From Psychroflexus longus (GTDB lineage: Bacteria; Bacteroidota; Bacteroidia; Flavobacteriales; Flavobacteriaceae), in the NCBI RefSeq assembly GCF_020164595.1, contig NZ_JAIQZE010000005.1:1-64000 (forward strand): 64,000 nucleotides of DNA, in the 5' to 3' direction. Shown here piece after piece: positions 1 to 64,000 of the stretch. Position numbers and translations under genes: made by a program. Every line of letters starts with the position of its first letter. Within the stretch, counting starts at the first letter, position 1. Under the pieces are notes generated by a model. It made no database searches and was not told the origin of the DNA. It worked only from the letters and a program-made list of their open reading frames with translations.

Positions 1-203
1 TTGGATAAGTTCTCCCAATCAAAGTTACCATATTTTCTGAGCCATTGTGTGATAGTTGATCTTGCTTGTATGCCATATTTATGACTAGCCTCTAATCTTT
101 CAAGCCGACCTGATTCAATTTCTTCGACTACCTGAAGCTTAAAAGAAAGCGAATAATCTTTTTGGGTTCGCTTTACATACCCTTTATTTGTTGGTGATTC
201 CAT
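1..203 (-). CDS. IS3-family transposase OrfA, 5' part (cut by window edge)
   Basis: The minus strand opens at an ATG at 201-203 and stays open to the window edge (67 codons seen). The product starts MESPTNKGYVKRTQKDYS and continues with a helix-turn-helix of the IS3/IS911 OrfA type: a basic head, then a VVEEIESG...YGIQARSTITQWLRKYG segment, which matches the DNA-binding domain of such transposases. OrfA normally binds the element's ends and is joined to OrfB (DDE catalytic domain) by programmed frameshifting; OrfB would lie outside the window to the left. The element's terminal inverted repeat lies just upstream at about 219-244, so this is the right-hand end of an insertion as drawn. The family call rests on motif recognition; whether the copy is intact cannot be judged here. 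Confidence 0.8.
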   Translation of the reverse strand, partial: MESPTNKGYVKRTQKDYSLSFKLQVVEEIESGRLERLEASHKYGIQARSTITQWLRKYGNFDWENLS

Positions 204-244
204 ATACACTTGATTTTAGTGTATCGCTATATTAGGACGGGACA
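204..244 (-). mobile_element. IS3-type element terminus with start-proximal hairpin
   Basis: Read on the minus strand the element appears to begin TGTCCCGTCCTAATATAGCG at 244, with the TG...CA terminus of IS3-family elements. Between the terminus and the transposase ATG is a perfect 7-bp inverted repeat, ATACACT (204-210) and AGTGTAT (218-224), with a 7-nt loop. Such hairpins near transposase starts can mask initiation when transcription reads in from outside. The exact outer end and any target duplication cannot be confirmed with only one end in view. Confidence 0.55.
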
Positions 245-253
245 ATTTTAAAT

Positions 254-295
254 AATAAAAACCCCGGTAAATTTAAATTTACCGGGGTTTTTATT
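254..295. terminator. Bidirectional terminator, 42-bp perfect palindrome
   Basis: Positions 254-274 and 275-295 are exact reverse complements, with a GC core ACCCCGGT and runs of A and T on the outside. On either strand this folds into a long hairpin followed by U's. It lies just downstream of the small BlaR1 paralogue (stop at 313, minus strand) and ends that operon. It also insulates it from the insertion element. Confidence 0.85.
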
Positions 296-312
296 GTTGT
301 TGGAAATTCTAA

Positions 313-1005
313 CTATTCTTTCGCATTTACTTGTTTCGTGGTGATTTCTACAAGTCCTTTCACCTTATCAGAATTGTAACCTTTTTCTTTGATCAATGAT
401 AGCGATTTTCTAATGTTAACCGATGCAATTTGCTCTGGTCTAATGCTGTTGAGTTGATCTTTATCAATTTCCTCTCCATTTACTAAATAGACTGTATTTT
501 CATCGTTCAATTTTGAATTGGTATTATCGAATTTTAAGGCGATTTCAGCACTGTCTGGAAATTGATGATCATTGATTTTCACAGCAGTAACTTTAAAATC
601 AGAGGTCATTGTGAAATAGATAAATCCTTTTAAAAAATTATCATTGTTCTTCTTTTTAATGTCTTTGGGGAATTTTGATAAATCAGAATAATAAAGTTTA
701 GGGAAGTCCTTTGGTGTCGAAATAGTTAGTGTCTTTGAGGTCTCATCGTATTGGAAATCTTCAACAAGAATATAATTTTCAACAAGCTCTTTTTTATCAA
801 TTTTTTTACCGTTGATAATAATGTTTTCAGCATTATCAATACCCTCAAGTTGTTTTTCAAAATTTGAAGCTTCAGTAGTTGCTTCTGAATCATTGACCTG
901 TGCTTTAGCCTCCTGGATTTGAAAAAATAAAAAAGAAACCATTAATAATGGAGAAACAATGAAGGTTTTCCAAAAGCTGTGAAAGTAGTCGTTTGTGCAG
1001 TACAT
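313..1005 (-). CDS. Truncated BlaR1 paralogue: membrane anchor plus one copy of each BlaR1 repeat
   Basis: 230 residues. After a short head comes a hydrophobic segment (about residues 11-36, SFWKTFIVSPLLMVSFLFFQ...) nearly identical to the last membrane segment of the BlaR1 protein encoded 45 bp upstream. Then follow one type A repeat (INGKKIDKKELVENYI...) and one type B repeat (VNGEEIDKDQLNSIRPEQIASVNI...GLVEITTK). The M56 protease domain is absent. The gene is last in a blaI-blaR1-this gene series on the minus strand and is followed by a strong terminator. It looks like a tandem partial duplication of the 3' end of blaR1 fused to a new short start. Signal-peptide-like character at the N terminus predicts periplasmic or inner-membrane location. 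Function unknown; it could compete with BlaR1 for its ligand or partner. Confidence 0.75.
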   Translation of the reverse strand: MYCTNDYFHSFWKTFIVSPLLMVSFLFFQIQEAKAQVNDSEATTEASNFEKQLEGIDNAENIIINGKKIDKKELVENYILVEDFQYDETSKTLTISTPKDFPKLYYSDLSKFPKDIKKKNNDNFLKGFIYFTMTSDFKVTAVKINDHQFPDSAEIALKFDNTNSKLNDENTVYLVNGEEIDKDQLNSIRPEQIASVNIRKSLSLIKEKGYNSDKVKGLVEITTKQVNAKE

Positions 1006-1049
1006 AAGAATTGGTTTTTAAATTAAATTAGTAATTAGGTAATAATTCA

Positions 1050-4000
1050 TTACTTGATTTTGATCTTGCCATCTCCATCAGAATCACTCATTTTTGTACT
1101 GATTTGAATTACTCCATCAATTTTCTTAGGGTCATAACCGTTTCTTTTTAAGTTATCAGGGGACTTTATAATTACCATTGATTTTACTTGTTCAGGGTTT
1201 AACTCGTAAAATTCTTTCTCATTGACTTCCTTTCCATCCACTTTGTAAATAAGTTTATCAGTACTTTTAGCAAAGGCAGGTTTTTGTAATGTGTTATAAT
1301 TTTTTCGTTCAGATCCGTTTATAAAAGTCTTCTTTTTGGTTGTGATTTTTAACAAACCATCCACTTCACTTGAATCATACCCAGCATTTCTAAGCTCAAT
1401 AGGTGACTTTACCACAACAGTCGATTTGATGTCCTCAGGCTGAATCTGGTTAAGTTGGTCACTTTCTACTTCTCTTCCGTCGATAAGAAAAATTACATTT
1501 TGATTATTGTTTAAGGCAGACCTATATTTTTCATAAGAATTCTCATCTTGGGATGCATCTATATCCTTTCCTTTTTTGGTGGTAATCTGGATTATCCCTT
1601 TAATAAAATTGGAGTTGTAACCTTCAGCTTTCAGTTCTTCTGGAGATTTAAGAATGTTTACAGATTCAATTTCATCTGGATTAATATTGACTGCTTCACC
1701 TCGTTCTGCTTTGACTCCATCCACAAATATGATCATATCCTGGATCTTGTATTTGCTTTCCGGTTCTAAAAAGGTTCTTTTAGAACTAGAGTACTGGCTA
1801 GAAAGCGATAGGTTTCCAAGTTCTTTGGAGGGGTCGTGAGTTATAGTAGTTTTGACGTTTTTAATTCTCATAATTGAGACCTTATAATCTGAATCGAGCT
1901 GGATATAAGTAATTCCTTCTAAAGCTTTATCGTCATATTTTCCCTCAATTTCTTTAAACATATCTACCATATTGGAATAAAATGCTTTAGAAAATTTAGA
2001 TGAAGTGGTCACTGATAAAGTTTTAGACTGTTCATCATATCGAAAGCTTTCTGCAGGAATGTATTGTTGTAGAAGTGTTTCTTTAACTACTTTTTTTCCA
2101 TTGATGAGGAAGTTCTCAGCATTTCTAATATTCTCGGAGTCTTGCTCTTTGGTTGAAGAAGCGGTTCTATACTTAGATCCTGCTGAGCTTTCACCAATTT
2201 TAAAATCAGTAAGGATTATTTTAATGACTTCATAATCTGAAGATACTTTAAAGAATGTCATTTCTTCTGTGATGTTTTTACCAAACTTATCGATAAGCTC
2301 TTTTTGGATCTCGGAAATTTTAGAAAAATAAGTCTTGGAAAACTCAGGTTTAGTGCTGATGGATATGGTTTTGGAGTCCTTATCATAGCTATAGTCTTTA
2401 ACTGGTATATAGCTATTGCCTAATTTTTTCTTATTTACCTTTTTTCCATTAATAATAAAGTTTTCGGCGTCTTTAATGTTTTCGGACTCTATTTTGGCAC
2501 CTAAAGTTTCTTTAATTGGTGATGCCTTTTTAGGTTTAGAGGTTGCTGAATTTTCACTAATTTTAAAATTATTGATAGTCATAACAATGACTCCATCCTC
2601 TTCAACTTTATAGTAAACCACTCCTTCTGGCTTTTCTCCGTATTCAAATATGGCATTAAGCTCTTCTTTAGCTTCAAACATTCTATCGTAGTAAGGCTTA
2701 GAAAATTCTGATCGCGTGGTAATATACAGGGTGTTTTGATCTTCTATGAGAGTATATTGCTTCACAGGAATATACTTGTTAAGCAATTCAGACTTATCTA
2801 GTTTCTGCTTATTGATGATAAAGGTCTCAACATCTTTAAAATCTTTGGGCTCTGTCAATGCCGCCTGCTCATCATCTCTTTTAGTCCCTACCCTAAAGGG
2901 TTTTTTTACCCCTTCAGAAAAGTCTCTGTAGAAATACACCGGCAACTTTTCAACATCTGGAGAGGTCACAGATCCTTTAAAGCCGTCGTTGGAATCAACT
3001 TCCAAAGTGATGGACCTTAAGTTGCCGTCGGTCGTAAATTCCAAATCGAAATAATTCATATCGATATTAAATTCCTCTTTAAGAAATTTTTTATCCGACT
3101 CTAAGGTTTCTCTGGTAGTGGTTTCATCATAGGTAGTTTCAACTTTTGTGATTTTAGCTTCTGAAGTTATTTCAGATTCTTTTACCTGCGCTTTCGTTTC
3201 CACTTGGAAAAGCAGAAAAAAGACAACTAAAAGCGGGGAAACGATAAAGAGTTTCCAAAAGGATTGAGTTTTGTTTTTATTAAGCATCATGATTCGTTTT
3301 TTGATGGGAGATTGGTGAAAGGAATGTTGTAATTGGGATTGGTATTGTTGCTGCGTAGCCTTATATAAGGTCATTTGGTAATCTCTTTTTTTAGTTTTGG
3401 CTACAGCTTCATCGTCGGCTTCGTATTCAAGATTCAAAACCAGACTTTTTTGATATAACCAGGCAAAAGGATTGAACCAAAAGAAACAGTTATACATATG
3501 TGAAAACAAAATATCAATGCTATGTTTATTTGACATGTGAGCCTGTTCATGAGCTAAAATGATTTCTAATTCGTCTTCAGTATAAAGTTTTGGATCATAA
3601 ACTATATAATTCAGAAAGGAAAAAGCGCCTTCGGAAATTGATTTTTCGATATAAGTGATTTCTTCAGATTTAAAAGCTTTAGAGCTTTTTAAAAATTTAA
3701 TAAGCCTGAAAAATTTAACCATCAGATAAATGGTAAATACCATTGAAATACCGACATATAAAATTTCGATTAGTGAATTTTCAATAATGTAGGACCACAT
3801 CAATTCAAAGTTGGAACGTTTAGTTTCAGTAGGAACAAAATCCGAAGAAAAGGAAGAAGCGGGTATTACCCAATTTGATTTTTCCACGTAGATCTCTTCA
3901 ATTTTAGTGTAGGTGAAAAGCGGAAGAATCAAGCTTAAAAAATAACCTAAATGAAGGTAAATTCGCTTTAATCTGTGGTAGGTTTCAGCTTCCAGGAAGA

Positions 4001-4067
4001 TTTTATAAATCACCCAAAAGAGTGCCATAAGACAGGAGGATTTAGCTAAATACACTAATAAATCCAT
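1050..4067 (-). CDS. BlaR1/MecR1-like M56 metallopeptidase with repeated periplasmic domains
   Basis: 1005 residues, far longer than classical BlaR1 (about 600). The N-terminal part has membrane helices near residues 1-25, 33-53 and 98-125, then the zinc-protease motif HEQAH (173-177) with downstream EYEADDEA (214-221), the M56 signature. A last helix near 270-293 (FWKLFIVSPLLVVFFLLFQ) precedes a long exported region holding three type A repeats (INGKKVNKKKL..YIPVKDYSYDKDSKTISIST) and three type B repeats (VDGKEV...LNPEQVKSMVIIKSP...GVIQISTK). Type B resembles the plug of TonB-dependent receptors (ESINVLK...GVIxITTK). By family, the membrane protease senses an envelope signal and triggers cleavage of the partner repressor BlaI. 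Its start overlaps the blaI stop by one base, so the two are translationally coupled. The signal sensed is unknown; no beta-lactamase is in the window. Confidence 0.88.
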   Translation of the reverse strand: MDLLVYLAKSSCLMALFWVIYKIFLEAETYHRLKRIYLHLGYFLSLILPLFTYTKIEEIYVEKSNWVIPASSFSSDFVPTETKRSNFELMWSYIIENSLIEILYVGISMVFTIYLMVKFFRLIKFLKSSKAFKSEEITYIEKSISEGAFSFLNYIVYDPKLYTEDELEIILAHEQAHMSNKHSIDILFSHMYNCFFWFNPFAWLYQKSLVLNLEYEADDEAVAKTKKRDYQMTLYKATQQQYQSQLQHSFHQSPIKKRIMMLNKNKTQSFWKLFIVSPLLVVFFLLFQVETKAQVKESEITSEAKITKVETTYDETTTRETLESDKKFLKEEFNIDMNYFDLEFTTDGNLRSITLEVDSNDGFKGSVTSPDVEKLPVYFYRDFSEGVKKPFRVGTKRDDEQAALTEPKDFKDVETFIINKQKLDKSELLNKYIPVKQYTLIEDQNTLYITTRSEFSKPYYDRMFEAKEELNAIFEYGEKPEGVVYYKVEEDGVIVMTINNFKISENSATSKPKKASPIKETLGAKIESENIKDAENFIINGKKVNKKKLGNSYIPVKDYSYDKDSKTISISTKPEFSKTYFSKISEIQKELIDKFGKNITEEMTFFKVSSDYEVIKIILTDFKIGESSAGSKYRTASSTKEQDSENIRNAENFLINGKKVVKETLLQQYIPAESFRYDEQSKTLSVTTSSKFSKAFYSNMVDMFKEIEGKYDDKALEGITYIQLDSDYKVSIMRIKNVKTTITHDPSKELGNLSLSSQYSSSKRTFLEPESKYKIQDMIIFVDGVKAERGEAVNINPDEIESVNILKSPEELKAEGYNSNFIKGIIQITTKKGKDIDASQDENSYEKYRSALNNNQNVIFLIDGREVESDQLNQIQPEDIKSTVVVKSPIELRNAGYDSSEVDGLLKITTKKKTFINGSERKNYNTLQKPAFAKSTDKLIYKVDGKEVNEKEFYELNPEQVKSMVIIKSPDNLKRNGYDPKKIDGVIQISTKMSDSDGDGKIKIK

Positions 4068-4432
4068 CAGCTTTTGTTTTTAATGAGTTCCAGAATTTCT
4101 TGCAATTCTTGTTCTGAAATTTTATCCTGCTGAGCGAAAAACGACACCATATTTTTATAAGAACCGTCAAAAAATCGGGAAGAATTCTGTTCTAAAATCT
4201 TCTCGCTGTAGCTTTTCTTATCTACAACGGGGAAATATTGATGGCTTTTTCCAAAGGCTTTGTGAGATACAAACCCTTTGTCTTCCAGCAATCTTACCAA
4301 CGTAGAAACCGTGTTGTAGTGAGGTGTTCCCTCTAATTCCTGCTGTATTTCCTTGACGAAAGCTTTCTTCAGCTTCCAAAGTGCAGCCATAAGTTCCTCT
4401 TCTTTGGCTGTCAATTTTTCGAAATTTTTCAT
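4067..4432 (-). CDS. BlaI/MecI/CopY family transcriptional repressor
   Basis: 121 residues from the ATG at 4430-4432. A longer reading begins at a TTG at 4450 but adds only a weak six-residue head and would run into the likely operator. The winged helix-turn-helix is clear (LTAKEEELMAALWKLKKA, then YNTVSTLVRLLEDKGFVSHK), followed by a C-terminal dimerisation/cleavage segment. Length fits the family (about 120). It should repress its own operon (blaI, the BlaR1-like protease and the small BlaR1 paralogue) until cleaved. Its stop codon shares one base with the blaR1 ATG. Confidence 0.9.
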   Translation of the reverse strand: MKNFEKLTAKEEELMAALWKLKKAFVKEIQQELEGTPHYNTVSTLVRLLEDKGFVSHKAFGKSHQYFPVVDKKSYSEKILEQNSSRFFDGSYKNMVSFFAQQDKISEQELQEILELIKNKS

Positions 4433-4443
4433 ATTTTTTGAGT

Positions 4444-4460
4444 ATGACAACTAATGTAAA
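4444..4460. promoter_or_regulatory. Possible BlaI operator ahead of the operon
   Basis: A short dyad, ACA (4447-4449) - 5 nt - TGT (4455-4457), lies 15-25 bp before the chosen blaI ATG. BlaI/MecI operators are built from TACA/TGTA half-sites, and repressors of this family bind next to their own start. The half-sites are short and the spacing differs from staphylococcal operators, so this is only a candidate. Confidence 0.25.
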
Positions 4461-4673
4461 CTAAAAAAACCGTTATTAAACTGCAATTCCAGTTTTTAAC
4501 ATTTTGACTTTGAAAATTTTAAAGCAAATTCTGAAGTAAAAATATTTTTGATACACACGGAACGATTACGTGTTTAACAATAAATCGTGGTCGTGAGAAG
4601 TTTTACTCTGAATAAATTTCTATCAAAATTTTAATCTAAAAGCTTTACCAATATATTTTTTAAATTGAGTTTT

Positions 4674-6470
4674 TCAATCCATTAAAGGCATTGTAGCATT
4701 GGTCTTCTCAATGAAAAAGATGCTATCAAACATGTTTAAAAGAGGTAGCTTGTAATAGTCTTTTTCAGTTTCTTTACTATATCCTAATAATCTCAGATCA
4801 ATAAATACACCTTTATTTTTGAAGTTTTTTGTCTCTAAGTAATATGAATCCTCATCTGCTTCGTTGAATAAAGCTTCCCATGACTCTGGAGGCTGAAAAC
4901 TAATTTCTGACTGCAGAAGTTCATCATCATAATCGTGGTCACCATTAATAAACCTTTCTTCAATATATGAATAACTGCCTTTTAATGAACTCATACCTAC
5001 AGAATGGTAATTGTCACCGAATTCATATTTCAAATTTTCCCCCATTTCTCCTATTTCACCATCTACGTTTACTGTGTTGGAAATATGAGCATTATGCGCC
5101 CAAACAATCAATTTTGAATCTGGGTCTTTAGCTAAATAAGCAATCCGATCGGCCATAATCTCATCACGACTTTTCAAAGCTTTTTTATTCACTATGTTAT
5201 AATAATTGACATAAGTGTTTTTAATGTTGAATAAATATTCTTTTAGCTCTTTAGTTAATAAACTCTTAGAATCCAGGGATTTTTCTAAATCAATCGCTGT
5301 TTGATAAGCAAAAGCTTTTAATTCATTTTCATTACCAGCTCTTTTACCTGATTTTTTATATTTCCTGTTGAATTTTCTCACGGATAAAGTAGCCTCATCA
5401 TTGAGTTTTTCAACAAGTTTCTTTATTTCATTATCTTGATTTACAGAAAGTTTATTCTTCAATAATTCATGCAAAACCCAGACAGAATCATCCATTCCTT
5501 TAAATGCTACTTTAGAACTAATGCTGTCATTTTTGTACCAGTCCAAAAATGATTTCATCTCCTCGGTTTGATAGATAGAAAAGAGGTGTTTTCTCATCAA
5601 ATTGGAAATTTCTTCTTTCTTAATATTTTCTACTAATGATTCTATATCATCGTAAGGACTCTCCAAGACAACAACATTAAATCCCTTTTCTGTAACCAAT
5701 CGTTTTGTAATCGTTTCCCTTAGCTTGTAATATTCTGAAGTGCCATGCGTATCCTCACCAATCGCCACTATTTTTTTATCCCCGAGAGTTTCTATTAAAG
5801 GAGTCAAGCTTTCATCTAATTTTTCTTCACTGGAAATATCCAGATCATTTTTATTTACTTGGATTTGTTTGATCGCTGAAAGCTTTACTTCTGGTGTAAA
5901 TTCTATTATCCTATCGACACCTTTCAGTTCTTTGCCATCAATAGTAACTTTAAGGTCATCAATCCAAATCTTGCCTTTACCTGAAAGCAGACCTCCTACA
6001 ACTATAGCTTCAGCAATTCCAGTACTATAATTTAATTCGAACTCATATTTCTGCCAGTCATTCGTTCCTTTTATTTGTCTATCTGACATGTTATAAAAGG
6101 CAACTCCAGGATCAACCCTCAGCCACAGCCCGGCATATCCATCTGAGGATACATTCTCAGTTTTCATATAGCCGGTTAATTTTATTTTTTTTCCAATAAA
6201 ATCTGCTGGTATATAATAAGCCAAGGCCCCAAATTTTTTTGAATCCTTTTTGGATTCTATATATCCCGAATTCTTTCCATTGAAAGCTATAAGTGTGTCT
6301 ATACCTCTTATATAATTTGAGTTATCAAACTCCGGCCAACCTAGAGCATTACCGCCTTCAGTTATTTCAAAATCCAGATTGAGTCTGTCTAATTCAGTAG
6401 TTTGTGAGAATGAGATGGATGTAATTAGGATTAAAAAAATAAGATTGAGAAGGATAAGTTTCGAATTCAT
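4674..6470 (-). CDS. Exported erythromycin-esterase-family hydrolase with N-terminal binding domain
   Basis: 598 residues. A Sec signal peptide (1-22, ending SISFSQ) is followed by a beta-rich domain (about 25-185, with W-, G- and D-rich patches like carbohydrate-binding modules: IKLTGYMKTEN, IWIDDLKVTIDGK). The erythromycin-esterase domain follows (about 195-590) with GEDTHGTSEYYKLR and WAHNAHIS, the two His-bearing signature motifs of EreA/EreB and relatives. Members in Bacteroidota are often exported proteins of unknown substrate, so macrolide resistance should not be assumed. It is a single gene between the bla operon and dgt. A promoter of the flavobacterial type precedes it. Confidence 0.85.
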   Translation of the reverse strand: MNSKLILLNLIFLILITSISFSQTTELDRLNLDFEITEGGNALGWPEFDNSNYIRGIDTLIAFNGKNSGYIESKKDSKKFGALAYYIPADFIGKKIKLTGYMKTENVSSDGYAGLWLRVDPGVAFYNMSDRQIKGTNDWQKYEFELNYSTGIAEAIVVGGLLSGKGKIWIDDLKVTIDGKELKGVDRIIEFTPEVKLSAIKQIQVNKNDLDISSEEKLDESLTPLIETLGDKKIVAIGEDTHGTSEYYKLRETITKRLVTEKGFNVVVLESPYDDIESLVENIKKEEISNLMRKHLFSIYQTEEMKSFLDWYKNDSISSKVAFKGMDDSVWVLHELLKNKLSVNQDNEIKKLVEKLNDEATLSVRKFNRKYKKSGKRAGNENELKAFAYQTAIDLEKSLDSKSLLTKELKEYLFNIKNTYVNYYNIVNKKALKSRDEIMADRIAYLAKDPDSKLIVWAHNAHISNTVNVDGEIGEMGENLKYEFGDNYHSVGMSSLKGSYSYIEERFINGDHDYDDELLQSEISFQPPESWEALFNEADEDSYYLETKNFKNKGVFIDLRLLGYSKETEKDYYKLPLLNMFDSIFFIEKTNATMPLMD

Positions 6471-6493
6471 AATATTTATAATTGATTAGACCG

Positions 6494-6525
6494 TAAACTT
6501 AGTCTATCTCCATTTTTATGCAAAA
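6494..6525 (-). promoter_or_regulatory. Promoter of the erythromycin-esterase-like gene
   Basis: On the minus strand TTTTG (6525-6521), 19 nt, then TAAGTTTA (6501-6494). This is one base off the Bacteroidota TTTG - 19-21 nt - TAnnTTTG pattern. Transcription would start about 15-20 nt before the ATG at 6470. Confidence 0.45.
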
Positions 6526-6580
6526 GCAATTCATATAAGTTTAAGTAAAGGCAAACCGTTTTCAAAGAACAAGAATTCCT

Positions 6581-6588
6581 TACATTTG
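6581..6588 (+). promoter_or_regulatory. -7 promoter element of dgt
   Basis: TACATTTG at 6581-6588 matches TAnnTTTG. A TTTTC about 18 nt upstream (6559) may stand in for the -33 element. The ATG follows 16 bp later at 6605, giving a short leader. Confidence 0.45.
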
Positions 6589-6604
6589 ACCCAAAACTAA
6601 AGGC

Positions 6605-7951
6605 ATGCCAACTTGGGAATCTCTCTTATCACTAAAGCGCCAGGGCGATAAAAACAAACGCATTCGTAAAGAACAGGACGACACTCGGCTGGGGTTTGAA
6701 GTGGATTACGATCGCGTGATTTTCTCTTCAGAATTCAGAAGCTTGCAGGACAAAACTCAGGTGATTCCCTTGTCCAAAACCGATTTTGTCCACACCCGCC
6801 TTACTCATAGTCTTGAAGTTTCTGTGGTTGGGAGATCTTTAGGTCGTCTTGTGGGCAAAAAGGTTTTAGAAAAACATCCTCAGCTGAAGGGAACTCACGG
6901 ACATCATTTCAATGATTTTGGAGCTATTGTAGCAGCGGCAGCTTTGGCTCACGATATTGGTAATCCTCCATTTGGTCACAGCGGAGAACGTGCCATTGGT
7001 GATTATTTTAAATTTGGAAACGGGAAACGTTTCGAGTCGCAATTACCAGAAGTAGTGTATCAAGACCTGTCCATGTTTGAAGGTAATGCCAACGGCTTTA
7101 AACTGCTGACGGATGACAAATACGGTTCGCCGGGAGGATTAAGATTGTCTTATGCTACTTTAGGCGCGTTCACCAAATACCCAAAAGCCTCGCTCCCCCA
7201 CAAACCGACCAAGCAAGTGGCCGATAGAAAATTTGGTTTCTTTCATCAACAGCAAGATAAATTTCAGGATGTCGCCGAAGAACTCGGGTTAGAAAAAAAT
7301 TCTGATGGAACTGAAATTCGTTACAAACGCCATCCCCTCGCCTTTTTGGTTGAGGCTGCCGATGATATTTGTTACACGATTATCGATTTTGAAGACGGGA
7401 TCAATTTGGGTTTAATTCAGGAAGAATATGCTTTGGAATATTTATCCAAAATCGTCAACAAGAGTATTAATACTGAAAAATATTCTCAACTCTCTACCAC
7501 CAAAAATAGGATAAGTTACCTACGGTCCCTAGCCATTGGAGCGCTAATTGAAGATGCTGTTTCCATATTTATGGAGAATGAAGAAGCGATTCTTAATGGC
7601 CACTACCATCATGCGCTGCTCGATAAATCCACTTACAAAGTTCAGATTGAAGATATAATCAACATCAGTATTAAAAATATTTATCAAAGTCAGGAGGTGC
7701 TGGACAAAGAGATTGCCGGCTATAAAATTCTGACTAAAATTCTGGATGATTTTACTACCGCTGTAGAACATCAGCATGCAGGGAATGCCTCCAATTTTGA
7801 CAAATTAATTCTGAAAAACTTCCTCAAGGATTTTAATTTCTCAGAAGCAAAACTTGAAGACTGGCTTATTGATGTCTGTTCTTTCGTCGCTTCCTTAACC
7901 GATAGCAATGCGTTGCGGACTTATCGTAAATTGACGGGGAGTGATCTTTGA
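6605..7951 (+). CDS. dgt: Deoxyguanosinetriphosphate triphosphohydrolase (dGTPase)
   Basis: 448 residues. This HD-domain enzyme cleaves dGTP (often other dNTPs) to the nucleoside and triphosphate, acting in nucleotide-pool control in the cytoplasm. Visible are the family start (FSSEFRSLQDKTQV), HTRLTHSLEV (first metal His), AHDIGNPPFGHSGE (HD pair) and the later Asp in EAADDICYTIIDFEDG. The length fits the class I dGTPases (about 440-500). The ATG lies behind a short leader. It is transcribed alone, divergent from the esterase gene. Confidence 0.93.
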   Translation: MPTWESLLSLKRQGDKNKRIRKEQDDTRLGFEVDYDRVIFSSEFRSLQDKTQVIPLSKTDFVHTRLTHSLEVSVVGRSLGRLVGKKVLEKHPQLKGTHGHHFNDFGAIVAAAALAHDIGNPPFGHSGERAIGDYFKFGNGKRFESQLPEVVYQDLSMFEGNANGFKLLTDDKYGSPGGLRLSYATLGAFTKYPKASLPHKPTKQVADRKFGFFHQQQDKFQDVAEELGLEKNSDGTEIRYKRHPLAFLVEAADDICYTIIDFEDGINLGLIQEEYALEYLSKIVNKSINTEKYSQLSTTKNRISYLRSLAIGALIEDAVSIFMENEEAILNGHYHHALLDKSTYKVQIEDIINISIKNIYQSQEVLDKEIAGYKILTKILDDFTTAVEHQHAGNASNFDKLILKNFLKDFNFSEAKLEDWLIDVCSFVASLTDSNALRTYRKLTGSDL

Positions 7952-7977
7952 AAGAAATAATGAATATTGGATGTCGA

Positions 7978-8046
7978 ATACTAAATAAAGTATTTCAAAT
8001 TTAGTATACTGAGAAGCTCTTTGCGAACTCTGCGTCTTTGCGGTTT
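7978..8046. repeat. Intergenic inverted repeat and dispersed-repeat-like tract
   Basis: ATACTAAAT (7978-7986) pairs with ATTTAGTAT (7999-8007). It is followed at 8017-8046 by a run of TGCG/CTTTGCG units (CTTTGCGAACTCTGCG, then TCTTTGCGG). Sequences of this kind occur as scattered intergenic repeats in Bacteroidota. No coding is visible. The hairpin could end dgt transcription. Confidence 0.4.
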
Positions 8047-8116
8047 ATAAAATAACGAATATCGTATATTAAACACAGAATTTTGAATTTACCCCCTTCC
8101 TATAACCTAAGCCCTA

Positions 8117-8896
8117 TCACCTTATCCCTAAGAATTCCTGTACTGTTTCCAAAAGCAACTTCGGGTGTTCGATATAAGACATATGACCGCCGGGTAAAAT
8201 TTTAAGTGGAACCCCAGCTTGTTCTGCTACTGTTTTAGTTTTTTCAAAATTGATGACTTTGTCTTCTTTTCCTAAAATGATCAGACTCTTATTAGAGATT
8301 TGGCTGAGGACCTCAGTTCTATCTTTTCGGTCCCGCATACCCTTTAAGGTATTGATAATGCCTTGTTGAGAACATTTCTTAGCTTCAGTAATAGCTGTAT
8401 AAATTTCAGAAGACAATCTTTTTTGATCTTTAGGGAGAAACAAATGCTTTACCGCCATGCTGATGAAAGCTTCAGGATACTTCTGAATCATCGTTACCGC
8501 CCGGTCTCTTTCGGTTTTTTTGTCTTCAGAGTCGGCCAATGAACTTGAGTTTAAAAGAATGAGCTTTTTAATTTTTTCTGAACGAAATTCAGCTAAAGCT
8601 AATGCGACATAACCTCCCATAGAATGACCGAATAAACTGAAGGTTTCCAGCTTTTTGTATTCCGCAAAAGCCAAAATCAAGGCTGCATAATCTTCCATGC
8701 TATGGATATATCCAATCGCGTCGGTCTCACCATGACCAGGTAGGTCAAGACAGAAGACTTGATGCGTTTTAGAAAGATTTGCTTCTAAACTCTCCCACAT
8801 CGATAAATTTTCTAAAAAACCATGAAGTAAAATGATAGGTTCTCCTTCCCCTGAAGAGGTGTAGTGAATTTTGGTTTGTTTGTATGTAAAGGTCAT
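8117..8896 (-). CDS. Alpha/beta-fold hydrolase
   Basis: 259 residues with the full hydrolase layout: oxyanion LLHGFLE (about 23-29), nucleophile elbow GHSMGG (about 93-98), acid in ILGKEDKVI (about 209-217) and the catalytic His in GGHMSYIEHP near the C terminus. No signal peptide, so cytoplasmic. Substrate is not predictable; the closest broad groups are BioH/MenH/haloperoxidase-like esterases. A pair of dyad repeats 15-50 bp upstream suggests control by a dimeric regulator. Confidence 0.85.
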   Translation of the reverse strand: MTFTYKQTKIHYTSSGEGEPIILLHGFLENLSMWESLEANLSKTHQVFCLDLPGHGETDAIGYIHSMEDYAALILAFAEYKKLETFSLFGHSMGGYVALALAEFRSEKIKKLILLNSSSLADSEDKKTERDRAVTMIQKYPEAFISMAVKHLFLPKDQKRLSSEIYTAITEAKKCSQQGIINTLKGMRDRKDRTEVLSQISNKSLIILGKEDKVINFEKTKTVAEQAGVPLKILPGGHMSYIEHPKLLLETVQEFLGIR

Positions 8897-8910
8897 GTAT
8901 CTAAAAAAAA

Positions 8911-8945
8911 CTAGTCAACCGGTTGACTATTAGACCAGTTGACTA
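8911..8945. promoter_or_regulatory. Palindromic operator before the hydrolase gene
   Basis: TAGTCAACCGGTTGACTA (8912-8929) is a perfect 18-bp palindrome. The half-site GTTGACTA recurs at 8938-8945 as part of an imperfect second dyad (from 8931, TAGACCAGTTGACTA). Two dyads spaced 19 bp apart, immediately upstream of the hydrolase ATG (8896), look like tandem sites for a TetR- or MarR-type dimer. No such regulator is in the window. Confidence 0.5.
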
Positions 8946-9011
8946 GGTAAAAATAGGTTTTAAAAATTCCGAGTTTAAGACTCTTGTCTAAAGCCTCAAA
9001 ACTAAATACCA

Positions 9012-10304
9012 TTATGAATTCATCAAGTCTTCGATCTCCTCGATTTCAATAGGAATATTCCCCATTAAATTTTTGGGAGCGCCTTTTTCTTGAATCACCA
9101 CATCGTCTTCCAAACGAATACCCATATTCTCCTGGGGCAAATAAATGCCTGGCTCTACTGTAAATACCTGATTGGCTTTCATTGGTTCATGCAACAAACC
9201 ATAATCGTGAGTATCGAGTCCAATATTATGCGACGTACCATGCATGAAGTATTTCTTATAGGCTGGCCAGTCTGGATTTTCGTTTTGAACATCAGCTTTA
9301 TCCAAAAGATTTAAATCCAATAATTCTGATGTCATCAATTCACCCACCTCCACATGGTAATCCTTCCAGATGGTTCCGGGCACTAACATATCAGTCGCCA
9401 ATTTCTTTACTTTATTGACAGCCTTATAAATTTGCTTTTGTCTGTCTGTATATTTTCCAGAAACAGGAATAGTACGAGTCATGTCGCTAGTGTAGTTGGC
9501 ATATTCTGCACCGACATCTATCAAGATTAAATCACCATCCTTTAACTGTTCTTTGTTTTCAATATAATGAAGTACTGTAGCATTTTTCCCTCCAGCAATG
9601 ATGGGCGTGTAAGAAAATCCGCGGGATTTATTGATTAAAAATTCGTGCATGAATTCAGCTTCCAGCTCATATTCCCATTTGCCAGGCTTTGTAAATTCCA
9701 AGATTCTTCTGAAGCCTTTTTCGGTGATATTACAAGCGGTTTGCATCACTTCCAATTCAAGCGGATGCTTAATGGAACGCAGCCTTTGAAGAATCGGGTT
9801 GCTTTTGGCAACCTGATGTGCAGGATAATTTTCCTTAAGCCAGACATTGAAGCGGTCTTCGCGAGTTTGCGTGGCGTGAGCGGCTCTATAATGTTCATTG
9901 GTATTCATGTAAACCGTACCTGTAAGTGCCATCAATTCGTTGAAGACCTTTGTAAAATCTTTAAGCCAATAGACAGTCTCTATTCCTGAAGTTTCAAGTG
10001 CTCGTTCTTTATTGAGTTTTTCACCTTCCCAAACGGCGATATGTGGGTTGGTTTCCGTCAGAAATAAGATTTCGCGATGTTTTGGATCTGGAGCGTCTGG
10101 AAATAAAACCAATATGCTTTCCTCCTGATCTACACCAGATAAATAATATATATTTCTATCCTGCTGAAAAGGAATCGTGCTATCTGCTCCTATTGGGTAA
10201 ATATCATTGGAGTTGAATACTGCCAGACTTCCTGGCAACATTTGACTCATAAAATTTTTTCTATTCTGAATAAATAATTCCTTGGATATAGGCTCGTATC
10301 TCAT
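9012..10304 (-). CDS. pepP: Xaa-Pro aminopeptidase (aminopeptidase P)
   Basis: 430 residues from the ATG at 10304. A TTG three codons upstream is a weaker start. The N-terminal aminopeptidase-P domain (about 5-135, IPFQQDRNIYYLSGV) is followed by the pita-bread M24 domain with all five metal ligands: Asp in LILIDVGAEY, Asp in YTSDMTRT, His in MHGTSHNIGLDTHD, Glu in VEPGIYLP and Glu in GIRLEDDVV. It removes N-terminal residues before proline in the cytoplasm. It is a single gene on the minus strand, divergent from sdhCAB. Confidence 0.92.
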   Translation of the reverse strand: MRYEPISKELFIQNRKNFMSQMLPGSLAVFNSNDIYPIGADSTIPFQQDRNIYYLSGVDQEESILVLFPDAPDPKHREILFLTETNPHIAVWEGEKLNKERALETSGIETVYWLKDFTKVFNELMALTGTVYMNTNEHYRAAHATQTREDRFNVWLKENYPAHQVAKSNPILQRLRSIKHPLELEVMQTACNITEKGFRRILEFTKPGKWEYELEAEFMHEFLINKSRGFSYTPIIAGGKNATVLHYIENKEQLKDGDLILIDVGAEYANYTSDMTRTIPVSGKYTDRQKQIYKAVNKVKKLATDMLVPGTIWKDYHVEVGELMTSELLDLNLLDKADVQNENPDWPAYKKYFMHGTSHNIGLDTHDYGLLHEPMKANQVFTVEPGIYLPQENMGIRLEDDVVIQEKGAPKNLMGNIPIEIEEIEDLMNS

Positions 10305-10468
10305 TTTTATCAATTTTCTTCAAAGGTATAAAATGGAGCTTAAAAAATCATCAGAGATTGAAAAGAGGAAAATAATTACGGAGAATCCATATTCACGACA
10401 AGGTTTTCGTGGTTTTCCTTCAATAGGCTTTAAATTTATTCTAAATTAAGCGTAAATCATTGACTTCA

Positions 10469-10500
10469 TTTGTTTCAGAGCTTTGTGTAGCGTATTTTTG
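10469..10500 (+). promoter_or_regulatory. sdhCAB promoter
   Basis: TTTG at 10469-10472, a 20-nt spacer, then TATTTTTG at 10493-10500: a full match to the Bacteroidota primary-sigma consensus TTTG-N19-21-TAnnTTTG. The start of transcription would be near 10506, leaving a leader of about 15 nt before the sdhC ATG. Confidence 0.75.
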
Positions 10501-10521
10501 CACAAAATCAAATACAGAATA

Positions 10522-11187
10522 ATGGCTGGAATAAGCAAAACATCAATAGCAAGGAAAGTTGCTATGGCTCTTTCAGGACTTTTTTTAGTCCTTTTTTTAG
10601 CTCAACACTTCACTATTAACTTCACATCAGTAGTAAGTCCTTCTACTTTCAATGAGATTTCTCATTTTATGGGGACCAACTTTGTTGTACAGGCTATCCT
10701 GCAACCTATTTTAATCGCAGGAGTAGTTTTTCATTTCGTAATGGGGTTTGTACTCGATATACGAAACAGAAAAGCGAGAGGAGTAAAATATAACAAATTT
10801 AATGGTCAGGCTAATTCACCATGGGTATCTAGAAATATGATACTTTCAGGATCAGTAGTCTTAGCTTTTTTGGGATTACACTTTTATGATTTCTGGATTC
10901 CAGAATTGATTCATAAATATGTAGAAACAAATCCTGATGATCCCTTCAGATATTATGACGAAACCATAGCTAAATTTGCAGGTAATCCAATAAGAACAGG
11001 TCTTTACAGTATTTCATTTGTTCTGTTGATGTTACACCTTCTACATGGTTTCGCTTCTTCATTTCAAACGATGGGCGTTAACAATAAATACTCTAGTGGT
11101 ATTAAGATTTTTACCAAAGCTTTTGCGATTGTTATTCCAATGGGTTTTGTATTTATTGCGATATTTCACTACTTTAATAACTTATAA
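10522..11187 (+). CDS. sdhC: Succinate dehydrogenase cytochrome b subunit
   Basis: 221 residues from the ATG at 10522 ([19 protein letters not shown]). Upstream in-frame codons overlap the promoter, so they are not used. Five hydrophobic segments and His residues in [18 protein letters not shown] and [10 protein letters not shown] fit the diheme b558 family, in which one polypeptide anchors the enzyme and passes electrons to or from menaquinone in the inner membrane. It is first in the sdhC-sdhA-sdhB operon, 11 bp before sdhA. Confidence 0.93.
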
Positions 11188-11198
11188 GCGAAAGGATT

Positions 11199-13202
11199 AT
11201 GTCAGTTTTAGAATCAAAAATACCAGAAGGTCCAATTGAAAAAAAATGGACCAAACATAAAAATGAAATCAATCTTGTTAATCCTGCTAATAAAAGAAAC
11301 ATCGACATCATTGTTGTTGGGACTGGACTTGCAGGTGGAAGTGCTGCGGCAACATTTGCAGAACTCGGTTACAATGTAAAGACATTTTGTTATCAGGATT
11401 CTCCGAGACGTGCTCACTCTATAGCAGCACAAGGAGGAATCAACGCTTCCAAAAACTACCAGGGAGATGGAGATTCAGATTACAGATTGTTTTACGATAC
11501 AGTAAAAGGCGGCGACTACAGATCTAGAGAAGCTAACGTTTACAGACTTGCAGAAGTCTCCAGTAATATCATCGATCAATGTGTTGCTCAAGGAGTTCCT
11601 TTTGCTAGAGAATATGGTGGTCTTTTAGACAACCGTTCGTTTGGTGGTGTATTAGTTTCTAGAACTTTTTATGCTAAAGGACAAACTGGGCAGCAATTGT
11701 TACTTGGAGCTTATTCAGCGATGAATAGACAAATCAACAGAGGAAAAATCCAATCTTTCAACCGACACGAAATGATGGATTTGGTCCTTGTCGATGGAAA
11801 GGCTAGAGGAATTATTGCTCGTGATCTTGTGTCAGGTAATATTGAAAGACATTCAGCGCATGCTGTTGTTTTGGCCTCTGGTGGTTACGGGAACGTATTC
11901 TACTTATCTACTAACGCCATGGGAAGTAATGTAATGGCAGCATGGAGAGCTCACAAAAAAGGAGCTTTTTTCGCTAACCCTTGCTTTACACAAATTCACC
12001 CAACTTGTATTCCAGTCTCTGGAGACCTACAATCCAAATTAACTTTGATGTCCGAATCCTTAAGGAATGACGGACGTATCTGGGTGCCAAAGCATGAAAA
12101 AGATGCAAAAGCGATAAGAGAAGGAAAGTTAAAGCCTACTGAAATTGCTGAGGAGGATAGAGATTATTATTTAGAGAGAAGATATCCAGCATTTGGTAAT
12201 TTAGTTCCTCGAGATGTTGCATCGAGAGCTGCTAAGGAACGTTGTGATGAAGGCTATGGTGTAAACAAAACAGGACAAGCAGTTTACCTTGATTTTAAAG
12301 CTGCTATCGAGCGTTACGGGAAAGAAAAAGCATTTACTTCTGGACATAAAAATCCAAGTAAAGAAGAAATTATAAGATTGGGAGAACAAGTTGTTGAGTC
12401 TAAGTATGGTAACTTATTTGAAATGTATGAAAAAATTACAGATCAAAATCCTTACAAAACTCCAATGATGATTTTCCCAGCTGTTCACTACACAATGGGT
12501 GGACTTTGGGTCGATTATAACTTGATGACTACCATTCCAGGATGTTATGCAGCTGGAGAAGCAAATTTCTCAGATCACGGTGCCAATAGACTTGGAGCTT
12601 CAGCCTTGATGCAAGGTTTAGCAGACGGTTATTTTGTTCTTCCTTACACCATTGGAGATTATTTGGCAGAAGACATTAGAACTGGGACAATTTCTACGGA
12701 AACTGAAGAATTTGTAACTGCTGAGAAAGAGGTTAAGGAGCGAATTCAGAAGTTGTTTGACGCTAAGGGCAAAAATCCTGTAGATTACTATCATAAGAAA
12801 CTTGGTAGAATCATGTGGGACAAATGCGGAATGTCTCGTAATGAGAAAGAACTTAAAGAAGCTATGGAGGAAATCAAAGAGCTGAGAGAAGACTTCTGGA
12901 AAAATGTAAGAATAACAGGTAAAGCTGAAACTAAAAATGCTGAATTAGAAAAAGCAGGACGAGTTGCTGATTTCCTTGAACTTGGAGAACTTTTTGCTAA
13001 GGATGCCCTAGAAAGAAATGAATCTTGCGGTGGTCACTTTAGAGAAGAATATCAAACTGAAGATGGAGAAGCTTTGAGAGATGATGAGAATTTTAGATTC
13101 GTATCTGCTTGGGAATATGTAGGAAATCCGAGAGATGCTAAGCTTCACAAGGAACAGTTGGAATTTGAAAATATAGAATTAAAAACAAGAAGCTATAAAT
13201 AA
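11199..13202 (+). CDS. sdhA: Succinate dehydrogenase flavoprotein subunit
   Basis: 667 residues. The N-terminal FAD-binding fold ([19 protein letters not shown], about 38-56) is followed by [13 protein letters not shown], whose His carries the covalently bound FAD. The substrate and catalytic region (QIHPTCIP..., then [11 protein letters not shown] and the [10 protein letters not shown] stretch) and the C-terminal fumarate-reductase domain are present. The length matches the long flavoproteins of Bacteroidota and epsilonproteobacterial-type enzymes. It oxidises succinate to fumarate at the cytoplasmic face and hands electrons to SdhB. Confidence 0.95.
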
Positions 13203-13209
13203 TTGAATT

Positions 13210-13956
13210 ATGAAGCTTAAACTTAAAGTATGGCGTCAAGAAGACGCTCAAGATAAAGGAGGATTTAAAAACTACGATGTAGATGGAATCGACGGTGATA
13301 TGTCGTTCCTGGAGATGCTTGATGTTCTTAATAACAATCTAGTCAATGAAGGCATTGATCCTGTAGAATTTGATCACGACTGTAGAGAAGGTATTTGTGG
13401 CTCTTGTTCATTGCAGATTAATGGTGAACCTCATGGTCCAGACAGGAGAATAACTACTTGTCAGCTACACATGAGAAAATTTAAAGATGGTGATGAAATT
13501 GTTATTGAACCGTTTAGAGCTACTGCATTTCCAGTAATAAAAGATTTAGTTATTGACAGATCTGCTTTTGATAGGATACAACATGCAGGAGGGTATATTT
13601 CTGTAAACACTTCAGGAAATACTCAGGACGCTAACTCTATTCCAATCGATAAGCAAGATGCAGATGATTCATTTTACGCTGCAACCTGTATTGGTTGTGG
13701 AGCATGTGTAGCTGCTTGCAAAAATGCAAGTGCGATGCTCTTTACTTCCGCTAAAGTATCTCAGTTTGCCTTGTTACCTCAAGGAAAGATTGAAGCTCAT
13801 GAGCGTGTCTTAGAGATGGTTCATCAAATGGATAAAGAAGGTTTTGGTAACTGTACAAACACCGGAGCCTGTGAAATAGAATGCCCAAAAGGGATTTCAT
13901 TAGAAAACATTGCAAGATTAAATAGAGAATATCTGAGTGCAAGCGTATTTAGCTAA
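13210..13956 (+). CDS. sdhB: Succinate dehydrogenase iron-sulfur subunit
   Basis: 248 residues. It has the N-terminal 2Fe-2S ligands (CREGICGSC, then C in ITTCQLH) and the two C-terminal ferredoxin-like clusters ([13 protein letters not shown] and [15 protein letters not shown]). It carries electrons from SdhA to the haem of SdhC. It follows sdhA by 7 bp and is the last gene of the operon, ended by the hairpin at 13981. Confidence 0.95.
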
Positions 13957-13980
13957 TAGCAAATTCAGCTATTAATTTTT

Positions 13981-14016
13981 AAAAGCGTCTAGGTGTAAAT
14001 CTAGGCGCTTTTTTAT
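13981..14016 (+). terminator. sdhCAB terminator
   Basis: AAAAGCGTCTAG pairs with CTAGGCGCTTTT (one G-T pair) across the loop GTGTAAAT, followed by T's. It lies 25 bp after the sdhB stop. Confidence 0.85.
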
Positions 14017-14036
14017 TCTATAGTGAAAAGAAAATT

Positions 14037-14213
14037 ATGAAAGAAGGTGTATTAAAGTTTCTTTATTTGGTCAACATAGGATTACTTATAGTTGCTGCGT
14101 TTTACCTGATAGCCTATCGCCAAGAAGGCGAATGGATTCCCATCGCTGTGTTGATCTTGTTGTTCTTCACAGGTTTCATTCTAAAAATAATTAAAAAAAG
14201 AATTAAGAGATAG
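14037..14213 (+). CDS. Small two-helix membrane protein
   Basis: ATG at 14037, TAG at 14211-14213; 58 residues. Two hydrophobic stretches (about 7-26 and 34-51) are separated by a polar turn YRQEGEWIP, with a strongly basic tail KIIKKRIKR. It is one of three similar-sized membrane mini-proteins in a row. No family recognised. The clean hairpin topology and positive-inside tail support a real gene. Confidence 0.6.
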   Translation: MKEGVLKFLYLVNIGLLIVAAFYLIAYRQEGEWIPIAVLILLFFTGFILKIIKKRIKR

Positions 14214-14348
14214 AACTATCTAAACTATGATTTAGCTCTTTCATCGGGTATGTAAATCTTTTAAAGAAAAATATTATTTTTAGATAAGAGAAATCAAATA
14301 TTTCATTCAGTAGTAGAATAACTATCAACACTTTCAAAAAAAGGTACC

Positions 14349-14540
14349 ATGATTAAAAAGAAAAAAGCTGTTGCATTAATCAATTTCTTTATAGGTATCA
14401 TAATTATTTGTAATAGTGTCTACTTTTTCTTAGATGATAATGGCATATTTGAAGGAACAAATGTGGGAGTCTTTATTGTAGTTATGACTTCATTAGTAGC
14501 TGTATTACTGTGTAGATTTTCTTTAAAGAAATCAATCTAA
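14349..14540 (+). CDS. Small two-helix membrane protein
   Basis: 63 residues: basic head MIKKKK, helix about 8-28, acidic turn DDNGIFEGTN, helix about 38-57, basic tail. It shows the same plan as its neighbours but no clear residue identity. Function unknown. Confidence 0.5.
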   Translation: MIKKKKAVALINFFIGIIIICNSVYFFLDDNGIFEGTNVGVFIVVMTSLVAVLLCRFSLKKSI

Positions 14541-14569
14541 ATATAATGAGGTAACACCAAAATAATAAT

Positions 14570-14642
14570 TTTTGTTCTAGCCATAGTTGGCTTGGTATTA
14601 ATGTATAATGATATTTTAGATGTAAATTCAGAATCTGATTAA
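14570..14642 (+). pseudogene. Possible remnant of another membrane mini-protein
   Basis: An open stretch reads IIFVLAIVGLVLMYNDILDV... and stops at TAA (14640-14642). It has no ATG, GTG or TTG at its head and follows a stop in frame. It may be the tail half of a decayed copy of the two-helix mini-proteins around it, or chance. Confidence 0.2.
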
Positions 14643-14716
14643 TGCTGAAATTTTATCATTTTGCTAATAAATACAAACCTTTTAAATAATTTAGGATTTA
14701 TATATCAGCTTATGAA

Positions 14717-14890
14717 ATGAAGAAGAACATTAATCGTATAGCATTTATTTTACTTTTAATAATTTCTGTACTGCTAATTTTAGGTTTGGTTGATTTACTT
14801 TCATTTGGTAAATATATGATAGCAAGTTTTTACTTTTTGATGGGTATCATATTTATCAGACTATATATTGTAGGTAAGGTAAAGAACTAA
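14717..14890 (+). CDS. Small two-helix membrane protein
   Basis: ATG at 14717, TAA at 14888-14890; 57 residues. Basic head MKKNINR, helix about 8-29, short loop LLSFGKY, helix about 35-52, basic tail VGKVKN. Third member of the mini-protein nest. An ATG 5 bp earlier is followed at once by a stop and is not used. Confidence 0.55.
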   Translation: MKKNINRIAFILLLIISVLLILGLVDLLSFGKYMIASFYFLMGIIFIRLYIVGKVKN

Positions 14891-14905
14891 AATGTGGAAT
14901 TTTAA

Positions 14906-15823
14906 CTAACGATAGAATATATTTCTATAGACAAATGGAACCTCTCCTTGTCTAGTTTGAAGACATTCCTGAAGAGCTTTATCATAGAGTGTTTTGAGCT
15001 TTGGAGGGTTAAGGACTCTCACATTATACATCCATTGAAAAACCCAGCTCACCAGCTCCCTGTTGATTCCGCAGTGGAAAGTCAGTAAGTAATTCCCATT
15101 TAATTTGACAATCTTTTGAGAGTGATGCCAAAAATGATCTTCTATAAAACGCCCAGTTACGGAGGTGAATTCAATTTCAATATCATAAACTTTATCATCA
15201 ATATTTTTGGTTACACCAAAGCGTTTACTAAGCTCAATATCCAGAAGGCTTTTATATTTTTTATAACCAGTAAATGACTTGCCTAACTTGATCTGGCCCA
15301 ATTGTCTTATCCCAAAAATTTCGATTTTCTCCTTCTTGGGATTGTACCAGGCTAAATAATAGGAAGCCCTGTGATAAATTATATCAAGAGGAAAGACTGT
15401 GAATTGAAAAGAGTCTAAATCTAAATTATCTCCTGTCTCATCGTCTCTAACCAGAAAAACTTCTAATGTGCTTTGTTGGTAGATCGACCTTTCGATTAAG
15501 TCAATGGTCTTGGTTTTTGATTTATCAAGATATTGATTTGAAAACCGGGTAGTTAAAATAGTATCCGATAGGGAAAAAGACAACTTGTGATCGGGTGAGG
15601 ATAAAGTTTTTATATAAAAGTATTTTTTTCCATCTTCAAAATAAGTGTTCAACTCGTCACCCTCTTCAATTATAAAGTGTAATGATTTAAGATCTCTTTG
15701 AATTTGACGCTGAGAAACAATAAACTTTTCTTCTTCCAACATATCAAACAATTGACTGGTAGTGAATGCCTTGGATTTAAGGTATGACTTTAAAACTGCT
15801 AATCGTTTCAAATAATCGCTCAT
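14906..15823 (-). CDS. WYL-domain transcriptional regulator
   Basis: 305 residues. An N-terminal helix-turn-helix of the DeoR-like type (TTSQLFDMLEEE...VSQRQIQRDLKSL, about 22-48) is followed by a WYL ligand-sensing domain (about 135-215; YHRASYYLAWYNPKKEKIEIFGIRQL) and a C-terminal WCX-like extension with the VSWVFQWM stretch. WYL regulators sense nucleic-acid-like or nucleotide ligands and often control defence or DNA repair genes. The target is not evident here. Single gene on the minus strand. Confidence 0.85.
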   Translation of the reverse strand: MSDYLKRLAVLKSYLKSKAFTTSQLFDMLEEEKFIVSQRQIQRDLKSLHFIIEEGDELNTYFEDGKKYFYIKTLSSPDHKLSFSLSDTILTTRFSNQYLDKSKTKTIDLIERSIYQQSTLEVFLVRDDETGDNLDLDSFQFTVFPLDIIYHRASYYLAWYNPKKEKIEIFGIRQLGQIKLGKSFTGYKKYKSLLDIELSKRFGVTKNIDDKVYDIEIEFTSVTGRFIEDHFWHHSQKIVKLNGNYLLTFHCGINRELVSWVFQWMYNVRVLNPPKLKTLYDKALQECLQTRQGEVPFVYRNIFYR

Positions 15824-15936
15824 GTATAGACGTTTTATGTCGTTTCAGGAAATAAATATATGAAAAAAGCCAATTGAATATAAATTTGCACAACAATTAG
15901 ACATTTACTAGAGCTTCATCCTAATTCTCTGTAAAT

Positions 15937-15975
15937 AAAAACACCTGCTTGAAGGCAGGTGTTTTATTTTTTTAT
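15937..15975 (-). terminator. Terminator of the threonine dehydrogenase gene
   Basis: AAAACACCTGC and GCAGGTGTTTT form a perfect stem around a short TTGAAG loop, flanked by an A-run on the left and a T-run on the right, so it can work on either strand. It lies 20-60 bp past the stop (15997) of the minus-strand gene to its right. Confidence 0.8.
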
Positions 15976-15996
15976 AAAGTTCTAGGCAAAAATATA

Positions 15997-16953
15997 CTAA
16001 TGAGTGACCTCAAGTGATTTAACTCCTTCCAGCATTTCTTTTACAATCATTTCAAGATCAAAATCATGTTTCCATCCCCAATCTGCTCGAGCATCGGAAT
16101 CATCAATACTATCTGGCCAGGAATCAGCAATATCTTGTCTAAAATCAGGTTCATAATCAATATGAAAGTCTTGAATATGCTTTTTGATTTCAGTATAAAG
16201 ATCTTCGGGAGTAAAACTTACACTGGAAAGATTGTATGATGATCTTATTTTTACTGACTCTTCAGGTGCATCCATGATAGAAACGGTAGCATTTATAGCA
16301 TCATCCATGTACATCATAGGGAGAATAGTGTCTTTTGAGAGAAAAGAAGTATACTTGGTTGACCTCAAAGCTTCATGAAAAATCTCAATAGCATAATCTG
16401 TTGTGCCACCACCTGGAGGAGTTTTGTAGCTAATCAACCCAGGATAGCGAATGCTTCTTACATCTACTCCGTAACGCTTGTTGTAATAAGCGCACCAGCG
16501 CTCTCCAGCTTGTTTACTGATACCGTAAACGGTAGAAGGCTCCATGATAGTTTGTTGTGGCGTATCGACTTTAGGTGTCGAAGGACCAAAAACCGCAATG
16601 CTGGATGGCCAGAATATCTTACCTACCAATTTTTCTTTTCCAAGATTAAGAACGTTGAACAAAGAGGACATATTAAGATCCCAACCTTTCTCAGGGTACT
16701 TTTCAGCAGTTCCGCTTAACATAGCTGCCATCATATAAACTGTATCAATCTTGTGCGTAGAAACGACGGTTTTAAAATTCTCATAGTCGGTAGCATCTAA
16801 AATTTCAAAGAGTCCACCACTTAACTCTGACGACGTAGGTGTTTTAATATCACTGGCTACCACAGCATCATCGCCATGAATGTCTCTTAAAGCTAAGGTG
16901 AGTTCTGAACCTATCTGACCACAGGCACCAACTATCAATATTTTTGAAGGCAT
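15997..16953 (-). CDS. NAD-dependent L-threonine 3-dehydrogenase, SDR type
   Basis: 318 residues. Rossmann start ILIVGACGQIGSEL (GxxGxxG), then PSSIAVFGP and the catalytic YGISKQAGE (YxxxK), plus the ISYKTPPGGGTTDYA and PMMYMDDA stretches characteristic of the extended-SDR threonine dehydrogenases first described in Flavobacterium-type bacteria. It would oxidise L-threonine to 2-amino-3-oxobutyrate in the cytoplasm. The partner glycine C-acetyltransferase is not adjacent. The alternative is a generic NAD-dependent epimerase. Confidence 0.85.
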   Translation of the reverse strand: MPSKILIVGACGQIGSELTLALRDIHGDDAVVASDIKTPTSSELSGGLFEILDATDYENFKTVVSTHKIDTVYMMAAMLSGTAEKYPEKGWDLNMSSLFNVLNLGKEKLVGKIFWPSSIAVFGPSTPKVDTPQQTIMEPSTVYGISKQAGERWCAYYNKRYGVDVRSIRYPGLISYKTPPGGGTTDYAIEIFHEALRSTKYTSFLSKDTILPMMYMDDAINATVSIMDAPEESVKIRSSYNLSSVSFTPEDLYTEIKKHIQDFHIDYEPDFRQDIADSWPDSIDDSDARADWGWKHDFDLEMIVKEMLEGVKSLEVTH

Positions 16954-17066
16954 AATTTTGAATTTTATGCAAATTTAAGCTTTGATAGACATATTGGAAT
17001 AAAAATATCGTAATTATGAAAAACTTAATCCTCTAGCTTTTACATTTGAATACAGAAAAATTCAAT

Positions 17067-17594
17067 ATGAAAAATAAATCAGTGCTTTGTAAAGTATCAG
17101 TTTTAATTTTTTTTGCTGTTGCAGTATCTTGTAATAATCAAAATAAAGACGATAAAGACGATAAAATTGATTCGGAAACCTCAGATGAACTTCAAGAAAA
17201 AATCAAACTGGATACCATCCAGCTTGTTAAATTGTCTGACGAAACAAAAAGGGCTACCGAGGATTGGAATAAGTATATTGCTTTAAATTCTGAAATTGAA
17301 CGTTTTGAAAACTACACTTTATTAGATGTTATCAATAATGCAAGCGCCATAGGAAACGTAGTGGATTCGCTAAACTTTACAGTTCCTAGAGTTTTTGATA
17401 CTAAAGCCGTGAAAGCTAGAATTGTGACCATCCAGACACATACATTGCTACTGGGTGAAAATTCTAAACGTGTAGAGCCCAACCCATCGCAAATAAAAGA
17501 TTTGAGTGCAAAAATAAAACTGGATTTCAATAATCTCAACATACAATTAAATGAAGTCTTCATCATAGAAGACAATTCTTTCCAAATCGATTAA
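17067..17594 (+). CDS. Putative lipoprotein
   Basis: 175 residues from the ATG at 17067; an in-frame TTG at 17046 gives a poor head. The N terminus is a lipoprotein signal (LIFFAVAVSC, lipidated Cys about residue 23) followed by a charged linker rich in Asp and Lys. The rest is mostly helical with no recognised family. The following SnoaL-like gene starts 9 bp after the stop, so the two may form a unit. Confidence 0.6.
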   Translation: MKNKSVLCKVSVLIFFAVAVSCNNQNKDDKDDKIDSETSDELQEKIKLDTIQLVKLSDETKRATEDWNKYIALNSEIERFENYTLLDVINNASAIGNVVDSLNFTVPRVFDTKAVKARIVTIQTHTLLLGENSKRVEPNPSQIKDLSAKIKLDFNNLNIQLNEVFIIEDNSFQID

Positions 17595-17603
17595 AACATC
17601 CAT

Positions 17604-18092
17604 ATGAAACACCTTCAAACACTTTTAGTTTTACTGTTTTTTTCTAGTATTAGTAATGCACAAACTGAGCAAATCAATACTACAATTGATAGTTGGCACA
17701 AAGCGGCAGAAAAGGCGGACTTTGAAACATATTTTGATTTAATGAGTGAAAATGCAGTCTTTGTGGGATCAGATGCAAGTGAAGTTTGGGATATTAAAGA
17801 GTTTAAAGTTTTTTCTGAGCCTTATTTTGATGCAGGTAAAGCCTGGACGTTCATACCAGTCAATAGAAATATTTATACCGGGAAAAATGAAAACATCGCC
17901 TGGTTTGATGAAGTTTTAAATTCAGAACATATGGGAGTGTGTAGAGGGTCTGGGGTGCTTGTTAAGACTGAGAACGAGAAGTGGAAAATCCAACATTATG
18001 TACTTTCGCTTGCTGTACCGAATTCGCTGGTTGATCAACTTGTGGAGCAGAAAGCAAATTTAGACACTGAATATTTGAAGTCTCAACCCTAA
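17604..18092 (+). CDS. Exported SnoaL/NTF2-like protein
   Basis: 162 residues: signal peptide 1-19 (ending SNAQ), then an NTF2-like cone fold as in the SnoaL_3/DUF4440 group (HKAAEKADFETYFDLMSENAVFVGSDASEVW... then KWKIQHYVLS). Such domains bind small ligands or act as cofactor-free isomerases; periplasmic members in flavobacteria are of unknown role. Follows the lipoprotein gene by 9 bp. Confidence 0.7.
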   Translation: MKHLQTLLVLLFFSSISNAQTEQINTTIDSWHKAAEKADFETYFDLMSENAVFVGSDASEVWDIKEFKVFSEPYFDAGKAWTFIPVNRNIYTGKNENIAWFDEVLNSEHMGVCRGSGVLVKTENEKWKIQHYVLSLAVPNSLVDQLVEQKANLDTEYLKSQP

Positions 18093-18146
18093 ATTTTCTT
18101 TCAGCATAAAAAGCTGTATTTTTAACCAAAATAAAATTAGAATATT

Positions 18147-20200
18147 ATGAATAAAGTAAAATTAATGTTTGTTGCTAAGCAGCTTCAACATTGCTTTTTT
18201 CGTGTCAGGATTCCAATAAGGAAACTGTTGACGAAAGTAGAGGTATTGCCCTACAATACATGGATACCACAGTAAACCCGCAAGATGATTTCTACAGCTA
18301 CGTCAATGGTGGCTGGATGAAAACAGCGGAAATTCCAGATGATAGGACGTCCTGGGGTGGATTTCAAATCTTGAGAAAATCCACGGACAACGACGTTTTA
18401 GAAATTTTGAAAACAGCTGAAGAATCAGGAAAGTACTCAGCAACTTCAGATCAAGGAAAAGCAATTTCAGTCTTCAATTCTATCATGGACACATTGTCTA
18501 GAAATGTTGCTGGAGTTGATCCAATCATGGATAAACTAGACCTTATCAATGAAGTAAAGACTAAAAAAGATATTCAAAAACTCTTAGCTGAGTATCCAAC
18601 AGCTATTTCTGCACCATTTTTTGGTGTGTCGTCCTATTCAGATCCAGATGATAGTGACACAAATGCAGCTTATGTAGGAACAGGAAGCCTTGGTCTACCA
18701 GATAGAGATTATTACCTGGATCAGGATGATAAATCCAAAGAGATAAGAGAGCAGTATAAAGAGCATATCGTAAAAATGCTGGCTTATTTTGGCGGATCTA
18801 AGGAAGATGCAAAATTTAGAGCAGAAACTATTTTGAAGCTAGAGACTCAATTGGCCGGTCCGAGACTGGATAAGGTAGCTAGAAGAGATTTTAGAAATTT
18901 CAATAATCGTTATGCTGTAAATGATCTTAACACGGTTACCAAAAATATTGATCTAAAGGCTTACATGACAGATCTTGGAATCGAAAAATTACCAGATACT
19001 GTTTTGGTCATGGAACCAAAATACATGGAAGCTCTGGATTTCATGATTGCAGAAACACCTTTAGAAGATCTTAAAACATTAATGACCTGGTCTACCATTA
19101 ATTCTGCCGCCAATCAACTCTCTACTGAAGTAGCTACTACCAATTGGGAATTTTATAGCAAAACTCTAAGTGGTGCAAAAGCGCAAAGACCTTTAGATGA
19201 AAGAGCCCTTTCTGTGGTTAACGGGAGCATTGGTGAAGCTGTAGGGAAACTCTACGTTGACCAAAAATTCCCGCCAGAGGCTAAAGAAAAAGCTGAAAAC
19301 ATGGTTGGAAATGTGATTACAGCCTTCAAAAACAGAATTCAAAATTTAGAGTGGATGGAGGATGAAACCAAAACTAAGGCTATTGAAAAACTGGATAAAT
19401 TCACCGTTAAAATTGGTTATCCAGATGAATTTGAAGATTACAGCAACTTAAGTGTGACTCCAGAGAATACATACTACGAAAACATGCAGGCGGTTTCTAA
19501 ATGGAACTACAAAGATAACCTCAGCAAAATAGGCGAGCCTGTGGATAAAACTGAATGGGGTATGTCTCCACAAACGGTAAATGCGTATTTCAATCCACTA
19601 TATAACGAAATAGTCTTTCCTGCTGCTATTTTACAGCCTCCATTCTACGATTACAAAGCAGATGCTGCGGTAAATTATGGTGGAATTGGAGCCGTCATCG
19701 GTCATGAAATCTCTCATGCTTTTGATGACAGTGGATCAAGATTTGATGCCGATGGAAATTTAAAAAACTGGTGGTCTGATGAAGATCTTGAAAAATTTAC
19801 AGAGCGTGGAGACGACTTGGCTGAGCTTTACAGTAGTATCGAAGTTTTAGATAGTGTTTACATCAATGGTAAATTTACCCTAGGTGAAAACATAGGTGAT
19901 CTTGGTGGTGTTTTAGGTGCTTACGACGGATTGATGTTGCATTATGAAAATTAAGAAAAGCCAGGAAAAATCGATGGTTTTACGCCAGAGCAACGCTTCT
20001 TTATGTCGTGGGCAACGGTCTGGAGAACCAAGATAAGAGATGAAGCCTTGAGAACTCAGGTGAAAACAGACCCTCACTCGCCTGGGCAATACAGAGCTTA
20101 TGTGCCATTACAAAACGTGGATGCTTTCTATGAAGCCTTCAACGTAAAAGAAGGAGATAAACTCTATATCGCTCCAGAGGAAAGAGTCAAAATTTGGTAA
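18147..20200 (+). pseudogene. M13-family (neprilysin/PepO-like) metallopeptidase, frameshifted and interrupted by a stop
   Basis: The ATG at 18147 reads MNKVKLMFVA, and the frame is then lost near 18174-18181. One base less would continue it as AASTLLFSCQDSN, a proper lipoprotein signal. The main frame then runs through the whole M13 domain with intact zinc motifs VIGHEISHAFDD and ENIGDLGG. It meets an in-frame TAA at 19952-19954, after which the same frame continues as EKPGKIDGFTPEQRFFMSWATVW to the natural end at 20200. Without the stop it would be a secreted zinc peptidase of normal length (about 685). Two separate lesions suggest a real pseudogene, though base-calling errors are possible. 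Confidence 0.85.
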
Positions 20201-20230
20201 GTCAAGGTTTAATAACCTGATATCATAACC

Positions 20231-20268
20231 AAAAAAGCGGTTACAACTAGAGTTGTAACCGCTTTTTT
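20231..20268 (+). terminator. Terminator after the M13 peptidase
   Basis: AAAAAAGCGGTTACAACT and AGTTGTAACCGCTTTTTT are exact reverse complements separated by two bases. The hairpin will open to a slightly larger loop. It lies 30 bp past the natural stop. Confidence 0.85.
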
Positions 20269-20386
20269 ATTGATCGTTTTCAAAAAAACACATCAAATTA
20301 TTTCTGAAATATTACATTCCAAACGCTAGTTAAAAATTATTTATATTAGATGATTGACTATTCATTTTCAAACTTAAAATTTAAAA

Positions 20387-21970
20387 ATGAGCGACAATTC
20401 TTCTAATTCTGAGGCTACCAAGCGCATTGCTGCCATAGACCTGGGCACCAACTCGTTTCATGCCGTTCTTGTAGACATTTATCCAGATGGTAGTTTCCGT
20501 ACAGTAAATAAGCTTAAAGAAATGGTTGTCCTAGCCGAAAAGGGCCTGGAAGACAGATTAAGCCGCGATGCTATGGATCGTGGATTAGAAGCGCTTAAAA
20601 GAATAAAGTTTTTGTGTGACAGCCATCATGTCGAAACTATTCTGGCCTATGCCACCAGTGCTATTCGAGAAGCTGAAAATGGGGGTGATTTTATTAAAGA
20701 GGCAAAAAAAGAAACAGGAATTAGGATCCGGGCTATTTCTGGAAAAATGGAGGCCGAATTGATTGGTATAGCCGTTCGACATAGTATTGCTTTAGGAAAA
20801 GAAATGGTACTTATGGCGGATATTGGTGGTGGTAGTGTTGAGTTTATCATTGGTAATCATCAAAAGTTTGTCTATTATAATAGTTTGAAACTGGGGGTAG
20901 CTCGTATGGCTGCTGCCTTTGTAAATTCAGACCCAATTGAAGAAAAAGAGATTAAAGCCTTGCAAAAGCACTTTAAAGATGAACTTGCTCAAGTATTAAA
21001 ACTGGCCAAAGAACATCATGTGAAAACCATTATTGGTTCTTCGGGAACTATGGAAAATATGGCGCAAATGGTAGCTTATAAAAACTCCCTTCAAGCCCAT
21101 ATGAGTCTTAATGAACTTGAATTTAGTGCCGGTGATTTTAAAGACTTATATACCAACTTTATCAAATTGGATAAAAAACAACGACTTAATAAAAAAGGTT
21201 TAGAAGAAAAAAGAGTTGATATCATTAATCCCGGGATGGTTTTAGTGAATTTCCTTGTAGATAAGCTTCAGCTTGAAACCATCAAAATATCAGAGGCGGC
21301 ACTCAGGGAAGGGATGATCATGAATTTTATCACTAACAAAAAAGAGCAACTTAATCTGGACCTCGTCGCCAATTTCAAAGATCCACGCCGTAGAAGTGTT
21401 TTTGATTTGCTTCGCAAATGCAATTGGGCCGAAGCACATTCCAAGCATGTTGCTGATTTTGCGCTTCAACTGTTTGATGAATTTAAAAAGGAATTAAAAT
21501 TAGAGGACTCAGACAGAGAACTGTTGGAGTATGCAGCATTAATGCACGATATCGGTTATTATATTTCGTACCGAAAACACCACAAACACGCTCTATATCT
21601 TATTCGATATTCAGATTTACTGGGATTCAAGGAGAATGAAATCAATATCATGGCCAATGTAGCCAGATATCATCGAAAATCTACACCACATAAGCGTCAT
21701 AAGCGATACAGAAAACTAAGCAAATCCAACCGAAAACGTGTTAAAAAATTGTCAGCAATTCTAAGGATTGCCGATGGTTTGGATCGCAGTCATTATCAAA
21801 ACGTGCAAAAACTGGAAATCGAGCATAAAAATAAAACCATAAACCTGGGTATCACGACCCAGGCAGACCCTGAACTTGAAATCTGGGGCACCCTTCGCAA
21901 AGCGGATCTCCTGGAAAAATTAATCGATAAGAAAATAAGGGTTTTTCAGAAGGAGGAAAAAGAAACATAA
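20387..21970 (+). CDS. ppx: Exopolyphosphatase / Ppx-GppA family phosphatase with HD domain
   Basis: 527 residues. The N-terminal actin-like fold begins with AAIDLGTNSFHAVLVD, continues with LMADIGGGSVEF (phosphate loops) and GSSGTMENMAQ. The C-terminal part (about 325-525) is an HD-type helical domain with the AALMHDIGYYISYRKHHKHALYLI motif. The fused arrangement and length match the long Ppx/GppA enzymes that degrade polyphosphate or pppGpp. Cytoplasmic, likely a stress or stringent-response role. Transcribed alone. Confidence 0.88.
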   Translation: MSDNSSNSEATKRIAAIDLGTNSFHAVLVDIYPDGSFRTVNKLKEMVVLAEKGLEDRLSRDAMDRGLEALKRIKFLCDSHHVETILAYATSAIREAENGGDFIKEAKKETGIRIRAISGKMEAELIGIAVRHSIALGKEMVLMADIGGGSVEFIIGNHQKFVYYNSLKLGVARMAAAFVNSDPIEEKEIKALQKHFKDELAQVLKLAKEHHVKTIIGSSGTMENMAQMVAYKNSLQAHMSLNELEFSAGDFKDLYTNFIKLDKKQRLNKKGLEEKRVDIINPGMVLVNFLVDKLQLETIKISEAALREGMIMNFITNKKEQLNLDLVANFKDPRRRSVFDLLRKCNWAEAHSKHVADFALQLFDEFKKELKLEDSDRELLEYAALMHDIGYYISYRKHHKHALYLIRYSDLLGFKENEINIMANVARYHRKSTPHKRHKRYRKLSKSNRKRVKKLSAILRIADGLDRSHYQNVQKLEIEHKNKTINLGITTQADPELEIWGTLRKADLLEKLIDKKIRVFQKEEKET

Positions 21971-22082
21971 TAAAATAAACAACGGATATTTTATAGCAAT
22001 CATTGTAATTATAATAGGTTTTGGGTACCAATTTTATAAGAAAAAATCTGATAAAAATTAAAATTAGATTTTAGTGGCATAA

Positions 22083-22177
22083 TGGGCTTTAAATGATGCT
22101 ATAAGCTACCAATGTAAAGTCCCTGACGGGACAATTCTCTAGATTAATTAGTGTTAATCTAGAGAGCGCTAAGCCCA
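22083..22177 (+). ncRNA. Possible structured RNA or cruciform in the ppx - S9 peptidase gap
   Basis: An outer stem TGGGCTT (22083-22089) / AAGCCCA (22171-22177) encloses a 5-bp hairpin GTCCC-TGAC-GGGAC (22119-22132) and a 12-bp hairpin TCTCTAGATTAA (22136-22147) / TTAATCTAGAGA (22154-22165). This nested layout resembles a multi-branched RNA fold. No known RNA family is recognised. The rest of this 428-bp gap holds a start-less reading frame at about 21980-22061 and a TCTTCC..GGAAGA repeat-like tract near 22215-22235. Confidence 0.35.
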
Positions 22178-22398
22178 ATTTTTAAATTCTTTACTTTCAT
22201 CACACCCAACTCCCGTCTTCCTTCAAGGGAAGAGGCTTTATTTGTTTTTCCCTTGAGAAAAACACTCTTAAATCATGATTCAAAACATCCTATTTCAAAA
22301 AGTCAACGTCATCAACTTTGAAATATGTAATTTGAGATATGAAATTTAAAGTCCTCTATAGTCCTGTTTTTGTACATCATGATTCTTGTTTCAGTAAT

Positions 22399-24750
22399 CT
22401 ACTTCCCAATCGTATCTTCAAACAACTCCAAAATTCGTCTATACTCATCCGTCCAGCTACTTGGCTGGGTGAAGCCATGGCCTTCTACTGGGTAGACCGC
22501 CATCTCCCAATTCTCTTTTTCCAGTTCTATTAAACGCTGTGACAAACGCACCACATCCTGAAAATGAACATTGGTATCAATCACACCATGAGCTATAAGT
22601 AAATCTCCTTCTAATCCCTCAGCGAAGTAAATAGGTGAAGATTGTCTATAAGCTTTTGGATCAAGATGGGGTTCATTTAAAATATTGGAGGTATAGCCAT
22701 GGTTATAATGTGCCCAATCGGTTACCGAGCGCAAAGCGGCTCCGGCGGCAAAGGTATCGGCCTCGTTAAACATCGCCATCAAGGTGATAAATCCACCATA
22801 ACTCCCGCCGTAGATGCCTATTTTTTCTGGATTGACACCGTGATTTTCGATCAGATATTTGGCGCCATCAACCTGATCTGATAAATCTTTGCCACCCATG
22901 TGACGGTAAATTCCTGTTCGCCAGTCTCTACCGTATCCCGCACTACCTCTGTAGTCGATATCCAAAACCGTGTAACCTAAATCGGTCAACAAATTATGGA
23001 ACATATATTCTCTAAAGTAACTCGACCACCATTTGTGGGCATTTTGCAGGTAACCGGCACCGTGAACAAAAATCACAGCCGCATTTTTATCTACACTTTC
23101 TTTTGGTTTATAAAGTCTAGCGTATGGTTTGGCACCGTCTTCAGCTTCGAATTGGATCAACTCTGGAGTTCTCCAGTCGTAAGCACTGAATGCTTTAGAC
23201 TGACCCGAAGTCAACCGTTTTGCAGTAGCACTGGCTTTTGTTTTCTTCAGAAATAATTCTTCAGGCGAATTGGAATTAGAAAATAAAATCGCCATGTGCT
23301 TTTCATCTGGAGACAAAATCACTGTGTTCTTTCCTTCCATAGAGGTCAACTGAGTTTTAGTGCCACCCATCACAGGCATTTTATAAAAATGACGTTCTCC
23401 GGGGTGCACTTCAGAAGAAGAGAAAAACCAGGATTTTTTATCCATTGATAATTGTGGATTAAAAACTTCGAAATTCCCCTTAGTCAATTGTTTTTGTTGG
23501 TTGGCTTCAACATCATGCAAGTACAAATGAGAATAGCCTGTAGCTTCAGATTGGTAATAGATATGTTTATCATCTGCCAACCAACCCAAGGTACCACCCC
23601 CATAATAATTACTAATACCAGGGCCTGCGATCCAGGCTTCATCATGTTGTCGGTCTAACACTTCAAAGCTACCGTCATTTAAATTCAGAAGGGAAATCCA
23701 TCGGTCTTTATTGTCCTGAGCTCTCATCGACAGAACTGCTTTTTGATCGTTGGGCGAAAATTTCACTTCAGAAAAGGTAACGGGGCGTTGATTTTCTTCC
23801 CAGTCACGGTCTGGATAGTCTTCGGTGTATTTTGGCAATTCAGTAATACCAGGCAGATTTGACGTGTCAATTTTGAATACAGTATCTTTTTGAATATGAT
23901 ATAAATACAAATCCCCCGGAGAATCTTGATCACCCACTTTGCTCCTGGTGTTCAAAGGTTCGGTATACCCTGAAGCGTCCACATAATTGGGAACCATGGT
24001 ATTATCAGGTGAGTCTGGTGTATAGGTCTGGAAAGTCAAGTAGTTTCCAGTTTCACTGATGTCAAAACTAAACGCTCTTTGCTTATCGAGGTAGAATGTG
24101 TAACTCTCATCGTCAAGTAGTTTCCTGTTTTCATCTCTCAATTCAGAGTTTTTTTTCTGGACTCTGACTTCTTCCAAAAGACTCAAGTTTTCGTCTTCCA
24201 CCCATCGATTTTTCTCAGATTTTTTAGATTCCTTATCGTTGGCACTGCCGGATTCTATGTTGGTTTTCTTCTGAATTTGCCCTTGCTTCACATTATAGAT
24301 ATAAAGGTTGTTGTTACTAATAAAAGCATATTCTGAATCTGATATAAACTTCGGACTCTGAATGCTTTCTCCAAGATCCAAAACTAAAACGGTTCTGTTT
24401 TTCTTGACGTCGTGGAGGTACAAATCTCCAGATTTAACAAACAGCTTTTGGGTGCGCTTGTCATTGTAATCGCCATAAGGAGATACTTTCGCTTTTTGTT
24501 CTTCCAAACTTACTTTTTCGATGTTTGAAGGATTGGATAATCTAATTTTGTACAACGAATCGGATACGTTTTGCTCCGGATTGTAATCGAAATAAATCGT
24601 GTTGGATTGCTCGTTCCATTCCACACTAGATGGAAAAGTGCCCATCCAGTTGGGGTCCTGCATGATTTTCTTGACTGATAGGTCCGATTGTGAGACTGCA
24701 GAAATACTGATAAGTAAAGCAATAACTAAAAAGCGTAAGGCTAAGGCCAT
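22399..24750 (-). CDS. S9-family dipeptidyl/oligopeptidase, exported
   Basis: 783 residues from the ATG at 24750 (MALALRFLVIALLISISAVSQS, a signal peptide); the in-frame extension upstream is not signal-like. An N-terminal beta-propeller (WD-like sheets with repeated DxxDRW and SPDxK turns) precedes the alpha/beta-hydrolase domain with nucleophile GGSYGGF, Asp in HGVIDTNVHFQD and His in VEGHGF. This is the DPP-IV / prolyl-oligopeptidase group of periplasmic peptidases that release dipeptides. Divergent from the ChaN-like gene with a gap of under 100 bp. Confidence 0.9.
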   Translation of the reverse strand: MALALRFLVIALLISISAVSQSDLSVKKIMQDPNWMGTFPSSVEWNEQSNTIYFDYNPEQNVSDSLYKIRLSNPSNIEKVSLEEQKAKVSPYGDYNDKRTQKLFVKSGDLYLHDVKKNRTVLVLDLGESIQSPKFISDSEYAFISNNNLYIYNVKQGQIQKKTNIESGSANDKESKKSEKNRWVEDENLSLLEEVRVQKKNSELRDENRKLLDDESYTFYLDKQRAFSFDISETGNYLTFQTYTPDSPDNTMVPNYVDASGYTEPLNTRSKVGDQDSPGDLYLYHIQKDTVFKIDTSNLPGITELPKYTEDYPDRDWEENQRPVTFSEVKFSPNDQKAVLSMRAQDNKDRWISLLNLNDGSFEVLDRQHDEAWIAGPGISNYYGGGTLGWLADDKHIYYQSEATGYSHLYLHDVEANQQKQLTKGNFEVFNPQLSMDKKSWFFSSSEVHPGERHFYKMPVMGGTKTQLTSMEGKNTVILSPDEKHMAILFSNSNSPEELFLKKTKASATAKRLTSGQSKAFSAYDWRTPELIQFEAEDGAKPYARLYKPKESVDKNAAVIFVHGAGYLQNAHKWWSSYFREYMFHNLLTDLGYTVLDIDYRGSAGYGRDWRTGIYRHMGGKDLSDQVDGAKYLIENHGVNPEKIGIYGGSYGGFITLMAMFNEADTFAAGAALRSVTDWAHYNHGYTSNILNEPHLDPKAYRQSSPIYFAEGLEGDLLIAHGVIDTNVHFQDVVRLSQRLIELEKENWEMAVYPVEGHGFTQPSSWTDEYRRILELFEDTIGK

Positions 24751-24844
24751 AGTAATGTGGTTTTGGTAATTAGTCAAATATAAACGATTGAAAATAAAGT
24801 TATCTACTGAAATCATGCTAACTTTAAATTCTATTCTTAATACT

Positions 24845-25714
24845 ATGACAAGGTTATTTCATTTAGGTTTAATGCTGGTTTTGATATTGAACACAGCAAA
24901 CATTCAAGCCCAACATAAAAAAGCCTACACGATTTTCAGTCAGACGGGTGAACCTATTACGTATCAGCAGGTTTTAGACAGTGTTTCCAAAACTGACGTA
25001 CTTCTGTTTGGTGAGTTTCATAACAATCCCATTTCGCATTGGCTTCAGTTTGAATTGGTTTCAGATTTGAAAACAAATAATATCAATTTGATTCTTGGTG
25101 CAGAAATGTTTGAAACCGATACACAAAAAGCTTTAGATCTTTATCTTAGCGATAGTTTATCTGAAAGCAAATTCAGAAAAGAAGCTAGAGTCTGGAGCAA
25201 TTATACCACAGATTATAAGCCTGTACTGGACTTTGCTAAAGAAACCTCAACACCTTTTATTGCTACCAATATTCCACGACCTTATGCGACTAGCATATAT
25301 AAAAACGGAGGCTTTTCAGCATTGGATTCACTAGACCAAAACGAATACGATTTTATAGCACCTTTACCCATTCCTTTTGATATTGAACTCGCTTCCTACC
25401 AAAACATGCTGGACATGATGGGCGGTCATGGTGGCGAAGATTTGGTAAAGGCTCAGGCCATAAAAGATGCGACCATGGCGCATTTTATTTTGAAAAACCT
25501 CAGCCCCAATCAGGTGTTTTTTCACCTTAACGGGAGTTACCACTCCAATGATTTTGAAGGGATTTACTGGTATTTAAAGCAGTATCAAAAAGACATTGAC
25601 ATTCTCACGATCTCTACAGTAGAACAAAAAGATTTGGAAACTTTAGAAGATGAGCATCTCGATAAAGCCAGTTTTATTGTTGTTGTGAATCAAAATATGA
25701 CGAAAACTTACTAA
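24845..25714 (+). CDS. ChaN-like haem-binding uptake (Tiki superfamily) protein
   Basis: 289 residues from the ATG at 24845 (MTRLFHLGLMLVLILNTANIQAQ, a signal peptide). Alternative starts at 24815 (ATG) and 24788 (TTG) only lengthen the head. The Tiki/ChaN domain is shown by LLFGEFHNNPISHWLQ (GExH motif), GAEMFETDTQ, and HLNGSYHSNDFEGI near the C terminus. Family members bind haem and act in iron uptake at the outer membrane, or are related to metal-dependent proteases. It is followed after 3 bp by the omega-amidase gene, suggesting cotranscription. Confidence 0.85.
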   Translation: MTRLFHLGLMLVLILNTANIQAQHKKAYTIFSQTGEPITYQQVLDSVSKTDVLLFGEFHNNPISHWLQFELVSDLKTNNINLILGAEMFETDTQKALDLYLSDSLSESKFRKEARVWSNYTTDYKPVLDFAKETSTPFIATNIPRPYATSIYKNGGFSALDSLDQNEYDFIAPLPIPFDIELASYQNMLDMMGGHGGEDLVKAQAIKDATMAHFILKNLSPNQVFFHLNGSYHSNDFEGIYWYLKQYQKDIDILTISTVEQKDLETLEDEHLDKASFIVVVNQNMTKTY

Positions 25715-25717
25715 CTT

Positions 25718-26494
25718 ATGAGTAAAACACTTAAAGTCACCTACATACAAACCGAATTGACCTGGGAAAACCCAAAAGCCAACAAAGTGCATTTTGAAGA
25801 AAAACTGACGGAGTGCCCAGCGGATACAGACCTCATAATTCTGCCTGAGATGTTTACCACTGGCTTTTCCATGAATGCAGAAGCTAATGCTGAGGAATCT
25901 GAAGTCGTTCTGAACTGGATGAGACAGCAGTCCAAAACACATCAGGTGGCCCTCACTGGAAGTGCGATGGTGAAAGACAATGGCAAATATTATAACCGGA
26001 TGTTTTTTGTAAGTCCTGATGGATCCTATTCAAAATACGATAAAAAACATTTATTCACTTTGGCCAAAGAACACCAAACCTATGAGCCAGGTAATGAACG
26101 CTGTATTATAGACTTCAAAGGCTGGAAATTGTGTTTGCAGGTATGTTACGATCTTCGTTTCCCGGTCTGGGCCAGAAATAAGGACGATTATGATGCCTTG
26201 ATTTACGTTGCCAATTGGCCCAAAAAACGCGTAGCTGCCTGGGATATTTTACTCCAAGCCAGGGCTGTTGAAAATATGAGTTATTGCATTGGCCTCAACA
26301 TAGTGGGTATTGACGGTAATGATTTTCCTTACGTGGGCCATTCTGGAGCTTACGATGTTCTTGGAAATCGCATGAGTCAACACAATCCTGAAGAGGAAAC
26401 TATTGAAACAGTGATTTTAGAAAAATCACATATTAACGAACTCAGAGAAAAATTAGGGTTTCTAAGAGATAGAGATGATTTTAGTATAAGCTAA
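25718..26494 (+). CDS. Omega-amidase / nitrilase-family amidohydrolase
   Basis: 258 residues with the nitrilase triad: Glu in LPEMFTTGFSM (about 43), Lys in YDKKHLFTLAKEH (about 109) and Cys in LQVCYDLRFPVW (about 143). The YDLRFP context and PVWARN spacing are those of YafV/omega-amidase, which hydrolyses alpha-ketoglutaramate or ketosuccinamate in methionine salvage. Cytoplasmic. Its 3' end overlaps the convergent lipoprotein gene by 14 bp. Confidence 0.9.
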   Translation: MSKTLKVTYIQTELTWENPKANKVHFEEKLTECPADTDLIILPEMFTTGFSMNAEANAEESEVVLNWMRQQSKTHQVALTGSAMVKDNGKYYNRMFFVSPDGSYSKYDKKHLFTLAKEHQTYEPGNERCIIDFKGWKLCLQVCYDLRFPVWARNKDDYDALIYVANWPKKRVAAWDILLQARAVENMSYCIGLNIVGIDGNDFPYVGHSGAYDVLGNRMSQHNPEEETIETVILEKSHINELREKLGFLRDRDDFSIS

Positions 26495-28091
26495 TAGTCA
26501 ACACTTCATCCCAATTTGCTCTTATATTAACAAGTCTACTCTCATAAAGTACGGGTTCTGCTTTGCGGCCTTCCAAAAAATCACCTGTATCCCACCTGCC
26601 ATTCGCATTAAGGTCATAAATCATTCTAATATAGTAGTCTCCTGGCTTTACCAAGCTGAAGTTGACTGTGGAATTTTCGGTTTCGTATACCGAAGATTCC
26701 ACTTTCCCTTTTTCATCGACAAGTTCTACGATAATGGGAAACTCATTGACATTGGAAATAGTTAAAGTCAGATTGCCAAATTCTGAATTAGCTTTTGTGC
26801 TGTAAGTATAATTTAGGCTATCATTTTGAGTGTTATAAAAATCAGTGATGGCACCTGGAAGAAGATCAATTTTATAAGATTGAGAACCTTCTTTTTCAAA
26901 TTTAAATATCAAATGATTATAGAGTGTATCGATCCTCAAGTCAAATTCTACTGGAATAGAATCTTTATTCATCATACGAATGGAGTCTTTTTCGAATCTC
27001 GAAAAAGGGGTATTCGCCTTCAATTTAAAATTAGTAAGAAGTTTGTTTTTGTCTGATTTTACCTCAGATATCTTTAGAGAATCTTCCTCTATTTGCTTAG
27101 GTCGTATTTCCAGCGTATCAGTTCTTCCCTGGTTACTAAAAGCAAAAAGCAAACTGTCTCTTTCTAAATAAGGTTTGTACCAATAATGAATAGTGTCTGT
27201 TTTTTCATCTTTAAAATACTTTGCTTCAAAAGGCTCCTCTGTTTCAGATATCAAGTCAATTTTATAATCTTCTAATCTTCCTTGAAAGCCAAATTCAAAA
27301 TGTTGTTTTGAAATTTGCTTTGGTCGAAATCCTTTAAAATCTTGCTCTTCTTTAAATACCAAAATATCATAGAGCTGATTGGTTGGAATTTTCACGGTAT
27401 CTTCTACAAAACCGATTTTATCCTGAGCGGGGTCAAATTTGTAATTGCCATTTTTATCTGAAACGGCAACCATTTTATAATTGCCTGGTTTCAAATTCTC
27501 GAGGCTGAAGAGCGACGTAGAATCTCTTACAAAAGAGATATACCGCGGAATTTTATCATATACCACTGAATCTGAATAGGTGGAATCTAGCGGGTAAAGC
27601 ATGACAGAAATATTTTCATCTGAAACTCTGTTGTAGGCGTCAAAAACATTCCCTTCCACTTGAAGGGAGTCCACGTGATTTCCAGTAGAGATTACATATT
27701 TAAAATAAGGAAGTGTGTTTCCTTCGTTATTGTCTTTAATGCTGGTACCGAAGTTGACTGTATAAGTAGTGTTGTCTTCCAGAGAATCTCTTGGAATTTG
27801 AATTCTCACGTACCTACTGGCCGGACCAAGTGGATAAATATTTGGTCTGGGCTCTATAGGTGGAGAAAAGATGATTTGTTGACGTGGATTATCTAATTTG
27901 ATGTATTCATTAAAATTGATAATAATCTCCTTTTTTTTATAATTGGTTGAGTAATTTTCTGGATCGGAACTCACAACTTTAGGAGGATCTTTGTCAACAG
28001 GACCCCCATCTGGTCGGCCTCGCTGAGCACAAGAAGAAATCAGGATTGCTAAAACAGGAACAGATAAAATTTTGAAAAAATGAATTTTCAT
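26481..28091 (-). CDS. Lipoprotein with N-terminal Ig-like (Big_5) domain
   Basis: 536 residues from the ATG at 28091. Lipoprotein signal ending LAILISSCAQRG (Cys about 20), then GRPDGGPVDKDPPKVV and an Ig-like Big_5 domain (STNYKKKEIIINFNEYIKLDN...TYTVNFGTSIKDNNEGN). Several beta-rich modules follow, one resembling a prealbumin/SdrD-like turn (PGNYKMVAVSDKNGNYKFDP), with a related turn at the C terminus (PGDYYIRMIYDLNANGRWDTGD). This layout is widespread in flavobacteria next to comF. It probably faces the periplasm or cell surface; role unknown. It follows comF by 46 bp. Confidence 0.8.
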   Translation of the reverse strand: MKIHFFKILSVPVLAILISSCAQRGRPDGGPVDKDPPKVVSSDPENYSTNYKKKEIIINFNEYIKLDNPRQQIIFSPPIEPRPNIYPLGPASRYVRIQIPRDSLEDNTTYTVNFGTSIKDNNEGNTLPYFKYVISTGNHVDSLQVEGNVFDAYNRVSDENISVMLYPLDSTYSDSVVYDKIPRYISFVRDSTSLFSLENLKPGNYKMVAVSDKNGNYKFDPAQDKIGFVEDTVKIPTNQLYDILVFKEEQDFKGFRPKQISKQHFEFGFQGRLEDYKIDLISETEEPFEAKYFKDEKTDTIHYWYKPYLERDSLLFAFSNQGRTDTLEIRPKQIEEDSLKISEVKSDKNKLLTNFKLKANTPFSRFEKDSIRMMNKDSIPVEFDLRIDTLYNHLIFKFEKEGSQSYKIDLLPGAITDFYNTQNDSLNYTYSTKANSEFGNLTLTISNVNEFPIIVELVDEKGKVESSVYETENSTVNFSLVKPGDYYIRMIYDLNANGRWDTGDFLEGRKAEPVLYESRLVNIRANWDEVLTISLY

Positions 28092-28137
28092 AGTTAGAAA
28101 TAAGTTTGTGCAAAGAAACAACAAAATATAGATTTTA

Positions 28138-28818
28138 CTATTTGCTTACCGCTATTGTTGCAATGTTGAGACTATCTACTCCAGCATCCTTTAGGGCTAG
28201 ATAACATGCTTCCAAAGTTGCACCTGTAGTGACCAGATCATCTACCAGTAAAATGGTTTTCCCAGCCAGGATAGCTTGTTTTTCAACATAAAAATGATTG
28301 GTCACCACTTCAGTTCTGGCCAGTCTGTTTTTGAAAACTTGTGTCTTGGAATTGGATCTTTTTTTCAAGATCGTATCATTATATACCGCTGAAAGCTTTT
28401 CAGCAATCGCTTTCCCAAAGCCTTCTACCTGGTTGTAACCTCTTTCTCTAAAACGCTGTTTATGCAGTGGCACAGGCAAAACAACATCTATTTTAATCTT
28501 CCATTGGCTGGCAACCAACAATTCACCGAGCCATTCTCCAAGATGATAGCTCAGTTCCTCATTCCCTTTATATTTTAAATCGTGAATCAGGTTTTGAACA
28601 ATTCCTTTCTTTTCAAAATAGAATAAACTTGCTGCTTGATTAACGAGTACACGGCCGTAAAGAATCTTATGCAAGTCGTGATCACCATCAAAAAAGTTGG
28701 GATACAGCGGTAATTCATTTCTGCAAAATGTACAGATCAACTTTTCATCCTTTAGTAAAGCCGTTTCACAACAAGCACAGAGTTTGGGAAACAAAAAGTT
28801 TTTGAAATCCTGAAGCAT
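28138..28818 (-). CDS. comF: ComF-family amidophosphoribosyltransferase-like protein
   Basis: 226 residues. Four Cys in two CxxC pairs near the N terminus (CACC and CTFC) form a zinc finger. The phosphoribosyltransferase domain carries the PRPP loop ILLVDDLVTTGATLEA (about 192-207). ComF proteins are needed for DNA uptake in naturally competent bacteria. Upstream of the Ig-like lipoprotein gene and probably cotranscribed with it. Confidence 0.9.
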   Translation of the reverse strand: MLQDFKNFLFPKLCACCETALLKDEKLICTFCRNELPLYPNFFDGDHDLHKILYGRVLVNQAASLFYFEKKGIVQNLIHDLKYKGNEELSYHLGEWLGELLVASQWKIKIDVVLPVPLHKQRFRERGYNQVEGFGKAIAEKLSAVYNDTILKKRSNSKTQVFKNRLARTEVVTNHFYVEKQAILAGKTILLVDDLVTTGATLEACYLALKDAGVDSLNIATIAVSK

Positions 28819-28961
28819 CTTATAATAAATTGGTTACATGAAAGTTAGGGAAAAAATCAAATAAATGGAGTTAAATTATGCATTAAAGAGATAAAGCTGA
28901 TAATGAAGAATATTTATCGCCGAACCTACTAATTGAAGCCTTGTTTTTTTACTTTTGCGTC

Positions 28962-30500
28962 ATGGCACAAGAACAAGATAAATTCAAAAAAGTAATATCC
29001 CACGCTAAAGAGTATGGGTATATTTTTTCTTCAAGCGAAATCTATGATGGGTTGAGCGCAGTTTACGATTACGGGCAAAATGGTGTTGAATTGAAAAACA
29101 ACATCAAAGCCTATTGGTGGAAAAGCATGGTTCAACTTCACGAAGAGATTGTAGGCTTAGATGCTGCCATCCTAATGCACCCAAATACCTGGAAAGCTTC
29201 CGGTCACGTGGATGCCTTTAACGATCCTATGATCGACAACAAGGATTCTAAAAAAAGATACAGGGCCGATGTTCTGGTTGAAGATTATGTAGAAAAAATT
29301 GAACAAAAAGCTCAAAAAGAAATTGCTAAAGCTAAAAAGCGCTTTGGAGATAAATTTGACGAGCAGGAATTTGTCACTACACATCCTAGAGTGGTTAAGT
29401 ACAGAGCCCAGTCCAAAGAAATCCTGACACGTTTGGCAAAATCATTAACCGATGAAGATCTAGACGACGTCAAAGCACTCATAAAAGAGCTTGAGATTGC
29501 GTGTCCTGTGAGTGGTTCCAGAGACTGGACCAATGTGAAACAATTCAACCTGATGTTTGGTACCAAGCTTGGTGCTTCGGCTGAATCTGCTTCAGATCTA
29601 TACTTAAGACCAGAAACTGCCCAAGGAATTTTTGTGAATTTCTCCAACGTACAGAAAACTGGCAGAATGAAAATTCCTTTCGGGATCGCACAAATCGGAA
29701 AGGCCTTCAGAAATGAAATTGTGGCCAGACAATTCATCTTCCGTCAGCGTGAATTTGAGCAAATGGAAATGCAATATTTTGTGCGTCCGGGCGACGAGCT
29801 CAAATGGTTTGAACATTGGAAAGAAATCAGGTCCAAATGGCATAAATCTCTGGGTCTTGGCGAAGAAAATTACAGATTTCATGACCACGAAAAAATGGCG
29901 CATTATGCCAATGCTGCTACAGATATTGAGTTTAATTTTCCTTTTGGCTTTAAAGAATTGGAAGGTATTCATTCCAGAACAGACTTTGACTTGAAAGCTC
30001 ATGAAAATCTGTCTGGTAAAAAATTACAATTTTATGATCCAGAGCTAGGAAAAAATTATGTGCCTTACGTCATTGAAACTTCAGTAGGACTAGACAGGAT
30101 GTTTTTGGCAGTATTTTCTAGCGCTCTGCAAGAGGAAACTCTTGAGGATGGAAGCACAAGAACAGTACTAAAAATACCTTCAGTGATTGCGCCTGTAAAA
30201 GCTGCTGTATTTCCACTTATCAAGAAAGATGGATTGCCAGAAATCGCACAGGAGATCCTGAAAGATTTACAATGGGACTTTAATGTAGTGTACGACGAGA
30301 AAGATGCCGTTGGAAGACGTTACAGAAGGCAAGATGCTGCCGGGACACCATTTTGTATTACAGTAGATCATGACACCAAGGAAGATAACTCTGTCACCAT
30401 ACGCTACAGGGACACCATGGAACAGAAGCGTGTCCCAATATCTGAAGTAAAATCAATTATTCAACAGAATATTGATTTTAAAACCTGGCTAGATATTTAA
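28962..30500 (+). CDS. glyS: Glycyl-tRNA synthetase (alpha2 type)
   Basis: 512 residues from the ATG at 28962; the in-frame TTG upstream overlaps a promoter-like TACTTTTG (28950-28957). Class II synthetase motifs are visible: YLRPETAQGIFVNF, motif 2 in GKAFRNEIVARQFIFRQREFEQMEMQ, and motif 3 SVGLDRMF, followed by an anticodon-binding domain (VIAPVKAAVFPL...). Length and the EFEQMEMQ motif identify the eukaryote/archaea-like dimeric form. Charges tRNA-Gly with glycine. The leader appears very short. Confidence 0.95.
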   Translation: MAQEQDKFKKVISHAKEYGYIFSSSEIYDGLSAVYDYGQNGVELKNNIKAYWWKSMVQLHEEIVGLDAAILMHPNTWKASGHVDAFNDPMIDNKDSKKRYRADVLVEDYVEKIEQKAQKEIAKAKKRFGDKFDEQEFVTTHPRVVKYRAQSKEILTRLAKSLTDEDLDDVKALIKELEIACPVSGSRDWTNVKQFNLMFGTKLGASAESASDLYLRPETAQGIFVNFSNVQKTGRMKIPFGIAQIGKAFRNEIVARQFIFRQREFEQMEMQYFVRPGDELKWFEHWKEIRSKWHKSLGLGEENYRFHDHEKMAHYANAATDIEFNFPFGFKELEGIHSRTDFDLKAHENLSGKKLQFYDPELGKNYVPYVIETSVGLDRMFLAVFSSALQEETLEDGSTRTVLKIPSVIAPVKAAVFPLIKKDGLPEIAQEILKDLQWDFNVVYDEKDAVGRRYRRQDAAGTPFCITVDHDTKEDNSVTIRYRDTMEQKRVPISEVKSIIQQNIDFKTWLDI

Positions 30501-30615
30501 AAATTTATGATTTTTTTGATATCAACATAATGATAATTAATTATTAACCGTGCTTTAACAGCAAAAACACTGATAAAGCATTAGTTTTGTGTTAAACATT
30601 AAAAAATATCTAAAA

Positions 30616-30960
30616 ATGGCAAATAACACAGGTAATACAATTTTAGCACTATTAACAGGAACAGCTGTTGGTGTAGGTTTAGGATTGTTATACGCTCCTC
30701 AAAGCGGTGAAAAAACAAGAAAACAACTTAGAGATGAGTCAGATCATTTACAAGATAACTTGAATAAAAAGTATAAAGAGACTTCATCACAACTAAGTGA
30801 ATATGCAGCTGAAGCTAAAAAAAATATTGAGGAAAAATTAGAAAAAACTTTTTCTTCAGTAAATAACAAGGCTGATGATATGCTTGCAAAGCTTGAAGGC
30901 GAATTAGGGGAACTTAAAAAGAAAAATGCTGACCTTCAGAAAGAATTGAAAAAGAAATAA
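30616..30960 (+). CDS. YtxH-domain small protein
   Basis: 114 residues from the ATG at 30616. One membrane segment with the YtxH signature (LLTGTAVGVGLGLLYAPQSGEKTRKQLRDE, about 10-39) and a long amphipathic, Lys/Glu-rich coiled-coil tail. In flavobacteria this gene stands with a holin-like and a DUF6327 gene, often in general-stress settings. A TAGTTTTG at 30582-30589 fits a -7 element. Confidence 0.85.
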   Translation: MANNTGNTILALLTGTAVGVGLGLLYAPQSGEKTRKQLRDESDHLQDNLNKKYKETSSQLSEYAAEAKKNIEEKLEKTFSSVNNKADDMLAKLEGELGELKKKNADLQKELKKK

Positions 30961-30978
30961 TTCAACTAATTATTCTTT

Positions 30979-31350
30979 ATGAAGAATTCAATCGGAAATC
31001 ATTTTGAAAATCTTTCACAAGATACTAAAGATGCGATAGATAATTCTATAAAATACTACAAGTTAGACCTCCTTAAAAAAACTGCTTTAAGTTTGATTAT
31101 TGGAGGTCAATTTGTTCTTAAGATTGGTATTCTTGTCTTAGTATTATTTTTTGTGTCCATTGGTCTTTCTTTTTTGATAGGTAATAAATTGGGAACGGTT
31201 TCTTACGGCTTTTTTGTTGTAGGAGGTTTTTATCTATTTATTCTTATCATCATCAGTTTATTTGGAAAAAAACTACTGGAGAAGCCTGTTTTTAATCTTC
31301 TGAATAAGATTTTATATTTAAATGACGATTTGAAAGATGATAATTCATGA
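30979..31350 (+). CDS. Phage-holin-family-like membrane protein
   Basis: 123 residues with two strong membrane helices (about 37-67 and 75-98) and charged ends. It resembles the holin superfamily III / YqjE-like proteins that are chromosomal partners of YtxH proteins, and need not be a phage holin. Its stop overlaps the next ATG by 4 bp (ATGA). Confidence 0.7.
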   Translation: MKNSIGNHFENLSQDTKDAIDNSIKYYKLDLLKKTALSLIIGGQFVLKIGILVLVLFFVSIGLSFLIGNKLGTVSYGFFVVGGFYLFILIIISLFGKKLLEKPVFNLLNKILYLNDDLKDDNS

Positions 31351-31562
31351 AAAAATATAATTCATTTAAAGAAATCGATCAAGATTTGAAACTCTTGAAA
31401 GTTCAGGCTGAAATAAGTAAGCAGAAAGTCAATATTGATTTGGTTTACATTAAGCGAGCATTTTCATTCACCAATATATTTGCAGAGCTAGTGTCCTATT
31501 TTGGACAAAAAGCTATTTATGCACGAATAGGTACTCAAATTTTAAGGAAATTTGGATTATAG
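31347..31562 (+). CDS. DUF6327-family small protein
   Basis: 71 residues: MKKYNSFKEIDQDLKLLKVQAEISKQK, then a C-terminal amphipathic region. This is the usual third member of the YtxH / holin-like trio in flavobacteria. Translationally coupled to the upstream gene. Function unknown. Confidence 0.75.
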   Translation: MKKYNSFKEIDQDLKLLKVQAEISKQKVNIDLVYIKRAFSFTNIFAELVSYFGQKAIYARIGTQILRKFGL

Positions 31563-31584
31563 CTATCGATATAATTAAAACTAA

Positions 31585-31616
31585 AAAGGCCTGTAGTGAA
31601 AATTACAGGCCTTTCT
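31585..31616. terminator. Bidirectional terminator between the YtxH operon and the SPFH gene
   Basis: AAAGGCCTGTA (31585-31595) and TACAGGCCTTT (31604-31614) form an 11-bp stem with an 8-nt loop. It sits between convergent genes (stops at 31562 and 31636) and can serve both. Confidence 0.85.
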
Positions 31617-31635
31617 AGTTATAGATTACTTAGGT

Positions 31636-32592
31636 CTATTTTCTTTCTTTCGAATCATCCTTTGCTTTTTGCTCTTTTCGCTCATTTTGCTTTTTCATTT
31701 CTTCTCCTATTTGGCTTGAAGCAGTAAAAGAAGCGATCATATCGTTCAGCATATTGCTTCCTGCTTCTGGAGCATTGGGTAATAAAATCAGATTTGAATT
31801 GGATTGGCTACCCACCGACTGTAATGTATCATAATGCTGAGTAACAACGATCAAAGCTGACGCTTCCTGTGAATTGATACCAACATTGTTAAGAACCTCT
31901 ACACTTTCCTCCAGACCTCTGGCAATCTCTCTACGCTGATCGGCAATACCCTGACCTTGCAGACGCTTGCTTTCGGCTTCAGCTCTGGCAACAGCTACGA
32001 TTTTAATTCGTTCTGCTTCACCTTCAAACTCGGCAGCTACTTTTTCGCGTTCTGAGGCGTTAATTCTATTCATGGAATCCTTCACCTTCTCGTCAGGATC
32101 AATGTCCGTCACGAGTGTTCTAATGATATCATATCCATAATCGAGCATAGCATCATTAAGTTCTGTTTTCACGGCGTTGGCAATATCATCTTTACGTTCA
32201 AAAACATCATCCAGCTTCATCTTAGGAACTTCAGCACGGACAACGTCAAATACATAAGAGGTTATCTGAGCACTTGGGCTTTCCAGCTTGTAAAATGCAT
32301 CATAGATTTTAGATCGTGTGACCTGGTATTGAACCGAAACTTTTAAATGGACAAACACATCGTCCTTGGTTTTGGTTTCAACATTGACATCCAGCTGCTG
32401 AATTTTCAAATTGATTCTTCCGGCAATTTTATCGACTATTGGAATTTTAAAATGCAAGCCTGAATTCCTTAAAACTTGAAAACGTCCAAAGCGTTCCACA
32501 AGCGCAGCAGTTTGTTGTTTTACCGTGAAAATGCCGCTTATAATGATGAAGAAAACAATCACCACTACAAAAATACTTAGTATTGATCCCAT
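31636..32592 (-). CDS. SPFH/band 7 (stomatin-like) membrane protein
   Basis: 318 residues. One N-terminal membrane segment (4-22), then the band 7 domain (TVKQQTAALVERFGRF...GLHFKIPIVDKI...LDVNVETKTKDDVFVHL) and a long helical flotillin-like stretch (SEREKVAAEFEGEAERIKIVAVARAEAES), with a charged Lys/Glu tail. Closest to slipin/QmcA/YbbK-type proteins that form oligomeric rings in the inner membrane and guard membrane proteases. Transcribed alone, 70 bp downstream of gltX. Confidence 0.9.
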   Translation of the reverse strand: MGSILSIFVVVIVFFIIISGIFTVKQQTAALVERFGRFQVLRNSGLHFKIPIVDKIAGRINLKIQQLDVNVETKTKDDVFVHLKVSVQYQVTRSKIYDAFYKLESPSAQITSYVFDVVRAEVPKMKLDDVFERKDDIANAVKTELNDAMLDYGYDIIRTLVTDIDPDEKVKDSMNRINASEREKVAAEFEGEAERIKIVAVARAEAESKRLQGQGIADQRREIARGLEESVEVLNNVGINSQEASALIVVTQHYDTLQSVGSQSNSNLILLPNAPEAGSNMLNDMIASFTASSQIGEEMKKQNERKEQKAKDDSKERK

Positions 32593-32662
32593 ATTAAATA
32601 ATTAGATTATTCAATAAAAATAGAACTTTAAGTCTAGTAATAGTGTTTATTAACTTAAAAAT

Positions 32663-34180
32663 TTATGACAATTCTTCAATGGCAAAATTTAGTCTGGAAA
32701 TGGTTTCAACTTTACCAATTGATGTAGCAATATGAAAAGCATCCGGGCCTTGCATAGCGCCAACCAGCGATAAGCGTAAAGGTTGCATAATTTTTCCAAA
32801 ACCAAGATCCTGAGTGTTGATCCAATCTTTGACTTCCGACTGAACATTGCTTTGAGAAAAATCCTCGATACTTTCAAGTTTACCTATTAAGGCACGCATC
32901 CATTCCTGAGAATCTTTTTTCCAGGCCTTTTTTGCAGATTTAGGATCAAATTCCGTAGGCGCTTTAAAATAGAAAGATGACAATTCCCAAAATTCTGAAA
33001 CAAAGGTCGCACGCTCTCTTATGGTTTTGACAACCTCTTCCACATAGGATTTATCGGCTTTAACCCCTTTCTCTTCTAAGATAGGCATAAACTGATCAAC
33101 CAATTCTCCTACAGGTCTTTCTTGTAGATAATGGTGTTGAAACCATTCCGTTTTCTCGGGATCAAATTTAGCCCCGGATTTGTGCACCCGTGTTAATTCA
33201 AACTTTTGAGTCATCTCTTCTAATGAGAAAAATTCCTGATCAGTTCCATCATTCCAGCCAAGAAGGGCTAACATGTTAGTCAAGGTTTCCGGGAGGTAGC
33301 CTTCTTCGCGATAACCAGCGGAAACATTACCAGTTTCCGGATCCTTCCATTCTATTGGAAACACAGGAAATCCAAGTTGATCGCCATCACGTTTGCTCAA
33401 TTTTCCTTTTCCGCTAGGTTTAAGAATAAGCGGCAAGTGAGCAAATTTTGGTACGTCCCATCCAAAGGCTTCATATAAAGACACATGAAGTGGAAGAGAA
33501 GGCAACCATTCTTCACCTCTGATCACGTGGGTGATTCTCATCAAATGATCATCCACGATATTGGCCAGGTGATAAGTCGGCATTCCGTCGCTTTTGAAAA
33601 GTATCTTGTCATCCAGAACTTCAGTATCGACTTCAATGTAACCTCTTATCTCATCGTGAAATTCCAAGGTTTTACGTGCTTCGGTTTTAAAACGAATCAC
33701 ATAATCTTCATTTTTATCTAATTTTTCTTTTAGCTCTTCAGAAGAAAGGCCAAGAGAATTATTCAAAGAATCTCTGTTTTTTGGACCATAACTGAATTTT
33801 GTACCGTCTTTTTCAGCTTCTTTTCGCTTAATATCTAGCTCCTCTGCTGTATCAAACGCATAGTAAGCACGGCCATTGTCAATCAGTTTGTCGACATATT
33901 CTTCATAAATATCCTTACGCTGGCTTTGTTTGTATGGACCACAATCTCCAGGTTTCTCCGGACCTTCATCGTAAGAAATATTACACCAGGCCAAGCTTTC
34001 TTTAATATACTCTTCAGCACCTTCTACAAATCTATTTTGGTCTGTATCTTCAATTCTTAACAAGAAATCACCTTTGTGTTTTTTGGCAAACAAGTAATTA
34101 TACAAAGCCGTTCTTAGACCACCGATGTGTAATGGGCCTGTTGGGCTAGGTGCAAATCTTACTCTTACTTTCGTATCCAT
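32663..34180 (-). CDS. gltX: Glutamyl-tRNA synthetase
   Basis: 505 residues. HIGH-type motif in FAPSPTGPLHIGG (9-21), DGMPTYHLANIVDDHLM, and KMSKS-type GKGKLSKRDG (about 257-266), with the C-terminal anticodon-binding helices. Charges tRNA-Glu; whether it also misacylates tRNA-Gln cannot be told. Divergent from the exported-protein gene at 34332. Confidence 0.96.
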   Translation of the reverse strand: MDTKVRVRFAPSPTGPLHIGGLRTALYNYLFAKKHKGDFLLRIEDTDQNRFVEGAEEYIKESLAWCNISYDEGPEKPGDCGPYKQSQRKDIYEEYVDKLIDNGRAYYAFDTAEELDIKRKEAEKDGTKFSYGPKNRDSLNNSLGLSSEELKEKLDKNEDYVIRFKTEARKTLEFHDEIRGYIEVDTEVLDDKILFKSDGMPTYHLANIVDDHLMRITHVIRGEEWLPSLPLHVSLYEAFGWDVPKFAHLPLILKPSGKGKLSKRDGDQLGFPVFPIEWKDPETGNVSAGYREEGYLPETLTNMLALLGWNDGTDQEFFSLEEMTQKFELTRVHKSGAKFDPEKTEWFQHHYLQERPVGELVDQFMPILEEKGVKADKSYVEEVVKTIRERATFVSEFWELSSFYFKAPTEFDPKSAKKAWKKDSQEWMRALIGKLESIEDFSQSNVQSEVKDWINTQDLGFGKIMQPLRLSLVGAMQGPDAFHIATSIGKVETISRLNFAIEELS

Positions 34181-34331
34181 TGTCTGTTTTTTCGCAAAGA
34201 TAAAATATATTGCTGTTCATCACTATGCAAATCCAGGTTAAGGTCGATTGAAAACCAGGAGCCAAAAGAAATTAAATAAAAAGGTATATTTAGTTATCAG
34301 AAACCGAAGGCTTCTGTTTCAAATAAAACCT

Positions 34332-34703
34332 ATGGAAACTAACAAACCCATACTGAATTTACTGCTCCTTACGGCAATAGCGCTTTTCACCACTTTTGAA
34401 ACTTCCGCTCAGGTAGAATTTGAGCTAAAACCGTCCCAAAGCATGTCCATCACTGGGAAAGGTCCAGGGCAGGATGCCGCTAAAAATCCTTATGAAGGAG
34501 AAGACTGCTTTGTTTTGGTGGAAAACATCGGAAAAGTCACTTTTAAGGTAAGAACCCAGCAAACAGGGCAGAAGGATCTTAAATCCACACCTGTAGCTCC
34601 TGGAAAAACTGAAACTATCCAGCTACCAAAAAACTATGAGTTGTATCTTGACACCACTGCCGAGGGAAAAGCTTTGGCTAGGCTAAGTTTTAAAAAACAG
34701 TAG
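34332..34703 (+). CDS. Small exported protein, unknown family
   Basis: 123 residues from the ATG at 34332; the in-frame TTG at 34248 gives a basic, non-signal head. Signal peptide METNKPILNLLLLTAIALFTTFETSAQ, then about 95 residues of beta-rich sequence without cysteine pairs beyond one (EDCFVLVENIGKVTFKVRTQ), suggesting one small beta-sandwich. Not recognised. No gene partner. Confidence 0.6.
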   Translation: METNKPILNLLLLTAIALFTTFETSAQVEFELKPSQSMSITGKGPGQDAAKNPYEGEDCFVLVENIGKVTFKVRTQQTGQKDLKSTPVAPGKTETIQLPKNYELYLDTTAEGKALARLSFKKQ

Positions 34704-35080
34704 AGTAGCTTAAAAACTGATTACCGGAATTGTCGATTTAACAATTGGAATTGAGAACCAGCCCAAAATTGGACAAATTGAATTTAGCTTACAACATTGA
34801 AAACAAGAATTTAGATATTTATAAGTTATAAAATAGTTTATTGGATAAACTATGAATTTAAGGGTATTGAAATAACGAATGTCTTTGAAACAGGACAAGA
34901 TCAGCGAAAAAATAATTAAAACGAAATAAAATACGAATGCCAACATATTATAGCCGAAAACTTCTTAGAGCAATATTCATAGTTTTAGGTATACCTAAAA
35001 ACTTGAAACATAACTTATGATAGTAAATATCATCAAGAATAAATATTCAGTAATAAACCTCTTCAACTCATGATTACCAA
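34704..35080. other. Intergenic stretch with an 18-bp palindrome
   Basis: 377 bp without a convincing gene. A perfect palindrome TTTTAGGTATACCTAAAA at 34983-35000 sits 80 bp before the next start and might bind a regulator. Otherwise AT-rich with nothing recognisable. Confidence 0.4.
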
Positions 35081-35689
35081 ATGAAATCCCTTGTATTATT
35101 TCTTGTAATTATCACGCTTTGTTTATCAATAAATGTTTCTTCTCAAACAACAGCTTATGAAGACGGCTTTGTAATTTTGAAAAGCGGAGATTCCCTTTTC
35201 GGCCAGGTCAAGGATAGATCTGCCGAACCCTTTGGTCAACTCTATAAAAAAATAAAATTAAAAGTAGAAGGGAGATGGTTTCCTAAAAGATACCATCCTT
35301 CAGATCTCAAGGCCTATCAAAAAGGGACTACTTATTTTGAGAGTGTTTGGTTTAAAGAAGACGCTCAGTTTTTCAACATCACATATCGCTCCATTGATGA
35401 AGTAGGTGATGAGGTGTTTATGAAGGTAATTCTTTCAGGAACACTTACCTATTATCAGTTGGAATGGAGAAATCCAGATTCCGGGTATTATCTGTATACT
35501 CCTTTTCTTAAAAAAGAAAACAAGGACCATTTTGTTCGTGTTACCAAAGGAGTCTTTGGTTTAAGGCGTAAAGATATTGCGAATTATTTAGCTGATGATC
35601 CTAAACTTGCTAAGCAAATCTTATCTGGTGAAAAGCTATCTGCTCTTCAAATCACAGAGCTTTATAATCAGGCTGCAGATAAAAATTAG
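35081..35689 (+). CDS. Exported protein, unknown family
   Basis: 202 residues. Signal peptide 1-22 (CLSINVSSQ), then a beta-rich domain (DGFVILKSGDSLFGQVKDRS... KIKLKVEGRWFPKRYHPSDLKAYQKG) and a helical C-terminal tail (RRKDIANYLADDPKLAKQIL). The opening GFVILKSGDSLxGxVK motif recurs in many flavobacterial secreted proteins of unknown role. Single gene. Confidence 0.6.
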   Translation: MKSLVLFLVIITLCLSINVSSQTTAYEDGFVILKSGDSLFGQVKDRSAEPFGQLYKKIKLKVEGRWFPKRYHPSDLKAYQKGTTYFESVWFKEDAQFFNITYRSIDEVGDEVFMKVILSGTLTYYQLEWRNPDSGYYLYTPFLKKENKDHFVRVTKGVFGLRRKDIANYLADDPKLAKQILSGEKLSALQITELYNQAADKN

Positions 35690-35810
35690 ATTCCTATTAG
35701 CTTCCTTTTAAACAAAGCCTTTAGTAGGAGTTAAAAAATTAGCAAGTCTTTAGAAATAAGCAGGTTAATTAATACCTTAGCAGGTCTTAGTAAAGCCAGG
35801 AGAAAAGGAT

Positions 35811-38800
35811 ATGCAGAATTACAAAATCATTGAAAACAAACTAGAGCGCTTCATCAAAAAGTTCTATACCAATCTTTTGATCAAGGGTGCTTTGCTTTTC
35901 GTTGGATTGAGTCTGTTGCTTTTTATTTTTGGCGCAACCTTGGAGTATTTTCTTTGGTTTGAATCCGGTTTTAGGACGCTTTTATTCTGGACAATCATCG
36001 CCATTGAAGCTGTTTTCTTTTTCAAACTGATTTTGATTCCGTCCAGTCAACTTTTAAAATTATCCAAAGGAATTGATTACACCGAAGCTTCCTCTCAAAT
36101 TGGAAATCACTTTCCTGAAGTCAATGATAAATTAAAAAATATTCTTCAGCTTAAAGCTCAGGGCGCCGATGACGAATTGGTCATCGCCAGCATTGAGCAA
36201 AAATCCAAAGAATTGAGAACTGTACCGTTTCAGCTAGCGGTTGACTTTCGTGGAAATGTAAAATATCTAAGGTTTTTGATCATTCCGGTTTTGGTGTTGT
36301 TCGCTATCTGGATTTCAGGATTTGGAGATTCTTTTTCTTACAGCTACAAACGTATCGTCAATTTCAATACGGCTTACGAAGCGCCGGCACCATTTCAATT
36401 TTCTATTCTGAACAAAGATCTAAATGCGAAAAAAGGAAAATCTTTTCAACTGAATGTTCAGACACTTGGTAAAGTAAAACCTGAAGACGTTTTTATTTCT
36501 TTAGATGGGGAAGAGGTCAGGCTTCAGGAGTCCAACGGCATTTATAGCTACACTTTCAAGAATGTGTCTGAAGCCAGAAAGTTTCGGTTGAAAGCCAACA
36601 AGGTGACTTCCCCAACTTATGAACTCAATGCTTTGGATATTCCTGTGGTGAAGGACATGAAAATGAAGTTGAATTATCCGGAATATATTAATCAAAGCAA
36701 TACATCTATCTCTGGTACTGGAAATGTTTCAGTACCCGAAGGAACATTAATTGAATGGGTGATTTCAACGGAAACGACAGACCAAGTCGAATTTTTGAGT
36801 GAAGTGGATACTATTAATTTTGATGTCGACAACTCAGAATTCACCTTGAAGCAAATTCAGAAGAGTAATAAAAACTACTCGATAGCGACCTCTAATTCTA
36901 ACTTTAAGAACTACGATGTTTTGAACTATTCCATAAACGTCATCCAAGATGAATTTCCTAAATTAAAGCTGGAACAGAAGAAGGATAGCTTACTTACGGA
37001 ACAGTCTTATTTTTTAGGAAAACTGACGGATGATTATGGTCTCACTAACTTACAAATCGTTTATTATACTGTTGATAATCAAGGAGATAAATCGGTTATA
37101 AAGCTTTCTTTATCTAAAGGAACTTACAGTGAATTTTCTTATGCCTTTCCAAATGAAAAGTTGAAACTGAAACCTGGAACTGAATACCAATATTACTTTG
37201 AAGTGTTTGACAACGATCGTGTAAATGGACGAAAATCCACTAAGTCTGACGTGTTTTCTTTCCGTAAAAAAACAGCTCTTGAAGAGTCTTCTGAGAATCT
37301 AAAGCGCCAAAACAATTCGGTTGAAAAATTATCTGAAGAATTGCAACAACGCAAAGAAAACTCTCGGGAAATAAAAGATCTTCAAAATAAACAGAAGAAA
37401 GAAAATACCTTAAGCTACACCGAAAAGCAAAAACTGGATAATTTCATCGAGCAGCAAAAGCAGCAGCTGGAGATAATGAAAAATTACAGCGAGCGGTTAA
37501 AAGAGGATTTCAAAAAAATGGATGCGGAGCAGCAGGATAAGGCGAAAGAAAATCTGCAAAACCGTCTCGAAAAAAACCAGGAGCAAATTGAAAAAAATCA
37601 AAAGCTTCTTGAAGAATTAGATAAGCTAAAAGACCAAATCAACCAGGAAGAACTGAACGAAAAACTAGAGTCTTTTGATCGTGAGTCTGAAAAACAAGAG
37701 AAAAATCTTGAACAGCTTCTGGAATTGACCAAACGTTTTTACGTTGAAAAAAAGGCTGAAAAGCTTTCTGAAGAACTGGATAATTTATCCAAAGAACAAG
37801 AGGAGCTGTCAGAATCTGAAGAAAATTCTTCTGAAGCTCAGGAAAAACTCAATCAGAAATTTGATCAATTGAAAGAAGAATTGGAAAAACTTGATGAAAA
37901 GAATGAAGAATTAAAAGCGCCGATGGAGCTTGGAAGTGATGAAGAATTAAGTGAAGAAATTGATCAGGACCAAGAGGAGGCAAAGGAGAGCCTGGAATCT
38001 TCAGAATCTGAAGAGAGTGATTCCGATGAGAAAAGATCTAGTCAAAAAAATGGAAAGCAAAAACAGAAAGATGCATCGGAAAAGATGAAATCCTTATCTC
38101 AAAAAATGAAAAATTCCATGGCCTCTTCAAGCATGGAACAAACTTCTGAAGATGCTGAAATGCTGCGACAGATTCTTGATAATCTCATCACATTTTCTGT
38201 GGAACAGGAAGACTTGATGGGTGGGTTCAAAAACATATCAAACTCTAATCCTATCTATGCATCCAAACTAAAAAGACAGGCGGAGCTTCGGGAAAACTTC
38301 AAACATGTTGACGATAGCCTGTATGCCCTCGCCATGCGAACACCAATGATACAAGAAACAGTAAATAATATCATTTCTGATATCAATTTTAATATAGAAA
38401 AATCGCTGGGGCGTCTTGCAGAAAATGAAGTGAGAAAAGGGACCAGTAGTCAGCAATACACCATGATGTATGCCAATGAATTATCCAATATGCTAGATGA
38501 TGCTTTGGACCAAATGCAAAGCCAGATGAATGGAATGGGGCAAGCAAAACCAGGAAGCGGTAAACCCGGAGAACAATTATCTGATATCATAAAGTCCCAT
38601 GAGGAATTGAAAAAGCAGATGGAAAAAGGTAAGTCAGAGGGTGAAGGCCAGGATGGAAAACAACCTCAAAAAGGAGAAAATGGAAAGGAAGGAGAAGGGA
38701 AAAGTGATCTGCAGGGAGATAAAGGGGCTGATGGAAATGATGTTGAAAAACAAGATGGAGAAAAAAAAGGAAGTAGAGGACAAGAAGGTCAAATGAGCGG

Positions 38801-39203
38801 GAAGATTTATGAAATCTACAAGCAACAACAAAAGCTCAGAAATCAGTTAAAAGACAGAATCAAACAGCTGGGACTAGAAGATAATTCCAGTGAATTAAAA
38901 AAGAGTTTGGATAAACTGGAGCAGGAGTTATTGATGAAAGGCTTTAGTAGTGATTTACTGAAACAAATGGAAAATATAAATCACCAGCTTCTAAGACTGG
39001 ATAAAGCTGCAAATCAACAAGGACAAGATGATGAACGAGAAGCAGAAACCCGAAAAAGAGAGCTTAATGCAGCATCATCAAACTGGGAAGAAAAGGCTAA
39101 AGAATATTTTAACACAAACGAGATTTTAAACAGACAACAATTACCTTTGCAGCCTGAATATAAAAAGCTGATTAATATCTACTTCGATGGAAAGTCCAAT
39201 TAA
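35811..39203 (+). CDS. DUF4175-family giant membrane protein
   Basis: 1130 residues. Two membrane helices at about 25-48 and 53-76 and a third at about 154-172 anchor a large region. This is made of beta-rich Ig-like segments (about 195-490), then a long Glu/Lys/Gln coiled coil (about 495-720), a Ser/Glu/Asp-rich low-complexity block (about 725-775), a conserved helical part (EDAEMLRQILDNLITFSVEQEDLM), a Gly/Lys/Glu-rich linker (about 905-985) and a final helical segment. This composition is typical of the DUF4175 family of Bacteroidota. Its role is unknown; its place with ybeY and mnmG is often kept in flavobacteria. Its last 17 bp overlap ybeY. Confidence 0.85.
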   Translation: MQNYKIIENKLERFIKKFYTNLLIKGALLFVGLSLLLFIFGATLEYFLWFESGFRTLLFWTIIAIEAVFFFKLILIPSSQLLKLSKGIDYTEASSQIGNHFPEVNDKLKNILQLKAQGADDELVIASIEQKSKELRTVPFQLAVDFRGNVKYLRFLIIPVLVLFAIWISGFGDSFSYSYKRIVNFNTAYEAPAPFQFSILNKDLNAKKGKSFQLNVQTLGKVKPEDVFISLDGEEVRLQESNGIYSYTFKNVSEARKFRLKANKVTSPTYELNALDIPVVKDMKMKLNYPEYINQSNTSISGTGNVSVPEGTLIEWVISTETTDQVEFLSEVDTINFDVDNSEFTLKQIQKSNKNYSIATSNSNFKNYDVLNYSINVIQDEFPKLKLEQKKDSLLTEQSYFLGKLTDDYGLTNLQIVYYTVDNQGDKSVIKLSLSKGTYSEFSYAFPNEKLKLKPGTEYQYYFEVFDNDRVNGRKSTKSDVFSFRKKTALEESSENLKRQNNSVEKLSEELQQRKENSREIKDLQNKQKKENTLSYTEKQKLDNFIEQQKQQLEIMKNYSERLKEDFKKMDAEQQDKAKENLQNRLEKNQEQIEKNQKLLEELDKLKDQINQEELNEKLESFDRESEKQEKNLEQLLELTKRFYVEKKAEKLSEELDNLSKEQEELSESEENSSEAQEKLNQKFDQLKEELEKLDEKNEELKAPMELGSDEELSEEIDQDQEEAKESLESSESEESDSDEKRSSQKNGKQKQKDASEKMKSLSQKMKNSMASSSMEQTSEDAEMLRQILDNLITFSVEQEDLMGGFKNISNSNPIYASKLKRQAELRENFKHVDDSLYALAMRTPMIQETVNNIISDINFNIEKSLGRLAENEVRKGTSSQQYTMMYANELSNMLDDALDQMQSQMNGMGQAKPGSGKPGEQLSDIIKSHEELKKQMEKGKSEGEGQDGKQPQKGENGKEGEGKSDLQGDKGADGNDVEKQDGEKKGSRGQEGQMSGKIYEIYKQQQKLRNQLKDRIKQLGLEDNSSELKKSLDKLEQELLMKGFSSDLLKQMENINHQLLRLDKAANQQGQDDEREAETRKRELNAASSNWEEKAKEYFNTNEILNRQQLPLQPEYKKLINIYFDGKSN

Positions 39204-39618
39204 TTTTTACAGTAAGACCAAGTTTGATTTAAAGAGCAAAAAGAAACATGCCAATTGGTTAAAAGCTGTCATTGAAAGTGAGAAAAAAGATGTCGAAGGC
39301 ATAAACTATATCTTCTGCAGTGATGAAGATTTGCTATATATGAATCAGAGGTATCTGGATCATGATACGTTTACAGATATTATCACTTTTGATTATTCTG
39401 AAGACGACTCCATTTCAGCTGAAATTTATATCAGTATAGATCGAGTAAAAGACAATGCTAAAAACTTCAAAGTAAAATTTGAAAATGAATTGAAAAGAGT
39501 TTTGGTCCATGGCATTTTACATTGCTGCGGATACGGTGATTCTACAGAAGAATCAAAAGCTAAAATGAGAGCCTTAGAAAATGATAAAATGGAATTGTTC
39601 CACGTGGAACAAAAATAG
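39187..39618 (+). CDS. ybeY: Endoribonuclease YbeY (rRNA maturation factor)
   Basis: 143 residues, starting within the end of the DUF4175 gene. The UPF0054 motif reads VHGILHCCGYGDSTEE: the first two zinc His residues are present, while the third ligand position holds Asp rather than the usual His of GYDH. I recall Asp there in Bacteroidota homologues, so it is probably a clade trait. The enzyme matures the 3' end of 16S rRNA. The C-terminal codons (LFHVEQ) are written by a parS-like palindrome. Confidence 0.9.
   Translation: MESPINFYSKTKFDLKSKKKHANWLKAVIESEKKDVEGINYIFCSDEDLLYMNQRYLDHDTFTDIITFDYSEDDSISAEIYISIDRVKDNAKNFKVKFENELKRVLVHGILHCCGYGDSTEESKAKMRALENDKMELFHVEQK
39596..39611. promoter_or_regulatory. 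parS: parS-like ParB-binding site 1
   Basis: TGTTCCACGTGGAACA is a perfect 16-bp palindrome that differs from the common bacterial parS (TGTTTCACGTGAAACA) at two symmetric positions. It lies within the last codons of ybeY. A second identical copy follows after mnmG. ParB spreading from such sites organises and partitions the chromosome origin. Confidence 0.75.
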
Positions 39619-39623
39619 AAGTT

Positions 39624-41495
39624 ATGTTTAAAGATACGTATGATGTTATTGTAGTAGGAGCTGGCCACGCAGGAAGTGAGGCAGCGGCAGCGGCGGCAAA
39701 TATGGGAAGCAGCACATTGCTGGTGACTATGAATTTGCAAAACATCGCGCAAATGTCGTGTAATCCTGCCATGGGAGGAATTGCAAAAGGACAAATATTA
39801 AGAGAGATAGATGCACTAGGCGGTTATAGCGGTCTGGTGTCAGATACAAGTGCTATTCAGTTCAAGATGCTCAACAAATCCAAGGGGCCTGCTATGTGGA
39901 GTCCTAGAGTTCAAAGCGACAGAATGCTGTTTTCACAACATTGGAGAGAGCGCTTAGAACAAACAGAAAATCTTGATTTTTATCAAGAAATGGTTTCTGG
40001 TCTTATTATAGAAAAAAACAAAGTCAAAGGTGTCAAGACCTCTTTGGGTTTGGAAATTAAAGCTAAAACCATCATTCTTACCAATGGAACTTTTTTAAAT
40101 GGATTAATTCATATTGGTGATAAAAACTTTGGAGGCGGTAGGGCAGGAGAAAAAGCTTCCTTTGGAATCACAAAAGAACTTGAAGATATCGGTTTCGAAG
40201 CTGGACGAATGAAAACAGGAACTCCACCGAGAGTGGATGGAAGATCGCTTGACTTTTCTAAAATGATAGAACAGCCGGGTGATGAAGAACCCTGGAAATT
40301 TTCATATTCTAATGAAACCAAACCGTTGGAGAAACAAAGAAGTTGCTGGATGTCTTATACTTCGCCAGAAGTACATAATATTTTGAAAGAAGGTTTTGAT
40401 AGGTCTCCAATGTTTAATGGATCCATAAAAAGTACTGGACCAAGATATTGTCCAAGCATAGAAGACAAAATTCACAGATTTGCAGATAAAGACAGACATC
40501 AGATGTTTGTTGAACCTGAAGGGTGGAATACTGTTGAGTACTACGTCAATGGATTTTCTACTTCACTTCCGGAAGATATTCAATTTAAAGCTTTAAAACA
40601 ATGTGCTGGGTTTGAAAATGTAAAATTTTTCAGACCAGGATATGCTATTGAATATGACTATTTTCCACCAACACAATTAAGACATACATTAGAAACTAAA
40701 CTAGTGGACGGTCTATACTTTGCTGGTCAAATCAATGGAACTACGGGATATGAAGAAGCAGCATCTCAAGGTTTGATTGCAGGAATCAATGCGGCGTTGA
40801 AAGTTCAAGAAAAAGATGAGTTCACATTATCAAGAAGCGAAGCTTATATAGGAGTATTAATTGATGACCTGATCACCAAAGGGACTGAAGAGCCATACAG
40901 AATGTTTACCTCGAGAGCGGAGTATAGAACTTTATTAAGACAAGATAATGCTGATTTCAGATTAACGGCTAAAGGTTTTGAAATAGGATTGGCATGTAAA
41001 GAACGTATGAAGTTAATGAAAGAGAAGCAAAGAAAATCAGATGCATTTGTAGACTTCTTCAAGAACCAAAGTGTAACGACTGATGAAATAAATCCAATTT
41101 TGGAAGAAAAAAATTCGGCCAAAGTAGATCAACAAGGAAAACTTTTTAAAATATTTGCTCGACCTAATATCACCATGCAAGACATGAGAAAATTAGAGAG
41201 TGTAGAAAATTTTATTAATGAACATAATGTAAATAATGAAGTTTTAGAACAAGTTGAAGTACAAGTAAAATATGCTGGATATATTGAAAAGGAGAAATTG
41301 AATGCAGATAAACTAAATCGTCTTGAGAATGTAAGGATCCCAGAGCACTTTGACTATTCATTATTAAAATCAATGTCATTTGAAGCAAGAGAGAAACTAA
41401 CGAAGATCAAACCGCGAACAGTATCACAAGCTTCTAGAGTAAGTGGAGTAAATCCGAGTGATGTTTCAGTTCTTTTAGTTCACATGGGAAGATAA
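39624..41495 (+). CDS. mnmG: tRNA uridine-5-carboxymethylaminomethyl modification enzyme MnmG (GidA)
   Basis: 623 residues. FAD-binding start VIVVGAGHAGSEAAAAAANMG, then SCNPAMGGIAKGQ, TGTPPRVDGRSLDFS, the GQINGTTGYEEAASQGL motif and the C-terminal helical tRNA-binding domain (RPNITMQDMR..., KIKPRTVSQASRVSGVNPSD). Works with MnmE to modify the wobble uridine of several tRNAs. The gene is placed between two parS-like sites; gidA is commonly origin-proximal in bacteria. Confidence 0.96.
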   Translation: MFKDTYDVIVVGAGHAGSEAAAAAANMGSSTLLVTMNLQNIAQMSCNPAMGGIAKGQILREIDALGGYSGLVSDTSAIQFKMLNKSKGPAMWSPRVQSDRMLFSQHWRERLEQTENLDFYQEMVSGLIIEKNKVKGVKTSLGLEIKAKTIILTNGTFLNGLIHIGDKNFGGGRAGEKASFGITKELEDIGFEAGRMKTGTPPRVDGRSLDFSKMIEQPGDEEPWKFSYSNETKPLEKQRSCWMSYTSPEVHNILKEGFDRSPMFNGSIKSTGPRYCPSIEDKIHRFADKDRHQMFVEPEGWNTVEYYVNGFSTSLPEDIQFKALKQCAGFENVKFFRPGYAIEYDYFPPTQLRHTLETKLVDGLYFAGQINGTTGYEEAASQGLIAGINAALKVQEKDEFTLSRSEAYIGVLIDDLITKGTEEPYRMFTSRAEYRTLLRQDNADFRLTAKGFEIGLACKERMKLMKEKQRKSDAFVDFFKNQSVTTDEINPILEEKNSAKVDQQGKLFKIFARPNITMQDMRKLESVENFINEHNVNNEVLEQVEVQVKYAGYIEKEKLNADKLNRLENVRIPEHFDYSLLKSMSFEAREKLTKIKPRTVSQASRVSGVNPSDVSVLLVHMGR

Positions 41496-41511
41496 TGTTC
41501 CACGTGGAACA
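41496..41511. promoter_or_regulatory. parS: parS-like ParB-binding site 2
   Basis: A second exact TGTTCCACGTGGAACA, 1.9 kb from the first. It fills precisely the 16 bp between the mnmG stop (41493-41495) and the next ATG (41512), so it is under no coding constraint. This makes a chance origin unlikely. Confidence 0.78.
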
Positions 41512-42339
41512 ATGCTTATGGATTATTCAAAATTGACTATAAAAGACGAGGCCTTTACCAAAGATAAATTCAATTTAATTGTTGATGATAGTGGAGTTTT
41601 GAAAACTGATCCTAGGCCAAACAATTTAGCAGACTATTATAATTTTGGTGATTACATTTCTCATCAGTCTGATAAAAAAACATTGCTTCACAGCGTCTAT
41701 AATTTAGTCAAACTAAGAATGTTCAAAATAAAGTTAGATCTGATTAAAGAGTATGAAAATGAGATCGAAAAAGTTTTAGATTTTGGATGTGGTACGGGGG
41801 ACTTTGTAAAATACGTTGAGTCAAAAAACATAAAGGCCGAAGGAATTGAGCCAAATCCGATTGCTTTTAAAAAAGCTGAAATAAATAAGGTAAGGGTTCA
41901 TAAAAATTTAAAAGAAATCGAAAGTAAGTTTGATGCTATTACTTTATTTCATGTGTTAGAGCATGTGGATGATTACAATAAAACACTAGAGGATTTAATT
42001 TCAAAATTAAATTCAAATGGACTCTTATTAATAGCTGTTCCAAATTATAAATCTTACGATGCGAATTATTATAAAGAAAAATGGGCTGGCTGGGATGTTC
42101 CTAGACACCTTTGGCACTTCAATAGAAAAAACATAAAAGTATTAGCCGAAAAACATAATTTAGAATTAATCAAAATAAAACCAATGCCATTTGATGCTTT
42201 TTATATTTCAATGATATCTGAAGCATATAATGGAAATTCCAAAGCAAAAGGAATTTGGAGAGGTTTGATTTCAAATGTTTCAGCTTTAAAGTCTAAAGAG
42301 TACTCGTCTAACTTGTTTTTGCTTCAAAAGAGGGCGTAG
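41512..42339 (+). CDS. Class I SAM-dependent methyltransferase
   Basis: 275 residues. SAM motif I in VLDFGCGTGDFVKYVES (about 85-101), motif II-like GIEPNPIAFKKAE, then TLFHVLEHVDDYNKTLE and the Methyltransf_23-type AVPNYKSYDANYYKEKWAGWDVPRHLWHF. Many such enzymes methylate quinones or cell-surface sugars; the target is unknown. A second ATG at 41518 is an equally possible start. Confidence 0.82.
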   Translation: MLMDYSKLTIKDEAFTKDKFNLIVDDSGVLKTDPRPNNLADYYNFGDYISHQSDKKTLLHSVYNLVKLRMFKIKLDLIKEYENEIEKVLDFGCGTGDFVKYVESKNIKAEGIEPNPIAFKKAEINKVRVHKNLKEIESKFDAITLFHVLEHVDDYNKTLEDLISKLNSNGLLLIAVPNYKSYDANYYKEKWAGWDVPRHLWHFNRKNIKVLAEKHNLELIKIKPMPFDAFYISMISEAYNGNSKAKGIWRGLISNVSALKSKEYSSNLFLLQKRA

Positions 42340-42502
42340 GCGTCGTAAAAACTGAAATGTAGACAAGTACATCAATCGCAAAAATAAAAGCTTTTAAATC
42401 AAATAAAAATAAGGTTTATGCTATAAGGGTTCATTATAAATTTAAATATTTTAATAAGCTTTTATAATCAAAATAAATTTATTGTACTGAAGCATCTTTT
42501 TT

Positions 42503-42510
42503 TACATTTG
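42503..42510 (+). promoter_or_regulatory. -7 promoter element of the OmpH-like gene
   Basis: TACATTTG matches TAnnTTTG. An ATTG at 42481-42484 lies 18 nt upstream as a weak -33 element. The ATG is 18 bp downstream at 42528. Confidence 0.5.
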
Positions 42511-42527
42511 CCAAAATTTAAAATATC

Positions 42528-43052
42528 ATGAAAAAATCAATTTTAAGCTTAGCCGTAGTTCTATTACTAATATCTTGTGGTCAGGATAAAACTGCTTATG
42601 TAGATAACACAGTTTTGATTCAGGACTATTATAAAATGAAAAGCACCGAAGCTAGGTTTGAGAAAAAAAGCCAAAAACTTTCGGAAGAATTGGAATCTGT
42701 TGCGGATGAATTTCAAAAAGAGGTTCAAGAATTTCAGGAAGGAATGAACAGGATGTCTACAAAAGATAGAGAGCGAAGACAAAATGAATTGATGCAAAAG
42801 CAACAGAGACTTCAACAGCGTCAACAACAAAAAAGCCAAATGCTAAGACAAGAAAGTGATCAAGCAATTGATTCGTTGATTACTGAGGTAAAAGATTTGG
42901 TAGCTGAATATGGAGAAAAAAGAGGTTATGCCTACATTTTTGGATCAAATGAATCTGCTAATATTATGTATGCGAAAGAAGGTTTGGATATTACTGAAGA
43001 GGTTTTGAAGGAAATAAATTCTAGTGAGGAGAATAAAGAGACTGAAAAATAA
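42528..43052 (+). CDS. OmpH/Skp-like lipoprotein
   Basis: 174 residues. Lipoprotein signal (AVVLLLISCGQ, Cys about 17), a short strand (AYVDNTVLIQDYYKM), a long coiled coil rich in Gln/Arg/Lys (about 40-120) and the C-terminal EYGEKRGYAYIFGSNESANIMYAKEGLDITEEVL segment. This is the Skp/OmpH layout, a trimeric periplasmic chaperone for outer-membrane proteins, here with a lipid anchor. Single gene ended by a shared terminator. Confidence 0.85.
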   Translation: MKKSILSLAVVLLLISCGQDKTAYVDNTVLIQDYYKMKSTEARFEKKSQKLSEELESVADEFQKEVQEFQEGMNRMSTKDRERRQNELMQKQQRLQQRQQQKSQMLRQESDQAIDSLITEVKDLVAEYGEKRGYAYIFGSNESANIMYAKEGLDITEEVLKEINSSEENKETEK

Positions 43053-43075
43053 TCTCAATAAATTATATAAATATG

Positions 43076-43110
43076 AAATAAAGCCAACTTGAAAGTTGGC
43101 TTTATTTTTT
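43076..43110. terminator. Bidirectional terminator overlapping the holB stop
   Basis: AAATAAAGCCAAC (43076-43088) and GTTGGCTTTATTT (43095-43107) pair fully around TTGAAA. It terminates the OmpH-like gene and, on the other strand, holB, whose stop codon (43102-43104) lies inside the right arm. Confidence 0.85.
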
Positions 43111-44241
43111 GTGTAAATATCGAGTCAATTGGAAAGATAAATCAGAAAAGATCATTTTTGCGTTCCCATTTCTTTCTATATGAAATATAGCTTCTTCCAA
43201 GACCTGAAAAATTTCGGTAATGTTTGAACCAGAGATAAATTCTGAAAACTTATCAAACTTGAATTTGCTATCATACGGAGATAAAAAGACTAAAGATTTA
43301 GCTTTGTAATTATTAAGAAGCGCCTGACGAAAAAACTGAATGCAATAGTCTAAAAAACGCTTTTGAGTTTCTCTAGTTTCCTTAGCCAAGTTATCTGACC
43401 AATCCAAAAGATCTGTAACCACATGCTTATTTCCTTTGGCTCGGAAGGCACTTCTTACCCATGTAATAAACCACTTTTCAAACTTTTCATCGTCAGAATT
43501 ATCTTCTGCGAGGTGCATCGCTTTAGAAAAACTTCCATCAGCTTGTTGAGATATCTTTTTAGCATCTTTTTCTGAAATATCAAATGTTGACAATAAACCT
43601 TCAACCAAGTTGGCTTCTCCTAATGGAGGAAAGTCGAGTCTCTGGCATCTTGATTTTATGGTCTGAAGAATGTCCCCTGGTGAATCGGTGACTAAGATAA
43701 AAAAAGTGTTTTCTGGGGGTTCCTCAATTAACTTTAGTAATTTATTGGAAGTTGCAGTATTCATTTTGTCTGCACACCAAACAATCATAATTTTAGGACC
43801 ACCCTCGTAAGATTTTAATGACAAAGATGTTACGACGTCGGTAGCTTCGTCTACATTAATAGAACCTTGTTTTTTTTCTATTCCTATAGTTAAATACCAA
43901 TCATAAAGTGTCTGGTAAGAATTTTTAATAATGAAATCTCGCCAGTCTCCAATAAAGTCTTTGGAGACTGGTTTTTTTGGGGAATTGGGTGTTTTATTTA
44001 TTGGATAAACAAAGTGAAGATCAGGATGGGTAAGTTGATCCATAAGATTATTAATAGAAACTGATCTTGCTTGAGGTGAATAATGAAGCAATAATTCTCT
44101 TGCATAAGCAATAGCCATTGGTAGAGGACCAGATCCTGTTGAACCAACAAAAAGTTGGGCATGAGGAACTCTGTTATTGCTTATAGTGCTCCTTAAGTGA
44201 TTTTTGAGATGGCTTAAGCCTAAAATACTATCGAATGTCAT
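43102..44241 (-). CDS. holB: DNA polymerase III subunit delta'
   Basis: 379 residues. AAA+ clamp-loader fold: VGSTGSGPLPMAIAYA in place of Walker A (no GKS/GKT, as expected for the non-hydrolysing delta' subunit), MNTATSNKLLKLIEEPPENTFFIL and SRCQRLDFPPL (sensor 1 region). Acts in loading the sliding clamp. Divergent from pgk with a gap of 80 bp. Confidence 0.9.
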   Translation of the reverse strand: MTFDSILGLSHLKNHLRSTISNNRVPHAQLFVGSTGSGPLPMAIAYARELLLHYSPQARSVSINNLMDQLTHPDLHFVYPINKTPNSPKKPVSKDFIGDWRDFIIKNSYQTLYDWYLTIGIEKKQGSINVDEATDVVTSLSLKSYEGGPKIMIVWCADKMNTATSNKLLKLIEEPPENTFFILVTDSPGDILQTIKSRCQRLDFPPLGEANLVEGLLSTFDISEKDAKKISQQADGSFSKAMHLAEDNSDDEKFEKWFITWVRSAFRAKGNKHVVTDLLDWSDNLAKETRETQKRFLDYCIQFFRQALLNNYKAKSLVFLSPYDSKFKFDKFSEFISGSNITEIFQVLEEAIFHIERNGNAKMIFSDLSFQLTRYLHKK

Positions 44242-44321
44242 AAGGCTAAAATAACAAAGCTTATAGGGTTTTGGAAAATTAATTAAGTAAATTTGAAAAT
44301 TGTAAATTAAAATAATTCAAC

Positions 44322-45503
44322 ATGAAAACTATTAATGATTTCAACTTCAAAGATAAAAAAGCTCTAATACGGGTAGACTTTAATGTCCCAATAAATAAGG
44401 AGTTTGAAGTAGCTGATAGAAGTAGGATTGAAGGTGCTAAACCTACAATCATAAAAATCCTTGAAGATGGCGGAAGTGCCATATTGATGTCACACTTAGG
44501 AAGACCTGAAGGAAAGGAGGAAAGATACTCTCTGAAACATATCGTTTCAGCAGTCTCGGATGTTATAGGCGTAAAAGTAAAATTTGTTGAAGATTGCATA
44601 GGTAAAAAAGCTGAAGAAGCTGCATCTACTTTGAAACCAGGTGAAATTCTATTATTGGAAAACTTAAGATTTTACTCAGAAGAAAAGAAAGGTGATGAAG
44701 AGTTTGCAGAAAAACTTTCAAAACTAGGGGATATATATGTGAACGATGCATTTGGAACTGCTCACAGAGCTCATGCTTCCACTACAATTGTTGCAAGATA
44801 TTTTGAAAATAAGGCCATGGGGCTTTTGCTTCAGAAGGAAATAGAAAGCCTGGACAAGGTACTGAATTCGACTGAAAAGCCTGTCACAGCAATACTTGGC
44901 GGAGCTAAAGTATCATCAAAAATAACAGTAATTGAAAACATTTTACCTAAAGTAGATCATTTGATTATTGGTGGTGGCATGGCATTTACTTTTATAAAAG
45001 CTCGAGGTGGTAAAATAGGGGAATCTCTAGTAGAGGAAGATTTACAGGATATGGCTCTTAATATTTTAAAGAAAGCAGAAGAACAAAACGTTCAAATCCA
45101 TTTACCAGTAGATAGCATTGTAACTCAAGAATTTGACAATGATTCTGAAACTAAAATAGAAGATATTAAGAACATCTCTGAAGGATGGATGGGATTGGAT
45201 GCAGGCCCACAATCCAGAGAAAATTTTGCCAAAGTAATCCACCAATCCAAAATCATTTTATGGAATGGTCCGCTTGGAGTATTTGAAATGGACACCTTTT
45301 CTAAAGGAACCATTGCACTCGCAGAAGCCATTGCAGAAGCAACAGAAAAAGGTGCATTTTCCCTCGTAGGAGGAGGTGATAGTGTGTCTGCAGCAAAAAA
45401 GTTTGGTTTTGACACAAAAGTAAGTTACGTATCAACAGGTGGTGGAGCAATGCTGGAGATGCTGGAAGGAAAGAGTCTCCCAGGAATCGATGCATTAAAA
45501 TAA
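44322..45503 (+). CDS. pgk: Phosphoglycerate kinase
   Basis: 393 residues. Starts with the KKALIRVDFNVPIN signature, then SHLGRPEGK, LLENLRFYSEEKKGD, NDAFGTAHRAHAST and the C-terminal GGGDSVSAAKKFG and STGGGAMLEMLEGK motifs. Cytoplasmic enzyme of glycolysis. A TAAATTTG at 44288-44295 is a likely -7 element. Confidence 0.97.
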   Translation: MKTINDFNFKDKKALIRVDFNVPINKEFEVADRSRIEGAKPTIIKILEDGGSAILMSHLGRPEGKEERYSLKHIVSAVSDVIGVKVKFVEDCIGKKAEEAASTLKPGEILLLENLRFYSEEKKGDEEFAEKLSKLGDIYVNDAFGTAHRAHASTTIVARYFENKAMGLLLQKEIESLDKVLNSTEKPVTAILGGAKVSSKITVIENILPKVDHLIIGGGMAFTFIKARGGKIGESLVEEDLQDMALNILKKAEEQNVQIHLPVDSIVTQEFDNDSETKIEDIKNISEGWMGLDAGPQSRENFAKVIHQSKIILWNGPLGVFEMDTFSKGTIALAEAIAEATEKGAFSLVGGGDSVSAAKKFGFDTKVSYVSTGGGAMLEMLEGKSLPGIDALK

Positions 45504-45524
45504 ATACAAAACATATTCAATTTC

Positions 45525-45562
45525 AAAAGCAATATCTTTAATTTTAGGGATATTGCTTTTTA
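45525..45562 (+). terminator. pgk terminator
   Basis: AAAAGCAATATC (45525-45536) and GATATTGCTTTT (45549-45560) form a 12-bp stem followed by T's. It ends 10 bp before the rnpA ATG, so it may also attenuate read-through into rnpA. Confidence 0.8.
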
Positions 45563-45572
45563 GTTTAATCAA

Positions 45573-45929
45573 ATGAAATTAAAGTCTTTTACTTATCCTG
45601 AAAAGGAAAAACTGAAATCAAGGAAACTTATAAAAAGGATTTTTGAAGGAGGGGAGGCTATTAAGTCCTATCCTATCCTTATTAAATTTGTCTTAAAAGA
45701 TGCCGATACTCATTCAGTTGGGGTCAGCGTTTCAAAACGAAATTTTAAAAAGGCTGTAGACAGAATCAAAATCAAGAGGCAGTTGAGGGAAGCTTATAGG
45801 TTAAATAAGAAAGAACTACAGAATATCGATAGAAAGTATGCCATGATGATCATATTTATAGGAAAAAAGGAGATGACTTCTAAAAATATTCAGGAAACCG
45901 TAAAATCACTTTTTAAAGAATTACAATGA
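45573..45929 (+). CDS. rnpA: Ribonuclease P protein component
   Basis: 118 residues. The family core is seen in VGVSVSKRNFKKAVDRIKIKRQLREAYR, where the usual RNRIKR motif reads DRIKIKR (Asn and one Arg replaced). Binds RNase P RNA and helps 5' maturation of tRNAs. rpmH, its usual upstream neighbour, is absent; instead the S41 protease gene overlaps its stop by 4 bp. Confidence 0.92.
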   Translation: MKLKSFTYPEKEKLKSRKLIKRIFEGGEAIKSYPILIKFVLKDADTHSVGVSVSKRNFKKAVDRIKIKRQLREAYRLNKKELQNIDRKYAMMIIFIGKKEMTSKNIQETVKSLFKELQ

Positions 45930-47548
45930 AAAATTTAAAACTTTTACTGTTAACGTTTGTAGTTGCACTCACAAGTTATGGGTTCACTAGCTATAAAAAT
46001 GACTTCTTTGAAATAGCTAAACAGATAGAAATATTTACAAACCTGTATAAGGAAGTCAATATGAATTATGTGGATCAAGTGAATCCTGCAGAACTTATGA
46101 ATACTGCGATAGAGGCAATGCTTAATGATTTGGACCCTTATACCGTCTATTGGAATGAACAAGAAATCCAAAATGCAAGGATTAGAAACTCTGGAAGTTA
46201 TACAGGTATAGGTGCTGAAATTTCCTCAACTCCAGAAGCTATTGTTATCAAGAACTTGATAAAAGGCTCACCAGCTGATCAATCTGGGCTGAAAATTGGT
46301 GATAGAATAATAAAGATTGGAGATATTGAGGTTAAAAATTACAATGAAGATGCCGGTGAATTGCTGAAAGGTTCGCCAAATTCGGAAGTCATTCTTCAAT
46401 TAAAAAGAAACGAAACGTTAAAAACTATAACTTTAAAAAGAGGAGTTATTAAAGAAAAGGCTGTTCCACATTCAGAACTTTTGGAAGGTAAAACAGGTTA
46501 TATTGTGTTATCTGAATTTACAAGAACGGCTTCTTCAGAAGTTATTGAAGCTTTGCAAGATTTGAAAGAAAAAGGGGCAACACAGATTATTTTAGACTTG
46601 AGAAATAATCCAGGAGGCTTACTTTCTGAAGCGGTAAATGTGAGTAATATTTTTATTGAAAAAGGAACTTTGATCACATTTACAAAATCAGCAATAGAAA
46701 AATACAATTCCACGTATACAACTCAAAAAAAAGCTATAGATACAGAAATCCCGGTAGCAGTTTTAATCAATGAAAATTCTGCTTCAGCCAGTGAAATCGT
46801 CTCTGGAAGTATACAGGATTTGGACAGAGGCGTCATAATTGGAAGTAGAAGTTATGGAAAAGGTCTTGTTCAAAGACCTAAAAAACTAAACTACGGTACC
46901 CAGGCAAAAATTACCATTTCAAGGTATTATACGCCTAGTGGCAGATGTATACAAGCATTGGATTATCGCGATGGCGAAAGCATAAGAAAAGATGAAAGTG
47001 AATACACCGAGTTCAAAACAAGAAATGGACGAAGTGTATACGATGGAGGAGGCGTAAATCCCGACATAGAAGTAAACATAGAAAAGGAAAGTAAACTGAT
47101 AAAAGCCTTAAAAAAAGAAAATTTAATATTTGATTTTTCTATTGATTATATAAATAGAACCAAAGAATTGAACATTGAAAACTTTGAAACTAACGGTAAA
47201 ATTGTAGAGGAATTCAGAGATTATATTAAAAAAGTAGGTTTCAAATATGAATCTGATACTGATAAAAAAATAGATGAACTAGAGAAAATAGCTACTTCTG
47301 AAGAGTATTTTAGTTCAATTGAAAACTCTATAAAAGATCTTCAAAAACAACTTGATGAAGAAAAGCAAAAAGCCTTTCAAAAGGACACTGAAATTTTAAA
47401 GAAATTGATAACAGAGAATGTGTTGAGAAAACTGGGTTATGATGACGCTGTCTATACCTATTACACCGAAGAAGGAGAAGTCATCAAAGAAGCGATTTCG
47501 GTGTTGAATAGTACGAATAACTACAGAAAAATACTTGGTTATGAATAA
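45926..47548 (+). CDS. S41-family C-terminal processing peptidase
   Basis: 540 residues. A short signal-like head (1-22), a helical start, a PDZ domain (about 85-170; IVIKNLIKGSPADQSGLKIGDRIIKIGD) and the S41 catalytic core with nucleophile in INENSASASEIVSGSIQD and Lys in GSRSYGKGLVQ, ending with a long helical tail. The family trims C termini of periplasmic proteins. Its ATG overlaps the rnpA stop and its stop overlaps the DksA-like gene, so the three are coupled. Confidence 0.92.
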   Translation: MKNLKLLLLTFVVALTSYGFTSYKNDFFEIAKQIEIFTNLYKEVNMNYVDQVNPAELMNTAIEAMLNDLDPYTVYWNEQEIQNARIRNSGSYTGIGAEISSTPEAIVIKNLIKGSPADQSGLKIGDRIIKIGDIEVKNYNEDAGELLKGSPNSEVILQLKRNETLKTITLKRGVIKEKAVPHSELLEGKTGYIVLSEFTRTASSEVIEALQDLKEKGATQIILDLRNNPGGLLSEAVNVSNIFIEKGTLITFTKSAIEKYNSTYTTQKKAIDTEIPVAVLINENSASASEIVSGSIQDLDRGVIIGSRSYGKGLVQRPKKLNYGTQAKITISRYYTPSGRCIQALDYRDGESIRKDESEYTEFKTRNGRSVYDGGGVNPDIEVNIEKESKLIKALKKENLIFDFSIDYINRTKELNIENFETNGKIVEEFRDYIKKVGFKYESDTDKKIDELEKIATSEEYFSSIENSIKDLQKQLDEEKQKAFQKDTEILKKLITENVLRKLGYDDAVYTYYTEEGEVIKEAISVLNSTNNYRKILGYE

Positions 47549-47864
47549 GATAGAGCTGAAAGAACACATTGCTAAAGAAATACAAAGACTCGAAAAACAG
47601 GTGGCACAATATACAGAACTTACCAAACCTATTTCTCCTGAAAATGCCATAGGTAGGGTTTCTAGGATGGATGCCATCAACAATAAAAGTGTCCTCGAGA
47701 ATGCGTTAAGAAAAGCTGAAGAACGTCTCCATAAACTCAAAGAAATCACCGATAAAATTGATGATAAAAACTTCGGCATATGTAGAAAATGTCATCAAAA
47801 AATACCGCTTCAACGCGTTATGCTAAGACCAGAAAGTGGGCTTTGTGTCAACTGTGCTAATTAA
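47541..47864 (+). CDS. TraR/DksA-like C4 zinc-finger protein
   Basis: 107 residues from the ATG at 47541, within the end of the S41 gene. An N-terminal helical hairpin (about 3-75) is followed by the zinc finger CRKCHQKIPLQRVMLRPESGLCVNC (four Cys). DksA-like proteins bind the RNA polymerase secondary channel and tune transcription with ppGpp; the short coiled coil differs from E. coli DksA. Its stop and that of the convergent gene share the bases TTAA. Confidence 0.85.
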   Translation: MNKIELKEHIAKEIQRLEKQVAQYTELTKPISPENAIGRVSRMDAINNKSVLENALRKAEERLHKLKEITDKIDDKNFGICRKCHQKIPLQRVMLRPESGLCVNCAN

Positions 47865-48307
47865 TGAGAGTCTAGCTTCATTCCAATATGAGGAATACCA
47901 TCTTCTAAGTAACCTTCTCCAGAAATCATAAATCCATGGCTTTCATAAAACTTAATTAAGTACTGCTGAGCGGAGATTTTGATTATAGATTTTGGATAGG
48001 TTTTCAACGAAAATTCTATGCTAGTTTTCATCAACACATGACCTAATTTCTGACTTCTATGTTTTTCTTTTACAATCACTCTACCAATGCTTAATTCTTT
48101 AAAATAAGTGCCTGGCGGTAAGATTCTGGAATAAGCTACTAAGGTTTCTCCATCATAAAATAAAACATGAAAAGCTTTATCGTCATGACCATCGATGTCC
48201 TGGTAGACACAATCCTGTTCAACAACAAAAACTTCAGATCTTAATTGCAAAATATCATAAATCTGTTGAGCAGTAAGTTCAGAAAAAAGTAATATTTTTT
48301 TTGTCAT
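47861..48307 (-). CDS. ElaA-like GNAT N-acetyltransferase
   Basis: 148 residues. The ElaA layout is seen in LTAQQIYDILQLRSEVFVVEQDCVYQDIDGHDDKAFH, then the acetyl-CoA site SIGRVIVKEKHRSQKLGHVLM and FYESHGFMISGEGYLEDGIPHIGM. Substrate unknown. Its start overlaps the CDF transporter stop by one base. Confidence 0.88.
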   Translation of the reverse strand: MTKKILLFSELTAQQIYDILQLRSEVFVVEQDCVYQDIDGHDDKAFHVLFYDGETLVAYSRILPPGTYFKELSIGRVIVKEKHRSQKLGHVLMKTSIEFSLKTYPKSIIKISAQQYLIKFYESHGFMISGEGYLEDGIPHIGMKLDSH

Positions 48308-49209
48308 CAGTCTTGTACTATAATGTTTTTATTATCAGATTTATTGAATTCAGGTTGAATGGTAATATGATTAATGCCATAATCAGTTATCAGAATATGT
48401 TCTATAGTTTCGAGGATTTCATCAAATTTGGATAACGAAATATCTTCTTCAAAATCGATTTCTGCTTCAAGATGCAATTCAACTTCATTCAATTGCCAAA
48501 TATGAACATGGTGCATGTTTTTGATAAGAGGTAATGAATTTATTTTAGAAACGATTGACTGGATCTCTATATCACTAGGTGTAAAAAGCATCAAAACACT
48601 AAAGGAATTTTTAAAGAGCTTGAAACCCACATAGATGAGATAAACCGCAATTAAAAAAGTAAGTACACTATCTACCCAATAAATGCCATAAAACTTCATC
48701 AGCAAACCACCACCAAGTACAGCCACCGAAGCAAGCATATCTGTCAACAAGTGATAATACGCTGAAGACAAATTCATATTGGTTTTTCTGTCTTTTAAAA
48801 GAAGAAGAACGCTAATGCCATTCCCGACAATAGCAAGGGCAGAAAGCCAAATGACCAAATCGGAATTGATAACCTTTGGATCAAAGAAATGAATAACAGA
48901 TTCCTTTATAAGGATAATAGCTATGATTATTAAACTTGCAGAATTTATAAAAGCAGCAATAATTTCTGCCCGTTTATATCCAAAAGTCATATTTGAGGTA
49001 GCACTTTTACTAGAATATTTAGCAGCTACATAACTTATAATAAGGGAGACAACATCTGTAAAATTATGGAGTGCATCGGAGAGTAAAGCAAGACTCCCGC
49101 TTAAGAATCCTCCAATCACTTGAGAAACAGTGATAAAAATATTGAGAACAATAGAAAAAAGTAAATTCTTCTGGGAACGCGAATGTGAATGTGAATGTGT
49201 ACGACTCAA
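48307..49209 (-). CDS. Cation diffusion facilitator (zinc/cobalt exporter)
   Basis: 300 residues from a TTG at 49209. No ATG is available, and the frame is closed 2 codons upstream by the stop that also ends rpiB. A His-rich head (THSHSHSRS) precedes six membrane helices. Metal-site motifs are DALHNFTD (helix 2) and HLLTDMLAS (helix 5), and the cytoplasmic C-terminal domain has NMHHVHIWQLNEVELHLEAEIDF. Exports Zn2+ or similar cations. Cotranscribed with rpiB and the ElaA-like gene. Confidence 0.9.
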   Translation of the reverse strand: MSRTHSHSHSRSQKNLLFSIVLNIFITVSQVIGGFLSGSLALLSDALHNFTDVVSLIISYVAAKYSSKSATSNMTFGYKRAEIIAAFINSASLIIIAIILIKESVIHFFDPKVINSDLVIWLSALAIVGNGISVLLLLKDRKTNMNLSSAYYHLLTDMLASVAVLGGGLLMKFYGIYWVDSVLTFLIAVYLIYVGFKLFKNSFSVLMLFTPSDIEIQSIVSKINSLPLIKNMHHVHIWQLNEVELHLEAEIDFEEDISLSKFDEILETIEHILITDYGINHITIQPEFNKSDNKNIIVQD

Positions 49210-49215
49210 AATAAA

Positions 49216-49647
49216 TTATTGACAGGCAATTTTATCTACTCTTCTTTCATGACGACCACCTTCAAAAGGAGTTTCCAGAAAAACCTTTACAAATTCAAGG
49301 GCTTCTTGAACAGAAACAAATCTTGCGGGGATACTCAATACATTGGCATTGTTGTGTTGTTTGGCCAGAGCAACTAATTCAGTATTCCAGCAAAGTGCAG
49401 ATCGAACACCTTGATGTTTATTGGCAGTCATATTTGCACCATTTCCGCTACCACATATAATGATTCCTAAATCAGATGTACCACTTTCCACATCATTTGC
49501 TACCGGATGCACAAAATCTGGATAATCTACACTTTCTTCTGAATCTGTTCCGTGATTAATTATCTCTATAGATTGAGATAATAGGTAGTTTTGTATAGCA
49601 AATTTATAGTCTGTTCCGGCGTGGTCATTTCCAATAGAAATTATCAT
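49216..49647 (-). CDS. rpiB: Ribose-5-phosphate isomerase B
   Basis: 143 residues from the ATG at 49647 (MIISIGNDHAGTDYKF); a start 10 codons upstream lacks family similarity. Catalytic Cys in LGIIICGSGNGANMTANK, and HNNANVLSIPARFVS. Interconverts ribose- and ribulose-5-phosphate. First gene of a leftward unit beginning at the origin region. Confidence 0.94.
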   Translation of the reverse strand: MIISIGNDHAGTDYKFAIQNYLLSQSIEIINHGTDSEESVDYPDFVHPVANDVESGTSDLGIIICGSGNGANMTANKHQGVRSALCWNTELVALAKQHNNANVLSIPARFVSVQEALEFVKVFLETPFEGGRHERRVDKIACQ

Positions 49648-49679
49648 TTTATTTGGTTTAAGAATTTGAAAAAACAAAG

Positions 49680-50270
49680 TTAAGATTTAATTCATTATTT
49701 ATATAGCAAGGATAGTATTAATAGTAAAATACTGATTTACAATAACTTGAAAAATAATAAACAATTGTGGATAACTTCATTTAGAAAGGGACTTTATAGA
49801 CTTCAGTTTTGGAAAAATTGTGGATAACTTAGGTAAAAAAAGTAGCTCTATTATTTTGTAATTCAAACAAAAAATGGAGGTGGATAAAAAGATTGATTAA
49901 CAAAATTTTTAGAGATTGAATTTCAAAAAAGTTTTGCTTTCACTTTTAAAAGTTATCCACACCAAATCCTAAAAAAGTTATTCCTGATCTTATGTGTAAA
50001 CTCAAAATAAGACTGTGGATAACTAAATCAAATTGATATGAAAATCAGACTTTTAAATTCAAATAAAAGATATTTGAATTGTGGATAAACTAAAAGTATT
50101 AAAAATCAAAATGAATTTTATAAAAGTTATCCAGTTATACACGAGCAATAATAGTCATCATGTTTAATTTAAATTTTAATAAAAAAAAAATAATAATATT
50201 ATAGAGTGTGGATAAGTGCAAAAAGTAAAGGATTTGAATAAGATTGAAATCGTGTTGAATTCAAAACAAT
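49680..50270. other. oriC: Probable chromosomal replication origin (oriC)
   Basis: About 600 bp of non-coding, strongly AT-rich DNA between rpiB and the DUF2007 gene. Six perfect DnaA boxes (TTATCCACA) are present: on the minus strand at 49766-49774, 49819-49827, 50014-50022, 50080-50088 and 50207-50215, and on the plus strand at 49953-49961. Near matches are at 49879-49887 (one mismatch) and 50127-50143 (TTATCCAGT, TTATACACG). A 40-bp A/T-only stretch at about 50163-50203 could be the unwinding element. Two parS-like sites lie 8-10 kb to the left. dnaA itself is not here, as is common in Bacteroidota. Confidence 0.85.
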
Positions 50271-50510
50271 CTAGACAATGTGTAAGTGATTTTCGAAATT
50301 ATAATCTTCCAAAATTGCTTTAGCTTCTTCGAGATCTTCGGGATGTACTTTCAAGAAAATTCCTCCCAAAGCATTGGAGTAAAAAGGTATTACACCAATT
50401 ACAGTTTCATTTTGAAAAAAAAATCTAATGTTTTCTTTTTCTAATAAGAGTTTAAGAATAGTATATTCGTGAGGATAAGTAAACACAGCCAACTTGATGA
50501 AGTTGTTCAT
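50271..50510 (-). CDS. DUF2007 domain protein
   Basis: 79 residues: KLAVFTYPHEYTILKLLLEKENIRFFFQNE...GGIFLKVHPEDLEEAKAILEDY. This is the small ferredoxin-like DUF2007 fold, sometimes called a putative signal-transducing protein; function unknown. It stands next to the probable origin. Confidence 0.8.
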   Translation of the reverse strand: MNNFIKLAVFTYPHEYTILKLLLEKENIRFFFQNETVIGVIPFYSNALGGIFLKVHPEDLEEAKAILEDYNFENHLHIV

Positions 50511-50574
50511 TTTTATTTTAAAAGTAAGAAATATAAACAGCTTTATTACACCTTTGTATCAGTTTTAATGAATA

Positions 50575-50733
50575 TTAAAGCAAAGTTGACAGATATGACA
50601 CAGGTTCTTTCAATTCCATATCTATAGCGTAGGTTTGTTGATCAAGGAATGTTTTTATATAAAGATATATAGCACAAAATCCTACCAGAAAGATAATTAT
50701 AAAAACAATATATACTTTTGCAGTTTTAGACAC
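50575..50733 (-). CDS. Small single-helix membrane protein (GTG start)
   Basis: 52 residues from a GTG at 50733 to a TAA at 50575-50577. The head SKTAKVY leads into one strong membrane helix (about 8-27, IVFIIIFLVGFCAIYLYI) and a soluble tail. A TAAATTTG on the minus strand (50757-50750) is a good -7 element about 10 nt before the transcription start, which supports expression. No family recognised. Confidence 0.45.
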   Translation of the reverse strand: MSKTAKVYIVFIIIFLVGFCAIYLYIKTFLDQQTYAIDMELKEPVSYLSTLL

Positions 50734-50920
50734 TTGAATAAGTTTGATACAAATTTATAATAATATTAACAATAAATTATAAATTAAAATTATTTAATTG
50801 AAAATTTAACATCATCAAATTGTTAAATACTTGAAACAAGGGAGTTGACAAAGATTTTCTTTACCAATTTCGCATTCCAATTATAATATATTACATTTAT
50901 CAAAGATTATTAAAATACTT

Positions 50921-53143
50921 ATGAGTAAAAAGAAAAAAGGCAAAAAGCCTTTCCAAGCCCCAGCCAATCCGGATGGTGGTTTATCCAAAAAAATTCTAGA
51001 CATATTTAAAAAGCAATCAGAAAAGAGTTTTGATTTCAATTATGTTTTAGATAAACTAAAAATAGAAGATACCAAAACAAGAAATAAAGTCATTCGTCTT
51101 TTGGGTCAATTGACTGCTAAAGGTCAACTTAAGCATGTCGAAGACAAGAAGTTTCAGTTCGACGGTTTAGAAGATTTCCATACTGGAATCATAGATATGA
51201 CCTCTCGTGGAGATGCTTACGTTATTGTGGAAGATATGGAGAACGATATCTATATTTCCAATAAAAACCTGAATCATGCTTTGGATGGCGATGAAGTAAA
51301 AGTTTACGTTTTTAAAAAACGCGAAAAGTCCAAGTCTGAAGGTGAAGTGGTTTCCATTCTTACCAGAAATAAAACTGATTTTGTTGGGGTTTTACACAAG
51401 AAAGAGAAATTTGGTTTTGTGGTGGTCGCCAGTTCCAAAATGTACACCGATATCTTTATTCCTAATGACAAAATGCATGATGCTAAAGATGGTCTCTTAG
51501 TAAAAGTCCGCATTTTGCAGTGGAAAGACAAAGATGATTCTCCAAAAGGAGAAATCACCGAAGTTCTGGGTGTTCCTGGAGAACACAATACCGAAATGCA
51601 CGCTATTTTAGCGGGCTACGGACTTCCCGAACAATTTCCTCCGGAAGTAGAAGAATTTGCCAACAGCATCGATACTAAAATCCATCCCGCAGAAATCAAA
51701 AAGCGACGGGATCTCCGAGATACCTTGACCTTTACGATAGATCCAGCCGATGCTAAAGATTTTGATGATGCCTTGAGCTTCAAAAAAATGGACAATGGCA
51801 ATTTTGAAATCGGGATTCATATTGCGGATGTAGCGCATTACCTTCAGCCTGGAACCATTCTGGATGACGAAGCCTACAATAGAGCAACTTCTATTTATCT
51901 GGTAGATCGTGTGGTGCCCATGTTGCCAGAAGTACTTTCCAACGGCGCATGTTCGTTAAGACCTAATGAAGAAAAATATACCTTTTCAGCTTTGTTTGAA
52001 CTCACTCCAAAAGGAGAAGTCAAAAGCGAATGGTTTGGACGTACGGTCACGTATTCCGATGCGCGTTTTGCTTACGAAGAAGCGCAATACATTATAGATT
52101 CTGAAGACAAAAATATACCGGCGGACATTTCATTGTCCAAAACTAGCTACGATGTAGATCCGGAAATTGTTGACGCCCTAACCACTTTAAATAACCTTGC
52201 CAAAACCATGCGTAAGAAGCGTATGCAGGAAGGGGCCATTTCATTTGATAAAGTAGAGGTTAAATTTCATTTGGATGAAGACAATAACCCACAAGGGGTT
52301 TATGTGAAGACTAGTCAGGATGCCAACAAATTGATTGAAGAATTTATGTTGCTGGCCAACCGAAAAGTTTCCGAATTTATAGGCAAACGCAAACCACCCA
52401 AAACTTTTGTCTACCGTTGTCATGACGAGCCGAAAGACGATAGATTGGAAGCCTTGAATACGGTGATTTCAAAATTTGGCTATAATATCAACATTCACAA
52501 TAAGAAAAATATTGCCAGTGCATTAAATTCCCTTTTGGAAGACGTGCAAGGCAAAAAAGAACAAAATCTGGTGGATACCTTGACCATTCGTACCATGAGC
52601 AAGGCCTATTATTCTACCCAAAATATTGGCCATTACGGTTTGGCCTTCGATTATTACTCACACTTTACTTCGCCTATTCGTCGTTATCCCGATGTGATGG
52701 CGCACAGATTGCTGCAACGCTATCTGGACAACGAACCAAGTGCCAGCGAATCCGAATACGAAGACAAATGCAAGCATTCCAGCGAGATGGAAAAACTGGC
52801 GACCAATGCCGAGCGGGATTCCATCAAGTACATGCAGGTCAAATACATTCAAGACCAAGCAGAAACCGAATTTAAAGGCGTGATTTCTGGAGTGACCGAC
52901 TTTGGTATATTTATCGAAATCATTGAGAACAAATGCGAAGGCATGACCCGTCTTAAGGACATCTCCGACGATCACTACGACTTCAACGAAGAGCACTACG
53001 CCATCATTGGCCGCCGCACCAAGAAGATGTATCAGCTTGGAGACGAAGTTTATGTACGCGTGAAAAAAGCCGATTTAGTGAAGCGTACCATCGATTTTGA
53101 ACTGCTGGGCTCGGTAGAAGAAGTCGCGATTGAAAGCGAATAA
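50921..53143 (+). CDS. rnr: Ribonuclease R
   Basis: 740 residues: N-terminal winged helix, cold-shock domains (DGLEDFHTGIIDMTSRGDAYV...), the RNB catalytic domain with DPADAKDFDDALSF (metal-binding Asp residues), HYGLAFDYYSHFTSPIRRYPD, and a C-terminal S1 domain (GVISGVTDFGIFIEIIEN). A processive 3'-5' exoribonuclease that degrades structured RNA. First rightward gene from the probable origin. Confidence 0.96.
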   Translation: MSKKKKGKKPFQAPANPDGGLSKKILDIFKKQSEKSFDFNYVLDKLKIEDTKTRNKVIRLLGQLTAKGQLKHVEDKKFQFDGLEDFHTGIIDMTSRGDAYVIVEDMENDIYISNKNLNHALDGDEVKVYVFKKREKSKSEGEVVSILTRNKTDFVGVLHKKEKFGFVVVASSKMYTDIFIPNDKMHDAKDGLLVKVRILQWKDKDDSPKGEITEVLGVPGEHNTEMHAILAGYGLPEQFPPEVEEFANSIDTKIHPAEIKKRRDLRDTLTFTIDPADAKDFDDALSFKKMDNGNFEIGIHIADVAHYLQPGTILDDEAYNRATSIYLVDRVVPMLPEVLSNGACSLRPNEEKYTFSALFELTPKGEVKSEWFGRTVTYSDARFAYEEAQYIIDSEDKNIPADISLSKTSYDVDPEIVDALTTLNNLAKTMRKKRMQEGAISFDKVEVKFHLDEDNNPQGVYVKTSQDANKLIEEFMLLANRKVSEFIGKRKPPKTFVYRCHDEPKDDRLEALNTVISKFGYNINIHNKKNIASALNSLLEDVQGKKEQNLVDTLTIRTMSKAYYSTQNIGHYGLAFDYYSHFTSPIRRYPDVMAHRLLQRYLDNEPSASESEYEDKCKHSSEMEKLATNAERDSIKYMQVKYIQDQAETEFKGVISGVTDFGIFIEIIENKCEGMTRLKDISDDHYDFNEEHYAIIGRRTKKMYQLGDEVYVRVKKADLVKRTIDFELLGSVEEVAIESE

Positions 53144-53179
53144 ATCAATTAAATAGGATTTTAACCGATCCACAATAAC

Positions 53180-53227
53180 AAAAAGGCGATTTAATGGATG
53201 TCAAACTTCATTAAATCGCCTTTTTTC
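53180..53227 (+). terminator. rnr terminator
   Basis: AAAAAGGCGATTTAATG (53180-53196) and CATTAAATCGCCTTTTT (53209-53225) form a perfect 17-bp stem, 37 bp past the rnr stop. Confidence 0.9.
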
Positions 53228-53256
53228 TGATTTGTAAAGAATAAAAGCTGGTTTTG

Positions 53257-53336
53257 TCATCCTGTCCCGAAGCTTCGGGATATTTCAGGATCAATTAGTT
53301 CAAACTTTTGTCATCCTGAATTTATTACAGGATCTT
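53257..53336. repeat. Dispersed intergenic repeat of the GTCATCCTG type
   Basis: GTCATCCTG occurs at 53257 and again at 53310. The first copy is followed by a 16-bp palindrome TCCCGAAGCTTCGGGA (53265-53280), and both run into CAGGATC. These GTCATCCTGAA...CAGGATC units occur widely between genes in Bacteroidota. No coding content. Confidence 0.55.
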
Positions 53337-53338
53337 TT

Positions 53339-53432
53339 TATTTTGAATTTGCCTTAGTTGATTTAAAAGGTTGTCGATACATTGCTTAATGTCCACTACT
53401 AACCTCAAGCTTTAGCTGAGTAAGGATGACTT
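53339..53432 (+). repeat. Dispersed repeat family, copy 1
   Basis: Contains TTTTGAATTTGCC (from 53341) and GATACATTGCTTAA (53376-53389) exactly 35 bp apart. The same two blocks at the same spacing recur at 60367 and 62152 in the same orientation. Non-coding. Confidence 0.55.
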
Positions 53433-53575
53433 CTGAAGCTTAAGTGCTGGCTTAATGTTGTGAGTAACCACTGAATCCATCAGATAAAAATGACTTATCC
53501 CATAACTGTTTCAAATAAACATGTATTTTTAGGCAGGTATAATAAGATGTAAACCATTTGACTAAGCCAATATAA

Positions 53576-54283
53576 ATGACTAAAAAACAAAAGAAAATTG
53601 AGGAATTTCTTGAATTACCTAAAAATAAATTACTTGAAGAATTCGGAAGAGGGAGTCATATTCCCGGTTCAGGAAGCGCTGCTGCCTTATCTTCACTAAT
53701 TGGAATTGAACTTCTTAGAACTGTTTCTAAATTAACTCAAACAAAATCAACATATGCGAAACATCATTCGCAAATGGCATATATTCAAAAGGAATTAGAA
53801 GAAAAGTATAAACCTGAGATAGTCCAGATATTTTATGATGATTCTACCGAATTTGCAAAAGCATCAGAATACAGAATATTATGAGACAATGAAAAAGATC
53901 CGAAACAAAAAAAGAAACACGGAAGACAAGCTTCTGAACAATTAAAAATAGCAACTGAAATTCCAATAGAACTCTGTGAATTAAATTTTAAACTAATTGA
54001 ATATGCATTGTCTGTTTTTGACAACGGATATAAAGCAACTCGGGGTGATGCAGGTGTAGCAATTAGTAATTTCCTCTCTGCTATATCTGGAAAATTATTT
54101 ATTGTTTTATTAAATATTCGTGTTTCACAAAAAAGTAAATGGACAGAAGAAAAAAGAATTCAAGCTTAAAAATTAACATCTGATTTCCTGAAAACACAAA
54201 AAGATGCATTTTCTAGAGTGATAGAATTATATACTGAAGGTTTACCAGAAGGACAAAAAGCAATAGAATTCTTAGACGAATAA
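53576..54283 (+). pseudogene. Cyclodeaminase/cyclohydrolase-like (FTCD_C) gene with two internal stops
   Basis: One frame of 235 codons from ATG (53576) to TAA (54281-54283), broken by TGA at 53882-53884 and TAA at 54167-54169. The start KLLEEFGRGSHIPGSGSAAALSSLIGIELLRTVSKLT resembles the formiminotransferase-cyclodeaminase C-terminal family (GGGSAAALAGALGAALV), and the part after the stop (LIEYALSVFDNGYKATRGDAGVAISNFL) fits the end of that fold. No frameshift is needed, so decay is recent or the stops are sequence errors. Lies at the left edge of the accessory island. Confidence 0.7.
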
Positions 54284-54564
54284 TTGCGTATTATAAAATG
54301 CAAATAGCTTATGACTATTTATGTTGCTTAATTATAGTTAGACATATTAGGTTAGTAAAAAAATTTTCAAATATGTGGATTTTGAGTAAAAAACAATAAA
54401 TAAAACTTCAGAAATAGGATAATGCTTAATCATAAAATATTACTATAAGACCAATTGAAGCATTTTAAATCTAAATTTACGATCTAACTTAAAAGTTTTT
54501 AATAAATTAGCACCAACGTCTTATAATAAGAATGGTTTTACATTAACTTGTTTTAAATTATTAA

Positions 54565-54810
54565 ATGAAAAAAGTTATTATCCTACTTATTCAGTTCATT
54601 GCAATTGTTGTAGCTTTTATATGGTGGTTATCAGATGGAAATATTATGTCTATTCTCGCTTTACTAACAGCAACCGCTACATTTCTTGTAACCCTGTTTT
54701 TTACAAAAAAGAATAAGCAAAAAAGTCTTAGGGATAAATTCTCACAAAAAGCTGGCAATAATTCTAAGCAATATATGTCTAAAGGTGACATGAAAATTGG
54801 TAATGATTAA
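54565..54810 (+). CDS. Two-helix membrane protein with C-terminal shared motif; candidate effector of an ABC-3C system
   Basis: 81 residues. Two membrane helices (about 3-22 and 27-47), a basic stretch (TKKNKQKSLRDK) and the tail FSQKAGNNSKQYMSKGDMKI (59-78). This tail aligns without gaps with residues 4-23 of the next protein (12 of 20 identical). Its stop shares one base with the next ATG. In ABC-3C systems the third component carries a variable effector domain. Here the likely membrane-disrupting effector is a separate small protein linked by this motif. Function is inferred; no homologue recognised by name. Confidence 0.65.
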   Translation: MKKVIILLIQFIAIVVAFIWWLSDGNIMSILALLTATATFLVTLFFTKKNKQKSLRDKFSQKAGNNSKQYMSKGDMKIGND

Positions 54811-55397
54811 TGGCAGAGTTTAAACAGAATGCCGGACCTAATTCTGAACAGTACGCTTCAGAAGGTACAATGTATATTAAAAAGGGAATTCATTTTCACT
54901 ATGAAAAACCCGTGGATGAAAAATATATCCAGTATCTAAAACTGGTAGAAGAATTTGAAGAAGAAGTTGAAAATGGGGATTCCAACATTGGAGATTTTAT
55001 TGATAAATTATTATACTATACTAATCGCTCGTATGATGATAAATTAGATTTAAAAGAAAAGCTAAAATTAGGTGGTTATAATGAATCCTATTACAAAAAA
55101 GCAAATGCACTAAAAGAAAAATACGCCATGAATTTTTCGGTTGATGAACTATCAATTTCTGCCCAAAAAATTCATGCTTATATTCTTGCAGAGGTTTCCT
55201 ATAGATTCTTCTTACATATTAATCCATTTATAGAGGAAAATTATTCCAAAGTAGATATTTCAGAATTGATTAATATAAAAGTTGTTGAACCTATTGAGGC
55301 AATTTTATCTCAAAAAAATGTTTTAAATATTTATAAAGAAGATATTATGTGCATGATTTACTTTCTTACAGGAAATTGTCATATAAATTGGAATTAA
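54810..55397 (+). CDS. ABC-three-component system, C-terminal-domain-type protein
   Basis: 195 residues. It opens with the shared motif FKQNAGPNSEQYASEGTMYI (4-23), then the all-helical domain I associate with ABC-3C third components: KLVEEFEEEVENG, a KLDLKEKLKLGGYNESYYKKANALKEKY segment, SISAQKIHAYILAEVSYRFFLHINPFIEE, and a C-terminal helix pair. Coupled to the upstream gene by one-base overlap, and one base from the next gene. Usually an effector domain is fused in front of this domain; here only the short motif precedes it. Confidence 0.65.
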   Translation: MAEFKQNAGPNSEQYASEGTMYIKKGIHFHYEKPVDEKYIQYLKLVEEFEEEVENGDSNIGDFIDKLLYYTNRSYDDKLDLKEKLKLGGYNESYYKKANALKEKYAMNFSVDELSISAQKIHAYILAEVSYRFFLHINPFIEENYSKVDISELINIKVVEPIEAILSQKNVLNIYKEDIMCMIYFLTGNCHINWN

Positions 55398-55398
55398 T

Positions 55399-55878
55399 AT
55401 GATATTGTACCATCCTCTAACAGATGCATATCATAATCTTTATAGAAATTTATCTATACTTCAATCTTTTGAAAAATCTTCGATTGAATCCGACAGACTA
55501 CTTATATATAATTATTTCTTTTTATTCCCACAAGAATTAAGAAGAACAACCCTCCCTAAAGAATTTAGCAGTTATAAAAAAATTAAGTTTCAAAATAAAT
55601 TTAATTCTATAAAGAATTATCAAACGGTAATAGGCAGGTTAAGAACGGTTCAAGAAATAACAATTCAAAGTTTAATTGGTTATAGATTTGTCGATCAGAA
55701 AATTTACTTAAATGAGAATAAGATCTCTCTTAATGATTTAGCGTTTGAAAAAAAAATGCACTTAGATGAAGTTCATAAAAATGTAATTACCCTTTATAAA
55801 GAATATTTTCAATTTTTAAACCTTCGAGAATTGAAGGAAAGAACTAAAATTTTAGAATATAGATATGAGCAACCTTAG
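55399..55878 (+). CDS. ABC-three-component system, middle component
   Basis: 159 residues starting MILYHPLTDAYHNLYRNL, as in middle components of ABC-3C systems (short, helical, with a winged-helix-like middle: QELRRTTLPKEFSSYKKIKF... TVIGRLRTVQEITIQSLIGYRF). It probably bridges the ATPase to the effector-bearing component. Overlaps the ATPase gene by 14 bp. Confidence 0.65.
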   Translation: MILYHPLTDAYHNLYRNLSILQSFEKSSIESDRLLIYNYFFLFPQELRRTTLPKEFSSYKKIKFQNKFNSIKNYQTVIGRLRTVQEITIQSLIGYRFVDQKIYLNENKISLNDLAFEKKMHLDEVHKNVITLYKEYFQFLNLRELKERTKILEYRYEQP

Positions 55879-57787
55879 ATTGAATGAACTGATTGTAGTT
55901 CAGGGTGACAAATATGTCTATCACGAAAAATTTGATCATAAAGTCAATATTATTCGTGGGGATAATAGTACTGGAAAATCATCTATTGCAAATTTTATAT
56001 TTTTCATTCTTGGAGGCGAATTCACTGAATTTTTACCAGAAGCGAAAAGATGTGATTACGTCCTAGCAGAGTTATTAATTAATGATACTCCTATAACTGT
56101 AAGAAGGAATATAGATAAAAATGACAAATACCATGTCATGACTAAAAGACCAATGTATATTAACATTGCTCCTCTGGAACAAGCAATCCAATCACAAATA
56201 GAAGGATGGAAGATATATCAATATTCTCAGACAGATAGACAAGAGTCATTTAGTCAAAAATTATTTCAACTTTTTAATTTCCCGGATATTTCCTCAGAAA
56301 ACCAGGAGACCATCACTATGAATCAAATTTTACGTTTAATCTATATTGATCAACTTAGTAATCTTAGTGATTTAATGCGAAATGAAGATTTCGATTCTCC
56401 GTCTGTACGAGATGCTGTCGGAAATTTATTATTGGGCACATATAGCGATGAAAAACTCAAATTCGAACGCCAGTTAAAAGAGGTTAAAAAAGAGTATGAT
56501 AAAATTTCATCCCAAACTACTGCAATGAAAGAAGTTTTTAAGGAATCTTCTTTCGAATATAATACCGCTATAATTGAAGATGAAATTCAGAAATTGGAAC
56601 AGCAATTAAAGAAAGTAAATACCTCAATTACTAATCCAGAAGATATATTAAAAAACGCAAAGTCTTCAGTAACAAAAAAAGAATTAGATAGTAATCGCCA
56701 TAAACTAATTCAAATAAAAACTAAATATCAAGATCTAAATGAAGAATTAAAAAATACGAATTTAGCGTACATTGATGGTAAAGAATTTATTAAAGTCATT
56801 GAGGACAAAATTACAGACATTGATATTTCAATAAAAACTAGAAAAGCCTTCGGAGCTTTAGAATTAAAGCATTGTCCCGCTTGCTTTGAAAAATTAGAAA
56901 AAGCAAATGAGCATCAATGTTCTTTATGCAAACAAGATATATCGGATGAAGTGAATCTTTCGAGATTCTCAAGAATGAAGTTGGAATTGGAAATGCAATT
57001 GAAGGAATCAAAAAATCTATTGCAGGAAAGGGTGATCAGAATAAAAAAATTAAAACAATCAATTAGAGAGACTAGTAGAACGTTAAACTCTGCTCAAAAG
57101 GACTACGATCTTTTAACGAAAAAGACTGGTAATACAGCTTCCAATGTATTAGAGCAAATATTTGAAAAGAAAGGAAGTTTAAAATTTGAAATCCAATATT
57201 TACAAAAACAGTTGGACTTAATCTCCTCATATGAAGAATATAGAATTAGGGCAGAGCAATTAAAGTCGCAACAAGAAAGATTAAAAAATCAAATTGAAGA
57301 TTTAAACTTTAGCCAAAGGAAAAAATCCATTGAAGCATATAATAAAATCAATTATTATGCATTAAAATTAGTTCACTCTGATGGTGATTATGAGGAAAAA
57401 TTCGAAGAAGGAAAAAAGACATCTATAAGCTTTAGAGAAAACAAATATTATTTAGATAATCGAAATAGATTCTCTGCAAGTTCTATGGTTGTATTAAAAA
57501 ATTGTATCCGGTTTGCCATATTTTTTGCCTCAGTAGAATTAGATTTTTTTCGATTTCCAAAATTTATTCTCTGTGATAATATAGAAGATAAAGGAATGGT
57601 TGATGAAAGAAGTAAAAACTTTCAAAACAAAGTAGTTGAGATCGCTAATTCAGATGCTTTAAAAAATAAAAACTACCAAATAATTTTTACTACATCGAAG
57701 ATTTCAGAAAAATTAGATATTCCTGAATACACTGTTGGACAATCCTATACTCCAAACAATAAGAGTCTTAAACTTGATAGTATATAA
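55865..57787 (+). CDS. ABC-three-component system, Rad50/RecF-like ATPase with CxxC pair
   Basis: 640 residues. Walker A GDNSTGKSS (32-40), a Q-loop region, long coiled coil (about 195-330 and 365-500) interrupted by a zinc-binding tip C337-x2-C340...C352-x2-C355, a signature-like FSASSMVVLKN (about 535) and Walker B FPKFILCDNIEDKG (about 560-573), then an H-loop region IIFTTSK. This is the SMC/Rad50-like ATPase expected in ABC-3C conflict systems. Such ATPases are thought to sense foreign nucleoprotein and release the effector. Visibly more AT-rich than rnr upstream, in keeping with transfer. Confidence 0.82.
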   Translation: MSNLRLNELIVVQGDKYVYHEKFDHKVNIIRGDNSTGKSSIANFIFFILGGEFTEFLPEAKRCDYVLAELLINDTPITVRRNIDKNDKYHVMTKRPMYINIAPLEQAIQSQIEGWKIYQYSQTDRQESFSQKLFQLFNFPDISSENQETITMNQILRLIYIDQLSNLSDLMRNEDFDSPSVRDAVGNLLLGTYSDEKLKFERQLKEVKKEYDKISSQTTAMKEVFKESSFEYNTAIIEDEIQKLEQQLKKVNTSITNPEDILKNAKSSVTKKELDSNRHKLIQIKTKYQDLNEELKNTNLAYIDGKEFIKVIEDKITDIDISIKTRKAFGALELKHCPACFEKLEKANEHQCSLCKQDISDEVNLSRFSRMKLELEMQLKESKNLLQERVIRIKKLKQSIRETSRTLNSAQKDYDLLTKKTGNTASNVLEQIFEKKGSLKFEIQYLQKQLDLISSYEEYRIRAEQLKSQQERLKNQIEDLNFSQRKKSIEAYNKINYYALKLVHSDGDYEEKFEEGKKTSISFRENKYYLDNRNRFSASSMVVLKNCIRFAIFFASVELDFFRFPKFILCDNIEDKGMVDERSKNFQNKVVEIANSDALKNKNYQIIFTTSKISEKLDIPEYTVGQSYTPNNKSLKLDSI

Positions 57788-57972
57788 TTTAAAAAAAGTT
57801 GCACTTACAATAACGATTCATCACAAATAAAAGGGTTTTATCAAAAAAATATAATTTTAGAAATCAGGAAAGACAATGGTTAAGTTGGGAAGTTTTCTTC
57901 TCTACTCCCATATTTTTTGATAAGCCTAAGCATTATGTATGTTGCAGCATCATTTAATCAACCACAACGCCT
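57788..57972. other. Gap after the ABC-3C operon with an inverted repeat
   Basis: TTATCAAAAAAATAT (57838-57852) and ATATTTTTTGATAA (57910-57923) are inverted copies differing by one A. Their role is unclear: they might mark the edge of an inserted segment or be a long-range hairpin. No gene is seen. Confidence 0.3.
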
Positions 57973-58241
57973 ATGCTCAATGACCTATAGGTTCAGGACT
58001 TCCCAGAATTAGAAAGTCAGAGATTAGTTCTAAGGCAATTAAACTTGTCAGACGCTGAATAGGTCCAGGTTATTCGTTCTGATGAACGTGTGATGGTTTA
58101 TATGAATCAGGAAAGACATCAAAGCCTTCAACAGTCTTAAGAGTTTATTTTCGAGAGAACTATTTTTATAACGGAGCGTATTTGGATAGTGAAATTCATT
58201 CGTTACTTCAATTTGATTTTATAAGTGACTTAAAAAAATAA
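57973..58241 (+). pseudogene. GNAT (RimJ-like) acetyltransferase remnant with internal deletion
   Basis: The frame from ATG 57973 reads MLNDL*VQDFPELESQRLVLRQLNLSDAE*VQVIRSDERVMVYMNQ up to a third stop. It matches the N terminus of RimJ/RimL-type acetyltransferases. From 58149 a second frame gives FRENYFYNGAYLDSEIHSLLQFDF, the usual C terminus of the same family. The central part (roughly 100 residues with the acetyl-CoA site) is missing. Clearly dead. Confidence 0.75.
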
Positions 58242-58334
58242 AGCAAAGATGAGCTAATATAGTAATCTGATAAAGTTAGTTTTCTACTCTGCAAACTTAA
58301 GTTAGCTGAAACCGGTCAACATTAAAGTAAGCCT

Positions 58335-58433
58335 ATGCACATTAGAGTAAAACTTTTTTTAACAATTACGTGTTTGCTTATTGGCACGTTAGGCTTTAGA
58401 CAGGCCAAGGATTCAAAAAACAAGGATATATAA
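58335..58433 (+). pseudogene. Orphan signal-peptide fragment
   Basis: ATG 58335 to TAA 58431-58433; 32 residues: MHIRVKLFLTITCLLIGTLGF followed by a short charged end. It looks like the severed signal peptide of a lost exported protein. It could instead be a small peptide gene; no support beyond the hydrophobic head. Confidence 0.3.
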
Positions 58434-58465
58434 AATGCTTAAAACCATTTTAATTTTTTAATTCA

Positions 58466-58550
58466 TTTCATAGCCCACGATTTAAATCGTGGGCTATGAA
58501 AAAGGATATTATTAATTTTAAAACACATAACCCACGGTTTCAACCCTGGG
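58466..58550. repeat. REP-like palindrome pair
   Basis: 58466-58483 and 58484-58501 are exact reverse complements (36 bp in all; core GCCCACGATTTAAATCGTGG). A related, weaker hairpin, CCCACGGTTTCAACCCTGGG, follows at 58531-58550. These CCCACG..CGTGGG units resemble the REP sequences mobilised by RAYT transposases in Bacteroidota. They also could stop transcription before the acetyltransferase gene. No RAYT gene is in view. Confidence 0.6.
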
Positions 58551-58565
58551 ATAAAAATATAAACA

Positions 58566-59069
58566 ATGCACCTCACCTTCACACCCATAACAAAAAAAGA
58601 CCAGGAAGAAGTCATTTCCATGTTTCAAGCCGCAGCAAGGAAAATTAATAAGTTGAATATTGATCACTGGCAGTATTGGAAAAATCCACCTTCAGCAAAA
58701 CTGAAATGGGTAAAAGACGGTATCGACAATAAAGAATATTATTTTATCGAAAATGCCGACCAGCAAGTGATAGGCATGGTGAGGATTTTAGAAGAAGATC
58801 TGATGTATTGGGGTGAACAAGTTGAAAAGGCAAAATACGTTCATTCATTGGTCGTCAAAGAAGAATTCAATGGTCAAGGACTTGGAAAGGAAATCCTTCA
58901 GCAGATTGCCCAACAGGCTAAAGCAGAAGACTGCAAATACCTGCGCTTGGACGCAGATTCCAAAAACCCTAAGCTTTGCTCTTACTATGAAAAGCAAGGC
59001 TTTCAAAAAGTAGGAACAAAAGAATTACCTATTTCAGTGTATAACCTTTACCAGAAGGAATTGATCTGA
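58566..59069 (+). CDS. GNAT N-acetyltransferase
   Basis: 167 residues. Acetyl-CoA site SLVVKEEFNGQGLGKEILQQI (about 94-114) and KYLRLDADSKNPKLCSYYEKQGFQKVG, both classic GNAT motifs. Substrate unknown. Intact, unlike the acetyltransferase remnant 300 bp upstream, to which it is not closely similar. Confidence 0.88.
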   Translation: MHLTFTPITKKDQEEVISMFQAAARKINKLNIDHWQYWKNPPSAKLKWVKDGIDNKEYYFIENADQQVIGMVRILEEDLMYWGEQVEKAKYVHSLVVKEEFNGQGLGKEILQQIAQQAKAEDCKYLRLDADSKNPKLCSYYEKQGFQKVGTKELPISVYNLYQKELI

Positions 59070-59174
59070 TTAAACTTACCTGGTCACAATCTGTAAAAAC
59101 GATAATATTAGCACTAACAGGGTGTTGCTGATTTTTTTAGTACATTGAAATTTTAAATCTTAATTAAAATTTTT

Positions 59175-60329
59175 TTGAAAACAATTTATCTAATAATCCT
59201 CTTTTTGTTAGTTCATTTATTTGGTCTATCACAAGAAAAGGATAGCCTTAACTCACCTCTTATTTCAGTCAAAGATTCTAAGATATTCGAAAGCATCAAC
59301 ATTGGTTTCGATATACGTACCGAGTTCCAGGCTTACAGGTTTAGCGGAGGAGATCAATTTCCTAACGGTGTTCAGTTTGAAAATGGATTCACAGCCCTCA
59401 ACATTTCCGGGAAATTGCATGAAAAAGTAGATTTCAATTTCAGAAATCGATTCAATAGCAGCTCCGAAGTTCAATCTTTGGACCGTCTAAGCAATGATAT
59501 TCAGCTCGCCTACATCAAAGTGGAGGCTTCAGAAAAACTTAATTTTTATGTTGGAAAAATGTTTGCGTTTTATGGAGGCTACGAGTTCGAGTATAGTCCG
59601 TTATACATTCTTGAATATAATGATATCTATAGTAATGCTCTGGCATTTGTAACGGGTGCTGGACTATCTTACCAAGCTTTTGAAAATCATCAATTTCGGT
59701 TTCAGGTCTTGAACTCCCGGACCCTACTTTACGAAGATCTGTACGGAGATGTGATAGCAGAAGACATTGAAGAACCCATTTGGCCTGTCAATGTTGTAGC
59801 AAACTGGCGTGGAAGTTTTTTTGATGGCAAACTTGAAACTCACTACAGCGCAAGTCGAAGTAATGAAGTCAAAAATCAGGGAACCTATTTTTTCACACTT
59901 GGTCATAAATACCAGAATAACAACTTCAAGCTGATGTACGATTTCCAGTACAGTTATGAAGAAATAGATACTAAGCGCATCATCAATAACTTACTTGCCG
60001 AAAATGAGATAGCAGAAAATGTGTTGTACATAGAAAATTGGCTTAGAGCAGAATACCAGCTAAGTCCAAAATTTAAAGGCTTATTAACGCTTATGACCAG
60101 CACAGCATACAACAATTACACAACTAGCAGAGATCACGTAAGAACCAGTTTTGGCGCAATTCCTACGATAGCTTACAGTCCATTTAAGGACTTGGACCTT
60201 CAATTTTTTATAGCCTATGTCGGTCGATATTACGATTATTCAAATTATGCCAAAACCAATTTTAACGTGAGTAGTTACAATAAAAATGAAATAAAAATTG
60301 GCATCATTGCTCCACTAAATTTATTGTAA
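59175..60329 (+). CDS. Outer-membrane porin-like beta-barrel protein
   Basis: 384 residues from a TTG at 59175 that begins a good signal peptide (MKTIYLIILFLLVHLFGLSQ); there is no suitable ATG. The mature part is a run of amphipathic beta strands with aromatic ends (FNFRNRFNSSSEVQ, LNFYVGKMFAFYGGYEFEYSP, FKLMYDFQYSYEE), resembling phosphate-selective porin O/P or related barrels. Ends NEIKIGIIAPLNLL. Ligand unknown. Confidence 0.7.
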   Translation: MKTIYLIILFLLVHLFGLSQEKDSLNSPLISVKDSKIFESINIGFDIRTEFQAYRFSGGDQFPNGVQFENGFTALNISGKLHEKVDFNFRNRFNSSSEVQSLDRLSNDIQLAYIKVEASEKLNFYVGKMFAFYGGYEFEYSPLYILEYNDIYSNALAFVTGAGLSYQAFENHQFRFQVLNSRTLLYEDLYGDVIAEDIEEPIWPVNVVANWRGSFFDGKLETHYSASRSNEVKNQGTYFFTLGHKYQNNNFKLMYDFQYSYEEIDTKRIINNLLAENEIAENVLYIENWLRAEYQLSPKFKGLLTLMTSTAYNNYTTSRDHVRTSFGAIPTIAYSPFKDLDLQFFIAYVGRYYDYSNYAKTNFNVSSYNKNEIKIGIIAPLNLL

Positions 60330-60364
60330 ATCAAAAGAAAAGCAACACAATTTATAAAATGGTT

Positions 60365-60460
60365 TATTCTGAATTAGCCTTCGTTAACTTAGAAGCTTTG
60401 TGATACATTTCTTAAGGCTGTGTACTGCCTTTAAATTTTCGAAGCGACAGAGATGATTAT
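60365..60460 (+). repeat. Dispersed repeat family, copy 2
   Basis: TTCTGAATTAGCC (from 60367) and GATACATTTCTTAA (60402-60415) at the 35-bp spacing seen in the copies at 53341 and 62152. It lies in the 260-bp gap after the porin-like gene; the rest of the gap shows nothing else. Confidence 0.55.
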
Positions 60461-60590
60461 ATTGAAGTAGATTTGATGTTGAGACGATCAGCTTAAACTT
60501 ATATAGGTTTTAATTTTTACTTAATAATAGATCAGTTTTCAATTCTCAATACAGTAATCTCTTATTTTCGATCTAAGAAAAAATAGGATT

Positions 60591-60767
60591 ATGGCTAAAC
60601 GCACTTCAGTTAACGATGTCAAAGAAATCGAAGATTTAGACAATCTGGATAAAATCGTCAAAGACAAACGCAAGCACAAGCGCGCCGGAGAAAAGAAAGA
60701 ACGCCGCAACCGCCATTACGTCAAACTGCTCATCAAACAGCAAATCACCCATCAGGAAGAGGAATGA
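60591..60767 (+). CDS. Small basic protein, unknown
   Basis: ATG 60591 to TGA 60765-60767; 58 residues. MAKRTSVNDVKEIEDLDNLDK, then a very basic helix (KDKRKHKRAGEKKERRNRHYVK) and an acidic end HQEEE. The DNA is richer in GC than its surroundings and the frame is clean, which supports a coding role. It could bind nucleic acid or ribosomes; no family recognised. Confidence 0.6.
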   Translation: MAKRTSVNDVKEIEDLDNLDKIVKDKRKHKRAGEKKERRNRHYVKLLIKQQITHQEEE

Positions 60768-60888
60768 GTATTTTAAAACACTTTTTTTTAATTGAGTTGT
60801 CTTAGCTCTATGAGCGGAGCGATTTATTCTTTATGTTCTCTTTTCTAAAACCGAAGCGCTCTACCTTCTAAAAGCGTAGCGTCCTAAC

Positions 60889-61338
60889 CTAAACAATCTC
60901 CTCAATCACAAAAGAATTCCCATTAAACGTGACCTCATCTTTTATGATTTTCCCCATCAGCAATTGACCAATCGGTGTGCTTGGCGAAATAGTGTAAAAG
61001 GTTTCATTTTCCACTTCTATTGCACCCAGACTTACGGCAATAAAATAATTGGCTTTGGAAGTAAAGACCACACTTCCCAAACTCACATGCGAAGGCGTTT
61101 TGTCGACATTGAGTTGAGATAGCGTTGTTCGTAATTTATTGATTTCAGCCAGTTGGTGTCCGGCTTTTTCCCGTTCCAGCTGAAGCATCGCCCTGCCGGT
61201 TTCATGCTTATCGCCAGCACTGCTTTTGGTCTCCGAAAGCAGACTGTTCTGGATATCGGCGATATGATTCTGAATACTCGACCACCGTTTATCTACAAGT
61301 TTTACACACTGCTGATGTAAGTCTTTTTTGAGGCTCAT
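60889..61338 (-). CDS. GreA/GreB-like transcription elongation factor
   Basis: 149 residues: an N-terminal coiled coil (about 1-75, with HETGRAMLQLEREKAGHQLAEINKLR) and a C-terminal FKBP-like GreA/GreB domain (VSLGSVVFTSKANYFIAVSLGAIEV...TISPSTPIGQLLMGKIIKDEV). The coiled coil is atypical, so it could be a Gre-like inhibitor rather than a cleavage factor. Homologues sometimes carry unrelated enzyme names in databases, which the sequence does not support. Single gene. Confidence 0.8.
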   Translation of the reverse strand: MSLKKDLHQQCVKLVDKRWSSIQNHIADIQNSLLSETKSSAGDKHETGRAMLQLEREKAGHQLAEINKLRTTLSQLNVDKTPSHVSLGSVVFTSKANYFIAVSLGAIEVENETFYTISPSTPIGQLLMGKIIKDEVTFNGNSFVIEEIV

Positions 61339-61581
61339 GATTAGGTTTTAGCTTTATGCAAGAAGAGTATAAATATAAGCTAGTCTTTAGAACATTGGAA
61401 TTAAGTTGTAAGAAGAAATAATATAAATCTTCATTGCAGTTAAAGTGAGTCATGCTTCAAATTTTAAACGGATGTAGTTGGGGCTTTTTAACATTATTTC
61501 ATTTTTTAAAAATTTATAATTAAATTAAAGACTCATTAAAACACAAAAAACCATGAAAAATTACTAACTAAAAACGTATTT

Positions 61582-62073
61582 ATGTTCTCCTGGAGTCTAA
61601 TGGCTTTTCTTGTTATCGCCTGTAACAGCAATCCCGTAGACAGCGAAGAGTATAAGGCAATGGTGACAGAACATGAGGAAATGAAGGGAACGCATGAGTT
61701 CATGAAGGAAACCTATGAAAAAATGGATGACTTGCGTGAAGAAATGAAAGAGGAGTCCGACCAATTATCAGATAGGCCAGAGATGGATAGCCTCCATTCA
61801 GCCATGCGTGAAAAACATATAAATATCCAGGAGGAGCATTATCAGATCATCCAAACTCATGAAGGTCTGCTTCAGAAGCATGAAGAAATGATAGAGAAAC
61901 ATGCCAGTGGAGATGTGGATAGCGAAACCTTAGAATTTGAAGTTGAGACCATGAAAAAAGAACATGAACAAATGAATAAGGACCAAGAAAAAATGAAAGA
62001 AGAACATGAAATGTTACGAAATGAACATGACCAGATGATGGAGATGCATTCTTCAGCTATGGAAGAAATGTAA
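61582..62073 (+). CDS. Helical His/Glu/Met-rich lipoprotein, start region frameshifted
   Basis: 163 residues from the ATG at 61582. A lipoprotein signal (SLMAFLVIACNSNP, Cys about 14) precedes an almost wholly helical, charged body rich in repeated E-H-E-x-M units (EEHYQIIQTHEGLLQKHEEMIEKH), suggestive of metal binding. An upstream ATG at 61553 reads MKNY* but would run into this frame as MKKLLTKNVFMFSWS if one more A were present in its A-run. The natural start may therefore be 61553, with a 1-base loss. Confidence 0.65.
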   Translation: MFSWSLMAFLVIACNSNPVDSEEYKAMVTEHEEMKGTHEFMKETYEKMDDLREEMKEESDQLSDRPEMDSLHSAMREKHINIQEEHYQIIQTHEGLLQKHEEMIEKHASGDVDSETLEFEVETMKKEHEQMNKDQEKMKEEHEMLRNEHDQMMEMHSSAMEEM

Positions 62074-62095
62074 ATACTCCTTAGAATCGATTTAT

Positions 62096-62125
62096 AAAAA
62101 GGCATGTTGACGCATGCCTTTTTTA
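62096..62125 (+). terminator. Terminator of the His-rich lipoprotein gene
   Basis: AAAAAGGCATG and CATGCCTTTTT pair around TTGACG, followed by T's, 25 bp after the stop. Confidence 0.85.
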
Positions 62126-62149
62126 GTTTACAGGATTTTAAAAATTATT

Positions 62150-62245
62150 TATTCTGAATTTGCCACTGCTCAATTTAAACCTCCTCGATACATTGCTTAA
62201 AGCTTTATAGTTGGCCTGAACCACCAAAACGATAGAGATACATAG
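62150..62245 (+). repeat. Dispersed repeat family, copy 3
   Basis: TTCTGAATTTGCC (from 62152) and GATACATTGCTTAA (62187-62200), again 35 bp apart. The following 550 bp up to the XRE gene are AT-rich and show no gene; a TACATTTA at 62774-62781 may be the -7 element of the next gene. Confidence 0.55.
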
Positions 62246-62804
62246 GTAGAAGTAGAATAAAGCTGTGATGAGCAGTTTAAAAGAATTTGAATAATATTTT
62301 GAACTCTTTCTATTCAAAAGTTTATGGTATAGCTTTTAATCAATTAAATAGCTAACTAAAATTATATTTAAAGACTCTACCAAATTATTGAGAGCATCGA
62401 TTTTAAATGATTAATAAATAATTTGAATTCTCTGTTTAAATAAGAATTATTGTAGTTTTATAGAAACTTAACCCTAAAATTTTGACGCATTATTTAGCTA
62501 TTATTTTTAATTTCTAAATAAAACTCATCACTAACCAAAATCTAAACCATAACCTATTAAGAAACTAAAGAAAATTTTGGGAGACCATTTTACTGAAGAT
62601 TCAATAAGCCTAAAAAATTGCAACAAGTTTAAGAAAATTCGAATCTTAGCTTAAGTTCATAATTAAAGTACACATTATGATAAAATTGATTAATCAAAAA
62701 ACGACAAACAGTGACAAACTAAATGCCGTATAAAAGTCGATCAAAAGGCGTTATCAATTTTAAGCTAGCTGATTACATTTAGAGTTAACTTTAAAGCTTT
62801 TAAA

Positions 62805-63374
62805 ATGAATTTAATTGGAAAAAAAATTAGTGAAACCCGAAAACTAAAAGGGCTTACTCAAGAAGAATTAGCCGAACAATCCAACATCAATCTAAGAACC
62901 ATTCAGCGGATTGAGAATAGCGAGAGCGAACCAAGAGGAAAAACCTTACAGCTCATCTGTAATACACTTCAAATAGACCTGGAAGAATTAATAAGCATAG
63001 ATCCAGCATTAAAAGAAAATAGCATAACAACTAAGATCATAAATGGACTTTTTCTTTTAATCCTAAATTTGATACTTGTAGCAATTATAGGTTTTCTGAC
63101 TATTGACTCTAATGCTAACACTAACAGTGTTTTTGGAGGAGTTTTGCTAAGCTTATTTATCCCGTTTTTTATTGTTGTTTTTACTCGCGAAATGCCTGGA
63201 GCAGAACGTGTCCTCAAATTTGGTTTTGGGTATATTAGTTATTTACTCTTAGTTACCATCTTTCACGGATTCCCAACAGGCTTTTCAACAGGTTTATTTC
63301 CCTGTTTATTGATAAGCTTGTCGATTTTATATTTTGGTTCAGAATTTATTAAAATTCCGCAACAAACTGATTGA
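62805..63374 (+). CDS. XRE-family regulator with membrane domain
   Basis: 189 residues. The N-terminal helix-turn-helix (GKKISETRKLKGLTQEELAEQSNINLRTIQRIENSESEPRGKTL, about 5-48) is followed by four hydrophobic helices (about 77-185). Membrane-tethered XRE regulators of this kind are frequent in flavobacteria and might sense envelope state; target unknown. Confidence 0.8.
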   Translation: MNLIGKKISETRKLKGLTQEELAEQSNINLRTIQRIENSESEPRGKTLQLICNTLQIDLEELISIDPALKENSITTKIINGLFLLILNLILVAIIGFLTIDSNANTNSVFGGVLLSLFIPFFIVVFTREMPGAERVLKFGFGYISYLLLVTIFHGFPTGFSTGLFPCLLISLSILYFGSEFIKIPQQTD

Positions 63375-63416
63375 ATAGATTTATTTTTAAACTTTGACTG
63401 TTCCCAAATCTAAATC

Positions 63417-64000
63417 ATGAAAACCTTTTCTACACTCCTTTTCATCTTATCCTTCTTTTTAAGTTTTGCTCAACATGTTGATGATCCCTTGTCTACCAAA
63501 AAGATGAAAAAGGATTTTGAGGTGTTTAAAGAAATTCGGTTGAAGGCCAATTCAGGACTTTATAAATACCATTCCGAAGCTCAAATTGATAGCATTTACC
63601 AATGGGCAGAAGCCGAAATTGAACAGTCCTCCACTTATCTGGATTTTTATAATATTATTTGCCAACTCACCGACTTTGAAGGCAGTTTGCACAATGATAC
63701 TGGCTTGCCAGATAAATACTGGAAAAGTTTAAGAGCAGAAACCTCAGGTTATTTCCCCTATCCGGTGAAATGGATTGATGGCCACTGGCGAATCAATTTT
63801 AAAGACGGCGAGCTTCCTCTGGGCGCAGAAGTTGTTAAAATCAACGGTGAGCCAATGGCAGAAATAGTCAAAAACCTTCATAAATACTACACCACAGACG
63901 GTTATAATATTACTGCCAAAAGAATTGGGTTAAGAACACATTTTTCAAGATATTACAGATGGCATTATGGTCAAACAAATGAATTTGATGTCACTTTCAA
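63417..64000 (+). CDS. Exported S41-like peptidase, N-terminal part (cut by window edge)
   Basis: ATG at 63417; 194 codons seen. Signal peptide MKTFSTLLFILSFFLSFAQ, a helical pro-region (ADAEIEQSS-like helices) and a PDZ-like strand set (GELPLGAEVVKINGEPMAEIVKNLHKYY), as found before the catalytic part of S41-family peptidases. The nucleophile region lies beyond the window. Confidence 0.6.
   Translation, partial: MKTFSTLLFILSFFLSFAQHVDDPLSTKKMKKDFEVFKEIRLKANSGLYKYHSEAQIDSIYQWAEAEIEQSSTYLDFYNIICQLTDFEGSLHNDTGLPDKYWKSLRAETSGYFPYPVKWIDGHWRINFKDGELPLGAEVVKINGEPMAEIVKNLHKYYTTDGYNITAKRIGLRTHFSRYYRWHYGQTNEFDVTF

Follow-up and report, generated by a model that had tools for sequence, protein, structure and literature searches.

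Where does replication of the Psychroflexus chromosome start, and does a gap that lies apart from dnaA and carries a bunch of DnaA boxes mark the place? The question is raised by the gap between rpiB and a DUF2007-like gene in the marine bacterium Psychroflexus longus, here examined within a window of 64,000 nucleotides (the whole stretch of DNA analysed, G000:C39:1-64000, from a draft genome of 2.95 Mb in 43 contigs). A literature search on the origin of replication in Psychroflexus found no paper on the genus, only one on Rickettsia. An oriC was taken to be marked by a cluster of DnaA boxes, by an A/T-rich element beside them and by a skew switch in complete relatives, an adjoining dnaA being common, though not required. 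The gap is very probably where replication starts: that positions 49680-50270 are oriC, with a DnaA array, opening at an A/T stretch and bidirectional replication, is given a probability of about 0.94. This origin had been proposed by a sequence-only reading of the same DNA, and is supported by the bunching of the boxes, their kept layout, a conserved A/T unit and the skew-derived origins of two relatives.

The left neighbour of the gap, rpiB (49216-49677, minus strand; LacAB_rpiB, Pfam PF02502, 184.5 bits), points away from it, as does rnr on the right (50921-53143, plus strand; Pfam RNB, 367.8 bits). Among the matches listed for RNase R, the product of rnr, the closest named records are from Psychroflexus (95% identity to P. 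lacisalsi and P. montanilacus). The sequence-only reading had the genes on both sides run away from the gap, which is correct for rpiB and rnr but not for the nearest right-hand gene: the DUF2007-like gene (50271-50510, minus strand; Pfam PF09413, 25.6 bits, just below the cut-off of 25.7) is transcribed towards the gap. The mnmG/gidA gene (39624-41495, plus strand; GIDA, 542.9 bits) lies 8 kb to the left. That dnaA is not adjacent had been stated correctly; it is on another contig (G000:C23), and is also far from the corresponding site in the relatives G025 and G019. Further to the right, a 102-aa ORF (53576-53884, plus strand), whose FTCD_C match is limited to positions 3-83 of 182, is by its sequence apparently a short or broken formiminotransferase-cyclodeaminase-type gene. 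Soon after rnr, an A/T-rich region (54565-57787; GC 0.27-0.32 in 2-kb windows) likely encodes an ABC-three-component system, with ORFs of 81 aa (without a Pfam match), 195 aa (CTD9 of ABC-3C systems, 106 bits) and 640 aa (an AAA_23 ATPase), and may be a mobile island of defence genes within a few kb of the origin.

Six exact copies of TTATCCACA occupy a 450-bp part of the rpiB-DUF2007 gap, five in one orientation, in agreement with the earlier count. Boxes 1 (49766-49774), 2 (49819-49827), 4 (50014-50022), 5 (50080-50088) and 6 (50207-50215) are on the minus strand, and box 3 (49953-49961) is the sole box on the plus strand. Near-matches, also reported earlier, are indeed present: TTATCCACC (49879-49887, minus strand), which has one mismatch and is not kept in the relatives listed, and an overlapping plus-strand pair with two mismatches each, TTATCCAGT (50127-50135) and TTATACACG (50135-50143). 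The seventh exact TTATCCACA of the window is at 19540, and 100 shuffles gave a mean of 0.66 and a maximum of 4 copies per shuffle. Since the whole genome has 47 exact matches to TTATCCACA and 42 to its backwards control, the motif is not enriched genome-wide. It is the bunching, not the genome-wide abundance, that is extreme: with 47 sites placed randomly, about 5e-12 such clusters would be expected, and nowhere else in the genome does the list of exact matches contain more than two per 500 bp.

The A/T-rich element beside the boxes is an A/T-only stretch at 50163-50203, which measures 41 bp (40 bp had been claimed) and is the proposed strand-opening site (DUE); no other A/T run in the 64-kb window reaches 30 bp. 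GC content is 22.3% in the gap (49648-50270) versus 34.9% in the window. The weak box pair lies on the left of the stretch. Its first member, at 50127, reads TTWTCCAGT in 11 of 11 aligned genomes, whereas the second is the left box of an apparent unwinding unit, and is TTATTAACA-like in most family members. A 4-nt spacer separates this left box from a lower-strand run of five NAN triplets (50148-50162; 3'-TAT TAT CAG TAG TAC-5', as read from the sequence), for which the family consensus is ATAATAATCATCAT. Box 6, the right box of the unit, faces the left box across the stretch, and the upper strand after it also has five NAN triplets. Such triplets are common anyway in A/T-rich DNA, and the runs, considered on both sides of the stretch, would qualify as trio-like only.

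A profile of the unit (96 positions from 20 origins, comprising left box, triplet run, A/T core and right box) matched 52 of 65 rpiB loci of the family at E<0.01, a number that drops to 49 when the cut-off is E<0.001. As 19 of these loci were in the profile, the matches among the other 46 number 33 and 30, respectively. None of 21 rpiB loci from other families was matched, and among 186 control loci (2.37 Mb) the sole matches below 0.01 were three origins included among them. The consensus of 53 unit rows is AGTTATnCnGnTATTAACAnnCnATAATAATCATCATTTTTTTTTTAAAATTTTAAAA, an A-rich run and then ATAATATATAnTGTGGATAACT, the boxes again facing across the A/T core. Thirteen of the 65 family loci were without the unit at E<0.01, three of them ending at contig ends. 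Loci missing it include L057, L063, L064, L067, L068 and L069 (from G014, G001, G011, G018, G008 and G006, respectively; the L069 locus is shortened by a contig end). These six genomes group on the DnaA tree, so that branch may have an origin that lies elsewhere or has diverged.

By analogy with other origins, DnaA would fill the fixed-spacing array, consisting of the six strong boxes and the weak pair at 50127-50143, with the molecules bound to the weak pair and to box 6 bracketing the 41-bp stretch. From both bracketing sites DnaA would then spread onto single strands and open the duplex, with the helicase loaded at the opened A/T stretch and replication proceeding in both directions. The basal unwinding system (BUS) of Bacillus subtilis calls for a box and, no more than 16 nt from it, three or more NAN triplets, preferably 3'-GAT (PMC8287927); it resembles this arrangement in having a weak box pair, a 4-nt spacer and a NAN run beside an A/T-rich stretch. 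It differs in that the triplet preferred there is 3'-GA-5', as given in an excerpt of PMC10721633, while those in the window begin 3'-TA or CA. A further difference is that a second box in the window faces the stretch from the opposite side.

A position for the origin independent of the boxes was sought in strand skew, and for this the contig itself was poorly suited: no more than about 50 kb of it lies left of the gap, its raw GC skew has no clear switch, and in both window and contig the raw skew follows gene direction. For these reasons the test was moved to complete relatives, and third-codon GC skew was used with gene strand fitted out and ranges obtained by block bootstrap. A sparser first fit (40 stretches of G025 and 20 of G019) placed the origins at 2.18-2.24 Mb and 0.94-1.04 Mb, respectively, some 0.1-0.2 Mb off the site; none of 100 block permutations equalled either of these first fits. 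Twenty stretches, placed around the candidate, were then added per genome. The fuller fit to G025 (4,321,832 bp, 60 stretches) gave a best origin at 2.06 Mb (bootstrap 1.82-2.30), 46 kb from the homologous site at 2.014 Mb, and that to G019 (2,555,922 bp, 40 stretches) one at 1.11 Mb (bootstrap 1.01-1.17), 24 kb from the site at 1.134 Mb. The site itself ranked 24 of 433 grid points in G025 (delta 15.6) and 7 of 256 in G019 (delta 13.4). The sequence-only reading had held that a skew minimum elsewhere would speak against an origin here; in the fuller fit the switch in both relatives comes close to the site, which falls inside both bootstrap ranges.

These fits bear on two other accounts of the locus. 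It is very improbable that the gap is a DnaA-titrating or recharging site (datA- or DARS-like) with replication starting elsewhere. Such a site would fit with predicted DnaA binding and with dnaA not being adjacent, but the skew-fitted origins of the relatives are within 46 and 24 kb of the gap, a conserved A/T core lies between facing boxes, and the rest of the genome nowhere exceeds two exact boxes per 500 bp. The usual neighbours of oriC are dnaA and mnmG, and the true origin might accordingly be sought at dnaA or directly beside mnmG, an account that is slightly less probable again. At dnaA the skew has the wrong sign, in G025 as in G019. The AAA-domain match of dnaA is at 612,818 in G025, where the site is at 2013732, and at 415 in G019, where the site is at 1133812; the record of G019 starts at dnaA, and on this 2.56-Mb circle the site lies 1.13 Mb away. 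No exact box occurs before mnmG (39203-39624) or after it (41495-43102).

The case for mnmG comes in part from two other Flavobacteriaceae, in which, in excerpts of the papers concerned, it is named beside the origin. Ori-Finder placed the origin of Mariniflexile next to mnmG, with dnaA out of line with the skew plot (PMC11278836, the figure legend of which has its labels swapped), and likewise placed the origin of Algorimicrobium next to mnmG (PMC12843772). The disagreement of dnaA with skew in Mariniflexile is like that in the relatives studied here (PMC11278836), while in the excerpts mnmG alone is named as the neighbour (PMC11278836, PMC12843772). As mnmG is only 8 kb from the gap, the published places are compatible with an origin beside rpiB at that resolution. 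The closest precedent for an rpiB-adjacent oriC is Tenacibaculum, a member of the same family with the same neighbour gene, for which Ori-Finder put the origin adjoining rpiB in six of seven circular chromosomes and near rpiB in the seventh, as stated in an excerpt of PMC9864904. The Psychroflexus locus joins this already predicted type; it differs in that the excerpt of PMC9864904 gives the prediction without a box layout, whereas layout, conservation and a co-varying DnaA residue are described here.

Comparison with relatives, in 56 of 60 of which rpiB was detected, showed how far the layout is kept. Each of the 11 Psychroflexus-type genomes (that of the window included) has the full set of six boxes, as TTATCCACA or one-letter variants, with identical orientations. 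The spacings, 53/134/61/66/127 bp in the window, are 53-55, 133-134, 61-62, 65-67 and 126-127 bp across the 11, and remain fixed while the distance from box 1 to rpiB varies between about 118 and 203 bp. In two loci, L060 (G009) and L062 (G010), the best-scoring array is about 700 bp from rpiB rather than 118-203 bp, and something therefore lies between them there. The order rpiB-oriC-DUF2007-rnr had been expected in relatives; the rpiB-oriC side of it is kept, but DUF2007 is beside the array in only some of the 11, as judged by eye. Mean column identity in an alignment of the 11 gaps with flanks is 62%. Least probable of all is a function tied to rpiB, as a conserved control region or an RNA gene, which the conservation of the gap and its place upstream of that gene might suggest, given that no Rfam family reaches the gathering score in 49500-50950, that the conserved parts are the fixed-spacing DnaA boxes and the A/T core, and that the G009 and G010 array is so far from rpiB.

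A scan for the oriC architecture scored 86-90 of 90 in the 11 genomes, whereas none of 38 control strand-stretches, each of 20 kb, scored above 62. A relaxed scan, whose box and wider spacing limits were fixed only after the first results were known, gave 35 of 66 family loci a higher score than any of 145 control pieces, with G087, at the least, off the expected place; two of 21 loci of other families also scored above all the control pieces. The same spacings occur in near relatives (e.g., G299, G022 and G019) with TTATTAACA- or TTATCAACA-type boxes. Judged from these alignments and scans, the scaffold is clear in Psychroflexus and its near relatives and fades outwards across the family. Neither the six-box scaffold nor a co-variation of DnaA with its boxes was found in print among open-licence PMC papers.

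Such a co-variation is suggested by the DnaA recognition helix, which reads RDHSTVLHSC in the 11 Psychroflexus-type genomes, RDHSTVLHAC in G071 and G138, and RDHATVLHAC in 27 other family members whose DnaA was read directly (G299 among them). In 249 family genomes the Ala pattern was found in 233 and the Ser/Thr pattern in four (G000, G012, G071 and G138). A wider draw of 397 family genomes gave the same four and no further Ser-type lineage. Among 13 genomes of other families, 12 have Ala and one Ser (G053), which is unusable for co-variation because its rpiB locus lacks the unit.

Box letters were tabulated for the 52 family genomes that have the unit; the other 13 family loci, which lack it, were dropped. 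In the 13 Ser genomes, position 6 is C in 12 left boxes (G004 has A) and in all 13 right boxes; all TTWTNxACA 9-mers of the region give C 74, T 6 and A 5. For the 39 Ala genomes (14 read directly and 25 assigned by pattern), the left box has A in 36 and C in two (G070 and G190), with one mis-pick, the right box has A in 23, C in 15 and T in one, and the 9-mers give A 123, C 29, T 12 and G 3. These counts include two wrongly picked boxes, the left one of G095 (really AAATTAACA) and the right one of G142 (where the match ends early). Ala DnaA thus occurs with both A and C, and Ser DnaA with nearly only C. Within one genus, G299 has Ala DnaA with a left box CAATTAACC (by eye) and a right box TTATTAACA, although the unit profile gives it no significant match, and G071 has Ser DnaA with CTATTCACA and TTATCCACA boxes, but with TTATCAACA as box 3 and TTATCTACA as box 4. 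On a DnaA tree of 42 rows from which domain IV was left out, three changes are needed to account for Ser, at least two of them forced by supported branches; a single clade of the 13 Ser rows was not rejected (p-AU 0.257), and with two supported or three unsupported independent pairs a sign test is unable to reach 0.05. The position-6 letter seems to go with the Ser/Ala residue of DnaA, a good hypothesis from sequence comparison that is statistically not established.

A role for this residue would be in keeping with what is reported elsewhere. In E. coli, according to an excerpt of PMC5742627, the TnCACA half of the box is recognised by the helix to which T435 belongs, and the T435M protein binds boxes defectively; T435 is also listed among the contact residues for C. 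difficile in part of PMC7561715. For Epsilonproteobacteria, an excerpt of PMC5043019 proposes that variation at residue 435 explains box differences. The residues held responsible there belong to helix 5 in domain IV of DnaA and include the equivalent of E. coli 435, as would also be the case here. The differences described in that excerpt concern box position 5, between classes and with no common box pattern (PMC5043019), whereas those described here concern position 6, within one family and on a kept scaffold. A more general reading, for which the chances appear evenly balanced, is that the Flavobacteriaceae origin has a fixed scaffold (about 53-55/133-134/61-63/62-67/126-128 bp, with orientations - - + - - - in the clearest cases) on which the box letters shift with the DnaA helix, RDHATV (Ala) pairing with A at position 6 and RDHSTV (Ser) with C, and in which two facing units open one stretch.

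The identification of the rpiB-DUF2007 gap as oriC very probably locates the replication origin of Psychroflexus. Numbering such chromosomes from dnaA would be misleading, because the G019 record, for one, starts at dnaA and thus far from its origin. If the more general reading is true, the origin would amount to an experiment of nature, initiator and sites having changed jointly while the sites stayed put. Related bacteria that share the scaffold of the origin but differ in their box letters and in the recognition residue of DnaA provide the material for a direct test of how an initiator can acquire a new specificity and still keep its origin.
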